A stretch of 64,000 nucleotides of DNA, taken from NCBI GenBank assembly GCA_021794095.1, contig JAJYRN010000008.1, positions 1 to 64,000 of the forward strand, given 5' to 3'. The position numbers and the translations under genes were made by a program. Of the stretch, positions 1 to 64,000 are shown in pieces. The notes beneath the pieces are model-generated. The model worked only from the letters and a program-made list of their open reading frames with translations. It did no database searches and was not told where the DNA came from. Position 1 is the stretch's first letter. Every line of letters starts with the position of its first letter. This DNA comes from Acidobacteriota bacterium (GTDB taxonomy: Bacteria; Acidobacteriota; Holophagae; Holophagales; Holophagaceae).

Positions 1-96
1 AGCATTCCAGGAAGACCGATCCCCTGCTCCATGCTTCCACCTCACCCAATGGGTGCTGTGAATATGTATGTAGGTTCCCTGAATACCGCGATTACA

Positions 97-594
97 TTAA
101 TTTTTCGTCTCGACCGAATAGGGCAGGATGAATATTTGGGCGGCCTGATCAAACATTTTATCCCGCTCAGGGTCTGCATATCCCAAATTTCCACCATAAT
201 CTAAAATTGCGTATGGGTCACCGGCATTTGCGGCTTTTTTTAAATAATCACGCGCCATGCTGCTTTCCTGACTAAAGTACCCCATCATTCTCATCGCTGT
301 CGTATTACCCTTGTCGGCGAGTACTTTCACTCTCTGATGAATGAGCTTTTCTGCATTTGGTTGCCATTCTACGCATACGCCAACCGGAGATAAGGGTATA
401 TCCGTGTTTGCATTATACATACCTTCTGCCCACTCAAAAAGATCGAGCATGGCAATCGGATCACCCTGCTTGGCTTTCTCTTCCCACTGCTTAAAATAGG
501 GGCCGTAATGAGGCACCTTGATATCTTCGAATCGGTCTTGGCCAAAACAAGACACACCAATCAAGATGATCGCAAAATATTTTAAATAATTCAT
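97..594 (-). CDS. Sel1-like repeat protein with signal peptide
   Basis: A 165-residue secreted or lipid-anchored protein of unknown role. The N-terminus is a short basic and hydrophobic leader ending in GVSCFGQ; Cys16 could be a lipobox cysteine, although the -3 position is not ideal. The rest has Sel1/TPR-like helical repeats of the pattern A..G...A (around residues 40-56, 90-105 and 117-130). Sel1 repeats are protein-interaction scaffolds. An AGGAG-like site lies 7 nt before the ATG. It is immediately downstream of a second Sel1-like gene on the same strand. Both are visibly richer in A and T than the rest of the window, suggesting recent acquisition. No function can be assigned. Confidence 0.7.
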   Translation of the reverse strand: MNYLKYFAIILIGVSCFGQDRFEDIKVPHYGPYFKQWEEKAKQGDPIAMLDLFEWAEGMYNANTDIPLSPVGVCVEWQPNAEKLIHQRVKVLADKGNTTAMRMMGYFSQESSMARDYLKKAANAGDPYAILDYGGNLGYADPERDKMFDQAAQIFILPYSVETKN

Positions 595-622
595 TATTTC
601 TCCTGTGAGACCGCATCACACT

Positions 623-1039
623 TCATTTCTGACGCGCCCGCGAGTGAATGCCTTGAGGACGTTTCCATGGCTTTCCATTCTCGTCCACCGGTGGGTCCAC
701 ATCAGGTGAAGGACATCCCACCGCCTTCCGATAAGCACGGGCCCAATACCAGGCACGTTCAAGATTTTTTGGGAATTTCCCAGAGGATACATTATCCTCG
801 CCATGATAATATAATTGTGAAAGCTCTTCCATGGCTCGAATTTCACCACACTGGGCCGATATTTCAAGCCATCCCATAATAGCTTTAACCCGTTCTTGAT
901 CAGAATCGAAACTTGCGCTTATATTTATAGCTCTCCTGGCTTTAAGGTAGTATATAACACCAGTATAAAAATCTTTTTTACTAACAGCTTGGTGGATAGG
1001 GAATTCAAAGGCCCCATTTTGGCGCGGCAGGGGTAGCAC
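623..1039 (-). CDS. Sel1-like protein, probably 5'-truncated
   Basis: About 138 residues with Sel1-like helices (for example ERVKAIMGWLEISAQCGE followed by an AMEELSQLYYHG repeat unit) and no signal peptide. The only plausible upstream start is GTG at 1039, with no ribosome-binding site. An in-frame stop lies a few codons further upstream, so the N-terminal part looks lost. It precedes the neighbouring Sel1-like gene by 28 bp on the same strand and shares its AT-richer composition. The possible transposase remnant at 1227-1340 lies just upstream, consistent with a rearranged, horizontally acquired patch. It may be a decaying gene. Confidence 0.5.
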   Translation of the reverse strand: MLPLPRQNGAFEFPIHQAVSKKDFYTGVIYYLKARRAINISASFDSDQERVKAIMGWLEISAQCGEIRAMEELSQLYYHGEDNVSSGKFPKNLERAWYWARAYRKAVGCPSPDVDPPVDENGKPWKRPQGIHSRARQK

Positions 1040-1556
1040 TTCAAGTTGTGAAGATAGATTTCATCCGTGCCGGGGGCTGGATTGGGTTGTGACAGGGTTC
1101 CAAAGGCCCTTCGTGGCCTTGACCCAGGTCATCAAAGAGCGTCCCAGCCAGGATGTGACACGGCTTTGCCAGGGTCAAGCATGCCCCTGGCAGGATCATC
1201 CGTGATGTCGGGAGATCGAGGTTCCTTCAGGGCGGCTGTTCCTTTTGGCTGAGACAGTCGAGGATCGCGGCGATCACCTTGGGCTGCTGGATCGCGCCGA
1301 GCCCACCGAGCGGTGGCACGTCGAGGCCCTGTGGGAGGCGCTGAAGGCTGCGGCCGGAGCGTGATCCCACGCGACACAGTTGAAAACCCGCCCAGCACCT
1401 GGCCATAAAAGAATCCGGCCCTTGTAGCGTCCGTAAGGAATTCACGGATCATCCAGCCGACTTGCGGAGGCCAGAGGCGCATTGTCCCGGGCAAGAGTGA
1501 CCTCCGCCTCCACCCATACTTATCCAGGAAGTCCTGGGGGCGATCCAGTGGCAGAA
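1040..1556. other. Gene-poor stretch
   Basis: I see no convincing gene between the Sel1-like patch and the kdp control region. Apart from the possible transposase tail at 1227-1340, the short open frames here have no start site with a ribosome-binding sequence and no recognisable domain. Confidence 0.5.
1227..1340 (-). pseudogene. Possible C-terminal remnant of an IS91-like transposase
   Basis: In one minus-strand frame the translation reads PPLGGLGAIQQPKVIAAILDCL and ends shortly after. This recalls the C-terminal zinc-ribbon and tail seen in IS91-type transposases (CPRCGG, hydrophobic residues, DP.VI..IL..L), with the cysteines lost. The frame cannot be followed upstream into a transposase body. 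The resemblance is short and made by eye, so this is a weak call. Confidence 0.25.
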
Positions 1557-1604
1557 CTAACAAAATCTTAACACTCCATTCTCTCCTCTTAACCCTGCGC
1601 TAAT
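1557..1604 (+). promoter_or_regulatory. Phased CTTAAC direct repeats upstream of kdp, candidate KdpE site
   Basis: Four related hexamers lie on the same strand: CTAAC at 1557, CTTAAC at 1567, CTTAAC at 1588 and CTAAT at 1600. The two central units extend to CTTAACACT and CTTAACCCT. Spacings of 10, 21 and 12 bp put them roughly on one face of the helix. Response regulators of the OmpR family, which includes KdpE, bind such direct repeats. The block ends about 50 bp before the first gene of the kdp unit. Binding by KdpE is inference. Confidence 0.35.
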
Positions 1605-1654
1605 GCCCAAGCATCGAGGCTGAAGTGCGCCGGGTTCGCGGTGACGGAGGGTCC

Positions 1655-1843
1655 ATGCGCATTCAGATGCTCTGGTTTCCCCCTTTGGGGTTCCTGGCAG
1701 GCACGGCGGGGGTGCAGACCGCCCGCCACTTGGTCCGCGCGGGAGGTCAAAGACAACGGATCGAGGCGTTCTTCCTCGTGATCATGAGTTGGTTCCCCCT
1801 CCTCGTGTGGTGCCTCGTCCAGTTGCCGGGGCTGTCGAGATGA
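1655..1843 (+). CDS. Small membrane protein at the head of the kdp operon
   Basis: A 62-residue protein with two hydrophobic stretches, near residues 5-19 and 35-58. The ATG has a GGAGG site 4 nt upstream. Its stop overlaps the kdpF start (ATGA), so it is probably translationally coupled to kdpF. I do not recognise the family. Its place in front of kdpF suggests a further small subunit or regulator of the Kdp transporter, but this is inferred from position only. Confidence 0.55.
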   Translation: MRIQMLWFPPLGFLAGTAGVQTARHLVRAGGQRQRIEAFFLVIMSWFPLLVWCLVQLPGLSR

Positions 1844-1938
1844 CCATGAACCCTGTCCTCTTTGCCGCGCTTCTCCTGGCCCTGGGCCTCCTGGCCTACC
1901 TCGCGTTCGCCCTGCTGAAGCCGGAGAAGTTCCAATGA
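1840..1938 (+). CDS. kdpF: KdpF, small stabilising subunit of the K+-transporting ATPase
   Basis: A 32-residue single-pass membrane peptide. It has an N-terminal MTMNPV, a hydrophobic core of Leu and Ala, and the C-terminal KPEKF typical of KdpF. KdpF is the smallest Kdp subunit and stabilises the KdpABC complex in the inner membrane. It overlaps the preceding small membrane protein gene by 4 nt and lies 70 bp before kdpA. Size, composition, C-terminal motif and position make the identification good despite the short length. Confidence 0.85.
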   Translation: MTMNPVLFAALLLALGLLAYLAFALLKPEKFQ

Positions 1939-2008
1939 GCCCAGCGCGGGAACAGAAGGCCACACGGCAAGAAAAAGCCCCGAAGGGCCACGGCACAGGA
2001 GGCGCCGC

Positions 2009-3718
2009 GTGAGCCACGCCTGGACCCAGAACATCCTTTTCCTGCTTCTGCTGCTGGCCCTGGCGCCCCCCCTCGGGGCGTTCATGGCGAAGGTGTTGGA
2101 GGGGGAGCGCACCTTCCTCCATCCCGTGCTCGGATCCCTGGAACGGGGCCTGTTGCGGCTCATGGGGGTACAGCCGGATCAGGAGATGGGGTGGGCGGCC
2201 TACGGCTGGTCCATCACGCTGCTCAAGCTTCTCGGTCTCGGGGCGGTGTTTCTCCTGATGCGGACACAGGCCTGGCTGCCGCTCAATCCCGAGCACCTGG
2301 GGAACGTGCCTGCGGACCTTTCCCTCAACACGGCCGTGAGCTTCGCCACGAACACCAACTGGCAGGCCTACGCCGGAGAGACGGCCCTCAGCTACCTGAC
2401 CCAGATGCTCGGTCTCACGGTGCAGAACTTCCTCTCCGCGGCCACGGGCCTCGCGGTGCTGGCGGCCCTGGTGCGCGGCATCCAGCGCCGCAGCGCCTCG
2501 GGCCTGGGCAACGCCTGGGTGGATGTGGTGCGGAGCGTCGTCTACATCCTGCTGCCCCTGTCCTTCGTGTTCGCACTGGTGCTCGTGTCCCAGGGCGTCA
2601 TCCAGACCCTCGCGCCCTACGTCCACACCGCCTCGGGCCAGGTGCTGGCGCTGGGACCGGCAGCCTCCCAGGTGGCCATCAAGATGCTGGGGACGAACGG
2701 CGGCGGATTCTTCGGAGCCAATGCGGCCCACCCCTTCGAGAACAGCACGCCCCTCTCGAACTTCCTCCAAACCCTTGCCATACTCCTCATCCCTGCGGCC
2801 CTCTGCCTCACCTTCGGGCGGATGGTGAAGGACCGGCGTCAGGGTTGGGCCCTGCTGGCCGGAATGACCCTGATGTTCGTGGGGGCCCTGGCGGTCTGCA
2901 CCCACGCGGAGGTGTCCGGCAATCCGGTCCTGACCCGCCTGGGCGCCAGCCAGGTGGCCAGTCGCGAGCCGGGCCTGGAGCAGCCGGGCGGCAACATGGA
3001 GGGCAAGGAGCTGCGCTTCGGACCCGGTCCCTCGGCGCTCTGGGCCACGGCCACCACGGCGGCGTCCAGCGGGTCCACGAACGCGGCCCTGGATTCGTTC
3101 ACGCCCCTGGGCGGCCTCGTCCCGCTGTGGCTGATTCAGCTCGGGGAGGTGGTCTTCGGCGGCGTGGGCTCGGGCCTCTACGGCATGCTCATGTTCGCGC
3201 TGGTGGCCGTCTTCATCGGCGGCCTCATGGTGGGGCGCACCCCGGAATACCTGGGCAAGAAGGTGGAGGCCTTCGAGATGAAGATGGCCTCCCTCGCCAT
3301 CCTCCTGCCCTGCGCGGCCGTACTCCTGGGCACGGCCGCGTCGGTGCTAGTGCCCTCAGCGGTGGCCTCCATGAGCAACCCCGGGCCCCACGGCTTCAGC
3401 CAAGTGCTCTACGCCTGGAGCAGCGCCGCCAACAACAACGGCAGCGCCTTCGGCGGCCTGGCCGCGAACACCCGCTTCTACGACCTCGGCCTGGCCACAG
3501 CCATGCTGCTGGGCCGCTTCGGCGTGATCTGGCCCGTGCTGGCCCTGGCCGGCTCGCTCGTGCGGAAGAAGCACACGCCGGAGGGGCCCGGCACCCTGCC
3601 CACCCATACGCCGCTCTTCGTGGGGGTGCTGGTGGGCGTGGTGCTGCTCGTGGGCGCGCTGACCTTCATCCCGGCCCTGGCCCTCGGTCCGGTGGCCGAG
3701 CAGCTGGCCCTGCGCTGA
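2009..3718 (+). CDS. kdpA: Potassium-transporting ATPase, K+-binding subunit KdpA
   Basis: A 569-residue inner-membrane protein, the channel-like subunit that selects K+ for the KdpFABC pump. Conserved filter-type segments are visible: [11 protein letters not shown] near residue 115, [11 protein letters not shown] near 228 and NNNGSAFGG near 473. About ten membrane segments are apparent. The start is GTG, supported by AGGAGG seven nt upstream. Length is close to the E. coli protein (557 aa). It is followed after 14 bp by kdpB. The operon is expected to respond to K+ limitation or osmotic stress through KdpDE encoded downstream. Confidence 0.97.
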
Positions 3719-3732
3719 CGGAGGAGACGACC

Positions 3733-5868
3733 ATGGATGCCCGCTCCCGGCAGGATCGTCCCCCCCTCGCGCAGGTGCGTGCGGGGGTCCATCGTCAGGC
3801 CCGCCCGCTTTTCGAGGCCGCCATCGTGCGCCGGGCGGCCCTCGACGCCGTCCGCAAACTCAATCCCATCCATCAGCTCCGCAACCCGGTCATGTTCACG
3901 GTGTGGATCTGCAGCGCCTTCACCACCGGACTTTGGCTCCAAGCCCTCGGGGGCCACGGGGAGGAGCGGCCGGGCTTCATCCTGGCCATCGCCCTGTGCC
4001 TGTGGTTCACGCTCCTCTTTGCCAACTTCGCCGAGGCCATGGCCGAAGGCCGCGGGAAGGCCCAGGCCGATGCCCTCCGGCGGGCCAAGAAGGATGTCCG
4101 CGCCCGGCGGCTCCTGGGGACGGATCGCACCGGTGCCAGCGAGCAGGTGGGCGCTTCCGAACTCCGGATCGGCGACCGCGTGGTGGTGGAAGCCAACGAG
4201 ACCATCCCTGGCGACGGCGAGGTGGTGGAGGGCGTGGCCTCCGTGAACGAGAGCGCCATCACGGGCGAGAGCGCCCCGGTCATCCGCGAGAGCGGAGGCG
4301 ACCGGTCAGCCGTCACCGGCGGCACGCTGGTGCTCTCGGACTGGCTGGTGATCCGCATCACGGCGAATCCCGGCGAAAGTTTCCTCGATCGCATGATCGC
4401 CATGGTGGAGGGCGCCAAGCGCCAGAAGACTCCCAACGAGATCGCCCTGGACATCCTCCTGGCGGGCCTCACGATCATCTTCCTCCTGGCCACGGCGACG
4501 TTGCTGCCCTTCTCGGCCTTCAGCGTGAAGGCCGCGGGGCAGGGCCATCCGCTCGGGCTCACGGTACTGGTGTCGCTGCTGGTCTGCCTCATCCCCACCA
4601 CCATCGGCGGGCTCCTGAGCGCCATCGGCATCGCGGGCATGGACCGGATGATCCAGGCCAACGTCATCGCCACCTCAGGCCGCGCCGTCGAGGCCGCCGG
4701 CGATGTGGACGTGCTGCTGCTGGACAAGACCGGCACCATCACCCTCGGCAACCGCCAGGCCGTGGCCTTCCTGCCCGCCGAGGGCGTGGATGTGAAGGAA
4801 CTGGCCGATGCGGCCCAGCTCTCCTCCCTCGCTGACGAGACGCCGGAGGGCCGGAGCATCGTCATCCTCGCCAAGGAGGCCTACGGCCTGCGGGAGCGCG
4901 ACGTCCACGCCCTCGATGCCCATTTCATCCCCTTCACCGCCCAGACCCGCATGAGCGGTGTGACGCTCGGCGCCCGGGAAGTCAAGAAGGGCGCGTCCGA
5001 TGCGGTGGAAGCCTTCCTCCAGGCCAAGGGAGGCCGCTTTCCGGACAGCCTGCGGCGCATTGTCGAGGACGTGGCCACGGGCGGTGGAACCCCCCTGGTG
5101 GTGGCCGAGAAGACGGCGACTGGCAGCCGGGCCCTGGGGGTGATCCACCTCAAGGACATCGTCAAGGGCGGCATCCGCGAACGCTTCGCGGAGCTGCGCG
5201 GCATGGGCATCAAAACCGTGATGATCACCGGCGACAACCCGCTGACCGCCGCCGCCATCGCCGCCGAAGCGGGCGTGGACGACTTCCTGGCCCAGGCCAC
5301 GCCCGAGGCCAAGCTCAAGCTCATCCGCGAGTACCAGGCGGGCGGGAGGCTGGTGGCCATGACGGGCGACGGCACCAACGACGCCCCGGCTCTGGCCCAG
5401 GCCGATGTGGCCGTGGCCATGAACAGCGGCACCCAGGCCGCCAAGGAGGCCGGGAACATGGTGGACCTGGACTCCAACCCCACGAAGCTCATCGAGATCG
5501 TGGAGATCGGCAAGCAGATGCTCATGACGCGCGGCTCGCTCACCACCTTCAGCATCGCCAACGACGTGGCCAAGTACTTCGCCATCCTGCCGGCGGCCTT
5601 TGTCGGCATCTACCCGGCCCTGGGGGCCCTCAACGTCATGCGCCTCCACAGCCCCGAGAGCGCCATCCTCTCGGCGGTGATCTTCAACGCCCTCATCATC
5701 GTGTTCCTCATTCCGCTGGCGCTGCGCGGCGTGGCCTACCGGCCCCTGGGCGCGGCACGGATCCTCCAGCGGAATCTCCTGATGTACGGCGCGGGAGGCC
5801 TGGTGGTGCCTTTCCTGGGCATCAAGGCCATTGACTGGCTCCTGGTCGCGCTGCACGTCGTTGCATGA
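3733..5868 (+). CDS. kdpB: Potassium-transporting ATPase, catalytic subunit KdpB
   Basis: A 711-residue P-type ATPase, the ATP-hydrolysing subunit of Kdp. Visible motifs are TGES in the actuator domain, DKTGT with the phosphorylated Asp at residue 331, and [10 protein letters not shown] in the phosphorylation domain. A Ser/Thr-TGES element (ITGESAPV) matches KdpB. The start chosen is ATG 3733, preceded by GGAGG; the frame is open further upstream, antisense-like to nothing, but that part overlaps kdpA in another frame. The N-terminus is somewhat longer than in E. coli (682 aa). Spacing to kdpC is 7 bp. Confidence 0.97.
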
Positions 5869-5875
5869 GGCACCC

Positions 5876-6448
5876 ATGAACCTCCAGCTCCGCCCCGCGC
5901 TCGTCTCCTTCCTCGGGCTGTCAGTCCTCACCGGGCTCGCCTATCCGCTGGCTCTCACAGGCCTGGCCCGAACCTTCTTCCCCCATCAGGCCGGAGGCAG
6001 CCTCCTTCGCATGGACGGGAAGGTGATCGGCTCGACCTTGATCGGCCAGGCCTTCACGGACCCCAGGGATTTCTGGGGCCGCCCTTCGGCCACGTCGCCC
6101 GGGCCGTATAACGCCGCCGCCAGCGGCGCCTCCAACCTCGCCCCCAGCAGCCCCGCCCTGGCCGAAGCCGTCGCGGCGAGAATCGCGGTCCTCCGCGCCG
6201 CGGACCCCGCCGCGAAGGGCCCCGTGCCCGTGGACCTGGTCACCGCCTCGGGCAGCGGTCTGGATCCCGACATCAGCCCGGCAGCGGCCATCTTCCAGGT
6301 GCCCCGCGTGGCGAAGACGCGGGGGTTGGACGAGGCCAGGGTCCGGGAACTGGTGGCCCGCCACATCGAAGGCCCCCAGTTCGGCGTCCTGGGGGAACCC
6401 CGGGTGAATGTCCTGGCGCTGAACCGTGACCTTGATGCGATGCGCTAA
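5876..6448 (+). CDS. kdpC: Potassium-transporting ATPase subunit KdpC
   Basis: A 190-residue protein with one N-terminal membrane segment (residues about 8-28) and a periplasmic domain. Family motifs include [25 protein letters not shown] and the [15 protein letters not shown] block. KdpC holds KdpA and KdpB together and increases K+ affinity. It is 7 bp after kdpB and 9 bp before kdpD, so the structural and sensor genes form one cluster. Confidence 0.97.
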
Positions 6449-6457
6449 CGTACCCCC
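6446..6457 (+). promoter_or_regulatory. Candidate -10 element (TAACGT) for a leaderless kdpD start
   Basis: TAACGT overlaps the end of kdpC and is separated from the kdpD ATG by exactly 6 nt (ACCCCC), with no ribosome-binding sequence. The same arrangement occurs before mazG and the NtrC-like gene. No good -35 element is visible. This could give kdpDE a constitutive start independent of kdpFABC. Inference. Confidence 0.3.
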
Positions 6458-9148
6458 ATGGATCCCCGACGGCCCGATCCCGACGAGCTGCTCCGGCAGG
6501 TGCAGGAGGAGGAGGCCCGGACCCGGCGCGCCAAGCTGAAGATCTTCTTCGGGGCGGCTCCAGGCGTGGGGAAGACCTACGCCATGCTCTCGGAGGCCCA
6601 GGAGCGGCGTGGCGAGGGCGTGGATGTGGTGATCGGCGTGGTGGAGACCCACGGCCGGGAGGAGACGGCCGGGCTGCTGGAGGGCCTGGAGGCGCTGCCC
6701 CGGAAGGAGCTCCCGTACAGCGGGCTCTTCCTTCCGGAGTTCGACCTGGACCGGGCCCTGGCACGGCATCCAGCCCTCATCCTCATGGATGAGCTGGCCC
6801 ACACCAATGTGAAAGGCTCCCGCCACGAGAAACGCTGGCAGGACGTGATGGAGCTGCTAGACGCGGGCATTGACGTCCACACCACCCTCAACGTCCAGCA
6901 CCTGGAGAGCCTGCGGGACGTGGTGGCCCAGATCACCGGCGTGATCGTCCGGGAGAATGTGCCGGACACGCTCCTGGAGCGGGCGGACGAGGTGGAGCTG
7001 GTGGATCTTCCACCGGATGACCTGCTGGTGCGGCTCAAGGAGGGGAGGGTCTACCTGCCGGATCAGGCGCGGCATGCCAAGGACCGCTTCTTCCGGAAGG
7101 GGAACCTCCTGGCGCTGCGCGAGCTGGCCCTGCGGCACACCGCCGAGAGCGTGGATGCCCAGATGCGGCGCTACATGGCCTCGGAAGGCATCCGGAAAAC
7201 CTGGGCGGCCGGGGACCGGTTGCTGGTCTGCATCGGGCCCGAGGCGCTCTCGGAACGGCTCATCCGCGGCACCCGGCGGCTGGCGAGCGCCCTGGGCGCC
7301 CGGTGGACGGCCCTCTACATGGAGACGCCGCGCCATGTCCGCTATTCCGAGGCGGATCGGGCGCGCGTGGAAGCCCACTTGCGGCTGGCGGAGAAGCTGG
7401 GCGGCGAAACGGTCGTCATCGAAGGCGGCGGCCGGGCGGCCGAGGATGTCCTGGCCTACGCCCGCAGCCGGAACATCACGAAGATCGTCGTTGGCAAACC
7501 CTCCCGTCCCCGCTTGATAGACCTCCTGCTGGGTTCACCGGTGGACGATCTGGTGCGCGCCAGCGGCGACATTGACGTCTTCGTCATCACGGGAGAATCC
7601 ACCCAGGAATCGGCCACCCCCACCCTGGCGCATCGCCTCACGAGCCCGCTGCGGAACTACCTCCTCAGCGCGCTGGTGGTCGGCATCGCCAGCGTGGCCG
7701 CCCGGCTGCTGATCCAGCGCACCGAGCTGGCGGATATCGTCATGGTGTACATCCTGGGCATCGTGCTGGTGGCCACTCGGTTCGGACGCGGCCCCTCGCT
7801 TTTGGCCTCGCTGCTCAGCGTGGCGGCCTTCGATTTCTTCTTCATCCCGCCCTACCTCACCTTCGCCGTGGGCGATTTCCGCCACATCGGCACCTTCGCC
7901 GTCATGCTCCTGGTGGGCTTGGTCATCGGCAACCTCACGGAGCGGATCCGCGCCCAGGCACGGCTGGCCCGCAGCCGCGAACAGCGCACCCGCTCGCTCT
8001 ACCGGCTGGGGCAGGCCCTGGCTCAGGGCAGCGGCTCCACCGCCATGGTCGGAACGGCCATCCAAAACATCGCCACCCAGTTCCAGAGCCACGCCGTGGT
8101 GCTTCTGCCGGACGCCTCGGGACGCCTCCAGGCCCCGGACCACCACCTGGCCTTCCCCCTGAACGACCAGGAGCGGGGCGTGGCCCAGTGGGTCTTCGAC
8201 CACGGCGAACCGGCGGGGCTCGGGACACTCACGCTGCCGGGGGCCCGGGCCACCTACCTTCCCCTCAAGGGCGCGGCCGGTGTGATCGGTGTCCTGGGCG
8301 TCCTGCCGGATCGGTCGCCCCAGTGGGAGGAGCCCGACCAGCGGCAGCTGCTGGAGGCTTTCGCCAACCAGACGGCCCTGGCCCTGGAGCGGGCCCTCCT
8401 GGCCGAACAGGGCGCGGCGGATCGCCGCCGCGCCGACGAGGAACGCCTCCGCAACGCCCTGCTCAGCTCCGTCTCCCACGACCTGCGCACGCCCCTGGGC
8501 GTCATCACCGGCGCCGTGAGCATGGCCCTGGAGACCCCGGGCCTATCCGAAGCGGGACGCCGAGAACTGCTCCAATCGGCCCAGGAGGAATCCCAGCGGC
8601 TCCACCGGCTGGTCAGCAACCTCCTGGACATCACGCGCCTGGAGGCGGGTTCCCTGGAGCTGCGGAAGGACTGGACGCCCCTCGAGGAAATCATCGGCTC
8701 CGCCCTCAACCGCCAGGAACTGGCGCACGGAGCCGCCCGGGTCCAGGTCCAGTTGCCTCCCGACCTGCCCCTGGCGCCCCTGGACGGCGTGCTGATGGAA
8801 CAGGTGCTTCTCAACCTCCTGGATAACGCCCTGAAGTACTCCCCACCCGGTTCCCCTGTGGATATCAAGGCCTGGGCCAGCGCGAAAACCCTCACGCTCT
8901 CCGTGACCGACCACGGACCGGGCATCGCCCAAGGCGAGGAAGAACGCATCTTCGAGAAGCTGGCCCGGGGGAAGGGCGCGGAGGGACGCCCCGGCACCGG
9001 CCTCGGACTTGCCATCTGCCGGGGCATCGTCGCCGCCCACGGCGGCCGGATCCAGGCCACCAACCATCCCCAGGGCGGTGCCCAGTTCCTGGTGTCCCTG
9101 CCCCTGGGCGATCCGCCGCCCACCCTGCCTGCGGAGGCCCCGCCATGA
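6458..9148 (+). CDS. kdpD: Osmosensitive K+ channel histidine kinase KdpD
   Basis: An 896-residue sensor kinase. Domains in order: KdpD N-terminal ATPase-like domain with Walker A GAAPGVGKT (residues 32-40) and Walker B-like DELAHTN; a universal-stress-protein domain (about 245-375, with TKIVVGKPSRPR); four membrane segments of DUF4118 type (about 395-500); a GAF-like region; a HisKA dimerisation domain with SHDLRTPLG (His674); and an HATPase domain (N-box LLDNALKYS, GTGLGLAI). KdpD phosphorylates KdpE when K+ is limiting. Its stop overlaps the kdpE start by 4 nt. The 6-nt gap before the ATG lacks a ribosome-binding site. Confidence 0.96.
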   Translation: MDPRRPDPDELLRQVQEEEARTRRAKLKIFFGAAPGVGKTYAMLSEAQERRGEGVDVVIGVVETHGREETAGLLEGLEALPRKELPYSGLFLPEFDLDRALARHPALILMDELAHTNVKGSRHEKRWQDVMELLDAGIDVHTTLNVQHLESLRDVVAQITGVIVRENVPDTLLERADEVELVDLPPDDLLVRLKEGRVYLPDQARHAKDRFFRKGNLLALRELALRHTAESVDAQMRRYMASEGIRKTWAAGDRLLVCIGPEALSERLIRGTRRLASALGARWTALYMETPRHVRYSEADRARVEAHLRLAEKLGGETVVIEGGGRAAEDVLAYARSRNITKIVVGKPSRPRLIDLLLGSPVDDLVRASGDIDVFVITGESTQESATPTLAHRLTSPLRNYLLSALVVGIASVAARLLIQRTELADIVMVYILGIVLVATRFGRGPSLLASLLSVAAFDFFFIPPYLTFAVGDFRHIGTFAVMLLVGLVIGNLTERIRAQARLARSREQRTRSLYRLGQALAQGSGSTAMVGTAIQNIATQFQSHAVVLLPDASGRLQAPDHHLAFPLNDQERGVAQWVFDHGEPAGLGTLTLPGARATYLPLKGAAGVIGVLGVLPDRSPQWEEPDQRQLLEAFANQTALALERALLAEQGAADRRRADEERLRNALLSSVSHDLRTPLGVITGAVSMALETPGLSEAGRRELLQSAQEESQRLHRLVSNLLDITRLEAGSLELRKDWTPLEEIIGSALNRQELAHGAARVQVQLPPDLPLAPLDGVLMEQVLLNLLDNALKYSPPGSPVDIKAWASAKTLTLSVTDHGPGIAQGEEERIFEKLARGKGAEGRPGTGLGLAICRGIVAAHGGRIQATNHPQGGAQFLVSLPLGDPPPTLPAEAPP

Positions 9149-9846
9149 GTGAGCCGGCTCCGCCCCTGGTCCTGCTCGTCGAAGACGAGCCGCAGATGCG
9201 CCGCTTCCTCCGGGTCGTGCTGGAGGGAAGCGGCCACCGGTTCCTGGAAGCGGCCACCGCCCAGGAAGGGCTGACCCTGGCCGCCAGCCACCGGCCCCAC
9301 CTCATCCTGCTGGACCTCGGCCTGCCCGACATGGATGGCCTCGAACTGGCCAAGCGGCTCCGCGAGTGGTACACGGCGCCCATCATCGTGCTGTCCGCCC
9401 GGGGCCAGGAGAGAGACAAGATCGGCGCCCTGGATGCGGGGGCGGACGACTACCTCACCAAGCCCTTCAGCACCGGCGAGCTTCTGGCCCGGATCAGGGT
9501 GGCCCTGCGGCACGAACAGAAATCCGAAGGCGGCGAGGCTCCTCTGTTCACCCTCGGCCGGTGGCGGGTGGATCTGGCCAAACGCCAGGTCCACGTCGGC
9601 GGCGAAGAGGTCCACCTCACGCCCCTGGAATACAAGCTCTTCACCACCCTCATCCGGCACGCGGGCAAGGTCGTCACCCATCAGCAGCTCCTGCGCGAAG
9701 TCTGGGGCGGCGTGCCCGGCGCCCAGCCCCTCTACCTGCGGGTCTACATGACCCAGCTCCGGCACAAGCTGGAGGAGAATCCATCCCGCCCCCGCTACCT
9801 CCAGACCGAGCCCGGCGTCGGCTATCGGCTGCGGACGGAGGAATGA
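9145..9846 (+). CDS. kdpE: KdpE, response regulator of the kdp operon
   Basis: A 233-residue OmpR/PhoB-type regulator. The receiver domain has the acidic pair ED (13-14), the phosphoacceptor Asp57 in LLDLGLPDMDG and Lys in YLTKPF. A C-terminal winged helix contains EYKLFTTL and ends with the usual GVGYRL. It starts inside the last codons of kdpD (ATGA overlap). Known KdpE proteins activate kdpFABC; the phased CTTAAC repeats at 1557-1604 are a possible binding site. Confidence 0.95.
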   Translation: MSEPAPPLVLLVEDEPQMRRFLRVVLEGSGHRFLEAATAQEGLTLAASHRPHLILLDLGLPDMDGLELAKRLREWYTAPIIVLSARGQERDKIGALDAGADDYLTKPFSTGELLARIRVALRHEQKSEGGEAPLFTLGRWRVDLAKRQVHVGGEEVHLTPLEYKLFTTLIRHAGKVVTHQQLLREVWGGVPGAQPLYLRVYMTQLRHKLEENPSRPRYLQTEPGVGYRLRTEE

Positions 9847-9919
9847 CGCTGAGGATCACCCCGGTTCGATGGCCATGGTGAACCCAGCATGCCCTAGCGA
9901 TTTGATAAGGCCACGCCGG

Positions 9920-9948
9920 TTGCGGCGCGCCCCTGTCCGGTCCACACT
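9920..9948 (+). promoter_or_regulatory. Possible promoter upstream of the proC leader
   Basis: TTGCGG and CACACT are separated by 17 bp, in a 260-bp gap after kdpE. This would start a leader of about 150 nt before proC that includes the terminator at 10060-10090. The -10 match is weak. The call rests mainly on spacing and on the need for a promoter upstream of that terminator. Confidence 0.25.
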
Positions 9949-9993
9949 GTTCCCCACGATGTCCGCCCTCCACTTCCAGACCCCGCGCCCTAG

Positions 9994-10059
9994 CCTGCCG
10001 CCCCCCGGTGCGCCGGCAGGAGAGGGTCTGAGTTAGACGCAGGTCGAGCCCCCCACCCA
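9994..10059 (+). other. Structured leader segment before proC
   Basis: Two small hairpins precede the terminator: CCTGCCG pairing with CGGCAGG, then GTCT-GAGTT-AGAC. Together with the terminator they form a compact structured leader directly in front of proC. No known riboswitch class is recognised by eye. It could instead be a short non-coding RNA ending at the terminator. Confidence 0.35.
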
Positions 10060-10090
10060 CCCCCGATCGCACCCGCGGTCGGGGGTTTTT
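10060..10090 (+). terminator. Intrinsic terminator just upstream of proC, possible attenuator
   Basis: CCCCCGATCG pairs with CGGTCGGGGG (one wobble pair) around a 6-nt loop and is followed by TTTTT. It ends only 16 nt before the proC ATG, leaving no room for a full promoter after it. RNA polymerase must therefore read through it to express proC, unless a promoter overlaps the hairpin. That position fits attenuation. It could also simply end kdpDE transcription. Confidence 0.8.
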
Positions 10091-10106
10091 CGTTTAGGGA
10101 GTCCGC

Positions 10107-10928
10107 ATGTCTGAAGAAAACCACCTTCCCGCCACGGCCCTCCTGGGCTTCGGCACCATGGGCCACGCCCTGGCCACGGGCCTGCTGGCCCAGGGTCTCG
10201 CCACGCCGGAGACCCTTCGCGTAGGGGCCCGCCGGCCCGACGTGGCCCGCGCCCATGCCGAGCCCCTGGGCCTTACGGCCGTGCATCCCGAGGAGGCCGC
10301 TGACCACGCCCAGATCCTCGTCCTGGCGGTGAAGCCCCGGGATGTGGACGGCCTGCTGCACCGGCTGCAGGAGGCCGGCGCGCTGGATCACCATCCCCTG
10401 ATCCTCTCCATCGCTGCGGGCGTGGGGACAGCGTCCCTGGCCGAACGGGCTCCCGGCTGCGCCATCGTCCGGGCCATGCCCAACACGCCCTGCGCCATCG
10501 GCAAGGGCGTGACCGTGATCTGCGCGGGCCCCGGCGCCGAGGCGCGCCACCTCGACCTGGCCCGGCGCATCTTCGGCTGCATGGGTTCGGTGATGGAGCT
10601 GGACGAGAAGCACATGGACACCGTCACGGGCCTGGGCGGCAGCGGCCCCGCCTTCATCTACCTCGTGCTGGAGGCCATGGCCGAAGGCGCCGTCATGCGC
10701 GGAATGCCCCGGGCTGTGGCCCTGGAGCTGGCCGCCCGCGTGGCCCTGGGCGCCTCGGAGATGCTGCTGGCCACCGGCCGCCACCCCGCATCCCTGCGGG
10801 ATGACGTCACCACCCCCGCGGGCTGCACCATCGCGGGCCTGCTGGCCCTGGAGGACGGCCGCATCCGCTCCGTGCTGGCCCGAGGCGTGGAGACCGCCGC
10901 CAAGGTGGCCGGGGAATTGGCCTCCTAG
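10107..10928 (+). CDS. proC: Pyrroline-5-carboxylate reductase
   Basis: A 273-residue cytoplasmic enzyme that reduces 1-pyrroline-5-carboxylate to proline with NAD(P)H, the last step of proline synthesis. The N-terminal Rossmann motif GFGTMG is at residues 14-19. The family features AVKP, RAMPNTPC, GLGGSGPAF and the C-terminal DDVTTPAGCTIAGL are all present. A GGGAG site precedes the ATG by about 5 nt. It stands alone, preceded by an intrinsic terminator and followed by a 324-bp gap. Proline is a common osmolyte, which could link it to the neighbouring kdp locus, but no common control is visible. Confidence 0.95.
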   Translation: MSEENHLPATALLGFGTMGHALATGLLAQGLATPETLRVGARRPDVARAHAEPLGLTAVHPEEAADHAQILVLAVKPRDVDGLLHRLQEAGALDHHPLILSIAAGVGTASLAERAPGCAIVRAMPNTPCAIGKGVTVICAGPGAEARHLDLARRIFGCMGSVMELDEKHMDTVTGLGGSGPAFIYLVLEAMAEGAVMRGMPRAVALELAARVALGASEMLLATGRHPASLRDDVTTPAGCTIAGLLALEDGRIRSVLARGVETAAKVAGELAS

Positions 10929-11180
10929 CGCCTCCAGGGGCCTCATTGAAGAGGTCAAGGTCGCTTCCTGTTTCAGACACAATGGCCATTTTCATCCGTG
11001 GCCATCCAACTGCCTCCATTCACTTCGCATGCAACGAGAATAAGCGGATCCGCAATTGAACGAATCCATACCTTTGAATCATCTTTATGACGCTCCGTCA
11101 AATTCAGCACCTTTCGAATTGCCGTCGGCACTTTCGCAGGAAGGGGGTCAAGGTCGGCTGGTATCCTGATCTTCAGGCTC
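10929..11180. other. Non-coding stretch between proC and the aminotransferase
   Basis: AT-richer than its neighbours and without a supportable gene. A minus-strand open frame crosses it but continues antisense into the aminotransferase gene and has no recognisable domain. The stretch probably holds the promoter of the leader that ends in the terminator at 11181. Confidence 0.5.
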
Positions 11181-11213
11181 GTCGTTCCTGCGTTTCCGCA
11201 GGGACGGCTTTTT
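11181..11213 (+). terminator. Intrinsic terminator upstream of the aminotransferase gene
   Basis: GTCGTTCCTGC pairs with GCAGGGACGGC (two wobble pairs) around the loop GTTTCC and is followed by TTTTT. It lies 253 bp after the proC stop but only 39 bp before the aminotransferase GTG. It may end proC transcription. Its nearness to the next gene also allows a leader or attenuator role, as seen in front of proC. Confidence 0.75.
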
Positions 11214-11252
11214 CGTACCGGTCCACTGCGCCCCATCCGCCCTGGAGGTTCC

Positions 11253-12566
11253 GTGTCCACCCTGCTGCTGTCTTCCGAGACGCCTGCCTTTGCTGTACCT
11301 GAAGCGAACCTCATCCCCGCGAGCGACCACCTGGGCCGCCTGGCACCCATCCCGCCCTCCCGGATGTTCCTCATCAACAAATCGCTGAAGGTGTTCCAGC
11401 AGAAGCAGCCTGGCGTGCCGGTCTTCGACGCCAGCCAGGGCGACGGCGGCGCCTCCCTGCCCGGCGTGCCCGAGGCCCTGCTGGACCGCGCCTTTGAGCT
11501 GCAGAAGCAGCATGGCACCGCCTACGACATGCCCTTCGGCACCGAGGCCTACCGCAAGGCCGTGGCCGAGACCTACTGGAAGCTGGACCCCGCCACGGGC
11601 TGGGGGCCGGGCAACGTCATCGGCACCCAGGGCGGCCGCGACGGCCTGCAGAAGGCCTACCAGGCCATGCTGGCGCTGGGGCATGGCCGCCAGGGCGATG
11701 TGGTCGTCGTCAGCCGCGTGCCCTGGATCAGCTACAACTGGGGCCCCTACGGCGTGGGCGCCAACGTCATGTGGGCCCCCGGTCGGCCCGAGGAAGGCTG
11801 GGCCTACAGCGAGGACGGCCTCCGCGCCTGCGTGGCGGAAGCCGCCCGGCATGGCCGCAAGGTGGCCGGCCTCGTCATCACCAGCCCCGACAACCCCACG
11901 GGCCAGACGCTCACCCTGGACCGCCAGATCACCCTGGCGAAGGCGGCCCTGGAAGCGGGCGTGGCCTTCGTCCTCTTCGACTGGATGTACCACGTCGTCA
12001 GCGACCACGAGCCCTACGACGTGAACGCCCTGCTGAAGGCCTTCGAGCCCGCCCAGCGGGAGCGCCTGATGGTGCTGGATGGCATCACCAAGAGCCTCGG
12101 CGGTTCCAACATCCGCAATTGCCACCTGCTGGCGGCGGAATCCGTGGTGAAGGTGATCGTGGCCCAGGCCTCGCACACCGTGATCCCCTCCTTCTTCAGC
12201 TTGGCCGTGGCCATGGCCGCCTATGAGAAGGGGATCAAGGAGGCCGCTGCGCCCATCGTGGGGCCCACCCACGCCAGCCGGGCCTGGCTGCGTGGCTTCC
12301 TGAAGGAGCAGGGCCTGCGCCACATCCTGGGCCAGGGCTACTACGCCTTCCTCCATGTGGGCGATGCCCTGAAGGCCAAGGGCTGGGCCGATTCCGAGCC
12401 CCTGGGCCAGCACCTCGCCGAGGAGGTGGGCGTGGCTGTCGTGCCCGGCGCCTTCTTCAGCCCCTACGGCGCCGAGTGGATCCGCTTCTCCTACGCCACC
12501 CCCCCCGAGCGCACCCAGGGTGCCGCCGAACGCCTCGTGACGGCGCTCAAGGCCCTGCAACAGTGA
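11253..12566 (+). CDS. PLP-dependent class I/II aminotransferase
   Basis: A 437-residue fold-type I aminotransferase. The PLP-binding lysine is probably Lys280 in LDGITKSLGGSN. Other family marks are the TSPDNPTGQ loop, the FDWMYH segment with the cofactor-pairing Asp, and a C-terminal IRFSYA segment with the carboxylate-binding Arg. Substrate cannot be told from sequence. The GTG start has GGAGG 5 nt upstream. About 110 bp downstream on the same strand is the ligase-peptidase fusion, so the two may act on the same amino-acid or peptide product. That link is inference. Confidence 0.88.
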   Translation: MSTLLLSSETPAFAVPEANLIPASDHLGRLAPIPPSRMFLINKSLKVFQQKQPGVPVFDASQGDGGASLPGVPEALLDRAFELQKQHGTAYDMPFGTEAYRKAVAETYWKLDPATGWGPGNVIGTQGGRDGLQKAYQAMLALGHGRQGDVVVVSRVPWISYNWGPYGVGANVMWAPGRPEEGWAYSEDGLRACVAEAARHGRKVAGLVITSPDNPTGQTLTLDRQITLAKAALEAGVAFVLFDWMYHVVSDHEPYDVNALLKAFEPAQRERLMVLDGITKSLGGSNIRNCHLLAAESVVKVIVAQASHTVIPSFFSLAVAMAAYEKGIKEAAAPIVGPTHASRAWLRGFLKEQGLRHILGQGYYAFLHVGDALKAKGWADSEPLGQHLAEEVGVAVVPGAFFSPYGAEWIRFSYATPPERTQGAAERLVTALKALQQ

Positions 12567-12574
12567 AAAAGATT

Positions 12575-12640
12575 CACCACGAAGAACATCTGTCTCACGG
12601 CCTTCTCGCCTTCCTTCGTGGTCTTCGCGTCTTCGTGGTT
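12575..12640. repeat. CACCACGAAG inverted-repeat element
   Basis: CACCACGAAG at 12575 is matched in inverted form by CTTCGTGGT at 12614 and CTTCGTGGTT at 12631, with the related CTTCGCGT between them. It occupies most of the gap between the aminotransferase and fusion genes. Similar CTTCGTGG-rich intergenic stretches occur in many high-GC bacteria. It could form a hairpin in the transcript; function unknown. Confidence 0.5.
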
Positions 12641-12676
12641 CGGTCTTCATTCCTTGCGGTTTGATCCGGAGTGCCC

Positions 12677-15490
12677 GTGTTTGATCTGAATGCCTTCGTG
12701 GAGAAGTTCACCCTGGCGCGCCAGACGGCGCTGGAGACGCGCCCGGCGGGCGGGCTCTGCGGGCTGGAGCTGGAGTGGAACCTCATGGATTCGCAGTTCC
12801 GGCCGCTGCTCACCGTGGGCACGGGACCGGACCGCATGTCCTTCGTGGACCACCTGCGCGCGAAGGTGCTGGCGCCCTGGACGGAGCCCTATCACCAGCT
12901 GGAGGTCTTCCACTGGATGATCGAGTGGGTGACGCGGCCCTACCACACGCCGAAGGGCACCATCTACGAAGGCCGCCTGCTGGAGGCGGAGCTCATCAAC
13001 GCCCTGGACCGAGATGGCCGGACCTTCGGAGAACCCCTCTACTACTGGCACGGGAACCTGCTCGTCCTGCCGGAGATCGGCCCCGACTGCGTGCCGGAGT
13101 CCTGGCACCTGGCCAAGCGCCGCTACCTCCAGCGCTGCGTGGAGCTCTATGGCACCGAGCTGGCCACGGCGGGCACCCATTCCAACCTGAGCCTGCCCGA
13201 ACCCATGCTGGCCTGGGACTTCATGCACCTGCCCGCCACCGAGCGCGGCGACCGCCACCTGGACGACTACAAGAACCAGGTCTACATCACCGCCACCCGG
13301 CTCATGCGGGCCTTCGCGGCCCTCTTCATCGCCACCAGCGCCAGCACACCGATGCAGGCCTCCACAGAAGGCGGGAAGCCCGTGGTGCGGCTCACGCCCT
13401 TCGAATCCGTGCGCAACCTCACCTTCCCGAACCCGCCCGCCCTCGATGTGCCGGACCTCAACCGCAGCCACCCGGACTACCTGCGGCTGTCCTACGACCT
13501 GGTACGCCGCGGCGTGCGCTTCGGCAACAACAACTGGATCCCCGTGCGCGCCCGCTCGCAAGCAGAGCCCGTGGAGCGCCTCATCCAGGTCACCAGCGAC
13601 CAGCTCCACGACATCTACGCCCGGGGCCTCTTCGCCGCCGGCGAGACGCACAACGTCGAGGACATGGCCGCCCAGATCGAGCGGCAGAACCTCTTCGCCC
13701 GCATTGACCTGCCCATGGCCCGCGTGGAGGTCCGCACGGACGACCCCGGCCACGCGCTGGCCCTGGACGTGGCGAACCTCACCCTGAAGCACCTCTTGCT
13801 GCTGCGGTTCTACGGCGATCCGGACTTCGCCCGGGGCTTCCGTTACGACGCTGAGGACATCAGCCGCGCCCGTCGCAACGAAGACGTGGCCGCCCGGGAA
13901 GGCCTGCGCGCCGTCATCGAGGATCCCCTCACGGCCAAGCCCGTGGCCATGCGCACCTTCCTCGCCTGGACGCTCGACCAGCTCCGGCCCCTGGCGGAGG
14001 CCCTCGGGTTCTGGGAGGATCTGGCGCCCCTCGTCGAGATGGCCGCCGGCGCCCCCAGCACCGCCGAGCGCATGCGCGCTCGGCTGAAGGCCGACCTCAA
14101 GGGCTCGGACCTCGTCCCGCCCGAGCTCCTGGCCCGGCTGGCGGAGGAGCGCCAGGCCCGCGTGGCCAGCGAAGTCGAAGCCCTCACCGGAAACCTCGCC
14201 ACCCTCGGCGCCGAAGAGGACAAGCTCCAGGACTTCCTCGAGCGGGCCCGGGACGAGGTCTCCCTGGACGCCCGCGCCCCCATCCGCTTCCAGCCCCGGC
14301 CTGAGGCCCTGGTGGAAACGGAGTACGCCGACAAGACGGCCGAGATCCTGGCCCTGTCCCAGCGCCTCATCCGCATCCCATCCGTCACCGCCTGTCCCGA
14401 GGAGCGCCTCGCCGAGGTCCGCCGGGCCGGCACCTTCATCCACGACTACCTGCGCAACCACGGCGTGCCCGTCCGCACCTTCGACGGGGCCACCTTCCCG
14501 GCCCTGCTGGCCCACTTCCCGCGCCAGGAGCAGGCCCCGGCCATGCTCTGCGGCCACTTCGACGTGGTGGCGCCGGAGCCCGACGACAGCCAGTTCGAGC
14601 CGAAGGTCGAGGGCGACTACCTCTGGGGCCGCGGCGCCGCGGACATGAAGACGGTGCTGGCCACCTACCTCGTGTGGATGAAGGACACGCTGAAGAAGGG
14701 CGCCCCCTATCCGCCCGTGAACCTGCTGATGGTCGGCAACGAGGAGAACGGCGAGCTGGAGCCCATGGGCACGCCCCACGTGCTGGCGCGACTGAAGGAG
14801 GAATCCGGCTACGCACCTTCCTTCTTCGTGGCCGGAGAGCGCACGGGCGAGAAGGGCACGGAACTCTGGGGCGAGGTCTGCACCCAGAACCGGGGTGTGC
14901 TGCGCTTCGAGCTGGTGGCCACGGGCACCCGCGGCCACAGCGGCCTGGCGGGTGGTCCCGACCTCATGGAGCGCCTGCTCGGCGCCCGGGAGGCCCTGCG
15001 CGAGCTCTTCCCGAAACACCTCACCCTCAAGGGCGAGAACGGCTGGCAGTCCCTGGCCCGCTTCGCCTACATCCAGGTGGGCACGCCCGGCGTCTACAAC
15101 ATCACCCCCGACCATGGCAGCCTGGGCGTGGAGATCCGCCCCATCCCCCAGGATGACGTCTCGAAGCTGCGCGCGGAGATCGAGGCCCTGGCCGCCGAGC
15201 GGGGCCTGGAGCTGGTGCCCTCCGCCTGGGAGCCCGGCGTGGCCTGCGATCCCGACAACCCGTATCTGAAGGCGCTCCTGGCGGGCATCGTCGCCGCCGG
15301 AGGCGATGCCCCCATGGGCCGCAAGGGGGCCGGCACCTCCGCCCGCTTCGCGCCCGGCGGCCAGGCCGTCGTCTGGGGCCAGAGCGGCATCGGCCCCCAC
15401 GCCAAGGGCGAGCGCCACTACATCCCCAGCATCGAGCCCTACTACCGGGCCCTGGAGGCGTTTGGACAGGCGCTGTCGCGCCTTCCCTAG
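12677..15490 (+). CDS. Fusion of a GCS2-type ligase and an M20 metallopeptidase
   Basis: About 937 residues joining two enzymes. Residues 1-500 resemble glutamate-cysteine ligase type 2 proteins: GLELEWNLMD, HQLEVFHWMIEW, GTHSNLSLPEP and FGNNNWIP. Residues 550-937 are a complete M20 (ArgE/DapE/CPG2) peptidase with metal ligands His627 (GHFDVV), Asp656 (GRGAADMK), Glu689-Glu690 (NEENGE) and His914. The first half would form an amide or gamma-glutamyl-type bond with ATP; the second would hydrolyse one. GTG 12677 is preferred over GTG 12671 because GGAG lies 5 nt before it. Its stop overlaps that of the convergent glycerate kinase gene. Substrates are unknown. Confidence 0.8.
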   Translation: MFDLNAFVEKFTLARQTALETRPAGGLCGLELEWNLMDSQFRPLLTVGTGPDRMSFVDHLRAKVLAPWTEPYHQLEVFHWMIEWVTRPYHTPKGTIYEGRLLEAELINALDRDGRTFGEPLYYWHGNLLVLPEIGPDCVPESWHLAKRRYLQRCVELYGTELATAGTHSNLSLPEPMLAWDFMHLPATERGDRHLDDYKNQVYITATRLMRAFAALFIATSASTPMQASTEGGKPVVRLTPFESVRNLTFPNPPALDVPDLNRSHPDYLRLSYDLVRRGVRFGNNNWIPVRARSQAEPVERLIQVTSDQLHDIYARGLFAAGETHNVEDMAAQIERQNLFARIDLPMARVEVRTDDPGHALALDVANLTLKHLLLLRFYGDPDFARGFRYDAEDISRARRNEDVAAREGLRAVIEDPLTAKPVAMRTFLAWTLDQLRPLAEALGFWEDLAPLVEMAAGAPSTAERMRARLKADLKGSDLVPPELLARLAEERQARVASEVEALTGNLATLGAEEDKLQDFLERARDEVSLDARAPIRFQPRPEALVETEYADKTAEILALSQRLIRIPSVTACPEERLAEVRRAGTFIHDYLRNHGVPVRTFDGATFPALLAHFPRQEQAPAMLCGHFDVVAPEPDDSQFEPKVEGDYLWGRGAADMKTVLATYLVWMKDTLKKGAPYPPVNLLMVGNEENGELEPMGTPHVLARLKEESGYAPSFFVAGERTGEKGTELWGEVCTQNRGVLRFELVATGTRGHSGLAGGPDLMERLLGAREALRELFPKHLTLKGENGWQSLARFAYIQVGTPGVYNITPDHGSLGVEIRPIPQDDVSKLRAEIEALAAERGLELVPSAWEPGVACDPDNPYLKALLAGIVAAGGDAPMGRKGAGTSARFAPGGQAVVWGQSGIGPHAKGERHYIPSIEPYYRALEAFGQALSRLP

Positions 15491-16638
15491 GAGCGTGCCC
15501 CGAGGCGCATGCCGATGCTGACCAGTCGCGCGGCGCGCCGGGCGGCCGACTCCAGCAGCGGGGCCGCATTGGCCATGCAGGTCGCGAGGTCCAGGGGCCC
15601 AGGAGGAACCGACGCCAGCGCCCCCACGCCAAGGGTCAGGAGGTTCTCCGCGCCTTCCCCCAGGCTCCCGCTCAGACAGACCACAGGGATCCCGTGGCGA
15701 CGGGCCGCCGCCGCCACGCCGAGGGGCGCCTTGCCCAGGGCGGTCTGGACATCCGTGCGGCCTTCGCCGGTGAAGACCAGATCCACCCCGCGCAGCCGGG
15801 CCTCGAAGGCCGAGGCCTCCAAGAGAAGCTCCACCCCGGGGCGGAGCTGGGCCCGGGTGAACCAGAGCAATCCCGCCCCGAGGCCCCCCGCCGCGCCCGC
15901 ACCGGGAAGATCCGCCACCTCCCGGCCCGTGTCCCTGGAAACGATGCGGGCGAGGTTGCTGAGGGCCGCGTCCAGTTCCTTCACCCCTTCTGGAGCCAGG
16001 CCTTTCTGGGGTCCGAACACCGCGGTGGCGCCCCGCGGCCCGCAAAGGGGGCTGTCCACATCCGATGCCACGAGGAGCTCCGTCGCCCGCAGGCGCGGGT
16101 CCAGCCCGCTGGCATCCACCCGCGCCAGCCGGGCCAGGGCGGCGCCGCCCTCGGGCAAGTCCCGCCCCTCCGCATCCAGGAGGCGCGCGCCCAGGGCCCG
16201 GGCGAACCCCGCGCCACCGTCGTTGGTGCCGGAGCCGCCCAGACCCAGGAGGATGCGTCGGAACCCGGCATCGAGGGCCGCTTTCACCAGTTCTCCCGTC
16301 CCGAAGGTGCTCGCCCGGCGCGGATCCCGGCACCCCTCCGGCACGAGGCCGAGCCCCGAGGCTGCGGCAGCCTCGATCACGGCGGTGCGCCCATCACCGA
16401 GCACACCCCAGACGGCCTCCACGGGATCGCCCAGGGGCCCGCGCACCCGGGTACAGCGGGACGTTCCGCCTGTGGCCGCCAGCAGCGCATCCACGGTGCC
16501 CTCACCGCCATCCGCCACGGGAAGCTCCAGGATCTCCGCGTCAGGGAATACGGTCCGGAGGCCCCGGGCCATGACGCGGGCGGCCTCGGCCGCCGTCAGG
16601 CTGCCCTTGAAGGAATCTGGAGCGACGAGGAAGCGCAT
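15487..16638 (-). CDS. Glycerate 2-kinase
   Basis: A 383-residue member of the GlxK/GarK glycerate kinase family, which phosphorylates D-glycerate to 2-phosphoglycerate. The N-terminus MRFLVAPDSFKGSLTA is the family signature. Further marks are VADGGEGT, GLGGSGTNDGGAG, VASDVDSPLCG.RGA and FTGEGRTD.QT. ATG 16638 is chosen because it fits the family N-terminus; GTG 16647 is an alternative. The gene is divergent from the barrel protein at 16707 and convergent with the fusion gene, sharing a 4-nt overlap of stop codons (CTAG). Confidence 0.92.
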   Translation of the reverse strand: MRFLVAPDSFKGSLTAAEAARVMARGLRTVFPDAEILELPVADGGEGTVDALLAATGGTSRCTRVRGPLGDPVEAVWGVLGDGRTAVIEAAAASGLGLVPEGCRDPRRASTFGTGELVKAALDAGFRRILLGLGGSGTNDGGAGFARALGARLLDAEGRDLPEGGAALARLARVDASGLDPRLRATELLVASDVDSPLCGPRGATAVFGPQKGLAPEGVKELDAALSNLARIVSRDTGREVADLPGAGAAGGLGAGLLWFTRAQLRPGVELLLEASAFEARLRGVDLVFTGEGRTDVQTALGKAPLGVAAAARRHGIPVVCLSGSLGEGAENLLTLGVGALASVPPGPLDLATCMANAAPLLESAARRAARLVSIGMRLGARS

Positions 16639-16706
16639 GGAGATCACCGGTGGTTCCCGCCATCATAGGCCGTTCCCCCGCCTTGCCTTGCCGCCTGAAA
16701 GGATCC

Positions 16707-17495
16707 ATGCGCCTTCGTCTGTGGCCTTGCCTGCTCCTGGCCTGCCTCCTGCGGGCCCAGGATCCGCCCCTGGTCGTCAATCCGAACCGGCCCACCTTCG
16801 CCACGCCTGCTCTGACCACCCAGAGCGGGCAGATCGAGCTGGAATGGGGCGGCCAGCAGAGCCGCTACCGGGATGACCGCACCGCCTTCGGCACCCCCAC
16901 CCTTCTGAAGATCGGCTGGGCCAAGGATCTGGAGTTCCGGCTTGCCACGCCCGGCTTCCAGCGGCTCACCGATCCAGGCACCGAGCCGGTCACGGGGCCG
17001 GGCGATCTGAATCTGGGTGTGCAGTGGTGCTACCAGCACGTCGGCATCTTCGGCATGGACCAGGCCATCCAGGTCAACCACACCTTCCCCACCGCCAGCT
17101 ATGCCAAGGGCCTGGGGGCCGGTGCGCCCGGTGATGGCCTGATCCTGCTCTTCAGCCGCGACCTGGGGCCGTACCACCTGGATGTGAATGCCCTGGAGAG
17201 CTGGCTGGGACGGCCCCCCGGGGACGGCGGCGGGCGCGTCCGCCAGCCGGCCGCGACGGCCTCCCTCAGCTTCACCCTCACGGACGCCTGGTCCATCTCG
17301 GGTGAGGTCTATACCATCGGAGGAACCGAGCTGAATCCGCGCATCGTATCGAACCTGTGGGCCTTCGGGTACAAGGTTTCGCCCGCCTGCGTCCTGGATG
17401 GAGGCGTGGACATCGGGCTCACCCGGGGGGCGCCGGTACGCACGGTGTTCGCGGGGTTGACGGTGGCCCTGGGGCGCTTCCGGCACGCGCGGTAG
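16707..17495 (+). CDS. Predicted outer-membrane barrel protein
   Basis: A 262-residue exported protein. A signal peptide (MRLRLWPCLLLACLLRAQ) is followed by NPNRPTFATPALTTQSGQIELEWG and alternating beta-strand segments, ending in a strand with a C-terminal aromatic-rich stretch. This pattern is like proteins annotated as putative MetA-pathway or transporter-type barrels. ATG 16707 is chosen over an upstream in-frame ATG because AAAGG lies close to it and it begins the signal peptide. The ligand or substrate is not identifiable. It is divergent from glycerate kinase. Confidence 0.65.
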   Translation: MRLRLWPCLLLACLLRAQDPPLVVNPNRPTFATPALTTQSGQIELEWGGQQSRYRDDRTAFGTPTLLKIGWAKDLEFRLATPGFQRLTDPGTEPVTGPGDLNLGVQWCYQHVGIFGMDQAIQVNHTFPTASYAKGLGAGAPGDGLILLFSRDLGPYHLDVNALESWLGRPPGDGGGRVRQPAATASLSFTLTDAWSISGEVYTIGGTELNPRIVSNLWAFGYKVSPACVLDGGVDIGLTRGAPVRTVFAGLTVALGRFRHAR

Positions 17496-17536
17496 ATCCC
17501 GGATCAGCGGACCAGGGTGATGTCTCCGGCGGGCGT

Positions 17537-18823
17537 TTATCGGCCGTTCCGCGCCAGCATCCGGCCGAAGAAGCGGCTCTTCAGCTGCTCGGAGGCCAGG
17601 GCCTGTTTGAGGGGCGGCAGGTTCAGGACCGCCCCCAGGAGGGCCGCCGCGGCGCGGTGGCCGTAGGTGGACTGGCCATCCACCAGCAGCTCCGCGAAGG
17701 TGCCCCGCTCGATGGCCATCATGACGGCGCGGTGGGCCGTATTGACCGGCGTGAGCACCCGCCGACCGCGGCGCCGCAGGCGGATACGCTGGCGCGTGCA
17801 GGCCCGCACGCACACGCCACAACCCAGGCAGCGCTCCGCCTCCAGCCGGGCCATCCTTGCGGAGGGCCGCTTGGGATGGTGGGCCGACACCAGGCTCAGG
17901 GCGTCCACCGGACAGGCCCGCACACACTTCCCACAGCCGTCGCAGTCTCCCTCCAGTTCCGGCAGCCATTCGGAGGTATGCACGGGCTTGAGGAAGGCGT
18001 ATGTGCGGGCCACCACCAGCGCTTCGCAACAGCAGCCGCAGCAGTTGCAGATGAAGCCCACGTCCTCCCGCACGTTCTCGCCGAACTGCACCAGGCCCCG
18101 CTCCCGGGCCTGCGCCAGCAGGTCCAGCCCCTCGGCCACATCCACCCGCCGGGCGTGGCCGTGCCGCGTGAGGCTGTCGGCGGCGGTGCCGAAGCTCATG
18201 CAGATCTCCATGGGCGCGTCGCAGGCCGTGCCCAGGTAGGCCTTTTTCCGGCGGCAATAGCAGTCCGAGACACCCATCACCCGGGCGCTGCGGACGACCT
18301 CGCTGGCCCGCTCGTAGTCCAGCACCTCCACCGTGTCCCGGCTTGGCAGCGCCGCTTCGTCCGCGAAGACCCGGCCCAGCTGCGTATCACCCTGAAGCAT
18401 TAGGGCGCGCAGGAAGTCCTCCTCCACGTTGAGATACTGGTGGAACAGCTCCGAGAGGGCCTTCTGGTCGAGGTCGCCGCGCACGCGCATGAGCGAGAAT
18501 TCGAAGAAGCCCGCCATGGGCGGCGGCAGGGCATAGCGCGTCTCGCCATCCTTCACCACATCCAGCAGCATCGCCCGGTCCGCCAGGCCATCCAGCACCT
18601 TCCGCGCCTCCGCTTCGGGCACCTTCCAGATGGCCGCGGCCCGCGCGGCGGTAAAGGGGCGAATGGGCACTTGGGCCAGGAGACCCGCCTCCTGCTCGCT
18701 CACCAACAGCTTGAGGATCTGGAAGAGCCGCTCCGTGGGGGGCGCGCCCTGGGGAAAGCGGTTGAGGCGCGCCGCAAACCGGCCGTAGGCGCCGTCTCCG
18801 GGCTTCAGGATCCGCTGGACCAT
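17537..18823 (-). CDS. 4Fe-4S dicluster protein
   Basis: A 428-residue cytoplasmic iron-sulfur protein. The C-terminal half carries two classic [4Fe-4S] motifs, CDGCGKCVRACP near residue 295 and CLGCGVCVRAC near 330. Further Cys-rich segments occur earlier: SDCYCRRKKAYLGTAC near 185 and NCCGCCC near 260. The N-terminal part has a winged-helix-like look. Such proteins transfer electrons; the partner is unknown. The start at 18823 has GGGAGG upstream; the frame is open far beyond, but that part lies antisense to xseA. It is divergent from xseA, with 48 bp between. Confidence 0.8.
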   Translation of the reverse strand: MVQRILKPGDGAYGRFAARLNRFPQGAPPTERLFQILKLLVSEQEAGLLAQVPIRPFTAARAAAIWKVPEAEARKVLDGLADRAMLLDVVKDGETRYALPPPMAGFFEFSLMRVRGDLDQKALSELFHQYLNVEEDFLRALMLQGDTQLGRVFADEAALPSRDTVEVLDYERASEVVRSARVMGVSDCYCRRKKAYLGTACDAPMEICMSFGTAADSLTRHGHARRVDVAEGLDLLAQARERGLVQFGENVREDVGFICNCCGCCCEALVVARTYAFLKPVHTSEWLPELEGDCDGCGKCVRACPVDALSLVSAHHPKRPSARMARLEAERCLGCGVCVRACTRQRIRLRRRGRRVLTPVNTAHRAVMMAIERGTFAELLVDGQSTYGHRAAAALLGAVLNLPPLKQALASEQLKSRFFGRMLARNGR

Positions 18824-18871
18824 GGGCGCCTCCCGGAGCCCAGGATAGCCCTCCCATGCGATGATGCGGCC

Positions 18872-20197
18872 ATGGATGCGCCCCTTTCCGTCAAGCGCCT
18901 GCTGGAGCAGGTCAAGGCCCGCCTCGAGCCGCCCTTCGCGGCGGTCTGCGTGGTGGGGGAGGTGTCCAACTTCCGCGGCTCGGGCCGCCACTGGTACTTC
19001 ACCCTCAAAGAAGAGGGCGCGGCCCTCCAGTGCGCCGTGTGGGCCGGCCAGCAGCGCTTCCTGGCCCACACGCCCGCCAACGGGCAGCGGGTGGTCCTGA
19101 AGGGCAGCCTGAACCTCTACATCGCGGGCGGCAGCCTCACGCTCGCCGTCACCCACTGCGAGCCCGCCGGTCAGGGCGACCTCCAGGCGCGCCTGCGGCA
19201 GCTGGAGGCGGAACTCCGCGCCGAGGGCCTCTTCGACCGGCCGAAGCGCCCCCTGCCCCGGTTTCCCCGGAAACTCGGCGTGGTCGCGGCCCTGGGCGGC
19301 GCGGCCCTGCGGGACGTGCTGGAGGTGACGGCGCAACGCGCGCCGGGCATTGACCTGCTCATCGCCCCGGCGGCGGCCCAGGGCGAGCGCTGCGTGCCCG
19401 AGACGCTGCTGGCGCTCCAGGAGATCCAGGATCCGTTCTGGAACTGCGAGGCGGTGCTGCTGGTGCGGGGCGGCGGCAGCCTGGAGGATCTCTGGGCCTT
19501 CAACGATCCCGCCCTGGTGCGCGCCGTGGCCACCTGCCGCCTACCGGTCATCGCCGGCGTGGGCCACGAGATTGATACGACCCTGGTGGACCTCGCCGCC
19601 GACCGTCGCGCCGCCACGCCCAGCCAGGCGGCGGAACTCGCCACGCCGGACCGGACCGCCCTCGCGGCGGATCTGCGCCGCCGCACGGAGGCCCTGACCG
19701 CCAAGGTGGCCTGGCGGCTGCGCGGCTTCGAGACCACCCTCAATCTGCTCACGGACCGGGGCCTGCTGCGCTCGGACCCGGTGCTCAGGAACCAGGCGCG
19801 CCTGGGGGCCCTGAGCCATCGCCTGGACCTGGCACATCCCCGGACCCGCCTCGATCAGGCCGCCACCCGGCTAGCCCTGCTGCGCCAGCGCCTCCGCCAC
19901 GCGTCCAGCCTGGCGGATGGAGAGGCCGACCGGCTCCGCGTCCGCGAGGCGCAACGGCGGCTGAGCCCGGCCCTGGCCCGCCTCATCCAGCTCCAGGACC
20001 ACCGCCGGGCCGTGCTGGCGGAACGGATCCGGGGCCTGGACCCCACCGCCCCGCTGGACCGGGGCTTCGTCCTGGCGCGGGATGCGCAGGGCCTGCCCAT
20101 CACCTCCGCGGGCCGGGTGGCCGCGGGCCAGATCCTCCATCTGGCTTGGCGGGATGGCGCCTGGACCAGCACGGCCCAGGCATCCTCCCAGGACTGA
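18872..20197 (+). CDS. xseA: Exodeoxyribonuclease VII large subunit
   Basis: A 441-residue protein with an N-terminal OB-fold (VVGEVSNFRGSGRHWYFTLK) and the catalytic XseA domain (LVRGGGSLEDLWAFND, PVIAGVGHEIDTTLVDLAADRRAATPS). The C-terminus ends with LDRGFVLARDAQG. Exonuclease VII degrades single-stranded DNA, with XseB as partner. No xseB gene is next to it. The gene is followed by the large palindromic element and then by the 3' end of a TonB receptor gene on the other strand. Confidence 0.95.
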   Translation: MDAPLSVKRLLEQVKARLEPPFAAVCVVGEVSNFRGSGRHWYFTLKEEGAALQCAVWAGQQRFLAHTPANGQRVVLKGSLNLYIAGGSLTLAVTHCEPAGQGDLQARLRQLEAELRAEGLFDRPKRPLPRFPRKLGVVAALGGAALRDVLEVTAQRAPGIDLLIAPAAAQGERCVPETLLALQEIQDPFWNCEAVLLVRGGGSLEDLWAFNDPALVRAVATCRLPVIAGVGHEIDTTLVDLAADRRAATPSQAAELATPDRTALAADLRRRTEALTAKVAWRLRGFETTLNLLTDRGLLRSDPVLRNQARLGALSHRLDLAHPRTRLDQAATRLALLRQRLRHASSLADGEADRLRVREAQRRLSPALARLIQLQDHRRAVLAERIRGLDPTAPLDRGFVLARDAQGLPITSAGRVAAGQILHLAWRDGAWTSTAQASSQD

Positions 20198-20206
20198 AGG
20201 GCCGGC

Positions 20207-20573
20207 CAGACGTGGTGTCCCGGCTTGGCCGGGACATCACGTGGGGGTGCACGAGGGGGGACATCGCGAACCGCAGGTCAGGAGCTGGAACGGAATAATC
20301 GTTGCCATCGTTGACGCCCAGCCGCGATGCATCCGCAAGGAAGGGCCCGCAGGGCCATGTGGTTCATGGTTCAAGGGCCCTGACGCCGCGGGGCGCGCGG
20401 ATGGGCGTCAACCCTCCGGGCGCGGGGTGGCGGGCTGCGCGATCCTGCGTCGGCTTCGGTTCACGGAGTCCCGCTCCGCTGGAACCTCAGCCTCCTTGAC
20501 TCGCTTGCCCGGCACCCCGCGCGATGGCATTGCTTATTCCGTTCCAGCTCCTTCGCAGGCGGTCCCCCCTCGT
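20207..20573. repeat. Expanded copy of the two-hairpin element with nested branched inverted repeats
   Basis: Relative to the other copies it is inverted. Hairpin II is at 20210-20242 (ACGTGGTGTCCCGGC pairs with GCCGGGACATCACGT). Hairpin I has arms ACGAGGGGGGAC (20251-20262) and GTCCCCCCTCGT (20562-20573). Inside it, where other copies have a 25-nt apex, lies a longer structure: a 19-bp perfect arm (20280-20298 with 20534-20552) continued by TGCCATCG/CGATGGCA, then two branches closed by 20311-20326 with 20396-20411 and by 20420-20435 with 20507-20522. It fills the space between the convergent xseA and TonB-receptor genes. Either an RNA with a multi-branched fold or a MITE-like insertion. Confidence 0.8.
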
Positions 20574-20578
20574 CCAGA

Positions 20579-22675
20579 TCAGAACCGCAGCGAAACCCCC
20601 GCCTGGAGACGGCGGCCGGGCATCAGGTAGTACTGCGCGTCGCCCATCTCGCTCTCGGCCACGGGATCGCGGCGGTCGGTGAGGTTCTGGCCCGTGGCCC
20701 GGAAGTCCCAGCGCCCGACGCGGTAGCCGAAACTGGCATCCACAGTGGCGTAGCCGCCGTAGGGAACGCGGTTCCGCTTGTCGAGGAAAACGCTGCCGGT
20801 GTAGCGGGCAGTCAGGGAGCCCGTGAACCCCTGCGCGGGTGCGTAGATCAGGCCCAGGGAGCCGAGGTGGTAGGGCGTCATTTCCAGGCGCTTGCCCGCG
20901 AGCTGGGTGGGCGTGCCGTCGAAATCCTGCACGTAGTCCCGGAACCGGCTGTCGTGATAGCTGTAGGCGCCGCGCAGGATCCAGTCGGGCCGGATCTGCC
21001 AGTCCGCGCTGCCCTCCAGGCCCTGGAACCGCTGCGTTCCGGCGTTCACAAGCACCGGCAGACCGCCGAGGCTCTGGGACACCACGAGGTTCTCGAAGTC
21101 CATGAGGAAGGCGCTCACCTCCAGGCCGAGGCGCCCGCCGGCGAGGCGGGACTTGGCGCCCAGATCCCAGGTGCGGGCCGTCTCCGGCGCCAGGATGCCA
21201 GGCGTGCTGTCCAGGCCGAAATCAATGGCGCTGGGCTTGTAAGCGGTGCGGTAGCTGGCGAAGAGGTTCACCCGGTCCACCCCGGATTCCCAGGCGGTCC
21301 AGGTGGCGCCGAGGCTGCCCGTGAGGCGGTTGACGATCCGCTGGTCCTGCCCGCCCACATACCCCGCGGCGAGGCCCCCAAAATCGAGGGTGTAGGCCCG
21401 CCGCGACTCGTCCGTGCGGTTCATGCGCAGGCCGGCCTCCAGAATCCAGCGGGAGGCGGGATGCCACTCGGCAAACCCGTAGAGCCCGGAGAAATCGCGG
21501 TGGTCGTCCACCCGGATGTCCGCGGCGGGCGGCAGTGCCTCGCTCCCGGGCGGGTTGCTGCCATTGAGGTTCACGGTGTAGTCGAAGTCCCCGCCGTGGC
21601 CGGTTCCGGCACCATGGAGGTGATCGAAGCCCGCCACGACCTTGAGCCCCGGCAGGTCCGTCCAGGTGAGGTGGGTATCGAAATAGATATCCGTGGTCTC
21701 GATGCGTTCGCGGTAGCCATGGGCGTTGAGGCTGGGGGCCGAGAGGTCCACCAGGAATCCGCGGAACACATCCTGGCGGGCGCGGGAGGCCGAGAGGATC
21801 GTGGACCAGGCCGCCGATCCCGCATCCTGATCCCAGCCCAGGGTGAAGGTGGCCCGGCGGTCATGGATGAAGGCACCCGCAGGATTCTGGTTGGAATCCA
21901 CGGGCACCTCCGGGCTGAACGCCGCGCCCACGCGGGGCCTCGGGCTGGCGGGATCCTGGTCCACCGCCGCGGCGTCCAGGTCGAAACGCAGGGTTCCGGA
22001 GGCCAGCTCGGCCCGGTTGCGCCAGAGCACATGCCCCTTCTTGTAGCTGGTGCGCGGGTCGTCGTAGCCCTGCTTGGCCGCGTCCACCGTAAGGCTGGAA
22101 TCCACCTTCGACCAGCGGGGCAGCCGCAGGGTGACAGCCGCCGAGCCGCTGCTGTGGTTCCCGGCGGCGAGACGGACGGAATCCTGGGTGTCGGCGGGCT
22201 TCTTGTGAATGACCTGGATGACGCCCACGAAGGAGGTCGCGCCGTACATCACCGGCGCGGCGCCGCGCTGGATCTCGATGCGGTCCACATTCTCCAGATC
22301 CAGGGTGGAGAGGGCGGGGTTGAAGGTGCCGCCCCAGGGCACGCCATCCACCACCAGCAGGAACGCGTCGAACTCCTTGAGCCCCATGAACTCGGGGATG
22401 CTGGCCGCCGGTCCCGCATCCCCGCCGGGGGCGATGGCCACGCCCGCCACCAGGGCCAGCGCACCCTGCAGATCCGTCACGCCGCGGGCGGCCAGTTCCT
22501 GCCCCGTCACCACCTGGACCGAGGCGGGCACCCGGATCGGATCCTCGGGGAAGCGGGTGGCGGTCACTTCCACGATCGCCGAGTTCGAGGGAGCCACCGG
22601 CGGGGCGGGCGTCTGGCTGCACAGGGGCACACCGGCCACCAGCAGGCATGGAATCAGGGCCAGGGCGGGTTTCAT
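20579..22675 (-). CDS. TonB-dependent outer-membrane receptor
   Basis: A 698-residue receptor: signal peptide, short Pro-rich linker, TonB-box-like segment (AIVEVTATRFPED), plug domain (PASVQVVTGQELAARGV, EIQRGAAPVMYG) and a beta-barrel ending in the typical terminal Phe (GVSLRF). Such receptors take up iron chelates, vitamin B12, metal complexes or other ligands using TonB energy. The ligand cannot be told. It is 60 bp downstream of a kinase gene on the same strand, in a cluster of ChpT-like protein, regulator, kinase and receptor, so the two-component system may control it. Confidence 0.92.
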   Translation of the reverse strand: MKPALALIPCLLVAGVPLCSQTPAPPVAPSNSAIVEVTATRFPEDPIRVPASVQVVTGQELAARGVTDLQGALALVAGVAIAPGGDAGPAASIPEFMGLKEFDAFLLVVDGVPWGGTFNPALSTLDLENVDRIEIQRGAAPVMYGATSFVGVIQVIHKKPADTQDSVRLAAGNHSSGSAAVTLRLPRWSKVDSSLTVDAAKQGYDDPRTSYKKGHVLWRNRAELASGTLRFDLDAAAVDQDPASPRPRVGAAFSPEVPVDSNQNPAGAFIHDRRATFTLGWDQDAGSAAWSTILSASRARQDVFRGFLVDLSAPSLNAHGYRERIETTDIYFDTHLTWTDLPGLKVVAGFDHLHGAGTGHGGDFDYTVNLNGSNPPGSEALPPAADIRVDDHRDFSGLYGFAEWHPASRWILEAGLRMNRTDESRRAYTLDFGGLAAGYVGGQDQRIVNRLTGSLGATWTAWESGVDRVNLFASYRTAYKPSAIDFGLDSTPGILAPETARTWDLGAKSRLAGGRLGLEVSAFLMDFENLVVSQSLGGLPVLVNAGTQRFQGLEGSADWQIRPDWILRGAYSYHDSRFRDYVQDFDGTPTQLAGKRLEMTPYHLGSLGLIYAPAQGFTGSLTARYTGSVFLDKRNRVPYGGYATVDASFGYRVGRWDFRATGQNLTDRRDPVAESEMGDAQYYLMPGRRLQAGVSLRF

Positions 22676-22735
22676 GCGTCCTCCGGGGGACCCAGGAGAA
22701 CATGAATAAAACCTTACATCAAGATGAACTTCCCA

Positions 22736-24082
22736 TCAGGAACAGGGGAGATCCAGGGCGACCCGCGTGCCCCGGCCCAGCTCGCTACGCAGGTCCATGG
22801 TGCCCTCAAGCATGGCGGCAATGCGGGCGACGATGGCCAGCCCCAGGCCCAGCCCACGCCCCTCGTCGGGGGGGCGGGTGAAAGGGCGTCCCAGTTTCGG
22901 AAGCCACTCGGGGGGAATGCCCCGGCCCGTATCCTCGACCCACAGCAGGAAGCCCCGGCCTCCCAGGGCTGCACCAAGCGTCACGCGTCCTTCTCCAGGG
23001 GTATGCCGCAGCGCGTTGGCCACCAGGTTGTGGAGCGCGCGGGTCAGCAGAAGGGGGTCGGCGGACACGCTGAAGGGCGCCGTATCCACCACCAGGGCGA
23101 TGCCCGCCTCCTCCGCGGCCGCCTCGAAAAAGGCCCGCACCTCCTCCAGGAGGACCGCCACGTCCACCCGCTCGCGGCGAAGGGGCGCAGGCCCGGCCTC
23201 GGCACGGGCGAGGAAAAGAATCTGGTCAATCAGGGCCGCCATGTGATCGCAGTCCTCCAGCAGGCCGCCCAGCGCCGTCCGCTGGGCGGGCGGGCAGGCG
23301 GGCGCGAGCGCCTGATTTTCCAGGGTGCTCCGCAGGTTCTGAAGGGGCGTGCGCAACTCGTGGGCCAGCTCCGCCCCCAGCTGGCTGGTCCGTTCGAAGG
23401 CCGCCTGGAGACGTGCCAGGGCCGCATTCAGGGTGGTCACCAGCTCCTGGAGTTCCTGGGGGAACTGTTCCGCCGCCAGGCGGGTGTCCAGATGCCGATC
23501 GTCAATGGCTCCGGCTTCCCGGATGATGCGGCCCAGGGGCGCCAGCCCCCAGGCGGCCACGAGCCGGGCCAGCAGCGCCGCGGCGAGCGCGGCCAGGGCC
23601 ACTGCCAGGGCCAGGGTCCGGCGGAAGCGGGCGACCAGGGCATGCTCATGGCTGCGGTCCATGATCAGGATCAACCGGCCGCCCGTGCCCGCCGGTCCCC
23701 ACCAGGGGCGCACGAGCAGCGTAAAGATGCGGCCATCCCGCGAGGTAACCTCCCGGGGCGGATCACCGGATCCGGGCAGGGGCAGGGGCGGCAGGGCGGC
23801 CATGGCCGGACTGGCCGCCACCACGCGCCCTGCGGCATCCTGCACGCGCCATTCGGCTTTCTCGAGCCGGGGCCGATCTCCAGCGGAAGGTTCGAGGCGT
23901 CCGGTCGCGAGCTGCTGCACCATGACCCGGGCCTGATCCACCATCACCTGGGCGTCCTCGGCCTCCAGGGAGCTCTGGAGGGCACGGTCCATGAAGAGCG
24001 CCATGGCCGCCGCCAGCAGCATCGCCGCCAGCGCGAAGCCCGCCTGGAGCTTCCAGAGGATGCTGCCGCTAGTCCGCCTCAC
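22736..24082 (-). CDS. Sensor histidine kinase
   Basis: A 448-residue inner-membrane kinase: two membrane segments (about 10-30 and 175-195) flanking a periplasmic sensor region, a HAMP linker, a HisKA domain with ELAHELRTPLQNL and an HATPase domain (N-box LVANALRHTP, DTGRGIP, GLGLGLAIV). It partners the OmpR-type regulator whose gene overlaps its start by 14 nt. Architecture is like that of metal or antibiotic sensors of the CusS/QseC type. With the TonB receptor directly downstream, the signal may be the receptor's ligand or a metal. That is inference. Confidence 0.9.
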   Translation of the reverse strand: MRRTSGSILWKLQAGFALAAMLLAAAMALFMDRALQSSLEAEDAQVMVDQARVMVQQLATGRLEPSAGDRPRLEKAEWRVQDAAGRVVAASPAMAALPPLPLPGSGDPPREVTSRDGRIFTLLVRPWWGPAGTGGRLILIMDRSHEHALVARFRRTLALAVALAALAAALLARLVAAWGLAPLGRIIREAGAIDDRHLDTRLAAEQFPQELQELVTTLNAALARLQAAFERTSQLGAELAHELRTPLQNLRSTLENQALAPACPPAQRTALGGLLEDCDHMAALIDQILFLARAEAGPAPLRRERVDVAVLLEEVRAFFEAAAEEAGIALVVDTAPFSVSADPLLLTRALHNLVANALRHTPGEGRVTLGAALGGRGFLLWVEDTGRGIPPEWLPKLGRPFTRPPDEGRGLGLGLAIVARIAAMLEGTMDLRSELGRGTRVALDLPCS

Positions 24083-24749
24083 GGGGTTCCAGCACCAGGC
24101 CCACGCCCCGCAGGGTATGGATGAGTTTCACCGGGAAGGGGTCATCCACCTTCCGCCGCAGCCGGAGGATCTGCACGTCCACCGCATTCGCGTCCACGGC
24201 GCCCTCAATGCCCCAGACAGTCTTCACGAGCTGGCTCCGCGGCACCACCCGGCCTGCGTGTTCCAGGAGCAGCACCATGAGGGCGTACTCCTTCGGAGTC
24301 AGCTCGATGCGCCGCCCAGCCCGGGCCACACTGCGGCGCGACGGATCCCAGATGAGATCGGCCACCTGCACCGGCGCGGCCATGATGGGCTGGGCCCGGC
24401 GGGTGATGGTCCGAAGCCGGGCCACCACCTCAAGGATGCTGTACGGCTTGGCCAGGTAGTCGTCCGCGCCCGCTTCGAGCCCCCGCAGGCGGTCCTCCAG
24501 GTTCCCCTTGGCCGAAAGGATGATGATCGGCACCGGATGGCCCGCGCCGCGGAGGGCCTCCACCAGTTCGAGGCCCGAACGCCCCGGCAGCATGATGTCC
24601 ACCACCAGGGCTTCGAAGACGCCGCTCTGGGCCAGGGGCAGGGCCTCGTCCACGGTGGTGGCCACCACCGCCTCGAATCCCGCGTTGACCAGGCCTGAAC
24701 GCAGCTCTCCGGCCGTCCGGGCCTGATCCTCGACGATCAGGACGCGCAT
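24069..24749 (-). CDS. OmpR-family response regulator
   Basis: A 226-residue regulator. The receiver has ED at 7-8, phosphoacceptor Asp51 (VVDIMLPGRSG), and Lys in YLAKPY. The C-terminal winged helix has ELTPKEYALMVLLLEHAG and a recognition helix around VDVQILRLRRKV. It overlaps both neighbours: 13 nt with the ChpT-like gene upstream and 14 nt with the kinase gene downstream, which suggests coupled translation. The likely target is the TonB receptor operon itself. No clear binding site is visible besides the palindrome at 25389. Confidence 0.93.
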   Translation of the reverse strand: MRVLIVEDQARTAGELRSGLVNAGFEAVVATTVDEALPLAQSGVFEALVVDIMLPGRSGLELVEALRGAGHPVPIIILSAKGNLEDRLRGLEAGADDYLAKPYSILEVVARLRTITRRAQPIMAAPVQVADLIWDPSRRSVARAGRRIELTPKEYALMVLLLEHAGRVVPRSQLVKTVWGIEGAVDANAVDVQILRLRRKVDDPFPVKLIHTLRGVGLVLEPREAD

Positions 24750-25357
24750 GGAACCCACGCCACCAGGGCGCCATCCTCCTCCCGCACCTCCACCGCCAGG
24801 CGGACAGCCATGGCCCGCAGCCAGAGCGAGGTCAGGTTGAGCGAGGCATCTTCCGGTGGATCGGGCCTCAGGGCAGGTGGGAGGGGTGGGGCGGACGGCC
24901 AGCGCAGGCGGCACCCGCCCTCCGCCGCTTCCGCCTCCAGGCGGAGGGTGCCCGGCGCGACCCAGGGCAGGATCTGGCGGCTGAAGGCTGCCGCCCAGTC
25001 CTGAAGCAGGGGGGCAGGCCAGGAGGCCCCCTCGCCCGCCACACAGACCACTTCCACCGGGCAGGAGAAGAGCACTGACAGGGGCTCCAGCCGCTGGAGG
25101 AGGCTCTGCCGCCATTCGGGCCAGGGCAGGCTGCCGGTATCCGGCACCCGCTCCAGGGCCAGGGCACGGGCCATCACCACGACGTTGCGCCCCTCATGGA
25201 GGGTGGCCTCCAGGCGCACCCGGTTGCGGGGACTCAAGGGCTGGGCGGGATCGCTCAGATCCAGTACGCCCTGGAGGCCGGCCAGCAGGTTGTTGACATC
25301 ATGGAGGACCGTCCGCCAAAGGCGTTCCGAGGTCTGATGAGGATCTGCGATCATCAT
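24737..25357 (-). CDS. ChpT-like histidine phosphotransferase or degenerate kinase
   Basis: A 206-residue protein with no membrane segment. It begins with an H-box-like helix, WRTVLHDVNNLLAGLQG (His19), as in HisKA domains of the HDFNNLL type. The second half has hydrophobic strands like an HATPase domain but lacks recognisable N, G1 and G2 boxes. That layout, a DHp helix pair plus a degenerate ATPase domain in about 200 residues, is that of ChpT-type phosphotransferases. It is the first gene of the regulator, kinase and receptor cluster and overlaps the regulator gene. It may add a phosphorelay step. The family call is by eye. Confidence 0.5.
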   Translation of the reverse strand: MMIADPHQTSERLWRTVLHDVNNLLAGLQGVLDLSDPAQPLSPRNRVRLEATLHEGRNVVVMARALALERVPDTGSLPWPEWRQSLLQRLEPLSVLFSCPVEVVCVAGEGASWPAPLLQDWAAAFSRQILPWVAPGTLRLEAEAAEGGCRLRWPSAPPLPPALRPDPPEDASLNLTSLWLRAMAVRLAVEVREEDGALVAWVPCAS

Positions 25358-25388
25358 GGGTCCTCCGCTCTGGCATGATCACCCTCAA

Positions 25389-25402
25389 TCAAGTTAACTT
25401 GA
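25389..25402. promoter_or_regulatory. Perfect palindrome TCAAGTTAACTTGA, SoxR-box-like
   Basis: A 14-bp perfect palindrome lies in the divergent region, 31 bp from the ChpT-like start and 43 bp from the MshEN start. It is flanked by a second inverted pair, GATCACC (25377) and GGTGATC (25404). The core equals the inner 14 bp of the SoxR box known from the E. coli soxS promoter. I see no convincing -35/-10 pair with the long spacer expected of MerR-family promoters, so the regulator is uncertain. Confidence 0.5.
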
Positions 25403-25445
25403 AGGTGATCTCCGCCGAAGTAATTCCCATTCCAAGGCGCCTCCC

Positions 25446-26342
25446 ATGCAACAACCGAACAAGCGGCTGGGTGAATTGCTCGTTGAAGCGGACCTCATCA
25501 CCCCTGCCCAGCTGCAGAGCGCCATCACCCACCAGAAGATCGCCCGGGGCCGTCTGGGGAGCAATCTGGTGGCCCTCGGCTACATCACCGAAGAAGTCCT
25601 GATGGACTTTCTCAGCCACCAGACCGGCGTGCCGCAGATGGATGTCCGCTCGCTGGAGGTCCCGCCTGCGCTCCTCAAGCTGATTCCCCACCGGCTGGCA
25701 GAGCAGTTCAACATCCTGCCCGTCTCCATCAAAGAACCGAAATCCCTGGTCCTGGCCATGTCTGACCCTTCGGACCTGAACGCCATTGACAGCGCCCGGT
25801 TCGCATCGGGCCTCACCATCCAGCCCGTGGTGGCCTCCCACAGCGCCCTGCGCAAAGCCATCGCAGAACTCTACCGGAACGTGGGGCATGTTCCCTCCTC
25901 GGCCGTCACCATCGAACTCGGGGGCGAGCCCCCGGAAGACGGCCTCCCCATGCCGTTCCACATCGAGCCGCTGCCGGTTCCCCTGCCACCGCCCCCGCCA
26001 GCCGCCCCTGTGTCCCCGGCCAGCGCGTTCTTCCCGCGGGATCCCTTCTTCGATGGGGCCGGCGTCCCCACCCAGCCTATCCACATTGATCCCTTCGGCC
26101 TCTTCGATCCGGCGGTTCCCCCCAACCCGCCCGCGCCTCCGCCCCCGAGCGCGGATCTGATCCACAGCCGGACCCATGAGCCCAACCTGCGTCGGCTGGA
26201 GTCCTACCACACCCGGACGCTGGTCCTGGGACTCATCCGCCTGTTCCAGCGCCGGGGCATCGTCGGCCAGGACGAACTTCAGCGCCTCCTCGTCAACCTC
26301 ATCGAGATTGGCGAGCTCAAGGACGACGACGCGATCGGTTAG
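25446..26342 (+). CDS. Stand-alone MshEN-domain protein, predicted c-di-GMP receptor
   Basis: A 298-residue cytoplasmic protein. The N-terminus has two 24-residue motifs beginning RLG and ending in HQ (residues 7-30 and 36-59), separated by the 5-residue spacer KIARG. This is exactly the arrangement of the c-di-GMP-binding MshEN domain found at the N-terminus of type II secretion and pilus ATPases. Here no ATPase follows. After the domain (to about 140) come Pro-rich stretches and a charged helical C-terminus (about 240-298). It may be an adaptor that responds to c-di-GMP. Its stop overlaps the lepA stop by 4 nt (TTAG). Confidence 0.75.
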
Positions 26343-28156
26343 CTCTCGACCTTGAGGATCGCGAGGAAGGCCTCCTGCGGGATCTCCACGTTGCCGATGG
26401 CCTTCATCCGCTTCTTGCCTTCTTTCTGTTTGTTGAGGAGTTTCTTCTTGCGGCTGACGTCGCCGCCGTAGCACTTCGCCAGGACGTCCTTGCGGCGGGC
26501 CTTCACGTTGGTGCGGGCGATGATCTTGCTGCCGATACCGGCCTGGATGGCCACATCGAAGAGCTGCTGGGGAATGACCTCCTTCATCCGCTGACACAGG
26601 GCCAACCCGAGCGTCTGGCTCTTGCTCCGGTGCACCAGGATGGAGAGGGCGTCCACCGCCTCGCCGTTCACCAGGATGTCCATCTTCACAAGGTCCGACT
26701 CCGTGTAGTGCTTCATGTGGTAGTCGAAGCTGGCGTAGCCCTTGGAGATGGACTTCAGCTTGTCGTAGAAGTCGAGCACCACCTCGTTCAGGGGCAGTTC
26801 GTAGACCAGCATCACGCGGTCCGTGGAGACGTACTCCAGTTTCTGCTGGATGCCGCGGCGCTCCTCGCAGAGTTTGAGCAGGCCGCCCACAAAATCGGTG
26901 CGGGTGAGGATGGTGGCCTCGATGATCGGTTCCTCGATCTTCGCGATCCTCTGCAGGGGTGGCAGCTTCGATGGGTTGTCCACGGGAACCTCGGTGCCGT
27001 CCGTGAGATGCACGTGGTAGCGCACGCTGGGGGCCGTGGTGATGAGGTCCAGGTCGAACTCGCGCTCCAGGCGCTCCTGCACGATCTCCATGTGCAGCAG
27101 GCCCAGGAAGCCGCAGCGGAGGCCGAAGCCCAGGGCCGTGGAGGTTTCCGGCTCGTAGGTGAAGCTGCTGTCGTTGAGGCGCAGCTTCTCCATGGCGTTG
27201 CGCAGATCCTCGTAGTCATCGCTGGATGTCGGGAAGATGCCCGCGAAGACCACGGGCTGGATCTCCTTGAAGCCCTTCAGCATGGATGAGGCTGGTTTCG
27301 TGGTGTTCGTCACCGCGTGGGTGATGGTGTCGCCCACCTTCACGTCCACCAGCTGCTTGACGCTGGCCACCAGGTAGCCCACCTCGCCCACGCTCAGCTC
27401 GGGCTGCTTGTCCATTTTGGGATCGAAGATGCCGATCTCATCCACGCGATACTCGGAGCCGTTGCTCATGAAGCGGATCTGGTCGCCCTGCCGGACGCGT
27501 CCATGCATCACGCGGATGAGGCTCACGATGCCGCGGTAGGGATCGTAGTAGCAGTCGAAGACGAGGGCCTGGAGAGGCGCGTCGGGATCGCCCTGGGGCG
27601 GCGGGATGCACTTCACGATCTGCTCGAGCACCAACTCGCAGTTGTCGCCGGTCTTGGCGCTCACGTTCACGGCATGGGCCGTGTCCACCAGCCCGATGAC
27701 GGTATCAATCTGCTCCAGCACCCGGACCGGATCCGCGCTGGGCAGATCGGTCTTGTTGAGCACTGGAAACACCTCCAGCCCGTTCTCCAGGGCCAGGTAG
27801 GTATTGGCCAAGGTCTGGGCCTCCACGCCCTGGGTGGCGTCTACCACCAGGATGGCCCCCTCGCAGGCGGCCAGGCTGCGGCTCACCTCATAGGTAAAAT
27901 CCACGTGACCGGGGGTGTCAATGAGATTCAGCGTGTAGGTGTTCCCGTCCAGGGCGGGGTATTTCAACGTCACCGCGTGGGCCTTGATGGTGATGCCGCG
28001 CTCCCGCTCCAGATCCATGTCATCGAGGATCTGCTCCTGCATGTCGCGGTGGGCCACGGTCTTGGTCAGCTCGAGCAGGCGATCCGCGAGCGTGGACTTG
28101 CCGTGGTCAATATGGGCGACGATGGAAAAATTGCGGATGAGCTTGGGATCGGTCAA
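26339..28156 (-). CDS. lepA: Elongation factor 4
   Basis: A 605-residue translational GTPase that acts on ribosomes and can back-translocate tRNA. G-motifs are visible: AHIDHGKST (G1), DTPGHVDF (G3), NKTDLP (G4), plus the EF4-specific C-terminal domain ([21 protein letters not shown]). Length matches the family (E. coli 599 aa). The start is TTG 28156, within ATTGACC, which fits the family N-terminus ([21 protein letters not shown]). It is transcribed away from the repeat element in the divergent gap. Confidence 0.96.
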
Positions 28157-28176
28157 TGCGGAACCTCGAACCGGCC

Positions 28177-28182
28177 ATTGTA
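28177..28182 (-). promoter_or_regulatory. Candidate -10 element of lepA (TACAAT)
   Basis: TACAAT on the minus strand lies 20 bp before the lepA TTG start, giving a short leader. The -35 position has no good match. The call rests on the -10 sequence and position only. Confidence 0.4.
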
Positions 28183-28217
28183 CCGTGATGCAGGTCCGCG
28201 CCTGGAGCGCGAATATG

Positions 28218-28312
28218 AACGTGGGGGGACCGCCTGCTCGCCTTCGGCTCGCGATGTCCCCGCTCGTGCACCTTCACGTGGTACCCCGGCCAAACCGAGA
28301 CACCACATCAGA
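28218..28312 (+). repeat. Two-hairpin intergenic element, degenerate copy
   Basis: It shares with the copy at 43898 the sequence GGGGGGACCGCCTGCTCGCC, then TTCGGCTCGCGATGTCCCC, then CTCGTGCACC and ACGTGGT. Hairpin I (GGGGAC with GTCCCC) is intact. Hairpin II is eroded: TGGTACCCCGG against CCGAGACACCA. It sits between the divergent lepA and double-receiver regulator genes, upstream of the latter's promoter. Confidence 0.8.
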
Positions 28313-28343
28313 TTCCAAGCCACCACATATCTTCATCCCAAGG

Positions 28344-28372
28344 TTGATCCCGGACGAGTGGGCATCTACCCT
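28344..28372 (+). promoter_or_regulatory. Promoter of the double-receiver regulator gene
   Basis: TTGATC and TACCCT are separated by 17 bp. The predicted start lies about 28380, just before GGAAGGAG and the TTG start codon at 28398. It lies directly downstream of a repeat element. The matches to the general bacterial promoter are fair. Confidence 0.5.
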
Positions 28373-28397
28373 CGTAAGACGAATGGAAGGAGCCCGT

Positions 28398-29207
28398 TTG
28401 GACGCGACGCACGCCCCCATGTCCATCCTGATCGTCGAGGACAACGCCCTACAGCGCCGTCAGCTGGAAGCACAGCTCCAGCCTCTGGGCCACCGCGTCG
28501 TCTCGGCCACCAATGGACAGGAAGCCCTGGATCTCCTGGCGGCGGCGCCACCGGACTTGGTGATCATGGATGTCGTCATGCCTTCCATGGATGGATTCAA
28601 GGCCTGCGAGGCGATCAAGGCCAATCCCGCCACCGCGGCCATCCCGGTCATCGTCCTCACGGCCCTGAGCCGGGATGCCAAGGACCGCAGCTATGCCGTG
28701 GGCGCCGATGACTTCCTGCGCAAGCCCGCCTCCACCCTGCTGCTCCAGGTGCGGGTGCAGACCCATCTCCGCATCCGCGAGCTGTCCCGCGCCCTGGGAC
28801 TCCCGGCGCCAGCCCGCCCCCGGGTGCTGGTGGCCTCCGGCAGCCCCCTCATCCGGGCGCAGGTGGAGAACCACTACGGCAAGGACCAGGCGACCTTTTT
28901 CGAAGCCCAGGGGGAAGGCCAGGCGCGCGCCCAGATCATCGCCCACCGCCCCGATGTTCTGGTGCTCGACACGGAGCTGCTCGACGGCAGCGCCCAGTCT
29001 CTGGCGGGTGCCATCCATCAGGCGGAGGAATTGGCCGGCCTGCCGATCATGCTCCTGCACGCGCCCGGGGAACTGGAAGTCTGGTCGAAGTTCCGGGATG
29101 CCCTGGCCGATGCCGTGGAAAAGCCGCTCGTGGCCCCGGAAACCCGGCGGCGGATCGCCCTCATGGCCCGCCTCGCCCACTTGAAGATGTCCGCGCGGCC
29201 GGTATGA
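28398..29207 (+). CDS. Response regulator with two receiver domains
   Basis: A 269-residue protein without an output domain. The first receiver (residues 9-125) is complete: ED at 14-15, phosphoacceptor Asp58 (IMDVVMPSMDG), Lys in FLRKPA. The second (about 140-255) lacks the acidic pair at its N-terminus (VLVASGSPL) but keeps a DTELLDG segment and a KPL lysine, so it is probably pseudo-receiver. TTG 28398 is chosen because GGAAGGAG lies 5 nt upstream; ATG 28383 and ATG 28419 are alternatives. Its stop overlaps the next gene (ATGA), which encodes an M6-like peptidase. Confidence 0.85.
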   Translation: MDATHAPMSILIVEDNALQRRQLEAQLQPLGHRVVSATNGQEALDLLAAAPPDLVIMDVVMPSMDGFKACEAIKANPATAAIPVIVLTALSRDAKDRSYAVGADDFLRKPASTLLLQVRVQTHLRIRELSRALGLPAPARPRVLVASGSPLIRAQVENHYGKDQATFFEAQGEGQARAQIIAHRPDVLVLDTELLDGSAQSLAGAIHQAEELAGLPIMLLHAPGELEVWSKFRDALADAVEKPLVAPETRRRIALMARLAHLKMSARPV

Positions 29208-30733
29208 ACGGCCGTATGCGTCTTGCGGGCCCGCTGCTCGCGGGCCTGGTGCTCGCGGCCCCCGTCCTGCGCGCCGTGGACCTGAAAGGCCGCGTAACCG
29301 ATGGCCGCCATGGACTGGCTGGCGTCCAGGTCTATCCGGACCGTCAGCCCCGGGTATCCCCCGACCTGGACCCTTCCGTGGCGGTCACCGATGCCCAGGG
29401 CCGCTTTCATCTGGCCCTGGCCCCCTCCGATGACGTCCTCGCGGTCGAGAAGGATGGCTGGCACCGGGATCTGGTCCCCGCCGCGGAGTGGGGCCGAGAC
29501 ATCGTTCTCACCCCGGAACCGCGCCACCACGAGGAAACCGTGCTGGTGGTGCGCCTGGATTTCAAGGACCGGCCCAGCCAGGTGCCCGATGGCGCGCTGC
29601 GCCAGCTCCTCTTCTCCCGCCGTCCCGGGGTGGCCAGCGCCGCCAATTACCTCTACGAGGTCTCGAAAGGCGCCCTCTCCCTGGTCGAGGGGCCGATGCT
29701 CCACCTTCATGCGGGCCCCTTCCCGCCCCCGAGCAACCCCTCGCGGCAGGCGGATCTGGTGACCTGGGTGCTGGAGCACCTCCACCGCCCCGTCCCGCCG
29801 GCATGCGACCGCGTGAACAACGCCACCGGCGCCCCCCATCCCGATGGCAAACCTGACCACCTGTGGATCATCACCGCGGGCAATCCCGAAACCCTCACCG
29901 ACGACCCGAAGGATCTGCGGGCTGACACCTGGCTCATGCCCCTGCCCTGGGATCCGTACCACCGCTGGCCGGTGGTGCTGATGCCGGAAACCTCGCCCCT
30001 GGGCAACATCGTCCACGAGGCCTTCCACGCCATGGGCGAGCAGTCCGTGGATGACCTCTACCTGGATTGCGATCACCCCGACACCGCTGGCATCTGGGAC
30101 TTGATGGACGCGGGCCAGTACCGCGGCTGGGACCGTTCCCATCCCGGCCACGGCCCCTGGGTGGACGACACCGGCTACAGCCCCTCCCATCCCACGGCCT
30201 GGGTGCGCTCCGAGCTGTGGTACCGCGGGCGCTACCGCGAAACCGTGACCCATCTGGCCTTGAAGGGCCGGCTCTGGGAAGGCTGGATCCGGCCGGTGGC
30301 GCGGGCTCCCGAGCCCGGCCCCCATCCCGATCCCCAGTGGGTCACCCTGCCCGATCCACGCCGGAAGGGCCGTTTCTGGAGCCTGGAAGTGCGCCGCCCC
30401 TGGGGGTTCGAGCGGGGCCGCGTCGGTGGCCGCTTCGGTCCTGGCTACGCCGGCCTGATCGTGGCCCTGGTGGATCCCTCCAAACTCAGCCCGGATGTGC
30501 CGAAGGGTGCGGTGCATGTGGTGGACGCCCATCCCGGCACGCCCGAGCCGCCCAAACCCCGCTTTCCCTGCGACCGCTGGCAACTCGACGATGCCGCCTT
30601 CAACCTGGGCCCCGGTGAGCAGCCGAAGGGGCACAGCGGAAACCTGTCCTGGGAAGTCCTGGCCACAGATGCCACGGGTCGCATGAAGGTGCGCGTCCGC
30701 CTGCGCCCCTCCCCTCGGCGCCCGAAGCACTGA
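29204..30733 (+). CDS. Secreted M6-like metallopeptidase
   Basis: A 509-residue exported protein. A signal peptide (about 1-26) is followed by a CarboxypepD_reg-like beta-sandwich (VDLKGRVTDGRHGLAGVQVYP, TDAQGRFHLAL) and a peptidase domain with the zinc motif HEAFH at residues 271-275, then MGEQSVDDLY, as in immune inhibitor A (M6) peptidases. The C-terminal part is beta-rich. The gene is translationally coupled to the upstream regulator gene. Substrate unknown; M6 peptidases degrade extracellular proteins. Confidence 0.8.
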   Translation: MNGRMRLAGPLLAGLVLAAPVLRAVDLKGRVTDGRHGLAGVQVYPDRQPRVSPDLDPSVAVTDAQGRFHLALAPSDDVLAVEKDGWHRDLVPAAEWGRDIVLTPEPRHHEETVLVVRLDFKDRPSQVPDGALRQLLFSRRPGVASAANYLYEVSKGALSLVEGPMLHLHAGPFPPPSNPSRQADLVTWVLEHLHRPVPPACDRVNNATGAPHPDGKPDHLWIITAGNPETLTDDPKDLRADTWLMPLPWDPYHRWPVVLMPETSPLGNIVHEAFHAMGEQSVDDLYLDCDHPDTAGIWDLMDAGQYRGWDRSHPGHGPWVDDTGYSPSHPTAWVRSELWYRGRYRETVTHLALKGRLWEGWIRPVARAPEPGPHPDPQWVTLPDPRRKGRFWSLEVRRPWGFERGRVGGRFGPGYAGLIVALVDPSKLSPDVPKGAVHVVDAHPGTPEPPKPRFPCDRWQLDDAAFNLGPGEQPKGHSGNLSWEVLATDATGRMKVRVRLRPSPRRPKH

Positions 30734-30844
30734 AGCCGCCGGGCCGGTCTGCAAGGTCTCGGAGGCCGATGGGCTACCCGCTGCCCGGGGGGCAGCCTAC
30801 ACTCTGAGACGCAATCCCCCACCGGCTGCCTCCTTCGGCACCCC

Positions 30845-33800
30845 ATGACCTCTTCCCGGCCCACGCCCACCCAACCGCCGAGCCCCATGGTCCTGGGGGG
30901 GCTGGCCCTGGCCTACGTGGCCTCCGCCTGGCTCTGTTTCCGCCTGGCGGCTCCCGGCACCAATGCCACCGCCGTCTGGATTCCCACGGGTCTGGCCATC
31001 GCGGCGGTGTTGCGCTTCGGGCCCCGGGTGTGGCCAGCGATCGCCCTGGGCGCCTTCCTTGCCAACCTGCTCCAGATGGCCCCCATGGGATTGCCGCCGG
31101 CGGCTTGGCTGGGCGCCTCCCTGGCCACCGCCGCGGGCAACACGGCTGAGGCCCTGCTGGCGGGCGTCTTCATGGAACGCGGAGCCCGTACCCGGGAGCC
31201 CTTCGACTCCGGTTCCCAGGTGCTCACCTTCATCGGCGCCGTCGCCCTGGTCAGCACCGCCGTGGGCGCCTTGGTGGGCACCACCGCCTTCTGTTCCGCC
31301 ACGGGACGCTGGGAGAGCTTCCCCACAATCGCCCTGACCTGGTGGATCGGCGACGGCATGGGTGCCCTGGTGATCACGCCGCTGCTGCTCACCTTCTCCT
31401 GGCAACGGCTCTCCGCCCTGCCCCGGCGTGCCCACCTGGAGGCCCTCCTGGCCGGCGCCCTTCTGGCGCTGCTCTGGTTCAAGGTTTGCGCCCATCCCCC
31501 GGACCGCACCTTCATCCTGCTCCCTCTGTTGGTGCTGGCTGCCGTACGGGTGGGGCCCTTCTACACCGCGGCGCTGATGGCCCTGCTCTCGGCCATGGCC
31601 ACCGGAAGCGCCCTGTCGGGGGCCGGTCCCTTCTCCCTGGAAGGCCCGGCGGCCTTCGCCCTGCTCATGCAGCAGGGCCTTCTTGGCACCCTCGCCATGA
31701 CCGCCCTGGCGCTGGCCGCTTCCGTGCAGCACCGCCAGGAGGCCGAGGAGGGCTTGCGGCAACGCAGCCGCCTCTACCGCACCCTGCTTGACGTGAACCA
31801 CGCCCTCATCCGCGGGGCGGATCGCGCCTCGCTGGTCGAGGCCACCTGCCGGATCCTCGTCGAGCAGGCGGGCTTCCGCATGGCCTGGGTAGGCTTCAAG
31901 GAAGAGGCCACGGGACAGATGGCCGCCGAAGGTTCCGCCGGGCTGGTGCAGGGGTATCTGGAATCCATCCTCATCCGCTGGGACGACAGCCTGGAAGGAC
32001 GAGGCCCCACCGGCACGGCCCTCCGCGAAAACCGCCCTGTGATCTGCCAATCGTGCCTGAGCAATCCCGACTTCCTGCCCTGGCGGGAAGCGGCTCGGGA
32101 GCACGGTTTCCAGACCAGCGGCGCGTTCCCCATCCGGCGGGGCACGGCCGCCATCGGTGCGCTGATGGTCTACCATGCCGACCCCCAGGCCATCGGCCCC
32201 GAGGAAGCCCTGCTCCTGGAGGAGCTGACCGCCGACCTCGGGCACACGCTCGAAGCCCTGGAAACCCGGCAGGAGCTCAAGGAATCCGAGCGCCGCCTCC
32301 AGGACACCTTCGCCAACGTCGAACTGATCGGCGTCACCCTCGATGCCGGCACCCTCATCACCGGCTGCAACGACCACCTGCTCCGGCTCACCGGCTGGAC
32401 CCGCGAAGACCTCCTGGGCCGGAACTGGTTCGAGCGCTTCCTCCCGCCCGAGCAGCGGTCCCAGGTCGAGCCCGTGTTCACCGACGGCTTCCAGTCCGGC
32501 GCGATTCCCCAGCAGTTCGAGAACGAGATTCTCACCCGGTCCGGCGAGCGCCGGCACATCCGCTGGTTCAACACCCTGCTGCGGGATGCGGCGGGCCGGG
32601 TGACCGGCACCATCAGTTTCGGGGATGATCTCACCGAGCATCGGAGAACCCTGGAAGCTTTGCAGAACCGCGCCACGGAACTCGCCGCCCTCAATGCCCT
32701 CGGCACCGCCCTCAACGCGCCCATGGACCTCGGGGCCCGGATGCAGGCCGCGGTGGATCAGGCCATCGCGGCCGCGGCCTCCGATCTCGCCCTGCTTTTC
32801 CTGTGGGAGGACGACCAGCTCCGGCTGGCAGCCTCCGCCCAACGGGCGGGAGACGCCCCGCAGATCCCCGGGCCCGATCGTGCCGTGGGCGTGCATCTCT
32901 GCGCCCTCGCGCTCCAGGAAGGCCATGCGCTCTACGTGCCGGACCTCCGGTCAGATCCCCGCTGCGCCGCCTGGGCCGGGGACGCTGAGGCCACCTCCTT
33001 TGCCGCCCTGCCCCTGAGGGCCGGTGGCGAAGCCATCGGCGCCCTGGGCCTGGCCTCGGCCGCCCGCCGCGATTTCCAGCAGGGCACCGTCTTCCTGGAG
33101 ACCCTGGCGGAACAGGTGGCTGTGGGCCTCCACAATGCCCTTCTCCTCGCCCAGGTGCATGCCCGGGCCGAGGAACTGGAGCAACGCGTCGCGGAACGTA
33201 CCGCCCTGCTCCGGGAAGCCAATGAGGATCTGGCCATGGCCGTGGAGCATGCCGAGGCCGCGGACCGCGCCAAGTCGGCTTTCCTCGCCGCCATGTCCCA
33301 CGAACTGCGCACCCCGCTGAATTCCGTGATCGGCTTCACCGGCGTGCTGCTCGGCGGCCTTCTGGGCGAACTCTCCTCGAAGCAGGTCGAGCCCCTGCGC
33401 ATCGTGCAGCGCAACGGCCGCCATCTGCTGGACCTCATCAACGATGTGCTGGATCTCTCCAAAATCGAGGCCGGGGAGATCCGCTTCTCCAGCCAGCCCT
33501 TCGACCTGGTGCAGGCCCTGCGGGAGGCCCTGGAGGCCGTGGGGCCCCTGGCCGCCCAGAAGGGACTGGCGCTGGAGGCCCAGTTCGCCGTGGAGTCCCT
33601 GGACTGGACCGGCGACCGGCGGCGGGTCTCCCAGGTGCTGCTGAACCTGCTGGGCAATGCCGTGAAGTTCACCGAGAAGGGCACGGTGACACTGGAGCTG
33701 GCGCTCGAAGACAACCGGGCCCGGATCACCGTCCGCGACACCGGCCCCGGCATGGCCGAGGCAGACCTCTCCCGCCTGTTCCGGGAATTCGTGCAGCTCG

Positions 33801-33964
33801 ACAGCGGCCTCGCCCGGCGCAGCGAGGGCACGGGCCTCGGCCTCGCCCTCAGCCGCCGCCTGGCCCGCCTCATGGACGGAAACATCACCGTGGAGAGCCG
33901 CCTGGGCCAGGGCAGCGCCTTCACCTTCAGCCTTCCCTTGACTGCCCCGGAGCCGGCCCCATGA
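30845..33964 (+). CDS. MASE1-type sensor histidine kinase
   Basis: A 1039-residue membrane kinase. Domains in order: an N-terminal MASE1-like region with about eight to ten membrane segments (TNATAVWIPTGLAIAAVLRFG; residues 15-290), a GAF domain (about 310-470), a PAS domain (about 480-600), a second GAF domain (about 615-775), a coiled segment, HisKA with MSHELRTPLNSVIGF, and an HATPase domain (N-box LLGNAVKFTEKG, GTGLGLALS). The ligand is unknown. TACACT at 30797 could be its -10 element. Its stop overlaps the next gene, a single receiver, by 4 nt, so the receiver is its probable phosphate acceptor. Confidence 0.9.
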   Translation: MTSSRPTPTQPPSPMVLGGLALAYVASAWLCFRLAAPGTNATAVWIPTGLAIAAVLRFGPRVWPAIALGAFLANLLQMAPMGLPPAAWLGASLATAAGNTAEALLAGVFMERGARTREPFDSGSQVLTFIGAVALVSTAVGALVGTTAFCSATGRWESFPTIALTWWIGDGMGALVITPLLLTFSWQRLSALPRRAHLEALLAGALLALLWFKVCAHPPDRTFILLPLLVLAAVRVGPFYTAALMALLSAMATGSALSGAGPFSLEGPAAFALLMQQGLLGTLAMTALALAASVQHRQEAEEGLRQRSRLYRTLLDVNHALIRGADRASLVEATCRILVEQAGFRMAWVGFKEEATGQMAAEGSAGLVQGYLESILIRWDDSLEGRGPTGTALRENRPVICQSCLSNPDFLPWREAAREHGFQTSGAFPIRRGTAAIGALMVYHADPQAIGPEEALLLEELTADLGHTLEALETRQELKESERRLQDTFANVELIGVTLDAGTLITGCNDHLLRLTGWTREDLLGRNWFERFLPPEQRSQVEPVFTDGFQSGAIPQQFENEILTRSGERRHIRWFNTLLRDAAGRVTGTISFGDDLTEHRRTLEALQNRATELAALNALGTALNAPMDLGARMQAAVDQAIAAAASDLALLFLWEDDQLRLAASAQRAGDAPQIPGPDRAVGVHLCALALQEGHALYVPDLRSDPRCAAWAGDAEATSFAALPLRAGGEAIGALGLASAARRDFQQGTVFLETLAEQVAVGLHNALLLAQVHARAEELEQRVAERTALLREANEDLAMAVEHAEAADRAKSAFLAAMSHELRTPLNSVIGFTGVLLGGLLGELSSKQVEPLRIVQRNGRHLLDLINDVLDLSKIEAGEIRFSSQPFDLVQALREALEAVGPLAAQKGLALEAQFAVESLDWTGDRRRVSQVLLNLLGNAVKFTEKGTVTLELALEDNRARITVRDTGPGMAEADLSRLFREFVQLDSGLARRSEGTGLGLALSRRLARLMDGNITVESRLGQGSAFTFSLPLTAPEPAP

Positions 33965-34320
33965 AACGCATCCTCGTGATCGAAGACAACCCGGACAACC
34001 TGCTGCTGGTGAAGATGCTCCTCGGCCCCCTGCAGGTGGACCTGCACACCGTCACCGACGGCCCCGCGGGCATCCGGGCCGTGCAGGAGGCACCCTACGA
34101 CCTCATCCTCCTGGACATCCAGTTGCCGGGCATGGACGGCTACCAGGTGGCCAAGGCCCTGCGGGCCCTGCCCCAGACGGCCTCCACACCCATCGTGGCC
34201 GTCACGAGCTATGCCATGGCCGGGGACCGCGAGCGGGCGCTGCTCGAAGGCTTCACCGAGTACCTGGAGAAGCCCCTCAACCCCGATACGTTTTCGAGCA
34301 CCATCCACGCGTACCTGTAG
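33961..34320 (+). CDS. Single-domain response regulator
   Basis: A 119-residue receiver with no output domain, of the DivK/CheY type. ED at 8-9, phosphoacceptor Asp52 (LLDIQLPGMDGYQVAKALR), Thr/Ser in VAVTSYAM and Lys in YLEKPLN. It starts in the last codon of the MASE1 kinase gene (ATGA) and is followed after 43 bp by a hybrid kinase. It could carry phosphate between the two kinases or act by protein contact. Confidence 0.93.
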   Translation: MKRILVIEDNPDNLLLVKMLLGPLQVDLHTVTDGPAGIRAVQEAPYDLILLDIQLPGMDGYQVAKALRALPQTASTPIVAVTSYAMAGDRERALLEGFTEYLEKPLNPDTFSSTIHAYL

Positions 34321-34363
34321 CCTCCCGGCCACGGCCGCTCCAACTGTCTGGCGGAGCCCCTCC

Positions 34364-36382
34364 ATGCTCATCCTCCTGGTAGATGACGAACCCGCGAACC
34401 TCCAGCTGCTGAAAGTCCTGCTGGAGAGCCGGGGACACCGCACCGCCCTCGCCAGCAACGGGCAGGAGGCCCTGCTCCAGGCCCAGGCCGCCGCGCCGGG
34501 CCTGGTGATCTCCGACATCCTGATGCCGGTGATGGATGGCTACGGCCTCTGCCGGGCATGGATGCAGGATCCCCGCCTCCATGCCATCCCCTTCGTCTTC
34601 TACACCGCCACCTACCAGACCGACGAGGACGAGCAGCTGGGCCGCTCCATGGGCGCAGCGGAGTATCTGAGGAAGCCCATGGAGCCCGAACCATTCCTGG
34701 CCCAGATCGAGCGCGTGCTGGACCGGGCCCGGCAGGGCGTGTTGCATGCCCCCGAGGCGCCCCCGCTGGAGGAGCGCGCTTTCCTGAAGCTCTACAACGA
34801 ACGGCTGGTCCAGAAACTCGACAAGCGCCATGGCGAAGTCATCAAGCAGATGGCCGCGCTGAAGGAGGTCGAGGCTCTGCTGCGGATCAAGGGCGCCGCC
34901 CTGGAGGCTGCGGCCGATGGCATCGCCATCACCGACAGCCAGGGCGTCGTGGAATGGGCCAACCCCTCCTTCTCCCGGATCACAGGGCTCCCCGCCGACA
35001 GGCTGGTGGGCCATAGCCTTCGCGCGCTGCGGCGCGAGTCCCAGGATCCAGCCTTCTTCGAGCGCCTCTGGGACACGCTGATGGCCGGCCGCCCGTGGGA
35101 GGGCGAGATCGTCAACCGTCACGCGGATGGCAGCCTCCACACGGCCAAGACGACCATCACACCGGTCCGGAATGAACAGGGCGAGCGGACCCACTTCATC
35201 GAGATCATGCAGGACATCACCGGCTCCAAGCGGGTCGAGGCCGACCTCCGCCAGTCCCAGAAGATGGAGGCGGTGGGCCGGCTGGCGGGGGGTGTGGCCC
35301 ACGATTTCAACAACATGCTGAACGTCATCCTCATGAATACCGAGCTGTGCCTGGCCACGGCCCTCCTTCCCGAGGAGAGCCGGAAGCGCCTCCTGGATGT
35401 CCAGCAGGCCGCGGAGCGCTCCGCGGATCTCACCCGGCAGCTGCTCGCCTTCTCCCGCAAGCAGCCCGCCCAGCCGCAGCGGATCCTTCCCGATGTGGCC
35501 GTGGGCGAGAATCTGAAGCTCCTGCGGCGCCTCATCGGTGAAAACATTGATCTGACGTTCAAAGCCGAGCCCGGCACCTGGCCCATCCACATGGACCCCT
35601 CCCAGCTCAGCCAGATCCTGGCCAACCTGGTGATCAACGCCCGGGATGCCATCCCGGAATCGGGAACCATCTGCATCGAGACCGCCAACGTGAGCCCGGG
35701 CGAGGATGACCGGCTGTTCCACAGTGGCATGGCCCCTGGAGACTACGTGCAGATCAGCGTCAGCGATACCGGGTGCGGCATGGACCACACCACCCTCGAA
35801 CGCATCTTCGAGCCCTACTTCACCACCAAGGGCGAGGGCAAAGGTACCGGCCTGGGGCTCTCCATCGTCTATGGCATCGCCCAGCAGAATGGCGGCACCG
35901 TCTCCGCGTACAGCCACCTCGGCGTCGGCACCACGCTGAAGGTGTACCTCCCGCGGTGCGGGGAGCTGGACGTCGCGGCAGCGCCGGCCCCGAGGATGGA
36001 TCTGCCCCGCGGCGACGAAACCATTCTGGTGGCCGAGGATGAGCCCAGCATGCTCGAGGTGCTGCGCCGGGCCCTGGAGGGCCAAGGCTATACGGTGCTG
36101 GCCTCCAGCAACCCCATTGATGTCTGCTTCCTGGCCCAGCAGCACCCGGGCCCCATCCACCTGCTCCTCACGGATGTGGTGATGCCCGGCATCAACGGCA
36201 AGGAGCTGAGGGAACGGGTCGCCGCCCTCCGGCCCGGCATCCCGGCGCTGTTCATGTCCGGCTACACCGGCGACATCATGGCCAAGCGCGGCCTGCTGGA
36301 ACAGGAGATCCGCTTCCTCCAGAAACCCTTCCGGATCCAGGATCTGGCCCGGATGGTCCGCGCCGCGCTGGATGCCCGGTAG
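34364..36382 (+). CDS. Hybrid histidine kinase, REC-PAS-HisKA-HATPase-REC
   Basis: A 672-residue soluble hybrid kinase. An N-terminal receiver (LILLVDDEPANLQLLKVLL; residues 1-120) is followed by a coiled coil, a PAS domain (about 180-290), HisKA of the HDFNNML type (GGVAHDFNNMLNVIL), HATPase (LVINARDAIPESG, DTGCGMD, GTGLGLSIV) and a C-terminal receiver (LVAEDEPSMLEVL, LTDVVMPGINGKEL). There are no membrane segments. It belongs to the kinase and single-receiver cluster, and the two receivers suggest a phosphorelay. ATG 34364 has GGAG upstream. Confidence 0.92.
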   Translation: MLILLVDDEPANLQLLKVLLESRGHRTALASNGQEALLQAQAAAPGLVISDILMPVMDGYGLCRAWMQDPRLHAIPFVFYTATYQTDEDEQLGRSMGAAEYLRKPMEPEPFLAQIERVLDRARQGVLHAPEAPPLEERAFLKLYNERLVQKLDKRHGEVIKQMAALKEVEALLRIKGAALEAAADGIAITDSQGVVEWANPSFSRITGLPADRLVGHSLRALRRESQDPAFFERLWDTLMAGRPWEGEIVNRHADGSLHTAKTTITPVRNEQGERTHFIEIMQDITGSKRVEADLRQSQKMEAVGRLAGGVAHDFNNMLNVILMNTELCLATALLPEESRKRLLDVQQAAERSADLTRQLLAFSRKQPAQPQRILPDVAVGENLKLLRRLIGENIDLTFKAEPGTWPIHMDPSQLSQILANLVINARDAIPESGTICIETANVSPGEDDRLFHSGMAPGDYVQISVSDTGCGMDHTTLERIFEPYFTTKGEGKGTGLGLSIVYGIAQQNGGTVSAYSHLGVGTTLKVYLPRCGELDVAAAPAPRMDLPRGDETILVAEDEPSMLEVLRRALEGQGYTVLASSNPIDVCFLAQQHPGPIHLLLTDVVMPGINGKELRERVAALRPGIPALFMSGYTGDIMAKRGLLEQEIRFLQKPFRIQDLARMVRAALDAR

Positions 36383-36432
36383 AACGCAGGCCCGGCCCCT
36401 TCCTGGAGGGACCGGCATGCCAGTCTGCTGGG

Positions 36433-37272
36433 ATGCCGCTATCATCTAAGGTCATGGCGACGACCTTCCTCCTCAGCGGCCTGGCGCTGCTCCTCTACCT
36501 CGGAGCTGAGGCCTACTCCATTGCCCATCTCCGGCACGAGAAGCCCGCCTTCGGCCTCATTGCCAAGATCCTGCTCTCCCTTGGCTTCCTGGTGCATTTC
36601 GGGGCCCTGGAAATCGGGGGGCGGATCACCCACACGGTGCCCTACCGGGACTGGTCGGCCTCCATGTCCCTCTTCGCCTGGATGGTGGCCGGCTCGTACG
36701 GGATCCTGCGCCTCCGACACCGGGAAAGCTCCACCGGACCCTTCCTGATCCCCGTGGCCATCCTGTTCCTGGCCGTTTCCCTGGCCACCCAGCCCGCGCA
36801 TCCTCTCCCGCCTGATCCCCGCCTGACCGGCTCGGAGTTCGCGTTCCACGTCACCCTGGCGATCCTCGGCTACGCGGCGTTCACCCTCGCCTTCGTGCTG
36901 GCCCAGCTCTACCTGATTCAGATCCACCAGATCCACAAGCGGAAGCTGGGGCTGCTCTTTTCGCGCATGCCGGCCCTGGATGTGCTCTCCCGCATGCACC
37001 ACACCTCCATCGGCATCGGCGTGGTGTCCATCACCGTGGCCACCACCCTCGGCTTCATCCGCGCCGACACGAACTGGGCCACCGTCTGGGATCCCAAGGT
37101 GGCCATCACCCTGCTGCTGATCGCGGTGTACGTGTTCTGCCTGCTGGCCGGGCGCCTGCTGAACTGGAGCGGCAAGCGGATCGCCTGGCTGTCCATCGCC
37201 GGCTATTTCCTGCTGCTGTTTTCCTACACCATCGTGAACCTTTTCATCACGCAGGAGCACGTGTTCCGTTGA
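36433..37272 (+). CDS. HemX/CcsA-like inner-membrane protein
   Basis: A 279-residue protein with about eight membrane segments. It resembles the CcsA/CcmC cytochrome-assembly family and HemX, which modulates glutamyl-tRNA reductase and lies next to hemA in many bacteria. The conserved SLFAWMVAGSYG and VLDVLSRMHHTSIGIGV-like stretches with paired His fit a heme-handling protein. Its stop overlaps the hemA TTG start. ATG 36454 is a possible alternative, preceded by TATCAT at 36440, which would give a leaderless message. Confidence 0.85.
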   Translation: MPLSSKVMATTFLLSGLALLLYLGAEAYSIAHLRHEKPAFGLIAKILLSLGFLVHFGALEIGGRITHTVPYRDWSASMSLFAWMVAGSYGILRLRHRESSTGPFLIPVAILFLAVSLATQPAHPLPPDPRLTGSEFAFHVTLAILGYAAFTLAFVLAQLYLIQIHQIHKRKLGLLFSRMPALDVLSRMHHTSIGIGVVSITVATTLGFIRADTNWATVWDPKVAITLLLIAVYVFCLLAGRLLNWSGKRIAWLSIAGYFLLLFSYTIVNLFITQEHVFR

Positions 37273-38570
37273 GCCATCCAGACGAATCACCGCTGCTGCT
37301 GGTGGGCTGGGATTTCCGACAGACTCCTGTGGAGCTGCGGGAACGCCTCGCCTTCACCCCCGAACGGATCGAAGAGGCCATCCAACGCCTCCGCCAGGAA
37401 GGCCTGTTGGCCGAAGGTGTCATCGTCTCCACCTGCAATCGGACTGAGATTTATGGCCTGCGCGGAACCGCCGAGGTGGAAGGCGATCCCCTGGCAGCCC
37501 TCACCCGTTTCGTAGCCGATTTCCACGGCGTCCCCCTTCCCGACGTGCAGGCCGCAGGCTTTCACCATTCGGGCGCCGATGCGGTGCGCCACCTGCTCCG
37601 CGTGGCCGCTGGGCTGGAATCCCTGGCCCTCGGTGAGCACCAGATCCTCGGCCAGGTGCGCGAGGCGTTCCGGTTCGCCTCGAATGCCGGCCTCACCCGG
37701 GCCGTGCTCAACCGGCTCTTCCAGAAGGCGCTGGAAGCCGGCAAGCGCGTCCGCAACGAGACTGGCCTCAACTCCCGGCCCATCTCCATCCCCGGCGTGG
37801 CCATCGAGCTGGCCCAGAAGATATACGAAGACCTGGCGCCGCGCCGCTTCCTCATCCTGGGCGCCGGGGAAACCAGCTCCATCTTCTACGACCTGCTCGT
37901 GGCCCGGGGCGCCAAGCACATCGAAGTGGTGAACCGCACCTTCGAGAAAGCGGAGGCCCTGTGCAAGCGCGGCGGGCAGGCCTACCCCTGGGAGGATCTG
38001 GCCGCGCGCATCCCCAAGGCCGATGTGGTGGTGAGCGCCACTTCCTCCACGGAGCCCGTCATCACGCGAGAGGATGTGCGCAAGGCCGTCTCCCAGCGCC
38101 GGGGCCAGCCCCTCTTCTTCCTGGATCTCGGCATCCCCCGGAACGTGGATCCCCAGGTGGCTGACCTTGACAATGCCTTCCTCTACGCCGTGGACGACCT
38201 CCAGGAGATCGCCGAGCGGAACCGGCAGGAGCGCCAACGGGAAGTGGTGCCCGCCATGGCGATCCTCGAAGAGGAACTGGAGGACTTCCTGGCCTGGTTC
38301 GGCTCCCTGGCCGTGGTGCCCACCATCGCGGCCCTGCGGCGGAAATTCGAATCCATCCGCGAGGCCGAATTCGACCGGTCCCTGGAAAAGCTGAACCACC
38401 TGAGTCCCGCCGACCGCGAGAAGATCCGCCTCATGGCCCAGTCCATGGTGCGCTCCCTGCTGCGCCGGCCGACGGAAGCCCTCAAGGAGGAGAAGGATCC
38501 CGCCCGCCGCCTGGAACGCGCCGAGGCCGCCCAGGTGCTCTTTGATCTGGATCTGGAAGCCAAGGGCTAG
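37269..38570 (+). CDS. hemA: Glutamyl-tRNA reductase
   Basis: A 433-residue enzyme converting glutamyl-tRNA(Glu) to glutamate-1-semialdehyde, the first committed step of tetrapyrrole synthesis. The catalytic Cys56 lies in STCNRTEIYG. Other marks are LGEHQILGQVR, the NADPH-binding LILGAGETS, VVNRT and DLGIPRNVDP. The start is TTG, overlapping the hemX stop, which implies coupled translation. Heme supply suits the cytochromes encoded further downstream. Confidence 0.96.
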   Translation: MSHPDESPLLLVGWDFRQTPVELRERLAFTPERIEEAIQRLRQEGLLAEGVIVSTCNRTEIYGLRGTAEVEGDPLAALTRFVADFHGVPLPDVQAAGFHHSGADAVRHLLRVAAGLESLALGEHQILGQVREAFRFASNAGLTRAVLNRLFQKALEAGKRVRNETGLNSRPISIPGVAIELAQKIYEDLAPRRFLILGAGETSSIFYDLLVARGAKHIEVVNRTFEKAEALCKRGGQAYPWEDLAARIPKADVVVSATSSTEPVITREDVRKAVSQRRGQPLFFLDLGIPRNVDPQVADLDNAFLYAVDDLQEIAERNRQERQREVVPAMAILEEELEDFLAWFGSLAVVPTIAALRRKFESIREAEFDRSLEKLNHLSPADREKIRLMAQSMVRSLLRRPTEALKEEKDPARRLERAEAAQVLFDLDLEAKG

Positions 38571-38574
38571 CCCT

Positions 38575-39243
38575 TCAGCGCGTGGCCACCCGCTGGAACC
38601 GGAAGACCACATTGCGCTGGAGGGCGCGGCCTTCAGGTGTCGTGGGATCGCCCTTGATCTGTGTGTCGCCCCGGGCTTCCACGGCCAGGTGCGCGGGATT
38701 CACGCCCAGATCGCGCAGATAGCGCCAGACCGTCTCGGCCCGCTCAGCACTCAGGGCCAGGGCATCCCCACCGGGGCCCTTCTCGCCGGGCGCGGCATGC
38801 CCCTCGCACACCACCGTGAAACCGGGATAGCGCTGGATCAGCTGGGAGATCCGCACCAGCAGCACATCGCTGCCCGGCGTCAGGGCGTAACTCCCCTCGT
38901 TGAAGATGAGGGAGCCATGAAAGCTCACCACGCGCAGCTCCGCACCCACCTCGCGCCCAGATTCGGTCTGAAGGTCGTTGAGCAGCTTCTCCAGATCCGC
39001 CGCCTTGGCCGGGGCCACGCCCCGGGAACCCGGCAGGATGCCATCCGCCGTCGGCTTCACGCCGAGGGCCTTCTGGATGGACTGGACCGCCTGCTGGAGT
39101 TTGGCGGTGTCGTGGGCCGAAAAAGAATACAGCAGCGCGAAGAAGGCCATGAGCTGGACCATCAGATCCGCGAAGGTGATCAGCCAGAGCGATTCCAGGT
39201 CCGCTTTCCGGCGGGCGAACCGGATGGGGGCCTGATTGGCCAT
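38575..39243 (-). CDS. motB: MotB-like flagellar stator protein
   Basis: A 222-residue protein with one N-terminal membrane segment containing the proton-carrying Asp in LITFADLMVQLMAFF, then a periplasmic OmpA/MotB peptidoglycan-binding domain (VVCEGHAAPGE, LSAERAETVWRYLRDLGV). MotB anchors the stator to peptidoglycan and carries protons. It follows motA by 1 bp. Convergent with hemA. The stator genes stand alone here, without other flagellar genes; a role with another proton-driven device is possible. Confidence 0.9.
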   Translation of the reverse strand: MANQAPIRFARRKADLESLWLITFADLMVQLMAFFALLYSFSAHDTAKLQQAVQSIQKALGVKPTADGILPGSRGVAPAKAADLEKLLNDLQTESGREVGAELRVVSFHGSLIFNEGSYALTPGSDVLLVRISQLIQRYPGFTVVCEGHAAPGEKGPGGDALALSAERAETVWRYLRDLGVNPAHLAVEARGDTQIKGDPTTPEGRALQRNVVFRFQRVATR

Positions 39244-39244
39244 C

Positions 39245-40003
39245 TCAGCCCCTCCCGCGGTCGCGTTCCCGCGGCGCGAGGAAGGCTTTGAGCTGGGTTT
39301 CCAGCGCCGAAGGATTCACCTCGGCCTCAATGCCCAGCACGCCTTCCATCATGATCTGCTTGAGCTGCATCTCCTCCCGGCTGCGCACCTCCAGCTTCCC
39401 GGCGATGGGAATGGCCAGCAGGTAGGCGATGACCGCGCCGTAGAGGGTGGAGAGCAGTGAGAGCGCCATGGCCCCGCCGATGTTGGCGGGATCCTTGATG
39501 CTGGCGAAGAGCTGCACCATGCCGATCAGCGTGCCCACCATGCCGAAGGAGGGGGCGGCCAGCGCGATGAAGCGGAAGATTTCCTGGCCCTGGTGGTGGC
39601 GTTCCTGGGTGGCCCGCAATTCCTGCCCCAGCACCTCGCGGATGTGATCCCGGCCCGCCCGGTCCACCACCATCCGCAGCCCCTTCGCCAGGAATCCTTC
39701 CACATCCAGGTACTTCTCCAGGTTGATGAGCCCCTCGCGGCGCGCCCGCTGGGACAGCCCCACGATCTCGGCGATCACCTCCTGGGAATCCGGCGTCCGC
39801 GTGGAAAAGGCCCGGGAGGCGATGGAGAAGGCATAGCGCACATGATCCAGCGGGAAGCGGATCAGCGTGGCCGAGATCACCCCGCCAATGACCACCATCG
39901 TGCTGGGCGGATTGAAGAAGATCCGCGGGTTCGGCCCGAAGCCGATGGCCACCCCCAGCAGCAGAAAGCCCAGCAGCACCCCGATGAAACTGCCTCGATC
40001 CAT
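39245..40003 (-). CDS. motA: MotA-like flagellar stator protein
   Basis: A 252-residue inner-membrane protein with four membrane segments, of the MotA/PomA type. Marks are NPPSTMVVIGGVISATLIRFP, the cytoplasmic RREGLINLE, and APSFGMVGTLIGMV before the fourth segment. Together with MotB it forms the ion-driven stator. It is upstream of motB, nearly touching, and 54 bp downstream of a methyltransferase gene on the same strand. Confidence 0.92.
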   Translation of the reverse strand: MDRGSFIGVLLGFLLLGVAIGFGPNPRIFFNPPSTMVVIGGVISATLIRFPLDHVRYAFSIASRAFSTRTPDSQEVIAEIVGLSQRARREGLINLEKYLDVEGFLAKGLRMVVDRAGRDHIREVLGQELRATQERHHQGQEIFRFIALAAPSFGMVGTLIGMVQLFASIKDPANIGGAMALSLLSTLYGAVIAYLLAIPIAGKLEVRSREEMQLKQIMMEGVLGIEAEVNPSALETQLKAFLAPRERDRGRG

Positions 40004-40057
40004 GGTTCGACCTCGGAAGGAGTATCGGCGGATCAGCCAGAATCCCCTAGAAACGAC

Positions 40058-40918
40058 TCAAATCCCGGGCGGAAACCCCAGGGCGAGGCGGATGCGGGCG
40101 ATGGAGGGGGCGACGCGGCCGTCGGCGTGGCGAATGAGGATAGGGGGTTCCACCTCGGGGCATTCGGCGCGGGTTTCGAACGCCTCGGGAAGATCCTGGC
40201 GGCGGGTGGCGGCGAAGAGATCGAGGCCGTAGGGCTCGCCTTCCTTGAAGACGACCTCGCGGCGGTGGAGGCACAGCAGACCAGCCTCGCGTAAAGCGCC
40301 GAGGGCGCGGTCCCGCTGGTCGTTGGGGAAGACGCAGGCGAAGAGTCCGCCAGGAGCCAGAATGCGAGCTGCGGCGTGGGCGTAGTCGGCGATGTTCCCG
40401 CGCACTTCCAGGCGGGCGGGCACGGCCTGGGGGTGCGCGGCGGGCACGCGGCTGCCTTCGGGCCAGTAGGGTGGCGTGCCGAGCACCAGATCAAAGGGGG
40501 CCTCTCCGCCCAGCACGGCGGGATCCCGGAGATCGCCTTCGTGGATGAGGTAGCGGTCGCCCAGACCGTTGTAGGCCGCGCTCTTGCGGGCCAGGGCAGC
40601 ACTCTGGGCCTGGGCCTCGACGGTGTGGAGGGTGGCGCCGGGGCAGCGCCAGGCGGCCAGCAGCCCCACGCTGCCGATGCCCGAGCCCAGGTCGGCGATG
40701 CGCTCTGGCCGGGGGCACCAAGTGGTGCCGTACCAGGCGGTCAGCAGGTCGTCCACGCTGAAGCGATGGCCCTTGGCCTTCTGGAAAATCCGCCAGCGGC
40801 CACAGAGGCCATCCAGCGTCTCGTCCGCCTCGGGCGAAAACCCTCCAGGCGGCACCGGACCGGGGCGGGTCCAGCCTTTGAAGGCGGGGGCATCGTCGGG
40901 ATGGGATCGGCGCGGCAT
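40058..40918 (-). CDS. TrmN6-like methyltransferase
   Basis: A 286-residue SAM-dependent methyltransferase of the type that modifies tRNA1(Val) adenine-37 (YfiC/TrmN6) or related RNAs. SAM motif IADLGSGIGSVGLLAAW and the catalytic loop LVLGTPPYW (in place of the usual NPPY) are visible. Also FSVDDLLTAWY near the N-terminus as in that family. A typical TTGCAC-17-GACACT promoter lies exactly 6 nt before the ATG. Divergent from relA/spoT. Confidence 0.8.
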   Translation of the reverse strand: MPRRSHPDDAPAFKGWTRPGPVPPGGFSPEADETLDGLCGRWRIFQKAKGHRFSVDDLLTAWYGTTWCPRPERIADLGSGIGSVGLLAAWRCPGATLHTVEAQAQSAALARKSAAYNGLGDRYLIHEGDLRDPAVLGGEAPFDLVLGTPPYWPEGSRVPAAHPQAVPARLEVRGNIADYAHAAARILAPGGLFACVFPNDQRDRALGALREAGLLCLHRREVVFKEGEPYGLDLFAATRRQDLPEAFETRAECPEVEPPILIRHADGRVAPSIARIRLALGFPPGI

Positions 40919-40924
40919 CCCCCA

Positions 40925-40953
40925 AGTGTCGTGGATGTCAGCCCTGGGTGCAA
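40925..40953 (-). promoter_or_regulatory. Promoter of the TrmN6-like gene
   Basis: On the minus strand TTGCAC and GACACT are 17 bp apart, and the -10 element is 6 nt from the start codon. This predicts a leaderless or nearly leaderless transcript. On the other strand CACACT at 41020 lies 6 nt before the relA/spoT ATG in the same way. Confidence 0.5.
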
Positions 40954-41019
40954 AAGAGGCTACCCGGTTCTTTCCCGCACTTCCGAAAATCCACCCTGGC
41001 GTGGGCTGCCCGGCTGCGC

Positions 41020-41031
41020 CACACTCCCTCC
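41020..41031 (+). promoter_or_regulatory. Candidate -10 element (CACACT) 6 nt before relA/spoT
   Basis: CACACT is separated by CCCTCC from the ATG. No ribosome-binding sequence is present. The -35 region has only a partial match. The spacing equals that of several other genes in the window. Confidence 0.35.
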
Positions 41032-43257
41032 ATGGCTGACCTAGGGACGTCCCCGGAGCCCACCCTCCGAGAGGGGGAAGGCTCAGCCTGCGAGGGCGAC
41101 AGTTGCCTCACCCTGGACGGGGCCTTCATCCGCGTGCGGACAGCCTTCCTGACCCACCATCCGGAGGGGGATGTGGCCCTGCTCCTGCGGGCCTTCTCCG
41201 TGGGCCGGGAGATGCACCGGACCCAGGTGCGCAAGAGCGGCGAGCCCTACTTCTTCCATCCCCTGGCCGTGGCCCAGAGCCTGGCGGAGTGGCGGCTGGA
41301 CGCGGTGAGCGTGGCCTGCGGGATGCTCCACGATGTGGTGGAGGACACCCTGATGACCCTCCCCCAGGTGCGGGCGCAGTTCGGGGAGGAGATCGCCGAG
41401 ATCGTGGACGGCCTGACGAAGATGAGCAAGCTGGCCTTCACGGACAAGCACCTGCTCAATGCCGAGAACGTCCGCAAGCTGCTCGTGGCCATGGGCAAGG
41501 ACGTGCGGGTGCTGCTGGTGAAGCTGGCCGATCGCCTGCACAACATGAAGACCCTCGACGTCATGGACGAGGAGAAGCGCCGGCGCATTTCGCGGGAGAC
41601 GCTGGAGCTGTTCGCGCCCCTGGCCAACCGCCTGGGCATGGGCGCGGTGCGGCTGGAGCTGGAGGATCTCGCGTTCCGCCAGCTGGAACCGGAGCGCTAT
41701 GCGGAACTGAAGGGTGCGGTGGAAGGCAAGCGCGCGAAGATCGCCGAAACCATCCAGGAGATCCAGGGCGCCATGGAGGCCATCCTGCGCCAGCAGGGCA
41801 TCGCCGCCCAGGTCTACGGCCGCGTGAAGCACCTCTACGGCATCTGGAAGAAGATGGGCGCCCAGGCCAAAGGCTTCGAGGACATCCACGACTGGCTGGC
41901 CTACCGGATCATCTGTCCCGACCGCGCGAGCTGCTACACGGCGCTGGGCCTGATCCACGCGCTGTACAAGCCCGTTCCCGGCAAGTTCAAGGACTACATC
42001 AGCCTGCCCAAGGAGAACGGCTACCAGAGCATCCACACGTCGGTGCTGATGAAGTCCGGGGACATCTTCGAGGTGCAGATCCGCACCCCGGAGATGCACC
42101 AGCACGCCGAGGAAGGCATCGCCAGCCACTGGACCTACAAGGACGGGCGCATCGCCAACCGCTCGGAGATCAACCAGGTGGCCTTCCTGCGCCGCATGGT
42201 GGAGCTGCACCAGGACGCCCAGGACAGCCGCGACCTGGTCGCCAACCTCCGCGGCGAGCTGACCTTCGGCCGCATCCAGGTATTCACGCCCAAGGGCGAC
42301 CTCCGCAGCCTCGTGGAGGGCAGCACGCCGGTGGATTTCGCCTATGCCATCCACACCCAGGTAGGCCACCACTGCGTCGGCGCCAAGGTGAACGGCCGCA
42401 TCGTGCCCCTCAAGCACACCCTCCAGAACGGCGATCGCGTGGAGATCCTCACCCGGCCTGATCACAAGCCCAGCCGGGATTGGCTGGGCTTCGTCAAGTC
42501 CGCAAGCGCCAAGAGCCGCATCCAGGCCTACATCCGCGACGAGGAGCGCGCCTACGCCCTCACCCACGGCAAGGAGCGCCTGGAGCGGGAATCCCGCGCC
42601 ATGGGGGTGCGCCTGGACGATCCCGAGACCCAGGCCAAGCTCGACGCCCGCCTGGTGGAGCTGAAGCTCGCGGATTGGGAAGCCGCCTACGTGGCCCTGG
42701 GATTCGGCCGCCTCACCGTCCACAAGCTCATCGAGCCCCTCGTCCCCGAACCCGAGCGCGCCAAACCGCGGGAAGAGGCCAGCAACCTTTTGGATGCGGT
42801 GGTGGTGGGTGATACCACAGGCATCCTCTACACCCTGGCCGCCTGCTGCAAACCCATCTGGGGCGACGAAGTGGTGGGCTACGTCACCCGCACCCGGGGC
42901 ACGGCCATCCACCGGGCCGACTGCCCCCAGCTCAACACCGCCACCCTGCATCCCGAGCGGCGCGTCAACGTGGCCTGGGGCAAGCATGGGCTCGAGCTCT
43001 ACGACACGGAAATCGCCCTCACCACCGAGGATCGGCCGGGCATGGTGGCCGCCATTTCCGAGGGCATCCAGCGCGTGGGGATCAACGTCCAGCGGTTCCA
43101 TGGGTCCGCCACGGAAGAGGGCGCGGGACTCTTCCACATCGCCCTGCGGGTGAGGGACCGGACCCATCTGGTGGAGTTGATGGCCAGCCTCCGGCGCATC
43201 CGCGGCGTCTACACCGTGGAGCGCGTGCGGGGGTCGGTCTTCGGGAAAATGCGGTGA
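41032..43257 (+). CDS. Bifunctional (p)ppGpp synthetase/hydrolase
   Basis: A 741-residue RelA/SpoT homologue. Domains: HD hydrolase with LHDVVEDT (His100-Asp101), synthetase domain (KHLYGIWKKM, FKDYISLPKENGYQSIHTSV), TGS (VFTPKGDLRSLVEGSTPVDFAYAIH), a zinc-finger-like region (LAACCKP..GD..VGY) and C-terminal ACT. The KFKD motif has the basic form found in bifunctional Rel/SpoT proteins. It governs the stringent response to starvation. ATG 41032 fits the domain start, with an upstream -10-like CACACT at 6 nt and no ribosome-binding site. Its stop overlaps the Nudix gene start. Confidence 0.95.
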   Translation: MADLGTSPEPTLREGEGSACEGDSCLTLDGAFIRVRTAFLTHHPEGDVALLLRAFSVGREMHRTQVRKSGEPYFFHPLAVAQSLAEWRLDAVSVACGMLHDVVEDTLMTLPQVRAQFGEEIAEIVDGLTKMSKLAFTDKHLLNAENVRKLLVAMGKDVRVLLVKLADRLHNMKTLDVMDEEKRRRISRETLELFAPLANRLGMGAVRLELEDLAFRQLEPERYAELKGAVEGKRAKIAETIQEIQGAMEAILRQQGIAAQVYGRVKHLYGIWKKMGAQAKGFEDIHDWLAYRIICPDRASCYTALGLIHALYKPVPGKFKDYISLPKENGYQSIHTSVLMKSGDIFEVQIRTPEMHQHAEEGIASHWTYKDGRIANRSEINQVAFLRRMVELHQDAQDSRDLVANLRGELTFGRIQVFTPKGDLRSLVEGSTPVDFAYAIHTQVGHHCVGAKVNGRIVPLKHTLQNGDRVEILTRPDHKPSRDWLGFVKSASAKSRIQAYIRDEERAYALTHGKERLERESRAMGVRLDDPETQAKLDARLVELKLADWEAAYVALGFGRLTVHKLIEPLVPEPERAKPREEASNLLDAVVVGDTTGILYTLAACCKPIWGDEVVGYVTRTRGTAIHRADCPQLNTATLHPERRVNVAWGKHGLELYDTEIALTTEDRPGMVAAISEGIQRVGINVQRFHGSATEEGAGLFHIALRVRDRTHLVELMASLRRIRGVYTVERVRGSVFGKMR

Positions 43258-43892
43258 ACCCCATGACAGCGGCCCCCTGGCGCCCCCCGGAGGACGCGCC
43301 CCCCGTGTCCTGGGGGCGCGTCGAGGCGAGCCTGCGCGCACCCCAGCGCGGGCCGCGCGCCCATCAGCTCAGTCCGCGAACCCCCCAGGACTCCCTCCGG
43401 GCCGCCGTGGGCGTGATCCTCTGGGGAGACGCCCTCGGCGCCCGCAAGCTGGTGCTGGTGCAGCGCGGTTTCGGCGCCCCGCGCCACGCCGGGGAGCTGG
43501 CCTTCCCGGGTGGCATGGCCGAGCCCCGGGACCGGGATCTGCCCGCCACCGCCCGGCGCGAAGTGGCCGAGGAGACGGGCGTGGCGGAAGGCCTCTGGGA
43601 GCTGGGGTGCTTCCCGGACGGCGTGGCGAAGGACCGCATCCGGTTCACCCCCGTCTTCTTCCGCTGGGAGGCGCCCCGGCCCGCCTTCCACCTGGACCGC
43701 GAGCTGGAGCAGATCCTGATGCTGCCCCTGGCCCCGTTGATGGACGCCCCCTGGACCGTGGAGCGGCTGGAACGCTACGGCATCCCCCTGGAGGTGCCGA
43801 GACTGGAGCTGCCGCAGGCTCCGCTGTGGGGCGCCACGGCCTTCGTGCTCAAAGCCTGGCTGGACGTGCTGGCGGCCTGCCCAGAGCCCTGA
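43254..43892 (+). CDS. Nudix hydrolase of the CoA-pyrophosphatase type
   Basis: A 212-residue enzyme. The Nudix box FPGGMAEPRDRDLPATARRE plus VAEETGV follows the spacing of CoA pyrophosphatases (NUDT7/YeaB type), with LAFPGG before it. These cleave CoA and its esters to 4'-phosphopantetheine and adenosine 3',5'-bisphosphate. Start GTG 43254 overlaps the relA/spoT stop; ATG 43263 is an alternative. A two-hairpin repeat element begins right after its stop and may act on its 3' end. Confidence 0.85.
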   Translation: MNPMTAAPWRPPEDAPPVSWGRVEASLRAPQRGPRAHQLSPRTPQDSLRAAVGVILWGDALGARKLVLVQRGFGAPRHAGELAFPGGMAEPRDRDLPATARREVAEETGVAEGLWELGCFPDGVAKDRIRFTPVFFRWEAPRPAFHLDRELEQILMLPLAPLMDAPWTVERLERYGIPLEVPRLELPQAPLWGATAFVLKAWLDVLAACPEP

Positions 43893-43897
43893 CGTCT

Positions 43898-43990
43898 ACG
43901 TGGGGGGACCGCCTGCTCACCTACGGCTCGCGATGTCCCCCCTCGCGCACCCCCACGTGGTGTCCCGGCCGAGCCGGGACACCACGTCTG
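43898..43990 (+). repeat. Two-hairpin intergenic element, canonical copy
   Basis: Hairpin I: GGGGGGACCGCC...GATGTCCCCCC. Linker: CTCGCGCACCCCC. Hairpin II: ACGTGGTGTCCCGGC pairs with GCCGGGACACCACGT around CGA, a 15-bp perfect stem. It begins 6 bp after the Nudix stop. The copies at 20207, 28218 and 60532 align with it, so this is a family specific to intergenic sites. Confidence 0.85.
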
Positions 43991-44129
43991 ACCAGGGAAT
44001 CCAGGCACCGGCCCCGCGCCGGATGGAGTCCCGGGCGATTGACATGCCACCGGCCCAGCCTCACATTCTGGCCGGCTTCAGGATCGGGACGGCCAAGGGC
44101 AGGCGCTAGGCCGCCCGAAGGGGGTGGGC

Positions 44130-44450
44130 ATGATCATCACCATCCGGAAGATGGCCGGCCCCACGGGGGCTGACGAGATGCTGGGCCAGGTGGATGCGGC
44201 CCGGCTGGAGGCCGGTGTCCGGCACCTCCTTGCGATCCAGCTGGAAACCCTGGCGGACCTCACGAGCAGCCATGAGCCTTCGGAAGCAGAGGGCGTCCGC
44301 TACGAAGTGGAAGCCCAGGGGCCCGGGCCTGGGTCGAATACCCTCATCGTGGAGGCGCCTGGGGATCCGGAACATCCCGTCGTCAGGGCCCTGGCGGACC
44401 TGATGCAGACCCTCGGCCTCCCGCCGCCGGTACTGGCCGCGGTGCCCTGA
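44130..44450 (+). CDS. Small conserved-looking protein of unknown function
   Basis: A 106-residue soluble protein, with no signal peptide or cysteines. The alternation MIITIRKMAGPTG..., then RYEVEAQGPG, then PEHPVVRALADLMQTL recalls protealysin-inhibitor (emfourin)-like proteins, but only loosely. An AAGGGG site lies upstream of the ATG; GTG 44124 is an alternative. It is convergent with the small Cys-containing protein at 44464, with 13 bp between. Confidence 0.55.
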   Translation: MIITIRKMAGPTGADEMLGQVDAARLEAGVRHLLAIQLETLADLTSSHEPSEAEGVRYEVEAQGPGPGSNTLIVEAPGDPEHPVVRALADLMQTLGLPPPVLAAVP

Positions 44451-44463
44451 CGAGGGCTGTCCC

Positions 44464-44700
44464 CTACTTTTTGGCGTTCCTGGGTGTGCCGTCCTTCTCG
44501 AGGTACTTCTCGGGATGCTTCTGAAGGCTTTCGCCACATGCCTGGCCGCACACGCGGTACGCCCGCCCGCGCACCACGACCGTTGGGGCCTTGGCCGGAA
44601 CGGCCATCCCGCAGACCGGATCCTTGAGGTTGGTGGCGGGCTTGGTCTTGGCCGGGGCGGGCGCGGCCAGCACTGCCAAAGCAAGAAAGGGAGCGAGCAT
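44464..44700 (-). CDS. Small periplasmic YHS/TRASH-like metal-binding protein
   Basis: A 78-residue exported protein: signal peptide (MLAPFLALAVLAAPAPA), then DPVCGMAV, GRAYRVCGQAC and KHPEKYLEKDGTP. The DPVCGM and paired C..C resemble the YHS/TRASH domains that bind heavy metals. Related proteins lie at 48197 and 48736, all within the copper island. AGGAGG precedes the ATG. Probable periplasmic metal binding; the metal is not known. Confidence 0.8.
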   Translation of the reverse strand: MLAPFLALAVLAAPAPAKTKPATNLKDPVCGMAVPAKAPTVVVRGRAYRVCGQACGESLQKHPEKYLEKDGTPRNAKK

Positions 44701-44747
44701 GGTGCCTCCTGGTCAGCATTTAGTAGAACCGAGGGGTTCCCATCTCA

Positions 44748-44778
44748 TTGAAGGGCACTTCAACTTCAGAACTATTAT
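44748..44778 (+). promoter_or_regulatory. Candidate promoter with 19-bp spacer before the cytochrome c gene
   Basis: TTGAAG and TATTAT are separated by 19 bp, the long spacing used by MerR-family regulators. The spacer begins inside the inverted repeat TTGAAG-GGCA-CTTCAA. A second inverted pair, GAACC-GAGG-GGTTC, lies at 44726. The region is divergent between a metal-binding protein gene and a cytochrome gene. Regulator unknown. Confidence 0.35.
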
Positions 44779-44826
44779 TATTGAATCTCATTCGAATAAA
44801 CACTACATTGGTTCAGGGAGGCCACG

Positions 44827-45393
44827 ATGCGAAACAGGTCGGCCATAGTTGGCATCACAGTCGTCGCTGTCTTCGGCATCATGGCCCTGGCAGGAGTGAC
44901 CTTCATCTACTTGGGTGGCTTCAACGTAGCTGCCGATGTACCGCATTCGAGGCCGGTGCTGGCCATCATGAACCTGACTCGCGAGCGGTCCGTCTCCGTG
45001 CGTTCCCGCGCCATTCCCGTTCCAGATCTCAACGATCCTCAACTCGTGCTCAAGGGTGCGGGCCAGTACGCTGCGATGTGCACGAACTGTCACCTGGCAC
45101 CCGGAATGGGTGACTCGGAAATCCGGCCGGGGCTATACCCGCGTCCACAGAACCTTGCTCGCACCCGGTTGGACCCAAGAGAGGCTTTCTGGATCATTAA
45201 ACACGGCCTGAAAATGACCGGAATGCCCGCGTGGGGATCCAGTCATGATGACCCGACCATATGGAGCATGGTGGCGTTCCTCCAGAGGTTGCCGGACATG
45301 ACCCCCGCGCAGTACCGCGCCATCGTCGCCAAGGCGCCACCTGATGACGACATGCCTTCGGCCACTGAGCCGAGCCATGCGCATCTCCCGTGA
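44827..45393 (+). CDS. Membrane-anchored mono-heme cytochrome c
   Basis: A 188-residue protein: N-terminal membrane anchor (about 8-30), then a periplasmic class I cytochrome domain with CTNCH (Cys85-His89) and a probable distal Met in KMTGMPAWG. It carries electrons in the periplasm. GGGAGG precedes the ATG. It is divergent from the small metal-binding protein gene at 44464. Placed inside a metal island, it may take part in metal-linked or respiratory electron flow. Confidence 0.88.
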   Translation: MRNRSAIVGITVVAVFGIMALAGVTFIYLGGFNVAADVPHSRPVLAIMNLTRERSVSVRSRAIPVPDLNDPQLVLKGAGQYAAMCTNCHLAPGMGDSEIRPGLYPRPQNLARTRLDPREAFWIIKHGLKMTGMPAWGSSHDDPTIWSMVAFLQRLPDMTPAQYRAIVAKAPPDDDMPSATEPSHAHLP

Positions 45394-45485
45394 CCGACTC
45401 GGTTCTTCTTGCGCCATGACCACACCGAGGCTCAGTCGACGACGCGGAGAACACCTCGGGGGACGAGGAGATACCCAGGGCAGAC

Positions 45486-46079
45486 TCAAATCCGGCCGAT
45501 GATCACATAGGCTGGTGGGAGATTCCACCAGACCGGGCCCACCACATGAACCCTGCGAAAGTGCTCGCGAAAGACTGGAAGTAGGCGCAGACCGTACTGG
45601 AAGGCGACGAATCGCCCTGCCGGGGTGAGGCTTGCCTGCACCGAATCCAGGATGCTGGCCCGGGTTGTGGAAGAGAATGCCTGGAACGGGAGACCGGATA
45701 CAACAGCATCAACATGATCCCACCCTGTGGCCTGGAGCCAAACCGAAAGATCCTTGGCATCACCGGTGCGGATGTCTAGGCGGGGATCCTTCATGCGGCC
45801 CCCGAGCCGCTGGGCGAAGCCGGCATCAAGCTCCAGAGCCAACAGCCGGCCATCCAGTGGGAGACGGGCAAGCAGGTGCCGGGTGATGCTCCCAGATCCG
45901 GGCCCGAGTTCAACCACCCTCACCCCGGAGGCCATACACGCCATGGTCTTTCCCAGAGATGCGGTACTGGGAAGCAGCGCGCCCATCTTTCTAGGATTTG
46001 CAATGGCTTTCCCCGTGAACAAGACCGGAGCGGCCCATCGAGATCTGATTACCCCAGGCATTTCCATGTCATCCATCAT
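45486..46079 (-). CDS. SAM-dependent methyltransferase, phospholipid N-methyltransferase-like
   Basis: A 197-residue class I methyltransferase. It begins with FTGKAIANPRKMGALLPSTASL and has the SAM motif VVELGPGSGSITRHLL, then GDAKDL and VVSGLPF. This pattern occurs in PmtA-type phosphatidylethanolamine N-methyltransferases and rRNA dimethylase relatives. A small-molecule or lipid substrate is likely. Two ATG codons (46079 and 46076) are possible starts. It is downstream of the histidine kinase at 46224 on the same strand, with a 144-bp gap. Confidence 0.8.
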   Translation of the reverse strand: MMDDMEMPGVIRSRWAAPVLFTGKAIANPRKMGALLPSTASLGKTMACMASGVRVVELGPGSGSITRHLLARLPLDGRLLALELDAGFAQRLGGRMKDPRLDIRTGDAKDLSVWLQATGWDHVDAVVSGLPFQAFSSTTRASILDSVQASLTPAGRFVAFQYGLRLLPVFREHFRRVHVVGPVWWNLPPAYVIIGRI

Positions 46080-46223
46080 TCACTCCAGCCTCTCGGTATT
46101 GAGCGGGTTGTCTGCATCTGACACATCCGGCCACGACAACAAGGCCGGCCTTGCCGAGACGCGAAGGCATCCTGAACCACACTGGAGCACAGGTGCACGC
46201 GGTTGCTCTCCATCAGAAAATCG

Positions 46224-47903
46224 TCAGGCCCCTTGGATGGGGAAGCGGAGCGTGAATTGGGTCTGTCCCGAAGATCCTTTGGCCACCGTGATGGCTCCCC
46301 CCATGCGATGGAGAATGGAAGGAATGCTGGAAAGGTCCGGGCCACCAGGCCGTGAGCTGGCGACATAGGGCGCGGAAAAGACAGCCTGCAAATCTGCATC
46401 CAAAACCGAAGGCCCCGAATCGCAAATCTCGACAAGGCAGGCTCCCCTGTCCAACCGTGATTCGAGACGCAGTAGGCCCCCGGATCCAGCGGCGATCGCA
46501 CCCCGCTGTAGAAGCGTCCTGAAGGCGAAGCCCACATCCGAGCGATTTCCCCGTACCACGAAAGTGCCTTCGGGAACGATGGCATCGAATTGCAAGCCGG
46601 GAGGCACCTCCAACGAAGAGATGGCTTCCCACAGACAGGCATGAAGCTCAAATAGCTCCGGTTGGGCGTTATGTTCAGTTTCAAGAGTCACGCGCATAAG
46701 TTGGGCGACGAGGTCTGCGGCAGCCCGGCCGTTCCGATCGAGCAGCCCAATCAAGTCATTGACCTTCTCAGGAGGCTTACCCCCGGCTTGCAGCAGGTCC
46801 GAAGCCAGGAGGATCGGGTGGATGAGGCGCTCCAGATCGTGGATAGAACCGCTGATGCGGGCACCCAGCTCAGCCTGTTGGGATCGTTCCTGGATACGCC
46901 GCTCCGCCTCTAGCCTGCGGGAGACATCCTCCACAGCAGCGACTCGGAAGGAGAGTCCAGAGAATACCGCCCGTGCCGCGCAGGCTTCAAAGGCCGCAAA
47001 ATGCCCGTCAGGGCGGTGAATATTGAAAGACACCAGATGGCCAGGCTCGACCTCTTCAAGCAAAGCCAGGACCGGCGCTGGGAGGATGGCCGATATGGGC
47101 GCATCCATCAGGGCCATTGAGGAACGGCCAAGCAACTCGCCCATGCGCGGGTTCGCATGGTGGACTCTCCCCACGGCATCCCACACCAGAACTCCAATGG
47201 GTGCGACATCGAGGAGGGTGCGGGCCAGCTCAGTGGCATCCTCGGCTCGATCTCTCAGGCGGCCGACATGAAATCCAAGCAGGATGAAAGCGATGCCAAC
47301 AAGCAAGGACGAGCATGCGAAGAACACCAATTCCCGGTTGTGGCGTTCCATCTGGTTGATGGATGCCTCCAGGAAGCGCTGGTGGTAACTTTCGAGATCA
47401 TGGTACGCATCCGTGACCACCAGATACTGACGCGCCAGCTGGGCCAGTTCTGAGGACAGTGCGGCCCGTGCAGCCTGGCCGTGGTACCCGTCTTTGGCCT
47501 CTCCAAGGGCCCGTGTGGCAGCAACCACGCGTCCCATCTGAGCCAGATAAGCCACCATGACACGGTCGAGGGCATCCAGGCGCGGATCATCCTCATGATG
47601 CGTCTTGTCGGCCAGATGCCCACGGGCACGCCAATAGGCATCGAGAGCCTCCTGCACTGAAGCCTGCTCCAGCGCGAAAGAGCCCCCGTAATGCATGGCG
47701 TAACCTTCAACCTGGAGACGTGCCAAGGTCTCCTGGAAGTGGTCAAGACCGGCCACCCAGGATTCACAATGGGCCACGGCCGCATGGGCCTGTCGGGCCT
47801 GCGGCACGAGGCGGAGCGTCCATAGCCCCAGGGCTGCCAAGGGAATTCCCCCCAGCAGCCTGAGCCACCCACGGTGAGCCCTCGCAGGCCGGAATAAGTC
47901 CAT
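46224..47903 (-). CDS. Membrane histidine-kinase-like protein, degenerate catalytic domain
   Basis: A 559-residue protein: two membrane segments (about 15-35 and 190-212) flanking a periplasmic helical sensor region, a PAS domain (about 225-350), a DHp-like helix with SIHDLERLIHPI carrying a His, and a C-terminal HATPase-like region. The ATPase domain keeps EICDSGP and PFP-like strands but no clear N-box or GLGL motif. It may be a weak kinase, a phosphatase or a scaffold. The start at 47903 has TGGAG upstream. Upstream lies a 293-bp gap. Confidence 0.7.
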   Translation of the reverse strand: MDLFRPARAHRGWLRLLGGIPLAALGLWTLRLVPQARQAHAAVAHCESWVAGLDHFQETLARLQVEGYAMHYGGSFALEQASVQEALDAYWRARGHLADKTHHEDDPRLDALDRVMVAYLAQMGRVVAATRALGEAKDGYHGQAARAALSSELAQLARQYLVVTDAYHDLESYHQRFLEASINQMERHNRELVFFACSSLLVGIAFILLGFHVGRLRDRAEDATELARTLLDVAPIGVLVWDAVGRVHHANPRMGELLGRSSMALMDAPISAILPAPVLALLEEVEPGHLVSFNIHRPDGHFAAFEACAARAVFSGLSFRVAAVEDVSRRLEAERRIQERSQQAELGARISGSIHDLERLIHPILLASDLLQAGGKPPEKVNDLIGLLDRNGRAAADLVAQLMRVTLETEHNAQPELFELHACLWEAISSLEVPPGLQFDAIVPEGTFVVRGNRSDVGFAFRTLLQRGAIAAGSGGLLRLESRLDRGACLVEICDSGPSVLDADLQAVFSAPYVASSRPGGPDLSSIPSILHRMGGAITVAKGSSGQTQFTLRFPIQGA

Positions 47904-48196
47904 GATCAGGGCTCCAAAAAAGGACAGCGGGCGGAACCGGCACCCAGCGTACCGGCCTGGTTCGAAGGCGGCCTATTCGACGCCGGAGGCCCATTCAAAC
48001 GGCCCTCCGCGGGGCGCCAGCGGGGATAATCTCCCGCCAGCGCGATCTCCGAGGAACGGCCGAGTTATTCGTCAAATCCCGCGCGGGAGCCCAGACTCAC
48101 GGGATTCACCGCGATTCGGGCGCACCGAACCGGAACATCGGATGTCCGGACCGCAATGGTGGGCGTTGGTGAGCTCCGGGGGTCAGGCCCCGTTCG
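47904..48196. other. Non-coding gap with a perfect palindrome
   Basis: No gene is supported here. It holds TCCCGCGCGGGA, a 12-bp perfect palindrome, at 48077-48088. It probably contains the promoter of the kinase gene at 47903 and the 3' region of the metal-binding protein at 48197. Nothing else stands out. Confidence 0.5.
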
Positions 48197-48475
48197 TCAG
48201 GGGCGCATTCCAGGCATGGAAGCCATGGAACCCTTCTGGATGGGCTTGGCGGCATTTTTGGGAGTCCCATCCTTTTTGAGGTAGGCGGCAGGATGCTTCT
48301 CGAGTTTTCCAGCGCAGTCGGAACAGCAGACCCGATAGGCGTGGCCATGGACGGTCACGACTTGGCTCTGGCCCGTGACGGGCCGTCCCAGGACGGGGCA
48401 CTTGGTGTTTTGAGCGGATGCCGGGTGCCCATGCGGGGCAGCCATCATGGCCAGGGTGAACAACGTTGCGAACAT
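48197..48475 (-). CDS. Small periplasmic YHS/TRASH-like metal-binding protein
   Basis: A 92-residue exported protein: signal peptide followed by a His-containing stretch (AAPHGHPASAQ), CPVLGRPV, GHAYRVCCSDC and KHPAAYLKKDGTP, then a Met-rich tail (MASMPGMRP). It is closely related to the protein at 44464 (GRAYRVC..C, KHP..YL.KDGTP). Cys and Met residues suit soft-metal binding such as Cu(I) or Ag(I). It precedes no gene closely on its strand; upstream lie the other two small island proteins. Confidence 0.8.
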   Translation of the reverse strand: MFATLFTLAMMAAPHGHPASAQNTKCPVLGRPVTGQSQVVTVHGHAYRVCCSDCAGKLEKHPAAYLKKDGTPKNAAKPIQKGSMASMPGMRP

Positions 48476-48520
48476 GATTTCTCCAATCGAGAAGTGGGTT
48501 GGGAATTTGGATGGAGCGGC

Positions 48521-48739
48521 TCAGAACGGGCCGTCCATCCCCTCGCCGGAAAGGCTCCGGCCTTTCTTGCTTGAATCGGAATCCCCTTGGGCTACCGGCG
48601 AAGGCCCCTGCGGGACGCTGGGCGCGCAGTGCTGCTGAGGCTTAGGTGGAGGGGCGGCCGGCCCATGATGGTGATGCCAGCCATGGAAAACGAACATCAT
48701 CAGCGCCATGAAAAGGATGGCTGCGGCGGTCCCCATCAT
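48521..48739 (-). CDS. Small His-rich membrane protein
   Basis: A 72-residue protein with one N-terminal membrane segment (MGTAAAILFMALMMFVFHGW), a HHHH cluster and a polar, Pro-rich tail. GGAAAGGAG lies 5 nt before the ATG, which overlaps the stop of the upstream metal-binding protein gene (ATGA). The His cluster suggests metal binding at the membrane. I do not recognise a family. Confidence 0.7.
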   Translation of the reverse strand: MMGTAAAILFMALMMFVFHGWHHHHGPAAPPPKPQQHCAPSVPQGPSPVAQGDSDSSKKGRSLSGEGMDGPF

Positions 48740-49044
48740 GGGCGCTCCTTTCCATGAGTCATGTGGCCCTTGCATGAGGCCCCCATACCCGGGGCCTTGG
48801 CCCCCTTCGATTTGAGCAGCAGCAGGGGAACGCCTCGGGCATCCAGGTAGCGCTCTGGGTTCTTGTCGAGGGCTTCCGCGTGGGTGGAGTGGCACACCCA
48901 GTAGCGATGGCCTCGGACGGTCAGGAAAATGCCCGTCCCCGGTTTGTAGGCCGCACCCGAAACGGGGCAGACCGGGAATTCTGGAGGGGCCTCTGCGGGC
49001 AGTATCGCGGTGGCAACCGGCAGAGAAAGCATCAAGGGAAACAT
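48736..49044 (-). CDS. Third small YHS/TRASH-like exported protein
   Basis: A 102-residue exported protein with signal peptide, then FPVCPVSGAAY, VRGHRYWVCHSTH, KNPERYLDARGVP and a tail with CKGHMTHGK. It matches the two other island proteins in the order CPV.G, GH.Y.VC, (K)(H/N)P..YL, although the second Cys of the pair is replaced by His. GGAG precedes the ATG. It lies 35 bp downstream of the cusA stop, so it is probably the tail of the cus operon. Confidence 0.8.
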   Translation of the reverse strand: MFPLMLSLPVATAILPAEAPPEFPVCPVSGAAYKPGTGIFLTVRGHRYWVCHSTHAEALDKNPERYLDARGVPLLLLKSKGAKAPGMGASCKGHMTHGKERP

Positions 49045-49079
49045 GAGATCTCCTTTGGATGGAGGCGGTCCGCCTCGGG

Positions 49080-52000
49080 TCAGGCCGGCTCGGCGCCGGT
49101 GGGATCAAATGTCACGGGGCCTTCCACCACTTCCTTGCGTTTCCACAGGTAGTAGATGGCGGGATAGACGAGCAGTTCGAGGATGAAGCTGGTGGCGAGA
49201 CCGCCCACCATCGGCGCGGCGACGCGCTTCATCAAATCCGCGCCGGTACCAACGCTCCACATGATGGGGAGGAGCCCCATGAAGGCTGCGCAGACGGTCA
49301 TGGCCTTGGGACGCACGCGCTTCACAGCGCCGTGGATGATGGCTTCCACCAGATCGCCCCGGGTGTTCAGGCGCCCCTCCTGCTTGGCTTCCTCATGGCT
49401 GAGATCCAGGAAGAGCAGCATGAACACGCCGGTCTCGGCATCCAGGCCCATGAGGGCGATGAGCCCCACCCACACGGCGATGCTCATGTTGTAGTGCAGC
49501 ATCCAGAGCAGCCAGAAGGCGCCGATGGCCGAGAAGGGCACCGCGAGCATCACGATGCCGGCCTTGAAGGCGGACCTGGTGTTGGCGTAGAGCAGCCCGA
49601 AGATCAACACCAGCGTGATGGGCAGCACCAGCTTGAGGCGCTCCTTCACGCGGAGCATGTTCTCGTACTGCCCGCTCCAGGCGAGGCTGTAGCCCTCGGG
49701 CAGCTTCAGGCCCTGGTCAATGGCGGCCTTGGCCCGCTCGACATAGGTGCCGACGTCCACTTTGGAGGTGTCGAAGTCCACCAGCACGTAGCCACTCATC
49801 TGGCCGTTCTCATCGCGAATCATGGCGGGGCCCTGGGTCCATTTCACGTCCGCGATTTCCGAGATGGGGATGGTGGCGCCCGTGGGGAGGGGCACCAGCA
49901 CGCGGTCCAGCGCTCCGGGTGATTCGCGGAAATCCCTGGCATAGCGCACGTTCACGGGATAGCGGGCGCGACCGTCAATCACGGTGGACTGGTTCTGGCC
50001 GCCCACGGCGGTCATCACCATCTGGTTGGCGTCCGCCACGCTCAGCCCGTAGCGCGCCAGGGCGGTACGCTTCAGATCGAAGTCCACGAAATAGCCCTGG
50101 GCCACCTTCTCCGCAAAGGCGCTGCGGGTATCCGGCACCTTCTCGAGGATGCTGGCGGCCTGTTCGGCAATGGCCTGGATCACGGTGAGGTCGGGACCGT
50201 TGATCTTCAGGCCCACCGGGGTGCGGATGCCCGTGCTGAGCATGTCCAGCCGGGCCTTGATGGGCATGGTCCAGGCGTTGGAGACCGCCGGAAGCCGGAC
50301 GACCCGATCGAGGTCGTTGACGATGTCCGACTCGGTGATCCGGTCGCGCCAGATGGGGCGCAGGATGCCCTGGAGCCAGTCCGGGGCCCAGCTGGAGTAC
50401 CAGCGCGGCCGCTTCCGCCATTCCGATTCGGGCTTCAGCTCGATGACCGTTTCCATCATGGAGAAGGGCGCGGGATCCAGGGCTGTATCCGCCCGGCCCG
50501 CTTTCCCGAAGACCCGCGCCACCTCCGGCACCGTGCGGATGAGCCGGTCCTGGATCTGGAGGAGGCGCTGGGCCTCGGTCTCCGAGATGCCCGGGTCAGT
50601 GGTGGGCATGTAGAGGATCGTCCCCTCGTCGAGCGGGGGCATGAACTCGCTGCCCAGGTGCATGAACACCGGGACGGTGGCCAGCACCATGAGCGCCGCC
50701 ACGGCGATGGTGGCCTTGGCGTGGCGGAGCACGAACCGGCAGGGCGGCTCGTAGATCCGGTGGAGGAACACGCTGATGGGATGCTTGTGCTCCGGGTAGT
50801 AGGTGCCGACCGCCGCGTGGGTGGCCAGCTTCGCGAGCCACTTCGGCCGGAAGTGGAAGGGTTCGATGCGCGCGAAGAGCATGCGCATGGCGGGATCGAG
50901 GGTCAGGGCCAGGATGGCGGCGATGGCCATGGCCAGGTTCTTGGAGTAGGCGAGGGGCTTGAAGAGGCGCCCCTCCTGATCCACCAGGGTGAAGATGGGC
51001 ATGAAGCTCACCGCCACCACCAGCAGGCTGAAGAAGACGCTGGGGCCCACTTCCATGAGGGCCCCGAGGCGCACCTCATGGAAATCGCCGGGTTTCCCGG
51101 CCGCGATCCACCGCTCGATCTTCTTGTAGGCGTTCTCGACTTCCACGATGGCGCCATCCACCAGCACGCCGATGGAGATGGCGATGCCCGAGAGGGACAT
51201 GAGGTTGGCGTTCTGCCCGATGCCCAGCAGGGGAATGAAGGCCAGGGCCACGGCAAAGGGGATGGTCACGATGGGCACCAGGGCCGAGGGCACGTGCCAC
51301 AGGAAGATCAGGATGACGAGGGAGACGACGATCATCTCCTCGATGAGCTTGTCCTTGACCGTCGAGATGGCGCGATTGATGAGGGTGCTCCGATCGTAGA
51401 CCGGCACGATCTCCACACCGGCCGGGAGCCCCTTCTTCAGCTCCGCGAGGCGGGCCTTGACGCGGTTGATGACATTCAGGGCGTTCTCTCCCTGGCGCAT
51501 CACCACCGTGCCCACCACGGCGTCGCCCTGCCCGTCCAGATCCGTCAGGCCACGCCGGATGTCCGGCCCCAGGGACACGGTGGCCACATCGCCGATCCGC
51601 ACGGGCGTTCCGTCCGGGGCCTTCAGCACAGCCTCTGCGATGTCCTGGGGGGTGTGGACATAGCCGCGCCCGCGCACCATGTTCTCGTGACCGGCGTATT
51701 CGATGAGCCGCCCGCCCACTTCCTGGTTGGAATCCTTCACCGCCTGGATGACGGCGCTGATCGGGATCTTGTAGGCGGCCAGCTTGTTCGGATCCACGCT
51801 GACCTGGAACTGCCGGACCTGCCCTCCCACGGTGGCCACTTCAGCCACCCCCGGCACGCTCTGGAGGGCGTAGCGCAGGTACCAGTCCTGGTAGCTCCGG
51901 AGCTGGTCCTGGCTGTGCTTGCCGCTGCGGTCCACCAGCGCGTACTGGTACACCCAGCCCACGGAAGTGGCATCCGGCCCGATCTCCGTCTTCACGCCCG

Positions 52001-52403
52001 GAGGCAGGCTGCTGGTGATCTTGCTGAGGTACTCCAACACCCGGCTCCGGGCCCAGTAGATGTCCGTGCCGTCCTTGAAGATCACGTAGACGTAGCTGTA
52101 GCCGTAGTCCGACTGGGCGCGGATGGCCTTCACATCCGGCGCACCGAGCAGCGCGGTGACGATGGGGTACGTCACCTGGTCCTCGATGACGTTGGGGGCC
52201 TGGTCCCAGCGGGAATAGACGATCACCTGGGTGTCGCTCAGATCCGGGATGGCATCCAGGGGGATGCGCTTCATGCTCCAGACGGCGAGCACCAGGAGCA
52301 GCGCCGCGGAAGCAAGCACCAGCCAGCGGTTGTGGGCCGAGAAGCGGATCACCTTCTGGAGGAAGGTCGGCTTGTCGGGGTCGTAGGTGGACTGCCCGCT
52401 CAT
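49080..52403 (-). CDS. cusA: CusA-type heavy-metal RND pump
   Basis: A 1107-residue inner-membrane RND transporter of the HME family, exporting metal ions across the envelope by proton antiport. Twelve membrane segments with two large periplasmic loops are evident. The motif GIAISIGVLVDGAIVEVENAYK matches CusA. The three methionines that bind Cu(I)/Ag(I) in CusA have equivalents in HLGSEFMPPLDEG, FSMMETVIELK and DMLSTGIRTPVG. This argues for copper or silver over zinc, cobalt or cadmium. Start overlaps the cusB stop by 4 nt. Confidence 0.93.
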   Translation of the reverse strand: MSGQSTYDPDKPTFLQKVIRFSAHNRWLVLASAALLLVLAVWSMKRIPLDAIPDLSDTQVIVYSRWDQAPNVIEDQVTYPIVTALLGAPDVKAIRAQSDYGYSYVYVIFKDGTDIYWARSRVLEYLSKITSSLPPGVKTEIGPDATSVGWVYQYALVDRSGKHSQDQLRSYQDWYLRYALQSVPGVAEVATVGGQVRQFQVSVDPNKLAAYKIPISAVIQAVKDSNQEVGGRLIEYAGHENMVRGRGYVHTPQDIAEAVLKAPDGTPVRIGDVATVSLGPDIRRGLTDLDGQGDAVVGTVVMRQGENALNVINRVKARLAELKKGLPAGVEIVPVYDRSTLINRAISTVKDKLIEEMIVVSLVILIFLWHVPSALVPIVTIPFAVALAFIPLLGIGQNANLMSLSGIAISIGVLVDGAIVEVENAYKKIERWIAAGKPGDFHEVRLGALMEVGPSVFFSLLVVAVSFMPIFTLVDQEGRLFKPLAYSKNLAMAIAAILALTLDPAMRMLFARIEPFHFRPKWLAKLATHAAVGTYYPEHKHPISVFLHRIYEPPCRFVLRHAKATIAVAALMVLATVPVFMHLGSEFMPPLDEGTILYMPTTDPGISETEAQRLLQIQDRLIRTVPEVARVFGKAGRADTALDPAPFSMMETVIELKPESEWRKRPRWYSSWAPDWLQGILRPIWRDRITESDIVNDLDRVVRLPAVSNAWTMPIKARLDMLSTGIRTPVGLKINGPDLTVIQAIAEQAASILEKVPDTRSAFAEKVAQGYFVDFDLKRTALARYGLSVADANQMVMTAVGGQNQSTVIDGRARYPVNVRYARDFRESPGALDRVLVPLPTGATIPISEIADVKWTQGPAMIRDENGQMSGYVLVDFDTSKVDVGTYVERAKAAIDQGLKLPEGYSLAWSGQYENMLRVKERLKLVLPITLVLIFGLLYANTRSAFKAGIVMLAVPFSAIGAFWLLWMLHYNMSIAVWVGLIALMGLDAETGVFMLLFLDLSHEEAKQEGRLNTRGDLVEAIIHGAVKRVRPKAMTVCAAFMGLLPIMWSVGTGADLMKRVAAPMVGGLATSFILELLVYPAIYYLWKRKEVVEGPVTFDPTGAEPA

Positions 52404-53896
52404 GGTTTCACCGGCCGCGCGGGTGTGGCGGCCACCTGGGCCAGGGCAGCCTTGAGGCGGGATTCCGAATCCACCAGGAAGCTGGCGCGGGTGACGACCT
52501 GCTCGCCGGATTCGAGACCGGAGAGGATCTCCACCTGCTCACCGACGGTGCGGCCCACGGTCACAGTCCGGGGCTCGAAATGGCCATCGCCCAGCGACAC
52601 GAAGACCACCTTGTGCAGCCCAGCATCGAGAAGGGCGTCCAGGGGGATCAGCAGCCCCTGCTGGTCCCGGCCGCGGATGACCGCGGTGCCGAACATGCCG
52701 GGTTTGAGGTCGCCGTGGGGATTGGCGAACGCCAGGCGGGCATTCACGGTGCGGGTCTGGGGATCCAGCACGGGATCCAGGAAGGCCACACGCCCCTCGA
52801 AGGTCCGGCCGGGCAGGGCCTGGAGGGTGAATTCCGCCCGGGATCCCACATGGATCCTGGACAGTTCCGGTTCGTAGAGGGCGGCCTGGACCCATACCCG
52901 GCTGAGGTCGGTGATCTCGAAGGGGCTCTCGCCCGGGCCCACGCGGGAGCCCTGGACCACGTTCTTCGCCGTCACTGCGCCGGAAATCGGCGAGCGCAGC
53001 ACCAGGTCCTTCTCCACCTGGCCCGTCTTTGCGAGCCTTTCGATCTCCGCGTCGGGCACATCCCACAGGCGCAGGCGCTCGCGGGCAGCCCGCACCAGAT
53101 CATCGCCGCTGGCCTGGTAGTCCCCCTTCGAGAGCGCCGCAGCCGTCTTGAGGGCCAGCAGGTACTCCCGCTGGGAACTCACGAAGTCGGGACTGTAGAG
53201 GCTGAAGAGCGGCTGCCCCTTGGCCACGGCCATACCCAGGTAGTCCACAAAGAGCTTGTCAATGAAGCCATCCACCTTGACGTTGATCTTGCGCACGCGG
53301 GTCTGGTCCACGGCCACCGTGCCCACGGTGGTGACGGTGCCGTTCACGTTGCCCATCACCGCCGGGGCGGTGGTGAGGCCGATGAGCTGCTGGCGGTCAG
53401 GGTCTATGGTGATGGTGGCCCGGCCGGCGACCGGCGGTGCCTGCGCCGCCACCTCGCTTTCGTAGACCGGCACGTAGTCCATGCCCATCTCGTCCTGCTT
53501 GGGGGTGGGCGAAGTCACCTTGGGATCCATCGGCGAGCGGTAGAAGAGGATCTTCCCCTTGCCGGCGGATCCAGGAGCCGGTGCCTGTCCATCCACATCG
53601 CTCGCGTAGACAGGCACATAGTCCATGCCCATGTCGTCCTTCTTCGGTGTGGGCGAAGTGACCTTGGGATCCATCGGCGAGCGGTAGAAGAGGATCTTTC
53701 CCGGGTCAGGCTGCGCCGGGCCCCCGGCAGGGCCAGGCCTGGATCCAGAAGGGGCGGGGTGTTCATGGGATTCCATGAACAGTCCGGCGGCAGAAAATCC
53801 CACCGCGAGGCCCAGGGTCAGCACGCCCAGCATCTTCAAGGGCGATCCGGGTTTCCGGGGTTCGGGTTCGGGTTCGGGTTCGAATGCGATGGACAT
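52400..53896 (-). CDS. cusB: CusB-type periplasmic adaptor with duplicated metal-binding domain
   Basis: A 498-residue membrane-fusion protein joining CusA to the outer-membrane channel. An N-terminal anchor is followed by two copies of a heavy-metal-binding domain (ILFYRSPMDPKVTSPTPK, then D.MGMDYVPVY) at about residues 65-98 and 113-146. The copies are 48 residues apart and nearly identical at DNA level (144-nt offset). The barrel-sandwich and beta-barrel domains follow. A single such domain is usual. Overlaps cusA by 4 nt and follows cusC by 9 bp. Confidence 0.92.
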   Translation of the reverse strand: MSIAFEPEPEPEPRKPGSPLKMLGVLTLGLAVGFSAAGLFMESHEHPAPSGSRPGPAGGPAQPDPGKILFYRSPMDPKVTSPTPKKDDMGMDYVPVYASDVDGQAPAPGSAGKGKILFYRSPMDPKVTSPTPKQDEMGMDYVPVYESEVAAQAPPVAGRATITIDPDRQQLIGLTTAPAVMGNVNGTVTTVGTVAVDQTRVRKINVKVDGFIDKLFVDYLGMAVAKGQPLFSLYSPDFVSSQREYLLALKTAAALSKGDYQASGDDLVRAARERLRLWDVPDAEIERLAKTGQVEKDLVLRSPISGAVTAKNVVQGSRVGPGESPFEITDLSRVWVQAALYEPELSRIHVGSRAEFTLQALPGRTFEGRVAFLDPVLDPQTRTVNARLAFANPHGDLKPGMFGTAVIRGRDQQGLLIPLDALLDAGLHKVVFVSLGDGHFEPRTVTVGRTVGEQVEILSGLESGEQVVTRASFLVDSESRLKAALAQVAATPARPVKP

Positions 53897-53905
53897 GGAG
53901 GAACC

Positions 53906-55291
53906 TCACATGGACGATGCGGAAGATGGAGTGGATGCGGAGGACGTCGCGCCGGCGCCCAGGGCCAGGGAGGGCGAGCCCAGGCTGGCGGCAGTGATGG
54001 CGGGGGCGGGCCCGAGGTCGTAGGACCGCAGGGCAATCTGCTGCGCCTGCGCCTGGGCCAGGACGGACAAGTAGCTCGAACGATCCGAGACCCATCCGTT
54101 GAGGGCTTCCAGCACCGACAGGAAGGGGATCTTGCCCGCCTCGTACTGGGCCATGGCGGACTGGAAGGTGGCTTCGCTCTGCACCAGCAGGCCTTCCCGG
54201 TAGATCCGGGCGGAGGCTTCGGCGGCGCCGAGGGCGGCCAGGCGCTCCCGGATGCGCTGGCGCAGGAGGGTCTTAACCGATTGGATCGCCTGGCCGCTGG
54301 CCTGCTTCCGCCACGTCTGCTCCGCCACGGCGCGCTGCTGTTTCTGATGGGCGTAGATCGGGAGGCCGATGGAGACGCTCACCTGCCACATGGGATCCAG
54401 GCCCCCCCGGGGCATGAGGCCCGCGCTGACGGCGAAATCGGGACGGACATCCAGCTTCGCCAGATCGAGGCTCTGCTCCGACTGGGCGAGGGTGCGCCGG
54501 GCATAGGCCAGATCCGGGCTTCCCGCCTCGGCGCGCTGCATCCACGCCTGCTCCGTCGCCAGGGGCGGCGGCGGCAGGGTTTCCAGGGTGGCCGGCGTGG
54601 CCAGGGGCGTGGTGGAGGGCTCGACGCGGATCCGGTTCAGGCTGGCCAGCAGGCTGGCCTCCTGGGCTTGGAGGTCGAGGCGCGTCTGCTGCAGGCGAGT
54701 CTGTTCCAGCTGGGCCCGCAGCAGATCCGTCTGGCTGGCCTTGCCCACTTGGTAGCGCACCCGGGCACTGCCCTCGGCCTGCTGGAGGTAGGCGGCCTGC
54801 TGGTCCAGCAGGCCGAGCTGCTCCCGGACCAGGACGAGGCCGACGTAGGCCCGCTCCAGGTCGGCCAGCAGGGTGAGGCGGGTCCGGGCCAGGGCGGCAT
54901 CCTGCACGCGGACGCCCAGCGCGGCCACCTTCTCACGGGCATCCCGCTTGCCCGGCCAGGGCAGGGGCTGGGTGACCACGATCTGGTAGTAGGACGTGGG
55001 CATCTTGCCCACCTGGAGGCCATGGAAGCCGTCGTTCTGGAGGCCCAGGCTGAGGGACGGATCCGGCAGGGCCTTGGCCTGGGGGATCCGCTCCCGGGAA
55101 GCCGCCACCAGGGAGCGGGCCTCGGCGAGATCCGGATTCCGCTGGATCGCCTCCTGGATGAGCCCCGCGAGGACGGGATCCTGCGAACGATCGGAGGAAA
55201 CGGTTGGGGTCGGGGTGGGGGTCTGAGCGCCCGCGGCTGACGCGGCCAGGAGACTGGCCAGCACCAGGAGCGAGCGCAGGGAGCTGCGCAT
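53906..55291 (-). CDS. cusC: CusC/TolC-type outer-membrane channel
   Basis: A 461-residue outer-membrane efflux protein. A signal peptide (to about residue 23) is followed by two OEP repeats with long coiled coils (IQEAIQRNPDLAEARSLV, and AYARRTLAQSEQSLDLAKLDVRPD). No lipobox is obvious. It provides the exit duct for CusBA. It is the first of the three pump genes, 81 bp after the Cys-rich secreted protein gene on the same strand. Confidence 0.92.
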   Translation of the reverse strand: MRSSLRSLLVLASLLAASAAGAQTPTPTPTVSSDRSQDPVLAGLIQEAIQRNPDLAEARSLVAASRERIPQAKALPDPSLSLGLQNDGFHGLQVGKMPTSYYQIVVTQPLPWPGKRDAREKVAALGVRVQDAALARTRLTLLADLERAYVGLVLVREQLGLLDQQAAYLQQAEGSARVRYQVGKASQTDLLRAQLEQTRLQQTRLDLQAQEASLLASLNRIRVEPSTTPLATPATLETLPPPPLATEQAWMQRAEAGSPDLAYARRTLAQSEQSLDLAKLDVRPDFAVSAGLMPRGGLDPMWQVSVSIGLPIYAHQKQQRAVAEQTWRKQASGQAIQSVKTLLRQRIRERLAALGAAEASARIYREGLLVQSEATFQSAMAQYEAGKIPFLSVLEALNGWVSDRSSYLSVLAQAQAQQIALRSYDLGPAPAITAASLGSPSLALGAGATSSASTPSSASSM

Positions 55292-55372
55292 CGGAAACTC
55301 CTGCTGAATGGGTGAAGAGAACTCAAGGGAGGCCTATCCCAGCGGGAAGGCAGAGCCGGGGTTGCACCACCC

Positions 55373-55798
55373 TCAGATCCTGAGAAGCCTCAGCCGCGCC
55401 AGGCGGCTGCGTCCCCCCGCACCGCCGGGTGGCCCGCTTCCCTGCACCGCCGCCATGGACCAGGGCATCGGCTCGAAAAGACGCCCCGGTCGAACGGCAG
55501 CCAGCCCTCCCGGCCAGGGGCGGGGCTCATGAGCCGGGCGAGCCCCCTCTTCATGGGCGCCTCTCAGGGTGTGCTGCTCGAGCACCGCCAGGGGGCCATC
55601 AGGCCGAGGGCTGGCTTGGCAATGCCGCATGGACATGCCACAGGCGGACGGCCTCGCCGCAGTTGCCTGGCAGCAGGCGCAACCGGCGCGATCCATCGCT
55701 CCCGCGCATGTCCAAGGGCCCCGCCCGGAGGCCAGAAGCCCGCCCTGGATGCCCAAGAGCATCACAGCGGCGAGCAGAACGAACAACCAGCGGCGCAC
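55373..55798 (-). CDS. Small secreted Cys-rich protein at the head of the cus operon
   Basis: A 141-residue protein with a signal peptide (VLLAAVMLLGIQGGLLASG) and a Cys-rich centre (CAGAMDRAGCACCQATAARP, then SACGMSMRHC). The C-terminal third is Arg- and Pro-rich. I do not recognise the family. The start is GTG 55798, with AGGAGA upstream. It probably leads the cusCBA operon. Soft-metal binding by the Cys/Met centre is inference. Confidence 0.5.
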   Translation of the reverse strand: MRRWLFVLLAAVMLLGIQGGLLASGRGPWTCAGAMDRAGCACCQATAARPSACGMSMRHCQASPRPDGPLAVLEQHTLRGAHEEGARPAHEPRPWPGGLAAVRPGRLFEPMPWSMAAVQGSGPPGGAGGRSRLARLRLLRI

Positions 55799-56050
55799 GG
55801 GCTTCTCCTACTGGACAAGGGTAGAGAGTTGCCTAGGCAATGCAATCGCAAATACATCACAACGGATAATTTCATCTTCACTTCAGGTTGAAGCCCCGCC
55901 TTGTGATCCACGCCACACGAATTCGTTCTTGCGCTTCACGATGGCTTCATTTTCGCGCCCCAGGATTCATTTCGTATTGACGACCCAAGGGCCATGAATA
56001 CCCCGAATGCCATTCGGCCCTTCATCTCCCCCCTCTCTCTGGAGTCATGC
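55799..56050. promoter_or_regulatory. Divergent control region of the cus operon and heme-barrel gene
   Basis: AT-richer gap that must carry promoters in both directions. It contains the perfect 12-bp palindrome TTGCCTAGGCAA at 55829-55840 and the inverted repeat CTTCA-GGT-TGAAG at 55881-55893. Either could bind CusR or a metal regulator. I cannot assign the -35/-10 elements with confidence. Confidence 0.45.
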
Positions 56051-57244
56051 ATGAAAGTGATCCGAACGCTCCTCCTGCTCCTCGGGACAGGCCTCCCGAT
56101 GCTGGCCGTGCCCGCCTGGGCCCGCCTCACGGGCCTGTCCTGCGAGGACTGCCACCAGCTTCCCACCCTCCAGCTCACGGCCATGGGCCTCGAGTTCCAG
56201 CGCAACGGCGCCCGGTTGGACCCCACCTCCTTCGACGCATCGGATGCCAAGGCCCAGAAGCTTGGGAACTATGCCTCCCTGACCCTGGATGCCAGTGCCA
56301 CCGCCGTGAAGGGAACCAAGCCCGCCACCCAGACCGCCCAGCCCGACATCCAGATGGTCTCCGGCGGCGCCCTGTCCAGCCGCTTCGGCTACACCTTGAT
56401 GTACCACTTCAACACCGGCGCCACGCCGGCCGATGGCATGGAAGAGGCCTTCATCCAGTACAACCTGCCGTTATCCAAGACCGCCTTCCTCCAGGTGCGG
56501 GGCGGCCAGTTCAATCCCGAAATCCTCCGGGACTTCGGCCTGGGCGCCGGCAGCGCCCTGGGCGCACCCCTCGTCCTCTCCACCCCAGCGAGTACCACCT
56601 CGCCCTTCACCCTGGCGGCGGCGGGACGCGGTGTGGATGCCAAGCTGAACTGGTCCAACTTCGAGCTGGCGGCCGGCGTCATGGACACCTTGACGCCCAC
56701 CACGGACAGCACCGGCGCCGCCGCATCCGGACCGAGCCCCACGAACCACAAGGATACCTACGCCTCGGCGCTCTACCGGTTCGATGACTCCGCATCCAGC
56801 CTCGGGCTCTTCCATCTGGGAGGCCAGAATCCTGTCCTGGACGCCGCCAACCCGGGGGCGGTCCTCTTCAATGACACCTTCTATCGGAACGGAATCCTCG
56901 GCCGCTTCATCCGCGACAACTGGCGCGTCATGGGCGCCTACTTCGAAGGACGCCACCAGGTGGATGTGGCTGGGACCAACACCAAGAACGCCGGCTACTT
57001 CCTGCTCTGCGACCTGGACTTCACCCCCTCCTTCGGCATTTTCGGCCGATACGACGACGTCCGGCCGAATACCGCCGATTCCTCCCAGGACCAGGCCATG
57101 AAGACCCTCGGCATCAACGGCATGGCCTTCCGTAGCGCCAAGGACGGCGGGCGCTGGACCATCCAGGCCTCCCGCACCACCTACAAGGACGGGATCACCC
57201 CGGACAACGATCAGCTCATCGCGGACTTGATCGTGGCATTCTGA
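56051..57244 (+). CDS. Mono-heme c-type outer-membrane barrel protein
   Basis: A 397-residue exported protein. Signal peptide (about 1-24), then a heme c motif CEDCH (Cys31-His35) right at the mature N-terminus, then a phosphate-selective-porin-like beta-barrel of alternating strands ending in a terminal Phe (LIVAF). The segment after the heme (LQLTAMGLEFQRNGARL) recalls a family of heme-bearing barrel proteins in metal-reducing and other environmental bacteria. A heme close to the barrel could move electrons across the outer membrane. GGAG lies 6 nt before ATG 56051. Divergent from the cus operon and followed by a terminator. Confidence 0.8.
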   Translation: MKVIRTLLLLLGTGLPMLAVPAWARLTGLSCEDCHQLPTLQLTAMGLEFQRNGARLDPTSFDASDAKAQKLGNYASLTLDASATAVKGTKPATQTAQPDIQMVSGGALSSRFGYTLMYHFNTGATPADGMEEAFIQYNLPLSKTAFLQVRGGQFNPEILRDFGLGAGSALGAPLVLSTPASTTSPFTLAAAGRGVDAKLNWSNFELAAGVMDTLTPTTDSTGAAASGPSPTNHKDTYASALYRFDDSASSLGLFHLGGQNPVLDAANPGAVLFNDTFYRNGILGRFIRDNWRVMGAYFEGRHQVDVAGTNTKNAGYFLLCDLDFTPSFGIFGRYDDVRPNTADSSQDQAMKTLGINGMAFRSAKDGGRWTIQASRTTYKDGITPDNDQLIADLIVAF

Positions 57245-57253
57245 TGCACCCAC

Positions 57254-57295
57254 CGGAGGGAGGGGGGTTCTGCCGCCCCTCCCTCCGCGTTGTTT
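57254..57295 (+). terminator. Intrinsic terminator after the heme-barrel gene
   Basis: CGGAGGGAGGGG pairs perfectly with CCCCTCCCTCCG around a 10-nt loop. The tail CGTTGTTT is T-rich but not a pure run. It lies 10 bp after the stop and 36 bp before the cusR ATG. Confidence 0.6.
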
Positions 57296-57330
57296 CCCGG
57301 GGCAAGCTCCGGCCCGAACCTGGAGAGGAC

Positions 57331-58011
57331 ATGAAGGTCCTGCTGGTGGAAGACGAGCCCAAGCTGGCCCAGAGCCTCGAGAAAAGTCTGAAGGCTGAAG
57401 GCTTCGCGGTGGACCGGGCCGAGGACGGCCTGCGCGGCCTGGAACTCGCCCTGGGCTGCCGCCACGATGTGGTGGTCCTGGACGTGATGCTGCCCTATAT
57501 GGATGGCTTCGAGGTGCTGGCCCGCATCCGACGCGAGCGCTGCAAGGTGCCCATCATCCTTCTGACGGCGCGGGGCGGCCTGGATGACCGCATCAAGGGC
57601 CTGGACCTGGGCGCGGATGACTACCTCCCCAAGCCCTTCGAATTCCGCGAACTGCTGGCGCGCCTCCGGGCCATCCTGCGGCGCCCCCCCTCCGAGCTCC
57701 AACTCGCGTTGCGCGTGGCGGACCTGGAACTGGATGTGGGCCGGCGCGAGCTGCGCCGAGCCGGGGAGATCATCCCTCTCCGGACCAAGGAGTTCGCCCT
57801 GATGGAGCTCTTCATGCGCCGGAAAGGCCTCGTCCTCTCCCGGAGCATGATCCTCGACCAGGTATGGCCCTCGGACTCGGACTACGGCGATGCTTCCAAC
57901 CTCGTGGATGTCTATGTCGCCCAGCTCAGAAAGAAAATTGATGCCGGGCGCGAACCCAAGCTGCTCCAGACCCTGAGGGGCACGGGTTACGTCCTCCGGG
58001 ATCCCTCCTGA
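57331..58011 (+). CDS. CusR-like response regulator
   Basis: A 226-residue OmpR-family regulator. Receiver with ED at 7-8, phosphoacceptor Asp51 (VLDVMLPYMDG), Lys in YLPKPF; winged helix with RTKEFALMELFMRRKG and NLVDVYVAQLRKKID, the signature of CusR/CopR-type metal regulators. Its stop overlaps the kinase start by one base (TGATG). It likely controls the cus operon and the heme-barrel gene upstream, but no binding site is proven. Confidence 0.93.
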   Translation: MKVLLVEDEPKLAQSLEKSLKAEGFAVDRAEDGLRGLELALGCRHDVVVLDVMLPYMDGFEVLARIRRERCKVPIILLTARGGLDDRIKGLDLGADDYLPKPFEFRELLARLRAILRRPPSELQLALRVADLELDVGRRELRRAGEIIPLRTKEFALMELFMRRKGLVLSRSMILDQVWPSDSDYGDASNLVDVYVAQLRKKIDAGREPKLLQTLRGTGYVLRDPS

Positions 58012-59417
58012 TGGCCGCGTTCACCCGCACGCTCCGCTTCCGCCTCACGGCCTGGTACTCGGTCGCGCTAACGATCTTCATGGTGAGCTTCACGCTCCTG
58101 GCCTATGGTCTGGTCCGCCGGAGCCTCCTGCACCATCACGACGGATCGCTCCAGAACATCGCGAATCAGACCCTGCGGATCCTCTCCGAACAGGCCGATT
58201 GCGAGCACCTCACGCCGGAGCAGCAGGCCCATCTGGGCCAGATCGGACGCCTCCTCCTCATCCACGAGGACCAGGGGAAGCGGAGCGCCTTCTTCCTGTC
58301 TCCCGAAATGCAGGTGAACCCGCTGGTGCCGGATCTCTCCCACGCGACCTGGCGCCACCTGCACCGGCCCTGGTTCCAGACCCTGGAAGGCGGAGGCCGG
58401 CCCTGGCGGGTGTACTCCCTGCCCTACCGGACCCAGATGGGACGCCAGGGCGTCATCCGTGTCGTGGAGGATCTCGGAGAGATCGGGCCGGTCCTCTCGG
58501 CGCTCCGGGAGATCCTGCTCCTGCTGCTGCCCGCCGGGCTGTTGTTCTCCGCGGCAGGCGGATACTGGCTTGCGGGGCGCGCCCTCGCGCCCGTGGAGCG
58601 CGTGACGGCCATGGCCCGGGAGATCGAAGCCAAGAGCCTCGGGCTGCGCCTGCCCCACCCGGGCGCAGACTGCGAGATCGGGCGCCTCGTGGATACTCTG
58701 AATCACATGATGGACCGCCTGGAGCGCGCGTTCGAAGCCATGAAGCGCTTCACCGCCGATGCCTCCCACGAGCTCCGGACCCCACTGGCCAACCTGCGCG
58801 GCCTCGTGGACTTCGTCTCCCGGGGCACCCTGACCCGCGAGGAACTCCAGGAAGAAATGACCAGCATCGGCGAAGAAGTGGGGCGCCTCAGCCAGATCGT
58901 GGACGACCTCCTCCTCATGGCCCGCGCCGATACCGACCGGCTTCCCCTCCGGATGGAACCCCTCCGTCTCGACGAACTTGCGGAGTACCAGGTGGAGGCT
59001 TTCGCCCTGCGGGCCGAGGAAGCAGCGGTGGAGCTTCAATACGAAGCCGCCGGACCCGTGACCATCCTGGGCGATGAGCGCTGGATCCACCAGCTCATGT
59101 CGAATCTCCTGGACAACGCCCTGAAGTACACGCCCACGGGCGGCCGCATCCAGCTGGATGTCCGGCCCGTGGCAGACCGGGTCCGCCTCACCGTGAAGGA
59201 CACCGGGCCCGGCATCCCTCCCGAAGACCTGGAGCGCATCTTCGAACGCTTCTACCGCTGCGATGCAGCGCGTTCCCACGCCAATGCCCCCGGTTCTGGG
59301 CTGGGCCTGGCCATCGCCGCCTGGATCGCCCAGGCGCACCAGGCGACCCTCCGCGCTTCCAACCGGCCCGAAGGCGGGGCCTGCTTCGAACTCCTGTTCC
59401 CGCAGGAGCCCCTGTGA
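58011..59417 (+). CDS. CusS-like sensor histidine kinase
   Basis: A 468-residue inner-membrane kinase: membrane segments near 12-35 and 165-188, a periplasmic sensor of about 130 residues, HAMP, HisKA with DASHELRTPLANLRG and HATPase (N-box LLDNALKYTPTG, DTGPGIP, GSGLGLAIA). The loop has few Met or His residues, so metal sensing cannot be read directly. Partner of the regulator just upstream. It closes the copper island; next comes an FAD enzyme gene 24 bp downstream. Confidence 0.92.
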   Translation: MAAFTRTLRFRLTAWYSVALTIFMVSFTLLAYGLVRRSLLHHHDGSLQNIANQTLRILSEQADCEHLTPEQQAHLGQIGRLLLIHEDQGKRSAFFLSPEMQVNPLVPDLSHATWRHLHRPWFQTLEGGGRPWRVYSLPYRTQMGRQGVIRVVEDLGEIGPVLSALREILLLLLPAGLLFSAAGGYWLAGRALAPVERVTAMAREIEAKSLGLRLPHPGADCEIGRLVDTLNHMMDRLERAFEAMKRFTADASHELRTPLANLRGLVDFVSRGTLTREELQEEMTSIGEEVGRLSQIVDDLLLMARADTDRLPLRMEPLRLDELAEYQVEAFALRAEEAAVELQYEAAGPVTILGDERWIHQLMSNLLDNALKYTPTGGRIQLDVRPVADRVRLTVKDTGPGIPPEDLERIFERFYRCDAARSHANAPGSGLGLAIAAWIAQAHQATLRASNRPEGGACFELLFPQEPL

Positions 59418-59441
59418 TGCCTCGGCACCACCCAGGCTACG

Positions 59442-60527
59442 ATGGTGGACAGCGAGGCACCCTTGAGCGTTGAAAAGGCAGAGGTGGCGATCATCGGCGG
59501 CGGCATTGCCGGGCTTTCCACCGCTTTCCACCTCACCCGCGCTGGACAGCGCGGCCTCGTCCTCCTGGACCGGGAGGATCAGCCGGGCACCTACGCCAGC
59601 GGCCACAACGCCGCCATCGCCCGCTCCCTCACGGGCCGCCCGGAGCATTCCGCCCTCACCGCCGAGGGGCGCCGCCGCCTGGCGGAAGCCGGCCTGCTGG
59701 CGCCCACCGGCGGCCTGCTGCTGGCGGCGGAGGCCGGGGGCCTGGAACTGCTTGAAGCCGAGGCCCGCAGCCTGGGCGTGGAAGCGCGACGCGGGCCGGG
59801 CTGTCCCCTGCCGGGCCTGCGGGCCGCGGAGCATCTGGCCATTCCCGGTGATGGGGTTCTCGACGCGGCGGGGCTCCTGCGCCACTGCGCGGAAGGCGCC
59901 CGGGCCGCCGGTGCCGAGCTGCGCTATGGGTGCGCGGTGACCGGCCTGGAGCGCCGCCCCTCCGGCTTCCGCCTGGAAACCGACCGGGGGCCGCTCGATG
60001 CCGAGACACTGGTTCTCGCCGCCGGCGCCTGGGCGGGCCCGGTGGGCCGCTGGGCCGGATCGGATCTGGCCTTCACCCCTCTGCGGCGCTCCCTGGTGTG
60101 GAGTGGCGCGGCGCATCCAGCGCGGGAACCCTGGGCCTGGTGGGTGGACCGCCCGTTCTACTTCCGGCCCGAGAGCGGAGGACTGCTGCTGTGTCCCTGT
60201 GAAGAAGTGGCGGTGCCCCTGCCGGAACGGGGCCGCCAGCCGGCCACGGATGCCTCTGTGCTGGAAGGCCTCTACGGCAGCCTGCATGAGCTGGCACCGG
60301 ATCTGGCGGAGATCCCCATCACCCGCTACTGGACAGGCATCCGCACCTTCGCCCCCGACCGCCGCTTCGTGGTGGGTTGGGATCCCAAGGTGGCAGGCCT
60401 CTTCTGGGTGGCCGGTCTGGGCGGCCACGGGATGACCAGCGGCCTGGCCGTGGGCGCCCTCGCCGCCGAGCGCTTCCGGCAGCCCCGGGCGGAGGGGCCC
60501 CTGGATCCCTCCCGTTTCGGCAACTGA
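59442..60527 (+). CDS. FAD-dependent oxidoreductase of the DAO family
   Basis: A 361-residue flavoenzyme. The dinucleotide fold IIGGGIAGLSTAFHL is at residues 16-30. Family features are GHNAAIARSLTGRPEH, LVLAAGAWAGPV and the C-terminal GLGGHGMTSGLAVG that binds flavin. Members oxidise amino acids or amines (D-arginine dehydrogenase, glycine oxidase and others). The substrate is not clear. A two-hairpin repeat element begins 5 bp after the stop. Confidence 0.88.
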   Translation: MVDSEAPLSVEKAEVAIIGGGIAGLSTAFHLTRAGQRGLVLLDREDQPGTYASGHNAAIARSLTGRPEHSALTAEGRRRLAEAGLLAPTGGLLLAAEAGGLELLEAEARSLGVEARRGPGCPLPGLRAAEHLAIPGDGVLDAAGLLRHCAEGARAAGAELRYGCAVTGLERRPSGFRLETDRGPLDAETLVLAAGAWAGPVGRWAGSDLAFTPLRRSLVWSGAAHPAREPWAWWVDRPFYFRPESGGLLLCPCEEVAVPLPERGRQPATDASVLEGLYGSLHELAPDLAEIPITRYWTGIRTFAPDRRFVVGWDPKVAGLFWVAGLGGHGMTSGLAVGALAAERFRQPRAEGPLDPSRFGN

Positions 60528-60531
60528 TACC

Positions 60532-60626
60532 CACGAGGGGGGACCGCCTGCTCGCCTTCGGCTCACGATGTCCCCCCTCGTACACCCCCACAGGGTGATC
60601 GGGCCAAGCCTGATCACCCCGTCTGA
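60532..60626 (+). repeat. Two-hairpin intergenic element with a compensated second hairpin
   Basis: Hairpin I: ACGAGGGGGGAC pairs with GTCCCCCCTCGT around the usual apex CGCCTGCTCGCCTTCGGCTC. Hairpin II differs in sequence from other copies (GGGTGATC...GGC with GCC...GATCACCC) but still pairs. It starts 5 bp after the FAD enzyme stop and ends 27 bp before mazG. Confidence 0.85.
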
Positions 60627-60641
60627 AGCCGCCAATCGGAG

Positions 60642-60653
60642 TACCCTCGGGGC
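60642..60653 (+). promoter_or_regulatory. Candidate -10 element (TACCCT) 6 nt before mazG
   Basis: TACCCT, then CGGGGC, then the mazG ATG. No ribosome-binding site is present. TACCCT is also the -10 of the promoter at 28344-28372. A -35 at the usual distance is not visible; the region is taken by hairpin II of the repeat. Confidence 0.35.
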
Positions 60654-61439
60654 ATGCACCCGAGCACCCTCCGCGCCGTCATGTCCGCCCTCCGCGCCCC
60701 GGAGACCGGCTGCCCCTGGGATCTGAAGCAGGATCACCAGAGCCTGGCCCGCTACCTGCGCGAGGAGGCCGCCGAGGCGCTGGATGCCCTCGCGGCCCAC
60801 GTACCGGGGGACGCGGCCCGCGAGGCCCATCTCTGCGAGGAACTGGGCGATGTGTGGCTCCAGGTCGCCTTCCACGCGCAACTGGCCGCGGAGCGCGGCG
60901 CCTGGGATCTGCATGATGTGGAAGCGGCCATCGTGGCGAAGCTGGTGCGCCGCCATCCCCATGTCTTCGGGGACGTGGCGGTGGAGGGCGCCGAGGATGT
61001 GCTCGCCAACTGGGCCACCCTCAAGCGCGAGGAGAAGGGGCTCCACGGCGAGGAGCCGCGCCTCCTGGAGGGCATCCCGGCCTCGCTCTCGCCCCTGGAG
61101 GAGGCTCTGGAGATCGGCCGCCGCTGCGCCAAGGTGGGCTTCGACTGGCCCGATCTGGAAGGCGTGCTGGACAAGGTGAAGGAGGAGGTGGCTGAGCTCC
61201 AGGCGGAGTCCGCTCCCGATCGCGTGGAGGCGGAATTCGGCGATGTGCTCTTCAGCCTGGTGCAGTGGGCCCGCCAGAAGGGCGTGGATCCCGACCGGGC
61301 CCTGCGCCGCCAGATGGACCGCTTCCGCCGGCGCTTCGCGTGCGTGGAGGAGGATGCCCAGGCCCGTGGCGGCTGGGAGGGCCGTACCCTCGCGGAGATG
61401 GAAGCCTCCTGGCAGGCCGCGAAGCAGGTGGCGCCATGA
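60654..61439 (+). CDS. mazG: Nucleoside triphosphate pyrophosphohydrolase
   Basis: A 261-residue MazG protein. Two MazG-type domains: ETGCPWDLKQDHQSLARYLREEA (about 18-40) with EELGDVWLQVAFHAQ, and a second with EVAELQAES and EFGDVLFSLVQWAR (about 180-215). MazG hydrolyses NTPs to NMP and pyrophosphate and can lower (p)ppGpp-linked stress signals. Its stop overlaps the next start (ATGA). Confidence 0.95.
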   Translation: MHPSTLRAVMSALRAPETGCPWDLKQDHQSLARYLREEAAEALDALAAHVPGDAAREAHLCEELGDVWLQVAFHAQLAAERGAWDLHDVEAAIVAKLVRRHPHVFGDVAVEGAEDVLANWATLKREEKGLHGEEPRLLEGIPASLSPLEEALEIGRRCAKVGFDWPDLEGVLDKVKEEVAELQAESAPDRVEAEFGDVLFSLVQWARQKGVDPDRALRRQMDRFRRRFACVEEDAQARGGWEGRTLAEMEASWQAAKQVAP

Positions 61440-61948
61440 TGCTCCTGGCCCTATCCACCAGCCAGCCCCCGCCACCCGGCGCGGTGATCTTCGCCGTGCT
61501 GCTGTTCCTGGTGCTCTATCCCGCGCTGACCAGCCTCAGCAACCGCCTCATGGGCATCCCGGCCCTCTACAAGGCCTACCCCGCGGATCCGCAAGATCCC
61601 ATCGAGGAGAACCTGGGATGGAATCAGGTGCGGTTCGGGGGGTTGCGCGGCCACACGCCCATGTCGGTCCGATTGGGCCGCCGCTGCCTCCACCTGAAGC
61701 AGCCGTTCCCCTTCCAGACCGCCTGGTGGCGCGGGCCCGCCTCCATTCCCTGGCACGACATCATCCTCGAAAAGGAGCTGGACCCAGGCACCTGGTCCCT
61801 TCTCCGGATGGCCACCTTCCGCCTGGGCGCAGGGGGCCGGATCCTCCGGCTCGGCGGCAAGGCGGCCCTGCGCCTCCAGGAGCGGGTCAAGCGCGAGCAG
61901 GGCGGCGTTTCGCCGGGCACTTCCCCGGCCGCCCTCCGGCCCCGCTGA
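61436..61948 (+). CDS. Small membrane-anchored protein of unknown function
   Basis: A 170-residue protein with one N-terminal membrane segment (about 17-36, IFAVLLFLVLYPALTSL) and a soluble domain with GWNQVRFGGLRG and IPWHDIILEKEL. No known domain is recognised. Overlaps mazG by 4 nt and precedes aroDE by 13 bp, so it is part of that unit. Confidence 0.75.
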   Translation: MMLLALSTSQPPPPGAVIFAVLLFLVLYPALTSLSNRLMGIPALYKAYPADPQDPIEENLGWNQVRFGGLRGHTPMSVRLGRRCLHLKQPFPFQTAWWRGPASIPWHDIILEKELDPGTWSLLRMATFRLGAGGRILRLGGKAALRLQERVKREQGGVSPGTSPAALRPR

Positions 61949-61961
61949 GCCCCTCCCGGCC

Positions 61962-63332
61962 ATGCAGGGGCTGCCCTTCTACCTCGTCACCCTCAGCCAC
62001 GACGGCTGGGAGGACGCCTTGGCCTGCGCGCGGAACCTGCCACAGGAGGCCCTTCCCGAACTGCGCCTGGACCTGTTCCCCGCCCAGGATCCGGAGGCGC
62101 TGGTGGCCGCCCTGAAGCGGCGCTGCCTGGTGTCCTGCCGAAGGGTCTCCGAAGGCGGCCGCTGGCCCGATGAGGATGAGGAGGGCCGCCTGGCCCACCT
62201 GCTGAAGGCGCTGCCCGGCCGGCCCCGGTGGCTGGATCTGGAGTGGGATCTGCCGGTGCCCCCCGCCCTCCAGGCGGCCCGGAGCCACATGCGGCTGCTG
62301 CGCTCGGTGCATGTGGGCGCCGGGATCTTCGACCTGGAGAATCGCCTCCAGTCCCTTCCGGACGGCGATGCCTGGAAGTGGGTGGGCGTGGCCACCCGCC
62401 TAGGCGATGCGGGCCGCCTGCGCAAACCCCTCGCCTGGGCCCGGGACCACGGCCTGCGCCTGTCGGCCTTCCTCATGGGGCCCAAGGGAATCGCCAGCCG
62501 CGTCATGCAAGCCGCCTGGGGCGGCGCCTTCACCTTCGCTGCCCCCGACGATGGCCCGCCCGCGGCGCCTGGACAGCTCCCGCTGGCCACCCTGCGGGCC
62601 TGGCGTTGTGCCCGCCTCCACGCGGGCCATGGCCTCTGCGGCGTCCTCGGCGAGCCGGTCCTCCATTCCCGCGGCCCGGCCTTCCACAACGAGCGGTTCC
62701 AGCGCGCCTTCAAGGATCTCGTGTACCTTCCCCTGCCCTGCGCCGAGGCCGGAGAGGCGATCGAAGCCATGGAAGCGCTGGGGCTCCTGGGTCTGAGCCT
62801 CACCGCGCCCTTGAAGGAAACCTTGCCCGCGGCCCTGGGCCTGGCCGGTCCCCTGAACACCCTCTGGCGCCGGGCGCCCGGCGCGCCCTGGCAGCGCGCC
62901 AATACGGACGCGGATGCATTTGGACAAACACTGTCACATTTGACCTCGGGTCCGGTGCTGGTGCTGGGATCAGGCGGCGTAGCCCACACCAGCCTGGCGG
63001 TGCTGGACACCACAGGCCGGAAGGCACTGCAGGCCAGCCGCCGGAGGCCACCCTCGCCGGAGGCCGTGGCCGCGTTCGCCCCCGTGGGCGTGGTGCAGGC
63101 CACCAGCCTGGGCATGGAACCGGGCGATCCCGCGCCCTTCCCGGACCTCCTGGCGGCAGCCCGGCCCAGCCTGAGCTGGGCGGTGGAATGGATCTACAAG
63201 GAGGACACCGCCTTCGCCGTCTGGGCCCGGGAGGCGGGCTTGGCCCTCGTGGAGGGCGCCGGGCTCTTCGCGGCCCAGGCCGAGGCCCAGAGCCGCCGCT
63301 TCATCGAGGGTTGTGGCGGCGCCGACAGCTGA
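61962..63332 (+). CDS. Fused 3-dehydroquinate dehydratase and shikimate dehydrogenase
   Basis: A 456-residue bifunctional enzyme of the shikimate pathway. Residues 1-215 are a type I dehydroquinase (ELRLDLF, RVSEGGRW, a His in RSVHVG and a Lys in WKWVGVAT at the expected sites). Residues 225-456 are shikimate dehydrogenase (GVLGEPVLHSRGPAFHNERF, LSLTAPLKE with the catalytic Lys, VLGSGGVAH). The dehydrogenase segment LGSGGVAHTS binds NADP. Such fusions are usual in plants and seen in some bacteria. No frameshift. Confidence 0.9.
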   Translation: MQGLPFYLVTLSHDGWEDALACARNLPQEALPELRLDLFPAQDPEALVAALKRRCLVSCRRVSEGGRWPDEDEEGRLAHLLKALPGRPRWLDLEWDLPVPPALQAARSHMRLLRSVHVGAGIFDLENRLQSLPDGDAWKWVGVATRLGDAGRLRKPLAWARDHGLRLSAFLMGPKGIASRVMQAAWGGAFTFAAPDDGPPAAPGQLPLATLRAWRCARLHAGHGLCGVLGEPVLHSRGPAFHNERFQRAFKDLVYLPLPCAEAGEAIEAMEALGLLGLSLTAPLKETLPAALGLAGPLNTLWRRAPGAPWQRANTDADAFGQTLSHLTSGPVLVLGSGGVAHTSLAVLDTTGRKALQASRRRPPSPEAVAAFAPVGVVQATSLGMEPGDPAPFPDLLAAARPSLSWAVEWIYKEDTAFAVWAREAGLALVEGAGLFAAQAEAQSRRFIEGCGGADS

Positions 63333-63338
63333 TAGCGT
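63311..63338 (+). promoter_or_regulatory. Promoter of the NtrC-like gene
   Basis: TTGTGG and TAGCGT are 16 bp apart, and TAGCGT is separated from ATG 63345 by 6 nt (GTCCCC). There is no ribosome-binding sequence. The promoter overlaps the 3' end of the aroDE fusion. Confidence 0.4.
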
Positions 63339-63344
63339 GTCCCC

Positions 63345-64000
63345 ATGGAGCTTCTGCTGGTCGAGGACAAGGACAGCTTCCGGCGCCTGCTCACCCGGGC
63401 CCTGGAGGGTTCCACGTGGTCCGTCCGGGCGGTGGCGGATCCCCAGGAGGCCCTGGCCGCCCTGGCGGACCGGCCCGCGCAGGTGCTGGTGACGGATCTC
63501 CGCCTGCCGGGCATGAGCGGCCTGGAACTCATCCGCCGGGCCCGCCGCCTCCAGCCGGCCTTGCGGGTGGTGCTGATGTCCGCCTTCGGAGAGCCGAAGG
63601 ACATCGTGGAGGCCATGAAGCTCGGGGCCGACGACTTCCTGCCCAAGCCCTTCGACCTGGATGCCTTTCTGGCCCTGCTGGAGCATCTCCGGGCCCTGGC
63701 GGTGGCGCCGCCGCCCAACCCCGCGGAACCCTGGATCGCCCACAGCCCCGCCATGCAGACACTTGATGCGGCCCTGCGGCGCACCGCAGATTCGCATCTG
63801 CCGGCCCTCTTCCGGGGAGAGCGGGGCGCCGGCAAGGCGCGGTGCGCGCGGCGCCTCCACCTTCTCCGCCATCCCGCCGCGCCCTACTTCAGCCTCCAGG
63901 CGGCTTCGCTGGGGAAGGAAGGCCCGGAGCCGGGGATCCTCCAGCTCCTGCAAGGGGGCAGCCTCCTGCTGGCGGGGCTGGACCAGCTGCGCCCCGAGGC
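63345..64000 (+). CDS. NtrC-like response regulator lacking the sigma-54 contact loop (partial)
   Basis: The first 218 residues are in the window. The receiver is complete: ED at 7-8, phosphoacceptor Asp51 (VTDLRLPGMSG), Lys in FLPKPF. Then comes an AAA+-like domain of the NtrC type in reduced form: Walker A is GERGAGKA instead of GESGTGKE, and Walker B is GGSLLLAGLDQL, without the acidic DE pair. The stretch that normally holds GAFTGA is missing. It probably cannot activate sigma-54 polymerase. The C-terminus lies beyond the window. Confidence 0.8.
   Translation, partial: MELLLVEDKDSFRRLLTRALEGSTWSVRAVADPQEALAALADRPAQVLVTDLRLPGMSGLELIRRARRLQPALRVVLMSAFGEPKDIVEAMKLGADDFLPKPFDLDAFLALLEHLRALAVAPPPNPAEPWIAHSPAMQTLDAALRRTADSHLPALFRGERGAGKARCARRLHLLRHPAAPYFSLQAASLGKEGPEPGILQLLQGGSLLLAGLDQLRPE

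Follow-up and report, generated by a model that had tools for sequence, protein, structure and literature searches.

A putative proline-sensing leader-peptide attenuator ahead of proC in Holophagaceae, with leaders of the same layout before other amino-acid genes

Why should a strong intrinsic terminator stand immediately in front of a gene of proline synthesis? The question is raised by proC of an acidobacterium of the family Holophagaceae, within a stretch of 64,000 nucleotides (hereafter the window) on contig C26 of a 99%-complete genome of 2.99 Mb (G000), whose relatives include Geothrix species. A preliminary description of this DNA had proposed that proC is expressed by read-through, as in attenuation, perhaps in response to proline or to osmotic state. 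In our opinion, the proC leader is very probably a ribosome-mediated transcription attenuator of the trp type, sensing proline via charged tRNA-Pro, and the functional statements made below are predictions of this hypothesis.

The leader region of proC

The proC gene (10107..10928, on the forward strand like all features below) encodes a pyrroline-5-carboxylate reductase of 273 aa, identified by a profile search with TIGR00112 (257 bits, cut-off 197) and 88% identical to ProC of Geothrix rubra; its Shine-Dalgarno sequence AGGGAG can be read directly at 10096..10101. The terminator ahead of it (10059..10091) consists of the arms ACCCCCGATCGC-ACCC-GCGGTCGGGGGT at 10059-10086, followed by TTTTCGTTT, that is, a stem of 12 pairs including one G-U, an ACCC loop and a U-tract. 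The T-run extends to 10090, hence 16 nt (10091-10106) are left before the ATG of proC at 10107. It had been described earlier that a hairpin with a T-run ends 16 nt before proC and that no promoter fits into this gap, and both points are correct, except that the stem has 12 pairs and not 10. Folded alone, the terminator reaches -24.9 kcal/mol (z -5.2), and none of 200 shuffles is as stable. The segment 8000-13000 holds five terminator-like sites, against 1.8 expected from shuffles; two of the five have 12 pairs, and the one before proC is the richer in G-C pairs. The fold of the whole region 9950-10106 has a z of -2.67 (2 of 200 shuffles are as stable), and its minimum-energy form indeed contains two small hairpins upstream of the terminator, as had been noticed before, one at 9977-10030, directly followed by a weak second one. 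Another strong terminator-like hairpin of the window, at 11181-11213, lies about 40 nt before an aminotransferase-like gene at 11253; no matching leader ORF was recognised there on reading the sequence.

Between the stop codon of a kdpE-like gene, about 210 nt upstream of the terminator, and the terminator itself lies a short ORF (9959..10036) of 25 codons, which encodes MSALHFQTPRPSLPPPGAPAGEGLS, ends with TAG at 10034-10036 and has no clear Shine-Dalgarno sequence. Six of the 25 codons are for proline. Our candidate control codons are CCG CGC CCT AGC (Pro-Arg-Pro-Ser, 9983..9994), a 12-mer that is found in proC and proB leaders, and more Pro codons follow at 9998-10006 and 10013-10015. The preliminary description, which drew its left edge at 9994, omitted the promoter, the start of the leader ORF and the first control codons, and it overlooked the leader peptide, the sensor that we propose.

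The ORF is preceded by a putative promoter (9920..9948) with a -35 element TTGCGG (9920-9925), a 17-nt spacer and a -10 element CACACT (9943-9948). A scan of 8000-13000 with the consensus found no promoter, this pair included, and our assignment is based on conservation. The arrangement TTGC, 17 nt, CANACT is present in four of four sister species, and of the 27 proB leaders 22 have TTGC and 4 have TTGT at 16-18 nt from the -10 element when the best-fitting spacing is taken for each. Transcription would then be expected to start at about 9954-9957, within a few bases of the leader ATG, which would make the ORF almost leaderless.

Four species were compared, the window and the three with 88% identical ProC, namely L002 (Geothrix rubra), L003 and L004. 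The DNA farther upstream is unrelated among them and the region before proC is common to all. The ORF is open in all four, always with 25 codons and with its ATG ten bases past CANACT, and the peptides are MSALHFQTPRPSLPPPGAPAGEGLS in the window and MSALRLQTPRPSQPPCGAPAGEGLS, MFALLLQTPRPSQPPPGAPAGEGLS and MPVRRLQTPRPSQPPSGAPAGEGLS in the sisters. A search for a conserved leader had been suggested earlier as a check, and its outcome is clear: mean pairwise identity is 94% in the leader core and 94% in the terminator, against 36-39% far upstream. Identity amounts to 61% in the promoter region, 82% in the first leader codons, 82% from the stop codon to the terminator, 62% in the spacer with the Shine-Dalgarno sequence, 72% in the first nine proC codons and 84% in the remaining proC portion examined. 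Two tests of the reading frame were negative, since the synonymous/non-synonymous comparison across leaders gave no synonymous-substitution signal for the ORF frame, and CCN codons are not commoner in this frame (18.5%) than in the other two (15.9 and 21.7%). Thus the argument for the ORF rests on its conservation and on the matching of peptides to pathways that is described below.

Is ProC a reasonable target of such control? In the window genome the best matches to glutamate 5-kinase (proB) and to ProA, 6.7e-5 and 2.9e-5, are below the cut-off. Neither gene is over the cut-off in G011, G022, G028, G008 and G021, and both are in G001, G010 and G046. The proC gene is present in the window genome and in the first five of these, and of the 9 genomes searched, 8, among them that of the window, have ornithine aminotransferase over the cut-off; in G022 the match is partial, at a contig edge. 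Hence proline is probably made from ornithine, and ProC, as the committed step of this route, would probably be a sensible control point.

The same layout before proB and other amino-acid genes

The 12-mer CCGCGCCCTAGC (Pro-Arg-Pro-Ser) has 48 matches in 77 genomes of the family, and as a bare word it is not enriched relative to the reversed control. However, 33 of the 48 lie directly before proC or proB, and all 33 leaders have an open in-frame ATG 24, 27 or 30 nt ahead of it; the other 15 fall in unrelated, mostly coding, sequence (14 loci, one with a palindromic pair). We also counted, by fixed criteria, upstream regions that combine a -10-like hexamer, a strong terminator and an ORF 14-32 codons long in which two or more codons are for Pro. 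These criteria were reset after the sequences had been viewed, our first terminator and ORF patterns being too narrow for proB, and the shuffle control was run afterwards. The combination is present in 59 of 90 Holophagaceae regions (32 of 56 for proC and 27 of 34 for proB; proC fragments, weak matches and one truncated proB, in G034, were left out before counting), against 23 of 1800 dinucleotide-shuffled regions (1.3%, pooled over related sequences) and 0 of 90 reverse complements. Within the genus, all 26 proB regions examined have it. Among the 24 proC regions that lack it there are several in which proC directly follows another gene, and those of G051 and G068 look leader-like by eye. In G013 (L106), proC comes directly after the preceding gene with only a terminator-like T-rich tail, as if the leader had been deleted.

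Pro-x-Pro occurs in 57 of the 58 distinct proC and proB leaders, though two Pro had been a criterion for their selection. The arrangement of the prolines differs (NPIPSQPIPGIPV, NPNPCPALP, LPPQPGTP, SPCPLP), and neighbouring residues and third bases vary, which indicates that it is the Pro codons that are kept and not a single RNA word. CCT makes up 80 of 236 leader Pro codons compared with 9 of 179 in five window genes, in part because the CCTAGC word is common to leaders. A scan of proC loci from named genomes (77 of 80, the other 3 having less than 200 nt upstream) found Pro-x-Pro leaders with terminators only in the genus or family of the window; it made two errors, in that its hit at L005 is a chance ORF and the true leader of L004 was missed.

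The survey was extended with a covariance model (R1), built from 30 proB and proC leaders and applied to 93 genomes of the class; at E 0.01 it matches 61 of the 77 family genomes, some of them by non-Pro or chance matches, and none of the 16 genomes outside the family. Regions were picked from the longer hit lists of this model and of a second one for closer inspection. Of 20 non-Pro regions fetched for R1, 19 are leaders of the same layout: nine before pheA, seven before asnB, one before an AsnA-like gene and two before ilvA. The single miss is a second match in the window genome itself, where neither model finds a second leader of this kind. The peptides are rich in Phe before pheA (for example MSTSRRFFFFSFRTSGARLSGV), in Asn before asnB (MTFPSLRTNRNFNNPLPRANRAWAGEGLT; NANNNR) and before the AsnA-like gene (RQNNRNNANP), and in Ile before ilvA (HPAIAIIMSREGA). 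The second model (R2), built from 15 leaders of pheA, asnB, the AsnA-like gene, ilvA, proC and proB and run on 16 genomes, gave 13 leaders among 18 fetched regions. Three gene types that are in neither training set appeared, each at one locus: DAHP synthase with MTPRFHRYYWSPRADRAWHGEGPA (FHRYYW, E 5.9e-14), hisG with MTTFTFHHHHAHPPPPG (HHHHAH, E 1.9e-4) and leuA with MRSASLSLLLLDLLLSSAGRD (LSLLLLDLLL, E 5.2e-4). The latter two E-values come close to what chance matches give (0.002 and up), and their case is carried by peptide and gene. Gene identities come from NCBIfam for the representatives tested and from resemblance of the translation for the others; the AsnA-like gene does not reach the cut-off of its family. 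This match between peptide and product of the gene is, in our view, the strongest argument, at the sequence level, that the proC leader would sense proline by its codons.

Phe-rich leaders with terminators before pheA (chorismate mutase-prephenate dehydratase) are L270-L272, L274-L277, L280, L283 and L323; Asn-rich ones before asnB are L269, L278, L279, L281, L284, L287, L288, L328, L334 and L335, and L285 stands before the AsnA-like gene of one genome. His-, Leu-, aromatic- and Ile-rich leaders (hisG, leuA, DAHP synthase, ilvA) are L325, L326, L319 and L273, L282, L320-L322. The pheA and asnB of the types found elsewhere gave no match in G000, G022 and G028 at 1e-20, an empty answer that proves no absence.

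Do these leaders share an origin? The window leader (9959-10091) and the asnB leader L269 from another genome of the genus align in frame and nearly end to end (score 35.5; shuffles 10.0 +- 1.5), with HFQTPRPS against NFNNPLPR, then AGAGGGTCT.A..TAGA and a closely similar terminator. Outside the terminator, the likeness is clear for one of three asnB leaders (z 7.3; the others 0.1 and 1.9), and for six leaders that belong to other genes no clear likeness is seen (z -0.5 to 2.6). Descent from a common ancestor is thus no more than a possibility. We offer it tentatively, and would not ourselves favour it at present, that Holophagaceae possess one modular, almost leaderless attenuator cassette that was copied between amino-acid operons and re-aimed by swaps of control codons.

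The predicted switch and competing explanations

How would such a leader work? When charged tRNA-Pro is plentiful, the ribosome would read past the Pro codons as far as the TAG at 10034-10036 and cover region 2, and the terminator at 10059-10086 would form ahead of proC. When it is scarce, the ribosome would stall at CCG-CGC-CCT or at the next CCG-CCC-CCC, region 2 would be free to pair with the 5' arm and apex of the terminator, and RNA polymerase would enter proC. The predicted antiterminator (10007..10073, from a fold with the ribosome on Pro codons) joins GGTGCG (10007-10012) to CGCACC (10068-10073) inside the terminator, with inner pairs in addition; taken alone it is modest in the window (z -0.73). 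The minimum-energy fold also predicts a 1:2 hairpin, or anti-antiterminator (9977..10030), that overlaps the control codons, weakly supported because none of the three sisters keeps all pairs of its outer stem, one being lost in each.

The ORF, the terminator, their conservation, the recurrence of the layout on proB and the matching of peptides to pathways can be read from the sequences; the promoter and start, the pairing switch and the response to proline are what we infer from them. The switch was explored in a fold test, an equilibrium and not a kinetic model, in which a ribosome that masks 13 nt, counted from the A-site codon, is moved codon by codon and the transcript ends before the 3' arm of the terminator. 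Over 57 distinct Pro leaders, predicted sequestering of the 5' arm averages 0.65-0.76 as long as the ribosome has not passed Pro-x-Pro, then declines to 0.51 three codons farther on and to 0.23-0.35 from the fifth codon onwards. Since ribosomes placed ahead of Pro-x-Pro give almost the same value as those on it, only the later fall is informative. At the second Pro it is 0.76 compared with 0.61 when the middle region is shuffled, and 45 of the 57 leaders lie above their own shuffle mean (Wilcoxon p 1.5e-8, from related sequences). For the window the values are 0.70 at Pro, 0.03 at the stop codon and 0.40 without a ribosome; its shuffles average 0.50, and 17.5% of them reach the observed sequestering.

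The same treatment was given to 31 non-Pro leaders (23 + 8; the partial asnB leader L336 was left out). Eight of the 11 Asn leaders start to fall one or two codons past the last Asn of the run; the exceptions are L284, which falls later, L285, with no clear fall, and L328, at the last Asn. Most pheA leaders fall at codons 11-12, at the end of an FFFF-like run and before or at the last Phe, and in the leuA leader and most ilvA leaders the fall lies close to where the Leu or Ile run ends. The hisG leader falls weakly, and the DAHP synthase leader falls after YYW and then rises again. In L271 and L273 the terminator was probably misplaced (-8.4 and -4.3 kcal/mol). What the folding predicts is a terminator released as soon as the ribosome has moved beyond the cognate codons.

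It may be argued that the peptide itself stalls the ribosome, at PPP or PxP and in dependence on EF-P, such that the switch senses EF-P activity or the general state of translation instead of charged tRNA-Pro. Pro-rich stretches are hard to translate, and the window peptide does contain PPP. However, PPP is not kept (two sisters have PPC and PPS), many leaders have only separated PxP, and the leaders of other genes use pathway-matched runs of Phe, Asn, His, Leu and Ile, and we consider this reading quite unlikely. We give even less credence to an RNA-only sensor, a riboswitch or T-box to whose function the ORF would be irrelevant. Such a sensor would agree with the high conservation of the core as RNA in the four closest species and with the missing synonymous signal across leaders, but the sequence of the core varies between clades while the Pro codons stay, the ORF is open and its peptides match pathways; further, an Rfam search of the whole window for riboswitches and T-boxes gave no match at the gathering score.

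Finally, the hairpin could be the ordinary terminator of the upstream kdp transcript, with proC unregulated and expressed from an undetected promoter or by read-through. Its position about 210 nt after the kdpE-like stop codon, together with the negative consensus scan, would speak for this. On the contrary, leader and terminator are kept where the upstream DNA is unrelated, they recur before proB, and 16 nt offer no room for a promoter, which makes this explanation just as improbable as an RNA-only sensor. A response to osmotic state likewise finds no support, since conservation does not extend to the neighbouring Kdp genes: identity is 94% in leader core and terminator and 36% far upstream. 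The rest of the preliminary description, attenuation by read-through and perhaps in response to proline, seems to be largely right: both points are supported by the conserved leader, by its Pro-x-Pro peptide, by the same leader on proB and by the pathway-matched residues on other amino-acid genes.

Known systems and implications

The attenuator that we propose resembles those of the trp, his, pheA, ilv and leu type in Proteobacteria and Actinobacteria in its short ORF with cognate codons, its predicted alternative 1:2, 2:3 and 3:4 pairing and its intrinsic terminator before a biosynthetic gene. It differs from them in that proline would be the signal on proC and proB and asparagine on asnB, in its occurrence in Acidobacteriota and in an ORF that is almost leaderless. 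In Bacillus, tRNA-Pro T-box leaders of proline genes sense the charging of tRNA-Pro by a choice between terminator and antiterminator. A T-box binds the tRNA directly, whereas the proC leader has no T-box match and has an open leader ORF. In Salmonella, the Pro codons of mgtP and mgtL (on mgtCBR and mgtA) sense charged tRNA-Pro, as proposed here, and mgtP is one component of a transcription attenuator (PMC3641672); however, these leaders control genes of Mg2+ transport and virulence, not of proline synthesis, and mgtP has a Shine-Dalgarno-like site.

A survey of 2010 (PMC2965389), to whose authors' knowledge leader-peptide systems had until then been demonstrated in Proteobacteria and Actinobacteria alone, adds Firmicutes to these. 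The word proline is absent from its main text and from that of PMC1262725, and PMC4833913 counts short leader genes for Acidobacteria in general, without this word. Among the matches listed from the open full-text literature, no title or beginning of an abstract was recognised as pointing to such an attenuator on proline or asparagine biosynthetic genes; a prior mention is possible, for example in the 2010 survey by Lopatovskaya and co-workers cited in PMC4833913. As far as these sources go, the mechanism is already known, and the pairing of signal and gene, the almost leaderless layout and a multi-pathway family in Acidobacteriota appear to be new.

If our hypothesis is true, proline (on proC and proB) and asparagine would join the amino acids that regulate their own production through leader-peptide attenuation, and this mode of control would extend to Acidobacteriota. 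The family would provide a natural series, one RNA layout read with about seven sets of control codons, in which the origin of attenuators, their copying and re-coding, and their function from almost leaderless start codons would become testable. It would also suggest that a clade in which no proBA was found regulates proline synthesis along the route from ornithine.

Follow-up and report, generated by a model that had tools for sequence, protein, structure and literature searches.

The window, by which we mean the whole 64,000-nucleotide stretch of DNA analysed, carries on its forward strand a gene pair encoding a class I/II aminotransferase and a fusion of a GCS2-fold ligase to an M20 metallohydrolase (Table 1). 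The fusion gene is an uninterrupted frame of 937 codons followed by a stop codon (15488-15490). The sequence GGAG at 12668-12671 lies five bases 5′ of its GTG start at 12677; an alternative in-frame start, GTG at 12671, is possible. The initial annotation had read a GCS2-like ligase half and an M20 peptidase half in this single frame, and the ORF call, the Pfam matches and the superposition of predicted structures bore this out. The structure of the fusion protein used throughout was an AlphaFold model with a mean pLDDT of 81.5.

Table 1. Features of the aminotransferase and fusion genes and their leader, in window coordinates
Feature	Position	Strand	Remarks
Terminator-like hairpin and T run, aminotransferase leader	11181..11213	+	Candidate attenuator, some 40 bases 5′ of the aminotransferase start
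Partner class I/II aminotransferase	11253..12566	+	437 aa, AspAT-like fold; PF00155 E 5e-24
GCS2-fold ligase fused to M20 metallohydrolase	12677..15490	+	937 aa, single open frame, domain and structure matches
Ligase half	12677..14155	+	Residues 1-493; YbdK structural match covers 25-493
Ligase motif G29-L-E31-L-E33	12761..12775	+	Aligns with GshA E27/E29 and YbdK E17/E19; invariant
Ligase motif E76-x6-E83	12902..12925	+	Aligns with GshA D60/E67 and YbdK D53/E60; invariant
Ligase motif GTHSN (H168, N170)	13172..13186	+	Aligns with GshA H150/N152 (GVHYNFSLP); invariant
Ligase motif VEVR (E351, R353)	13724..13735	+	Aligns with GshA E328/R330 and YbdK E237/R239; invariant
Helical linker	14156..14320	+	Residues 494-548; under the weakest constraint in the protein (dN/dS 0.10-0.44)
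M20 hydrolase half, DapE-like	14321..15487	+	Residues 549-937
M20 metal ligands H627 and D629 (GHFDVV)	14555..14563	+	Invariant; DapE H66/D68
M20 bridging ligand D656	14642..14644	+	Invariant; DapE D99
M20 general base E689 and ligand E690	14741..14746	+	Invariant; DapE D132/E133
M20 metal ligand E721	14837..14839	+	Invariant; DapE E162
M20 metal ligand H908	15398..15400	+	Invariant; DapE H348

With the window protein alone, the Pfam GCS2 family (PF04107) gave a match below threshold (E 0.034, 13.9 bits, cut-off 21). Among 27 relatives, 13 matched GCS2 (best E 6.1e-6) and seven matched the GshA family (PF04262). A profile built from 40 relatives found YbdK in the PDB as a weak match (E 0.047), and hhalign aligned residues 346-472 of the ligase half with YbdK at P 6e-6. 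The predicted ligase half (residues 25-493) superposed in VIA-align on YbdK 1r8g with a Z score of 27.7 (rmsd 2.8, 341 residues) and on 1tt4 with a Z score of 28.5 (rmsd 3.0, more than 340 residues), the likeness taking in the fold of the whole N-terminal half over about 340 residues. As modelled, the N-terminal half is of the YbdK/GCS2 fold, and the AlphaFold model settles the fold. The two proteins also share the G-x-E-x-E, D/E-x6-E and VEVR motifs and a C-terminal GL-x-I-DP-TG segment. They differ in that their identity is about 18-19%, with the window protein falling under the Pfam cut-off, in the HxN of the ligase half where YbdK has HxH, and in the fusion of the ligase half to an M20 partner.

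The active site was compared with that of GshA, the glutamate-cysteine ligase of E. coli. Residues E27, E29, D60, E67, H150, N152, E328 and R330 of GshA, which we take to be metal and substrate ligands in its structure, correspond to E31, E33, E76, E83, H168, N170, E351 and R353 of the ligase half. All ligand positions thus align, D60 being replaced by Glu, and none of them varies among 27 sequences drawn from Acidobacteriota, Chloroflexota and one Aminicenantes bacterium. The fusion differs from GshA in that the profiles match poorly as a whole (hhalign P 0.003) and that carriers of the fusion are mostly devoid of GshB. The initial annotation stood to fall if the N-terminal half proved unrelated to GCS2 ligases or had lost active-site residues; we found the GCS2 fold and no lost ligand position. 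A preference of the ligase half for glutamate is assumed by analogy with these relatives.

The C-terminal half gave Pfam matches above the cut-off, PF01546 (M20) at residues 623-928 (E 1.4e-16, 61.4 bits) and the M20_dimer domain (E 2.7e-5, 24.5 bits). In the model, residues from about 550 to 935 superpose on 2rb7 of Desulfovibrio with a Z score of 35.9, on DapE structures with Z scores of about 33-35 and on LysK (5xoy) with a Z score of 31. The M20 half had been described as metal-ligand-complete, and comparison with DapE confirmed that all catalytic residues are present; they are invariant across Acidobacteriota and Chloroflexota. N244, R257 and R178 of DapE are found as N808, R821 and R739, and DapE H193 is also conserved. 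In M20 enzymes the Asn/Arg pair binds the alpha-carboxylate on the leaving side. Since this pair is kept, the M20 half is likely to act on an amino acid that bears an N-acyl or gamma-glutamyl group and whose alpha-carboxylate is free. The likeness to the DapE/ArgE-type deacylases and to 2rb7 covers catalytic residues, alpha-carboxylate-binding residues and fold (Z 33-36), whereas the DapE equivalog score of the fusion (89.6 bits) lies below the cut-off of 284 and the M20 half, unlike DapE, is covalently joined to a ligase.

The phylogenetic spread of the fusion, which the initial annotation had asked for, was followed in a sample of species genomes. Eighty relatives with the fusion were listed, almost all of them full-length and a few cut by contig ends; the carriers include Geothrix, other Acidobacteriota, Anaerolineales, other Chloroflexota and an Aminicenantes bacterium. 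Most Holophagaceae copies are 82-97% identical to the window protein and the most divergent one 77%; identity is 57-68% in Anaerolineales and other Chloroflexota, and 61% in the Aminicenantes bacterium. Full-length relatives at 57-97% identity, found in other phyla too, rule out a chance or mis-assembled fusion. The ligase half was detected in 37 of 396 Acidobacteriota genomes, and the M20 half followed it in every distant acidobacterial copy examined, copies truncated by a contig end aside. An additional weak ligase match in one Acidobacteriota genome (G385) proved false, being antisense to a gyrase/topoisomerase-A-like gene. Eight of 248 Anaerolineae genomes carry the fusion, all as open frames of at least 937 residues. 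A standalone ligase half was found in none of the 396 Acidobacteriota genomes, the 248 Anaerolineae genomes or 72,556 plasmids.

In comparisons of Geothrix with near relatives, dN/dS ranged from 0.08 to 0.20 in the ligase half, from 0.09 to 0.31 in the M20 half and from 0.10 to 0.44 in the linker; the values for the two halves indicate purifying selection on both. Pairwise distances of the ligase half, the M20 half and the aminotransferase correlate at 0.87-0.93 over 21 loci (Mantel p 0.001), shared ancestry contributing to the correlation. The fusion is an old, stable unit.

Clustering of all ORFs at 81 loci singled out the aminotransferase (430-440 aa) as the sole other gene as constant as the fusion. 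It lies directly upstream of the fusion on the same strand in 72 of the 81 loci; six of the remaining nine end at or near a contig edge, and three (L043, L060 and L066) have a different upstream gene. All 25 good Geothrix genomes contain it. The real unit is the gene pair of transaminase and ligase-hydrolase. No conserved small gene was found beside the pair, where a LysW-type carrier might be encoded, among neighbourhood clusters of ORFs of at least 90 aa. A LysE-type exporter gene lies 3′ of the fusion in L031 and L073, and other neighbours are variable. We considered proC as an operon partner and rejected it, as the gene upstream of the aminotransferase varies and a hairpin terminator lies between proC and the aminotransferase.

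Residues K280, N214, D243, Y246, R288 and R411 of the aminotransferase are invariant, K280 and R411 being the Schiff-base Lys and the alpha-carboxylate Arg expected of class I/II aminotransferases. Its model is closest to aspartate and prephenate aminotransferases (AspAT 1j32, Z 39.8). The best curated profile was that of GntC, at 97.3 bits about a quarter of the equivalog cut-off of 415. GntC is a PLP-dependent enduracididine cyclase, kin of the aminotransferases (PMC10367076). This score does not support a GntC-type cyclase. A DapL-type function was rejected, TIGR03540/TIGR03542 being above the cut-off in none of 25 genomes. A C-S lyase profile matched one member of the family weakly.

The hairpin and T run precede the aminotransferase gene in nearly all carriers, although the genes further upstream differ. 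In Geothrix the hairpin, close behind a promoter-like sequence, was present at 23 of 30 aminotransferase starts versus 20 of 276 other starts. No Thr/Asn-rich leader ORF was seen when the Geothrix upstream sequences, the window copy included, were read by eye. The leaders of Anaerolineales are complete: a promoter-like TTGACG-TATCCT is followed within a few bases by the ATG of a 28-41-codon ORF, and the hairpin comes next. The leader ORF of L044, for example, is MFSQFVFDTNNTNRTTRTHAVTRRWYSSGEHEQVYSS. Over 28 Chloroflexota loci the first 24 residues of this ORF are 22% Thr and 14% Asn, 5.0 and 3.8 times background, whereas Lys (ratio 0.3), Ala (0.38) and Ser (0.76) are all depleted. Together Thr and Asn have a share of 0.36 in the coding frame; the two alternative frames give 0.06 and 0.03, and Markov controls 0.14. 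Thr is encoded by ACT 47, ACC 71, ACA 12 and ACG 19 times, Asn by AAT 70 and AAC 23 times. Of 34 aminotransferase starts, 24 have both the leader ORF and the hairpin, a combination seen at 0 of 42 fusion starts and 0 of 285 other genes of the same loci; as the loci are related, a p value for these counts should not be read at face value.

When all column pairs of the 28 aligned leaders were scanned, the two best helices were a terminator (148-156:168-176), 99% paired and with compensatory changes at three pairs, and an antiterminator (67-75:148-156), 92% paired versus 29-50% when slid. They have the arm 148-156 in common and are mutually exclusive. Covariation in the antiterminator did not exceed that of column shuffles of the 28 leaders because its arms hardly vary; the helix is supported by its pairing frequency and the slide control. 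The region of the Thr/Asn codons pairs with the antiterminator arm over a mean of 8.6 bp versus 6.9 in shuffles. Searches of Rfam matched no riboswitch or T-box around the window operon, and eight loci gave tRNAs only. From this architecture the Anaerolineales leader is a candidate for a classical leader-peptide attenuator, one that appears to sense threonine and asparagine. It resembles thrL-type attenuators in its short ORF with runs of control codons, its competing antiterminator and terminator hairpins and its U run; it differs in having Thr and Asn in place of Thr and Ile codons, in controlling an aminotransferase and a ligase-hydrolase, and in matching no Rfam family. Leader-mediated control deduced from sequence can mislead, as with ilvB of Streptomyces, where it failed an experimental test (PMC1262725).

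On these grounds, and with the LysE exporter of L031 and L073 counted in its favour, we tentatively favour, at somewhat less than even confidence, a reading of the operon as a cap-transaminate-uncap module of aspartate-family amino-acid metabolism. In an ATP-driven step the ligase half would couple an amino group to a carboxylate, which by analogy with related ligases is probably the gamma-carboxylate of glutamate. The substrate of the aminotransferase would be either the parent keto acid or its capped form, and the M20 half would hydrolyse the amide, freeing the amino acid. We infer that both halves are active and work on a shared, glutamate-capped intermediate. In Anaerolineales, ribosomes would stall within the leader ORF when charged Thr or Asn tRNA runs short; this would free the antiterminator and switch the operon on. 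Since the leader appears to be tuned to Thr and Asn, the expected end product would be Asp, Asn or Thr, members of the aspartate family. The initial annotation had suggested a protect-and-release cycle on an amino acid. This idea is strengthened by the constant upstream aminotransferase and by the Thr/Asn leader attenuator of Anaerolineales, and the cycle itself remains one that we infer. The other suggestion made there, a peptide that is made and trimmed, is neither favoured nor weakened by these results.

The same logic is known from two lysine routes. DapD-DapC-DapE also caps, transaminates and uncaps, the fusion operon differing in its ligase. The LysW pathway (LysX ligase, LysJ aminotransferase, LysK M20 enzyme) likewise protects, transaminates and releases, and the M20 half resembles LysK. 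The operon differs from it in its class I/II aminotransferase, in the lack of a carrier gene beside the pair among the clustered ORFs of at least 90 aa, and in a GCS2-fold ligase where LysX has what we take to be an ATP-grasp fold.

AsnB and homoserine dehydrogenase are each present in most carriers, which argues that the operon is no simple replacement of a missing Asn or Thr step; as a rule, replacement of either enzyme is unsupported. Other observations, too, speak against the aspartate-family reading. It would be unusual for a core biosynthetic pathway to be carried by only 8 of 248 Anaerolineae; in Geothrix, the genus to which the window belongs, the hairpin is present but no Thr/Asn leader ORF was seen; and the top curated profile of the aminotransferase, far under its cut-off, is that of a cyclase.

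In a search of open-licence papers we found none on a ligase-M20 fusion and none on an attenuator using Thr together with Asn codons. The individual parts all belong to known kinds, but their combination and the way it is controlled seem not to have been described. In Anaerolineales, where the gene pair lies behind this apparent Thr/Asn switch, it points to an undescribed amino-acid-making route. The stronger proposal, that it is a new aspartate-family route made of a two-gene module, in which one polypeptide both caps and uncaps and the Chloroflexota attenuator would read Thr and Asn codons together, we regard as unlikely. Metabolic protecting-group logic usually relies on separate enzymes, and here the capping and uncapping enzymes are held in a fixed fusion. 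With this fusion passed on intact alongside one aminotransferase in at least three phyla, the idea of a closed cap-transaminate-uncap module becomes testable, and the Thr/Asn leader offers an independent and experimentally cheap approach to the product of these enzymes, a family without assigned function.

The foremost alternative, possible if rather unlikely, is a dipeptide or gamma-glutamyl store, in which the ligase would make a small amino-acid amide, gamma-glutamyl or similar, in times of plenty, the M20 half would cut it at need and the aminotransferase would supply or recycle one of the amino acids. A ligase and a DapE-like amidohydrolase in one chain, both with intact sites, would suit such a store, as would the patchy, accessory distribution in Anaerolineae, which fits a storage or solute cassette, and the LysE exporter adjoining the operon in two loci. 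However, an attenuator that turns on at low Thr/Asn suits synthesis or release better, and opposed activities in one polypeptide would need separate control, of which none was seen.

The GshA-like motif set of the ligase half, and a PLP enzyme adjoining a ligase and a hydrolase, also recall thiol or conjugate chemistry. A glutamyl-cysteine-like product would be stripped of its glutamyl group by the hydrolase and cleaved by the PLP enzyme as a C-S lyase, in parallel with EgtA/EgtC/EgtE or the processing of glutathione conjugates. This is improbable: the GshB-type glutathione synthetase (PF02955) is absent from all Geothrix-type carriers, which disfavours a role in glutathione metabolism, and from most others tested; the PLP enzyme is nearest to the AspAT type in fold and profiles, the C-S lyase profile being weak and confined to one member; and a Thr/Asn leader is unsuited to a sulfur pathway.

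The leader might instead sense ribosome-targeting drugs, phenicol- or oxazolidinone-type stalling at Thr codons inducing an operon that modifies or expels the drug. Drugs of these kinds are known to be sensed by short ORFs whose codons are prone to stalling, and an exporter stands beside the operon in two loci. Antibiotic-sensing uORFs are the subject of PMC12121999. We consider this reading quite improbable, as Asn is enriched almost like Thr and Ala and Ser are depleted (0.38 and 0.76), unlike in drug-stall contexts, and as the operon enzymes resemble those of amino-acid metabolism. Finally, a lysine/diaminopimelate variant, in which a gamma-glutamyl group would replace the succinyl cap, the aminotransferase DapC and the M20 half DapE, has the identical three-step logic, a DapE-like M20 half and the lack of any DapL above the cut-off in Geothrix in its favour, but is highly improbable because a DapF match (E <= 1e-10) is missing in seven of eight Chloroflexota carriers tested and the leader, rich in Thr and Asn, is poor in Lys (ratio 0.3).

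A copy of an interspersed repeat, CTTCGTGGTCTTCGCGTCTTCGTGGT, lies between the aminotransferase and fusion genes of the window. The family to which it belongs has 20 copies genome-wide when up to 3 mismatches are allowed, and the reversed control sequence has 0 copies in the same genome. On the other side of the fusion, its stop codon and the convergent glycerate kinase gene overlap by four bases.

Asparagine synthetase B (E ≤ 1e-30) and homoserine dehydrogenase (E ≤ 1e-10) were both unmatched in the window's own genome, a 99% complete assembly, which may reflect either a gap or a real loss; both were matched in the remaining Geothrix genomes tested.

Features around the aminotransferase and fusion genes (positions without a locus label refer to the window)
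Feature	Position	Strand	Placement
Repeat copy CTTCGTGGTCTTCGCGTCTTCGTGGT	12614-12639	+	between aminotransferase and fusion
Glycerate kinase gene	15487-16647	-	convergent with fusion
Conserved ORF, cluster c16, ~120 aa	L076:5606-5995 (example)	same as aminotransferase	upstream of aminotransferase
Small-gene pair, clusters c90/c91	L044:7220-7881; L034:7239-7900	- (opposite)	between aminotransferase and fusion
DNA methylase-like and large DGQHR-like genes	L103:231-3505		aminotransferase position upstream of fusion

In the related loci carrying the fusion, c16 ORFs are present in 19 Anaerolineales loci, where ~100-800 bases separate them from the downstream aminotransferase. The c90/c91 pair, possibly a toxin-antitoxin pair, splits the aminotransferase from the fusion in some Anaerolineales, and adjoins the fusion in L038 too. 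In one Acidobacteriota genome (L103) the upstream aminotransferase is missing and its place is taken by the methylase-like and DGQHR-like genes, which possibly constitute a defence or modification element.
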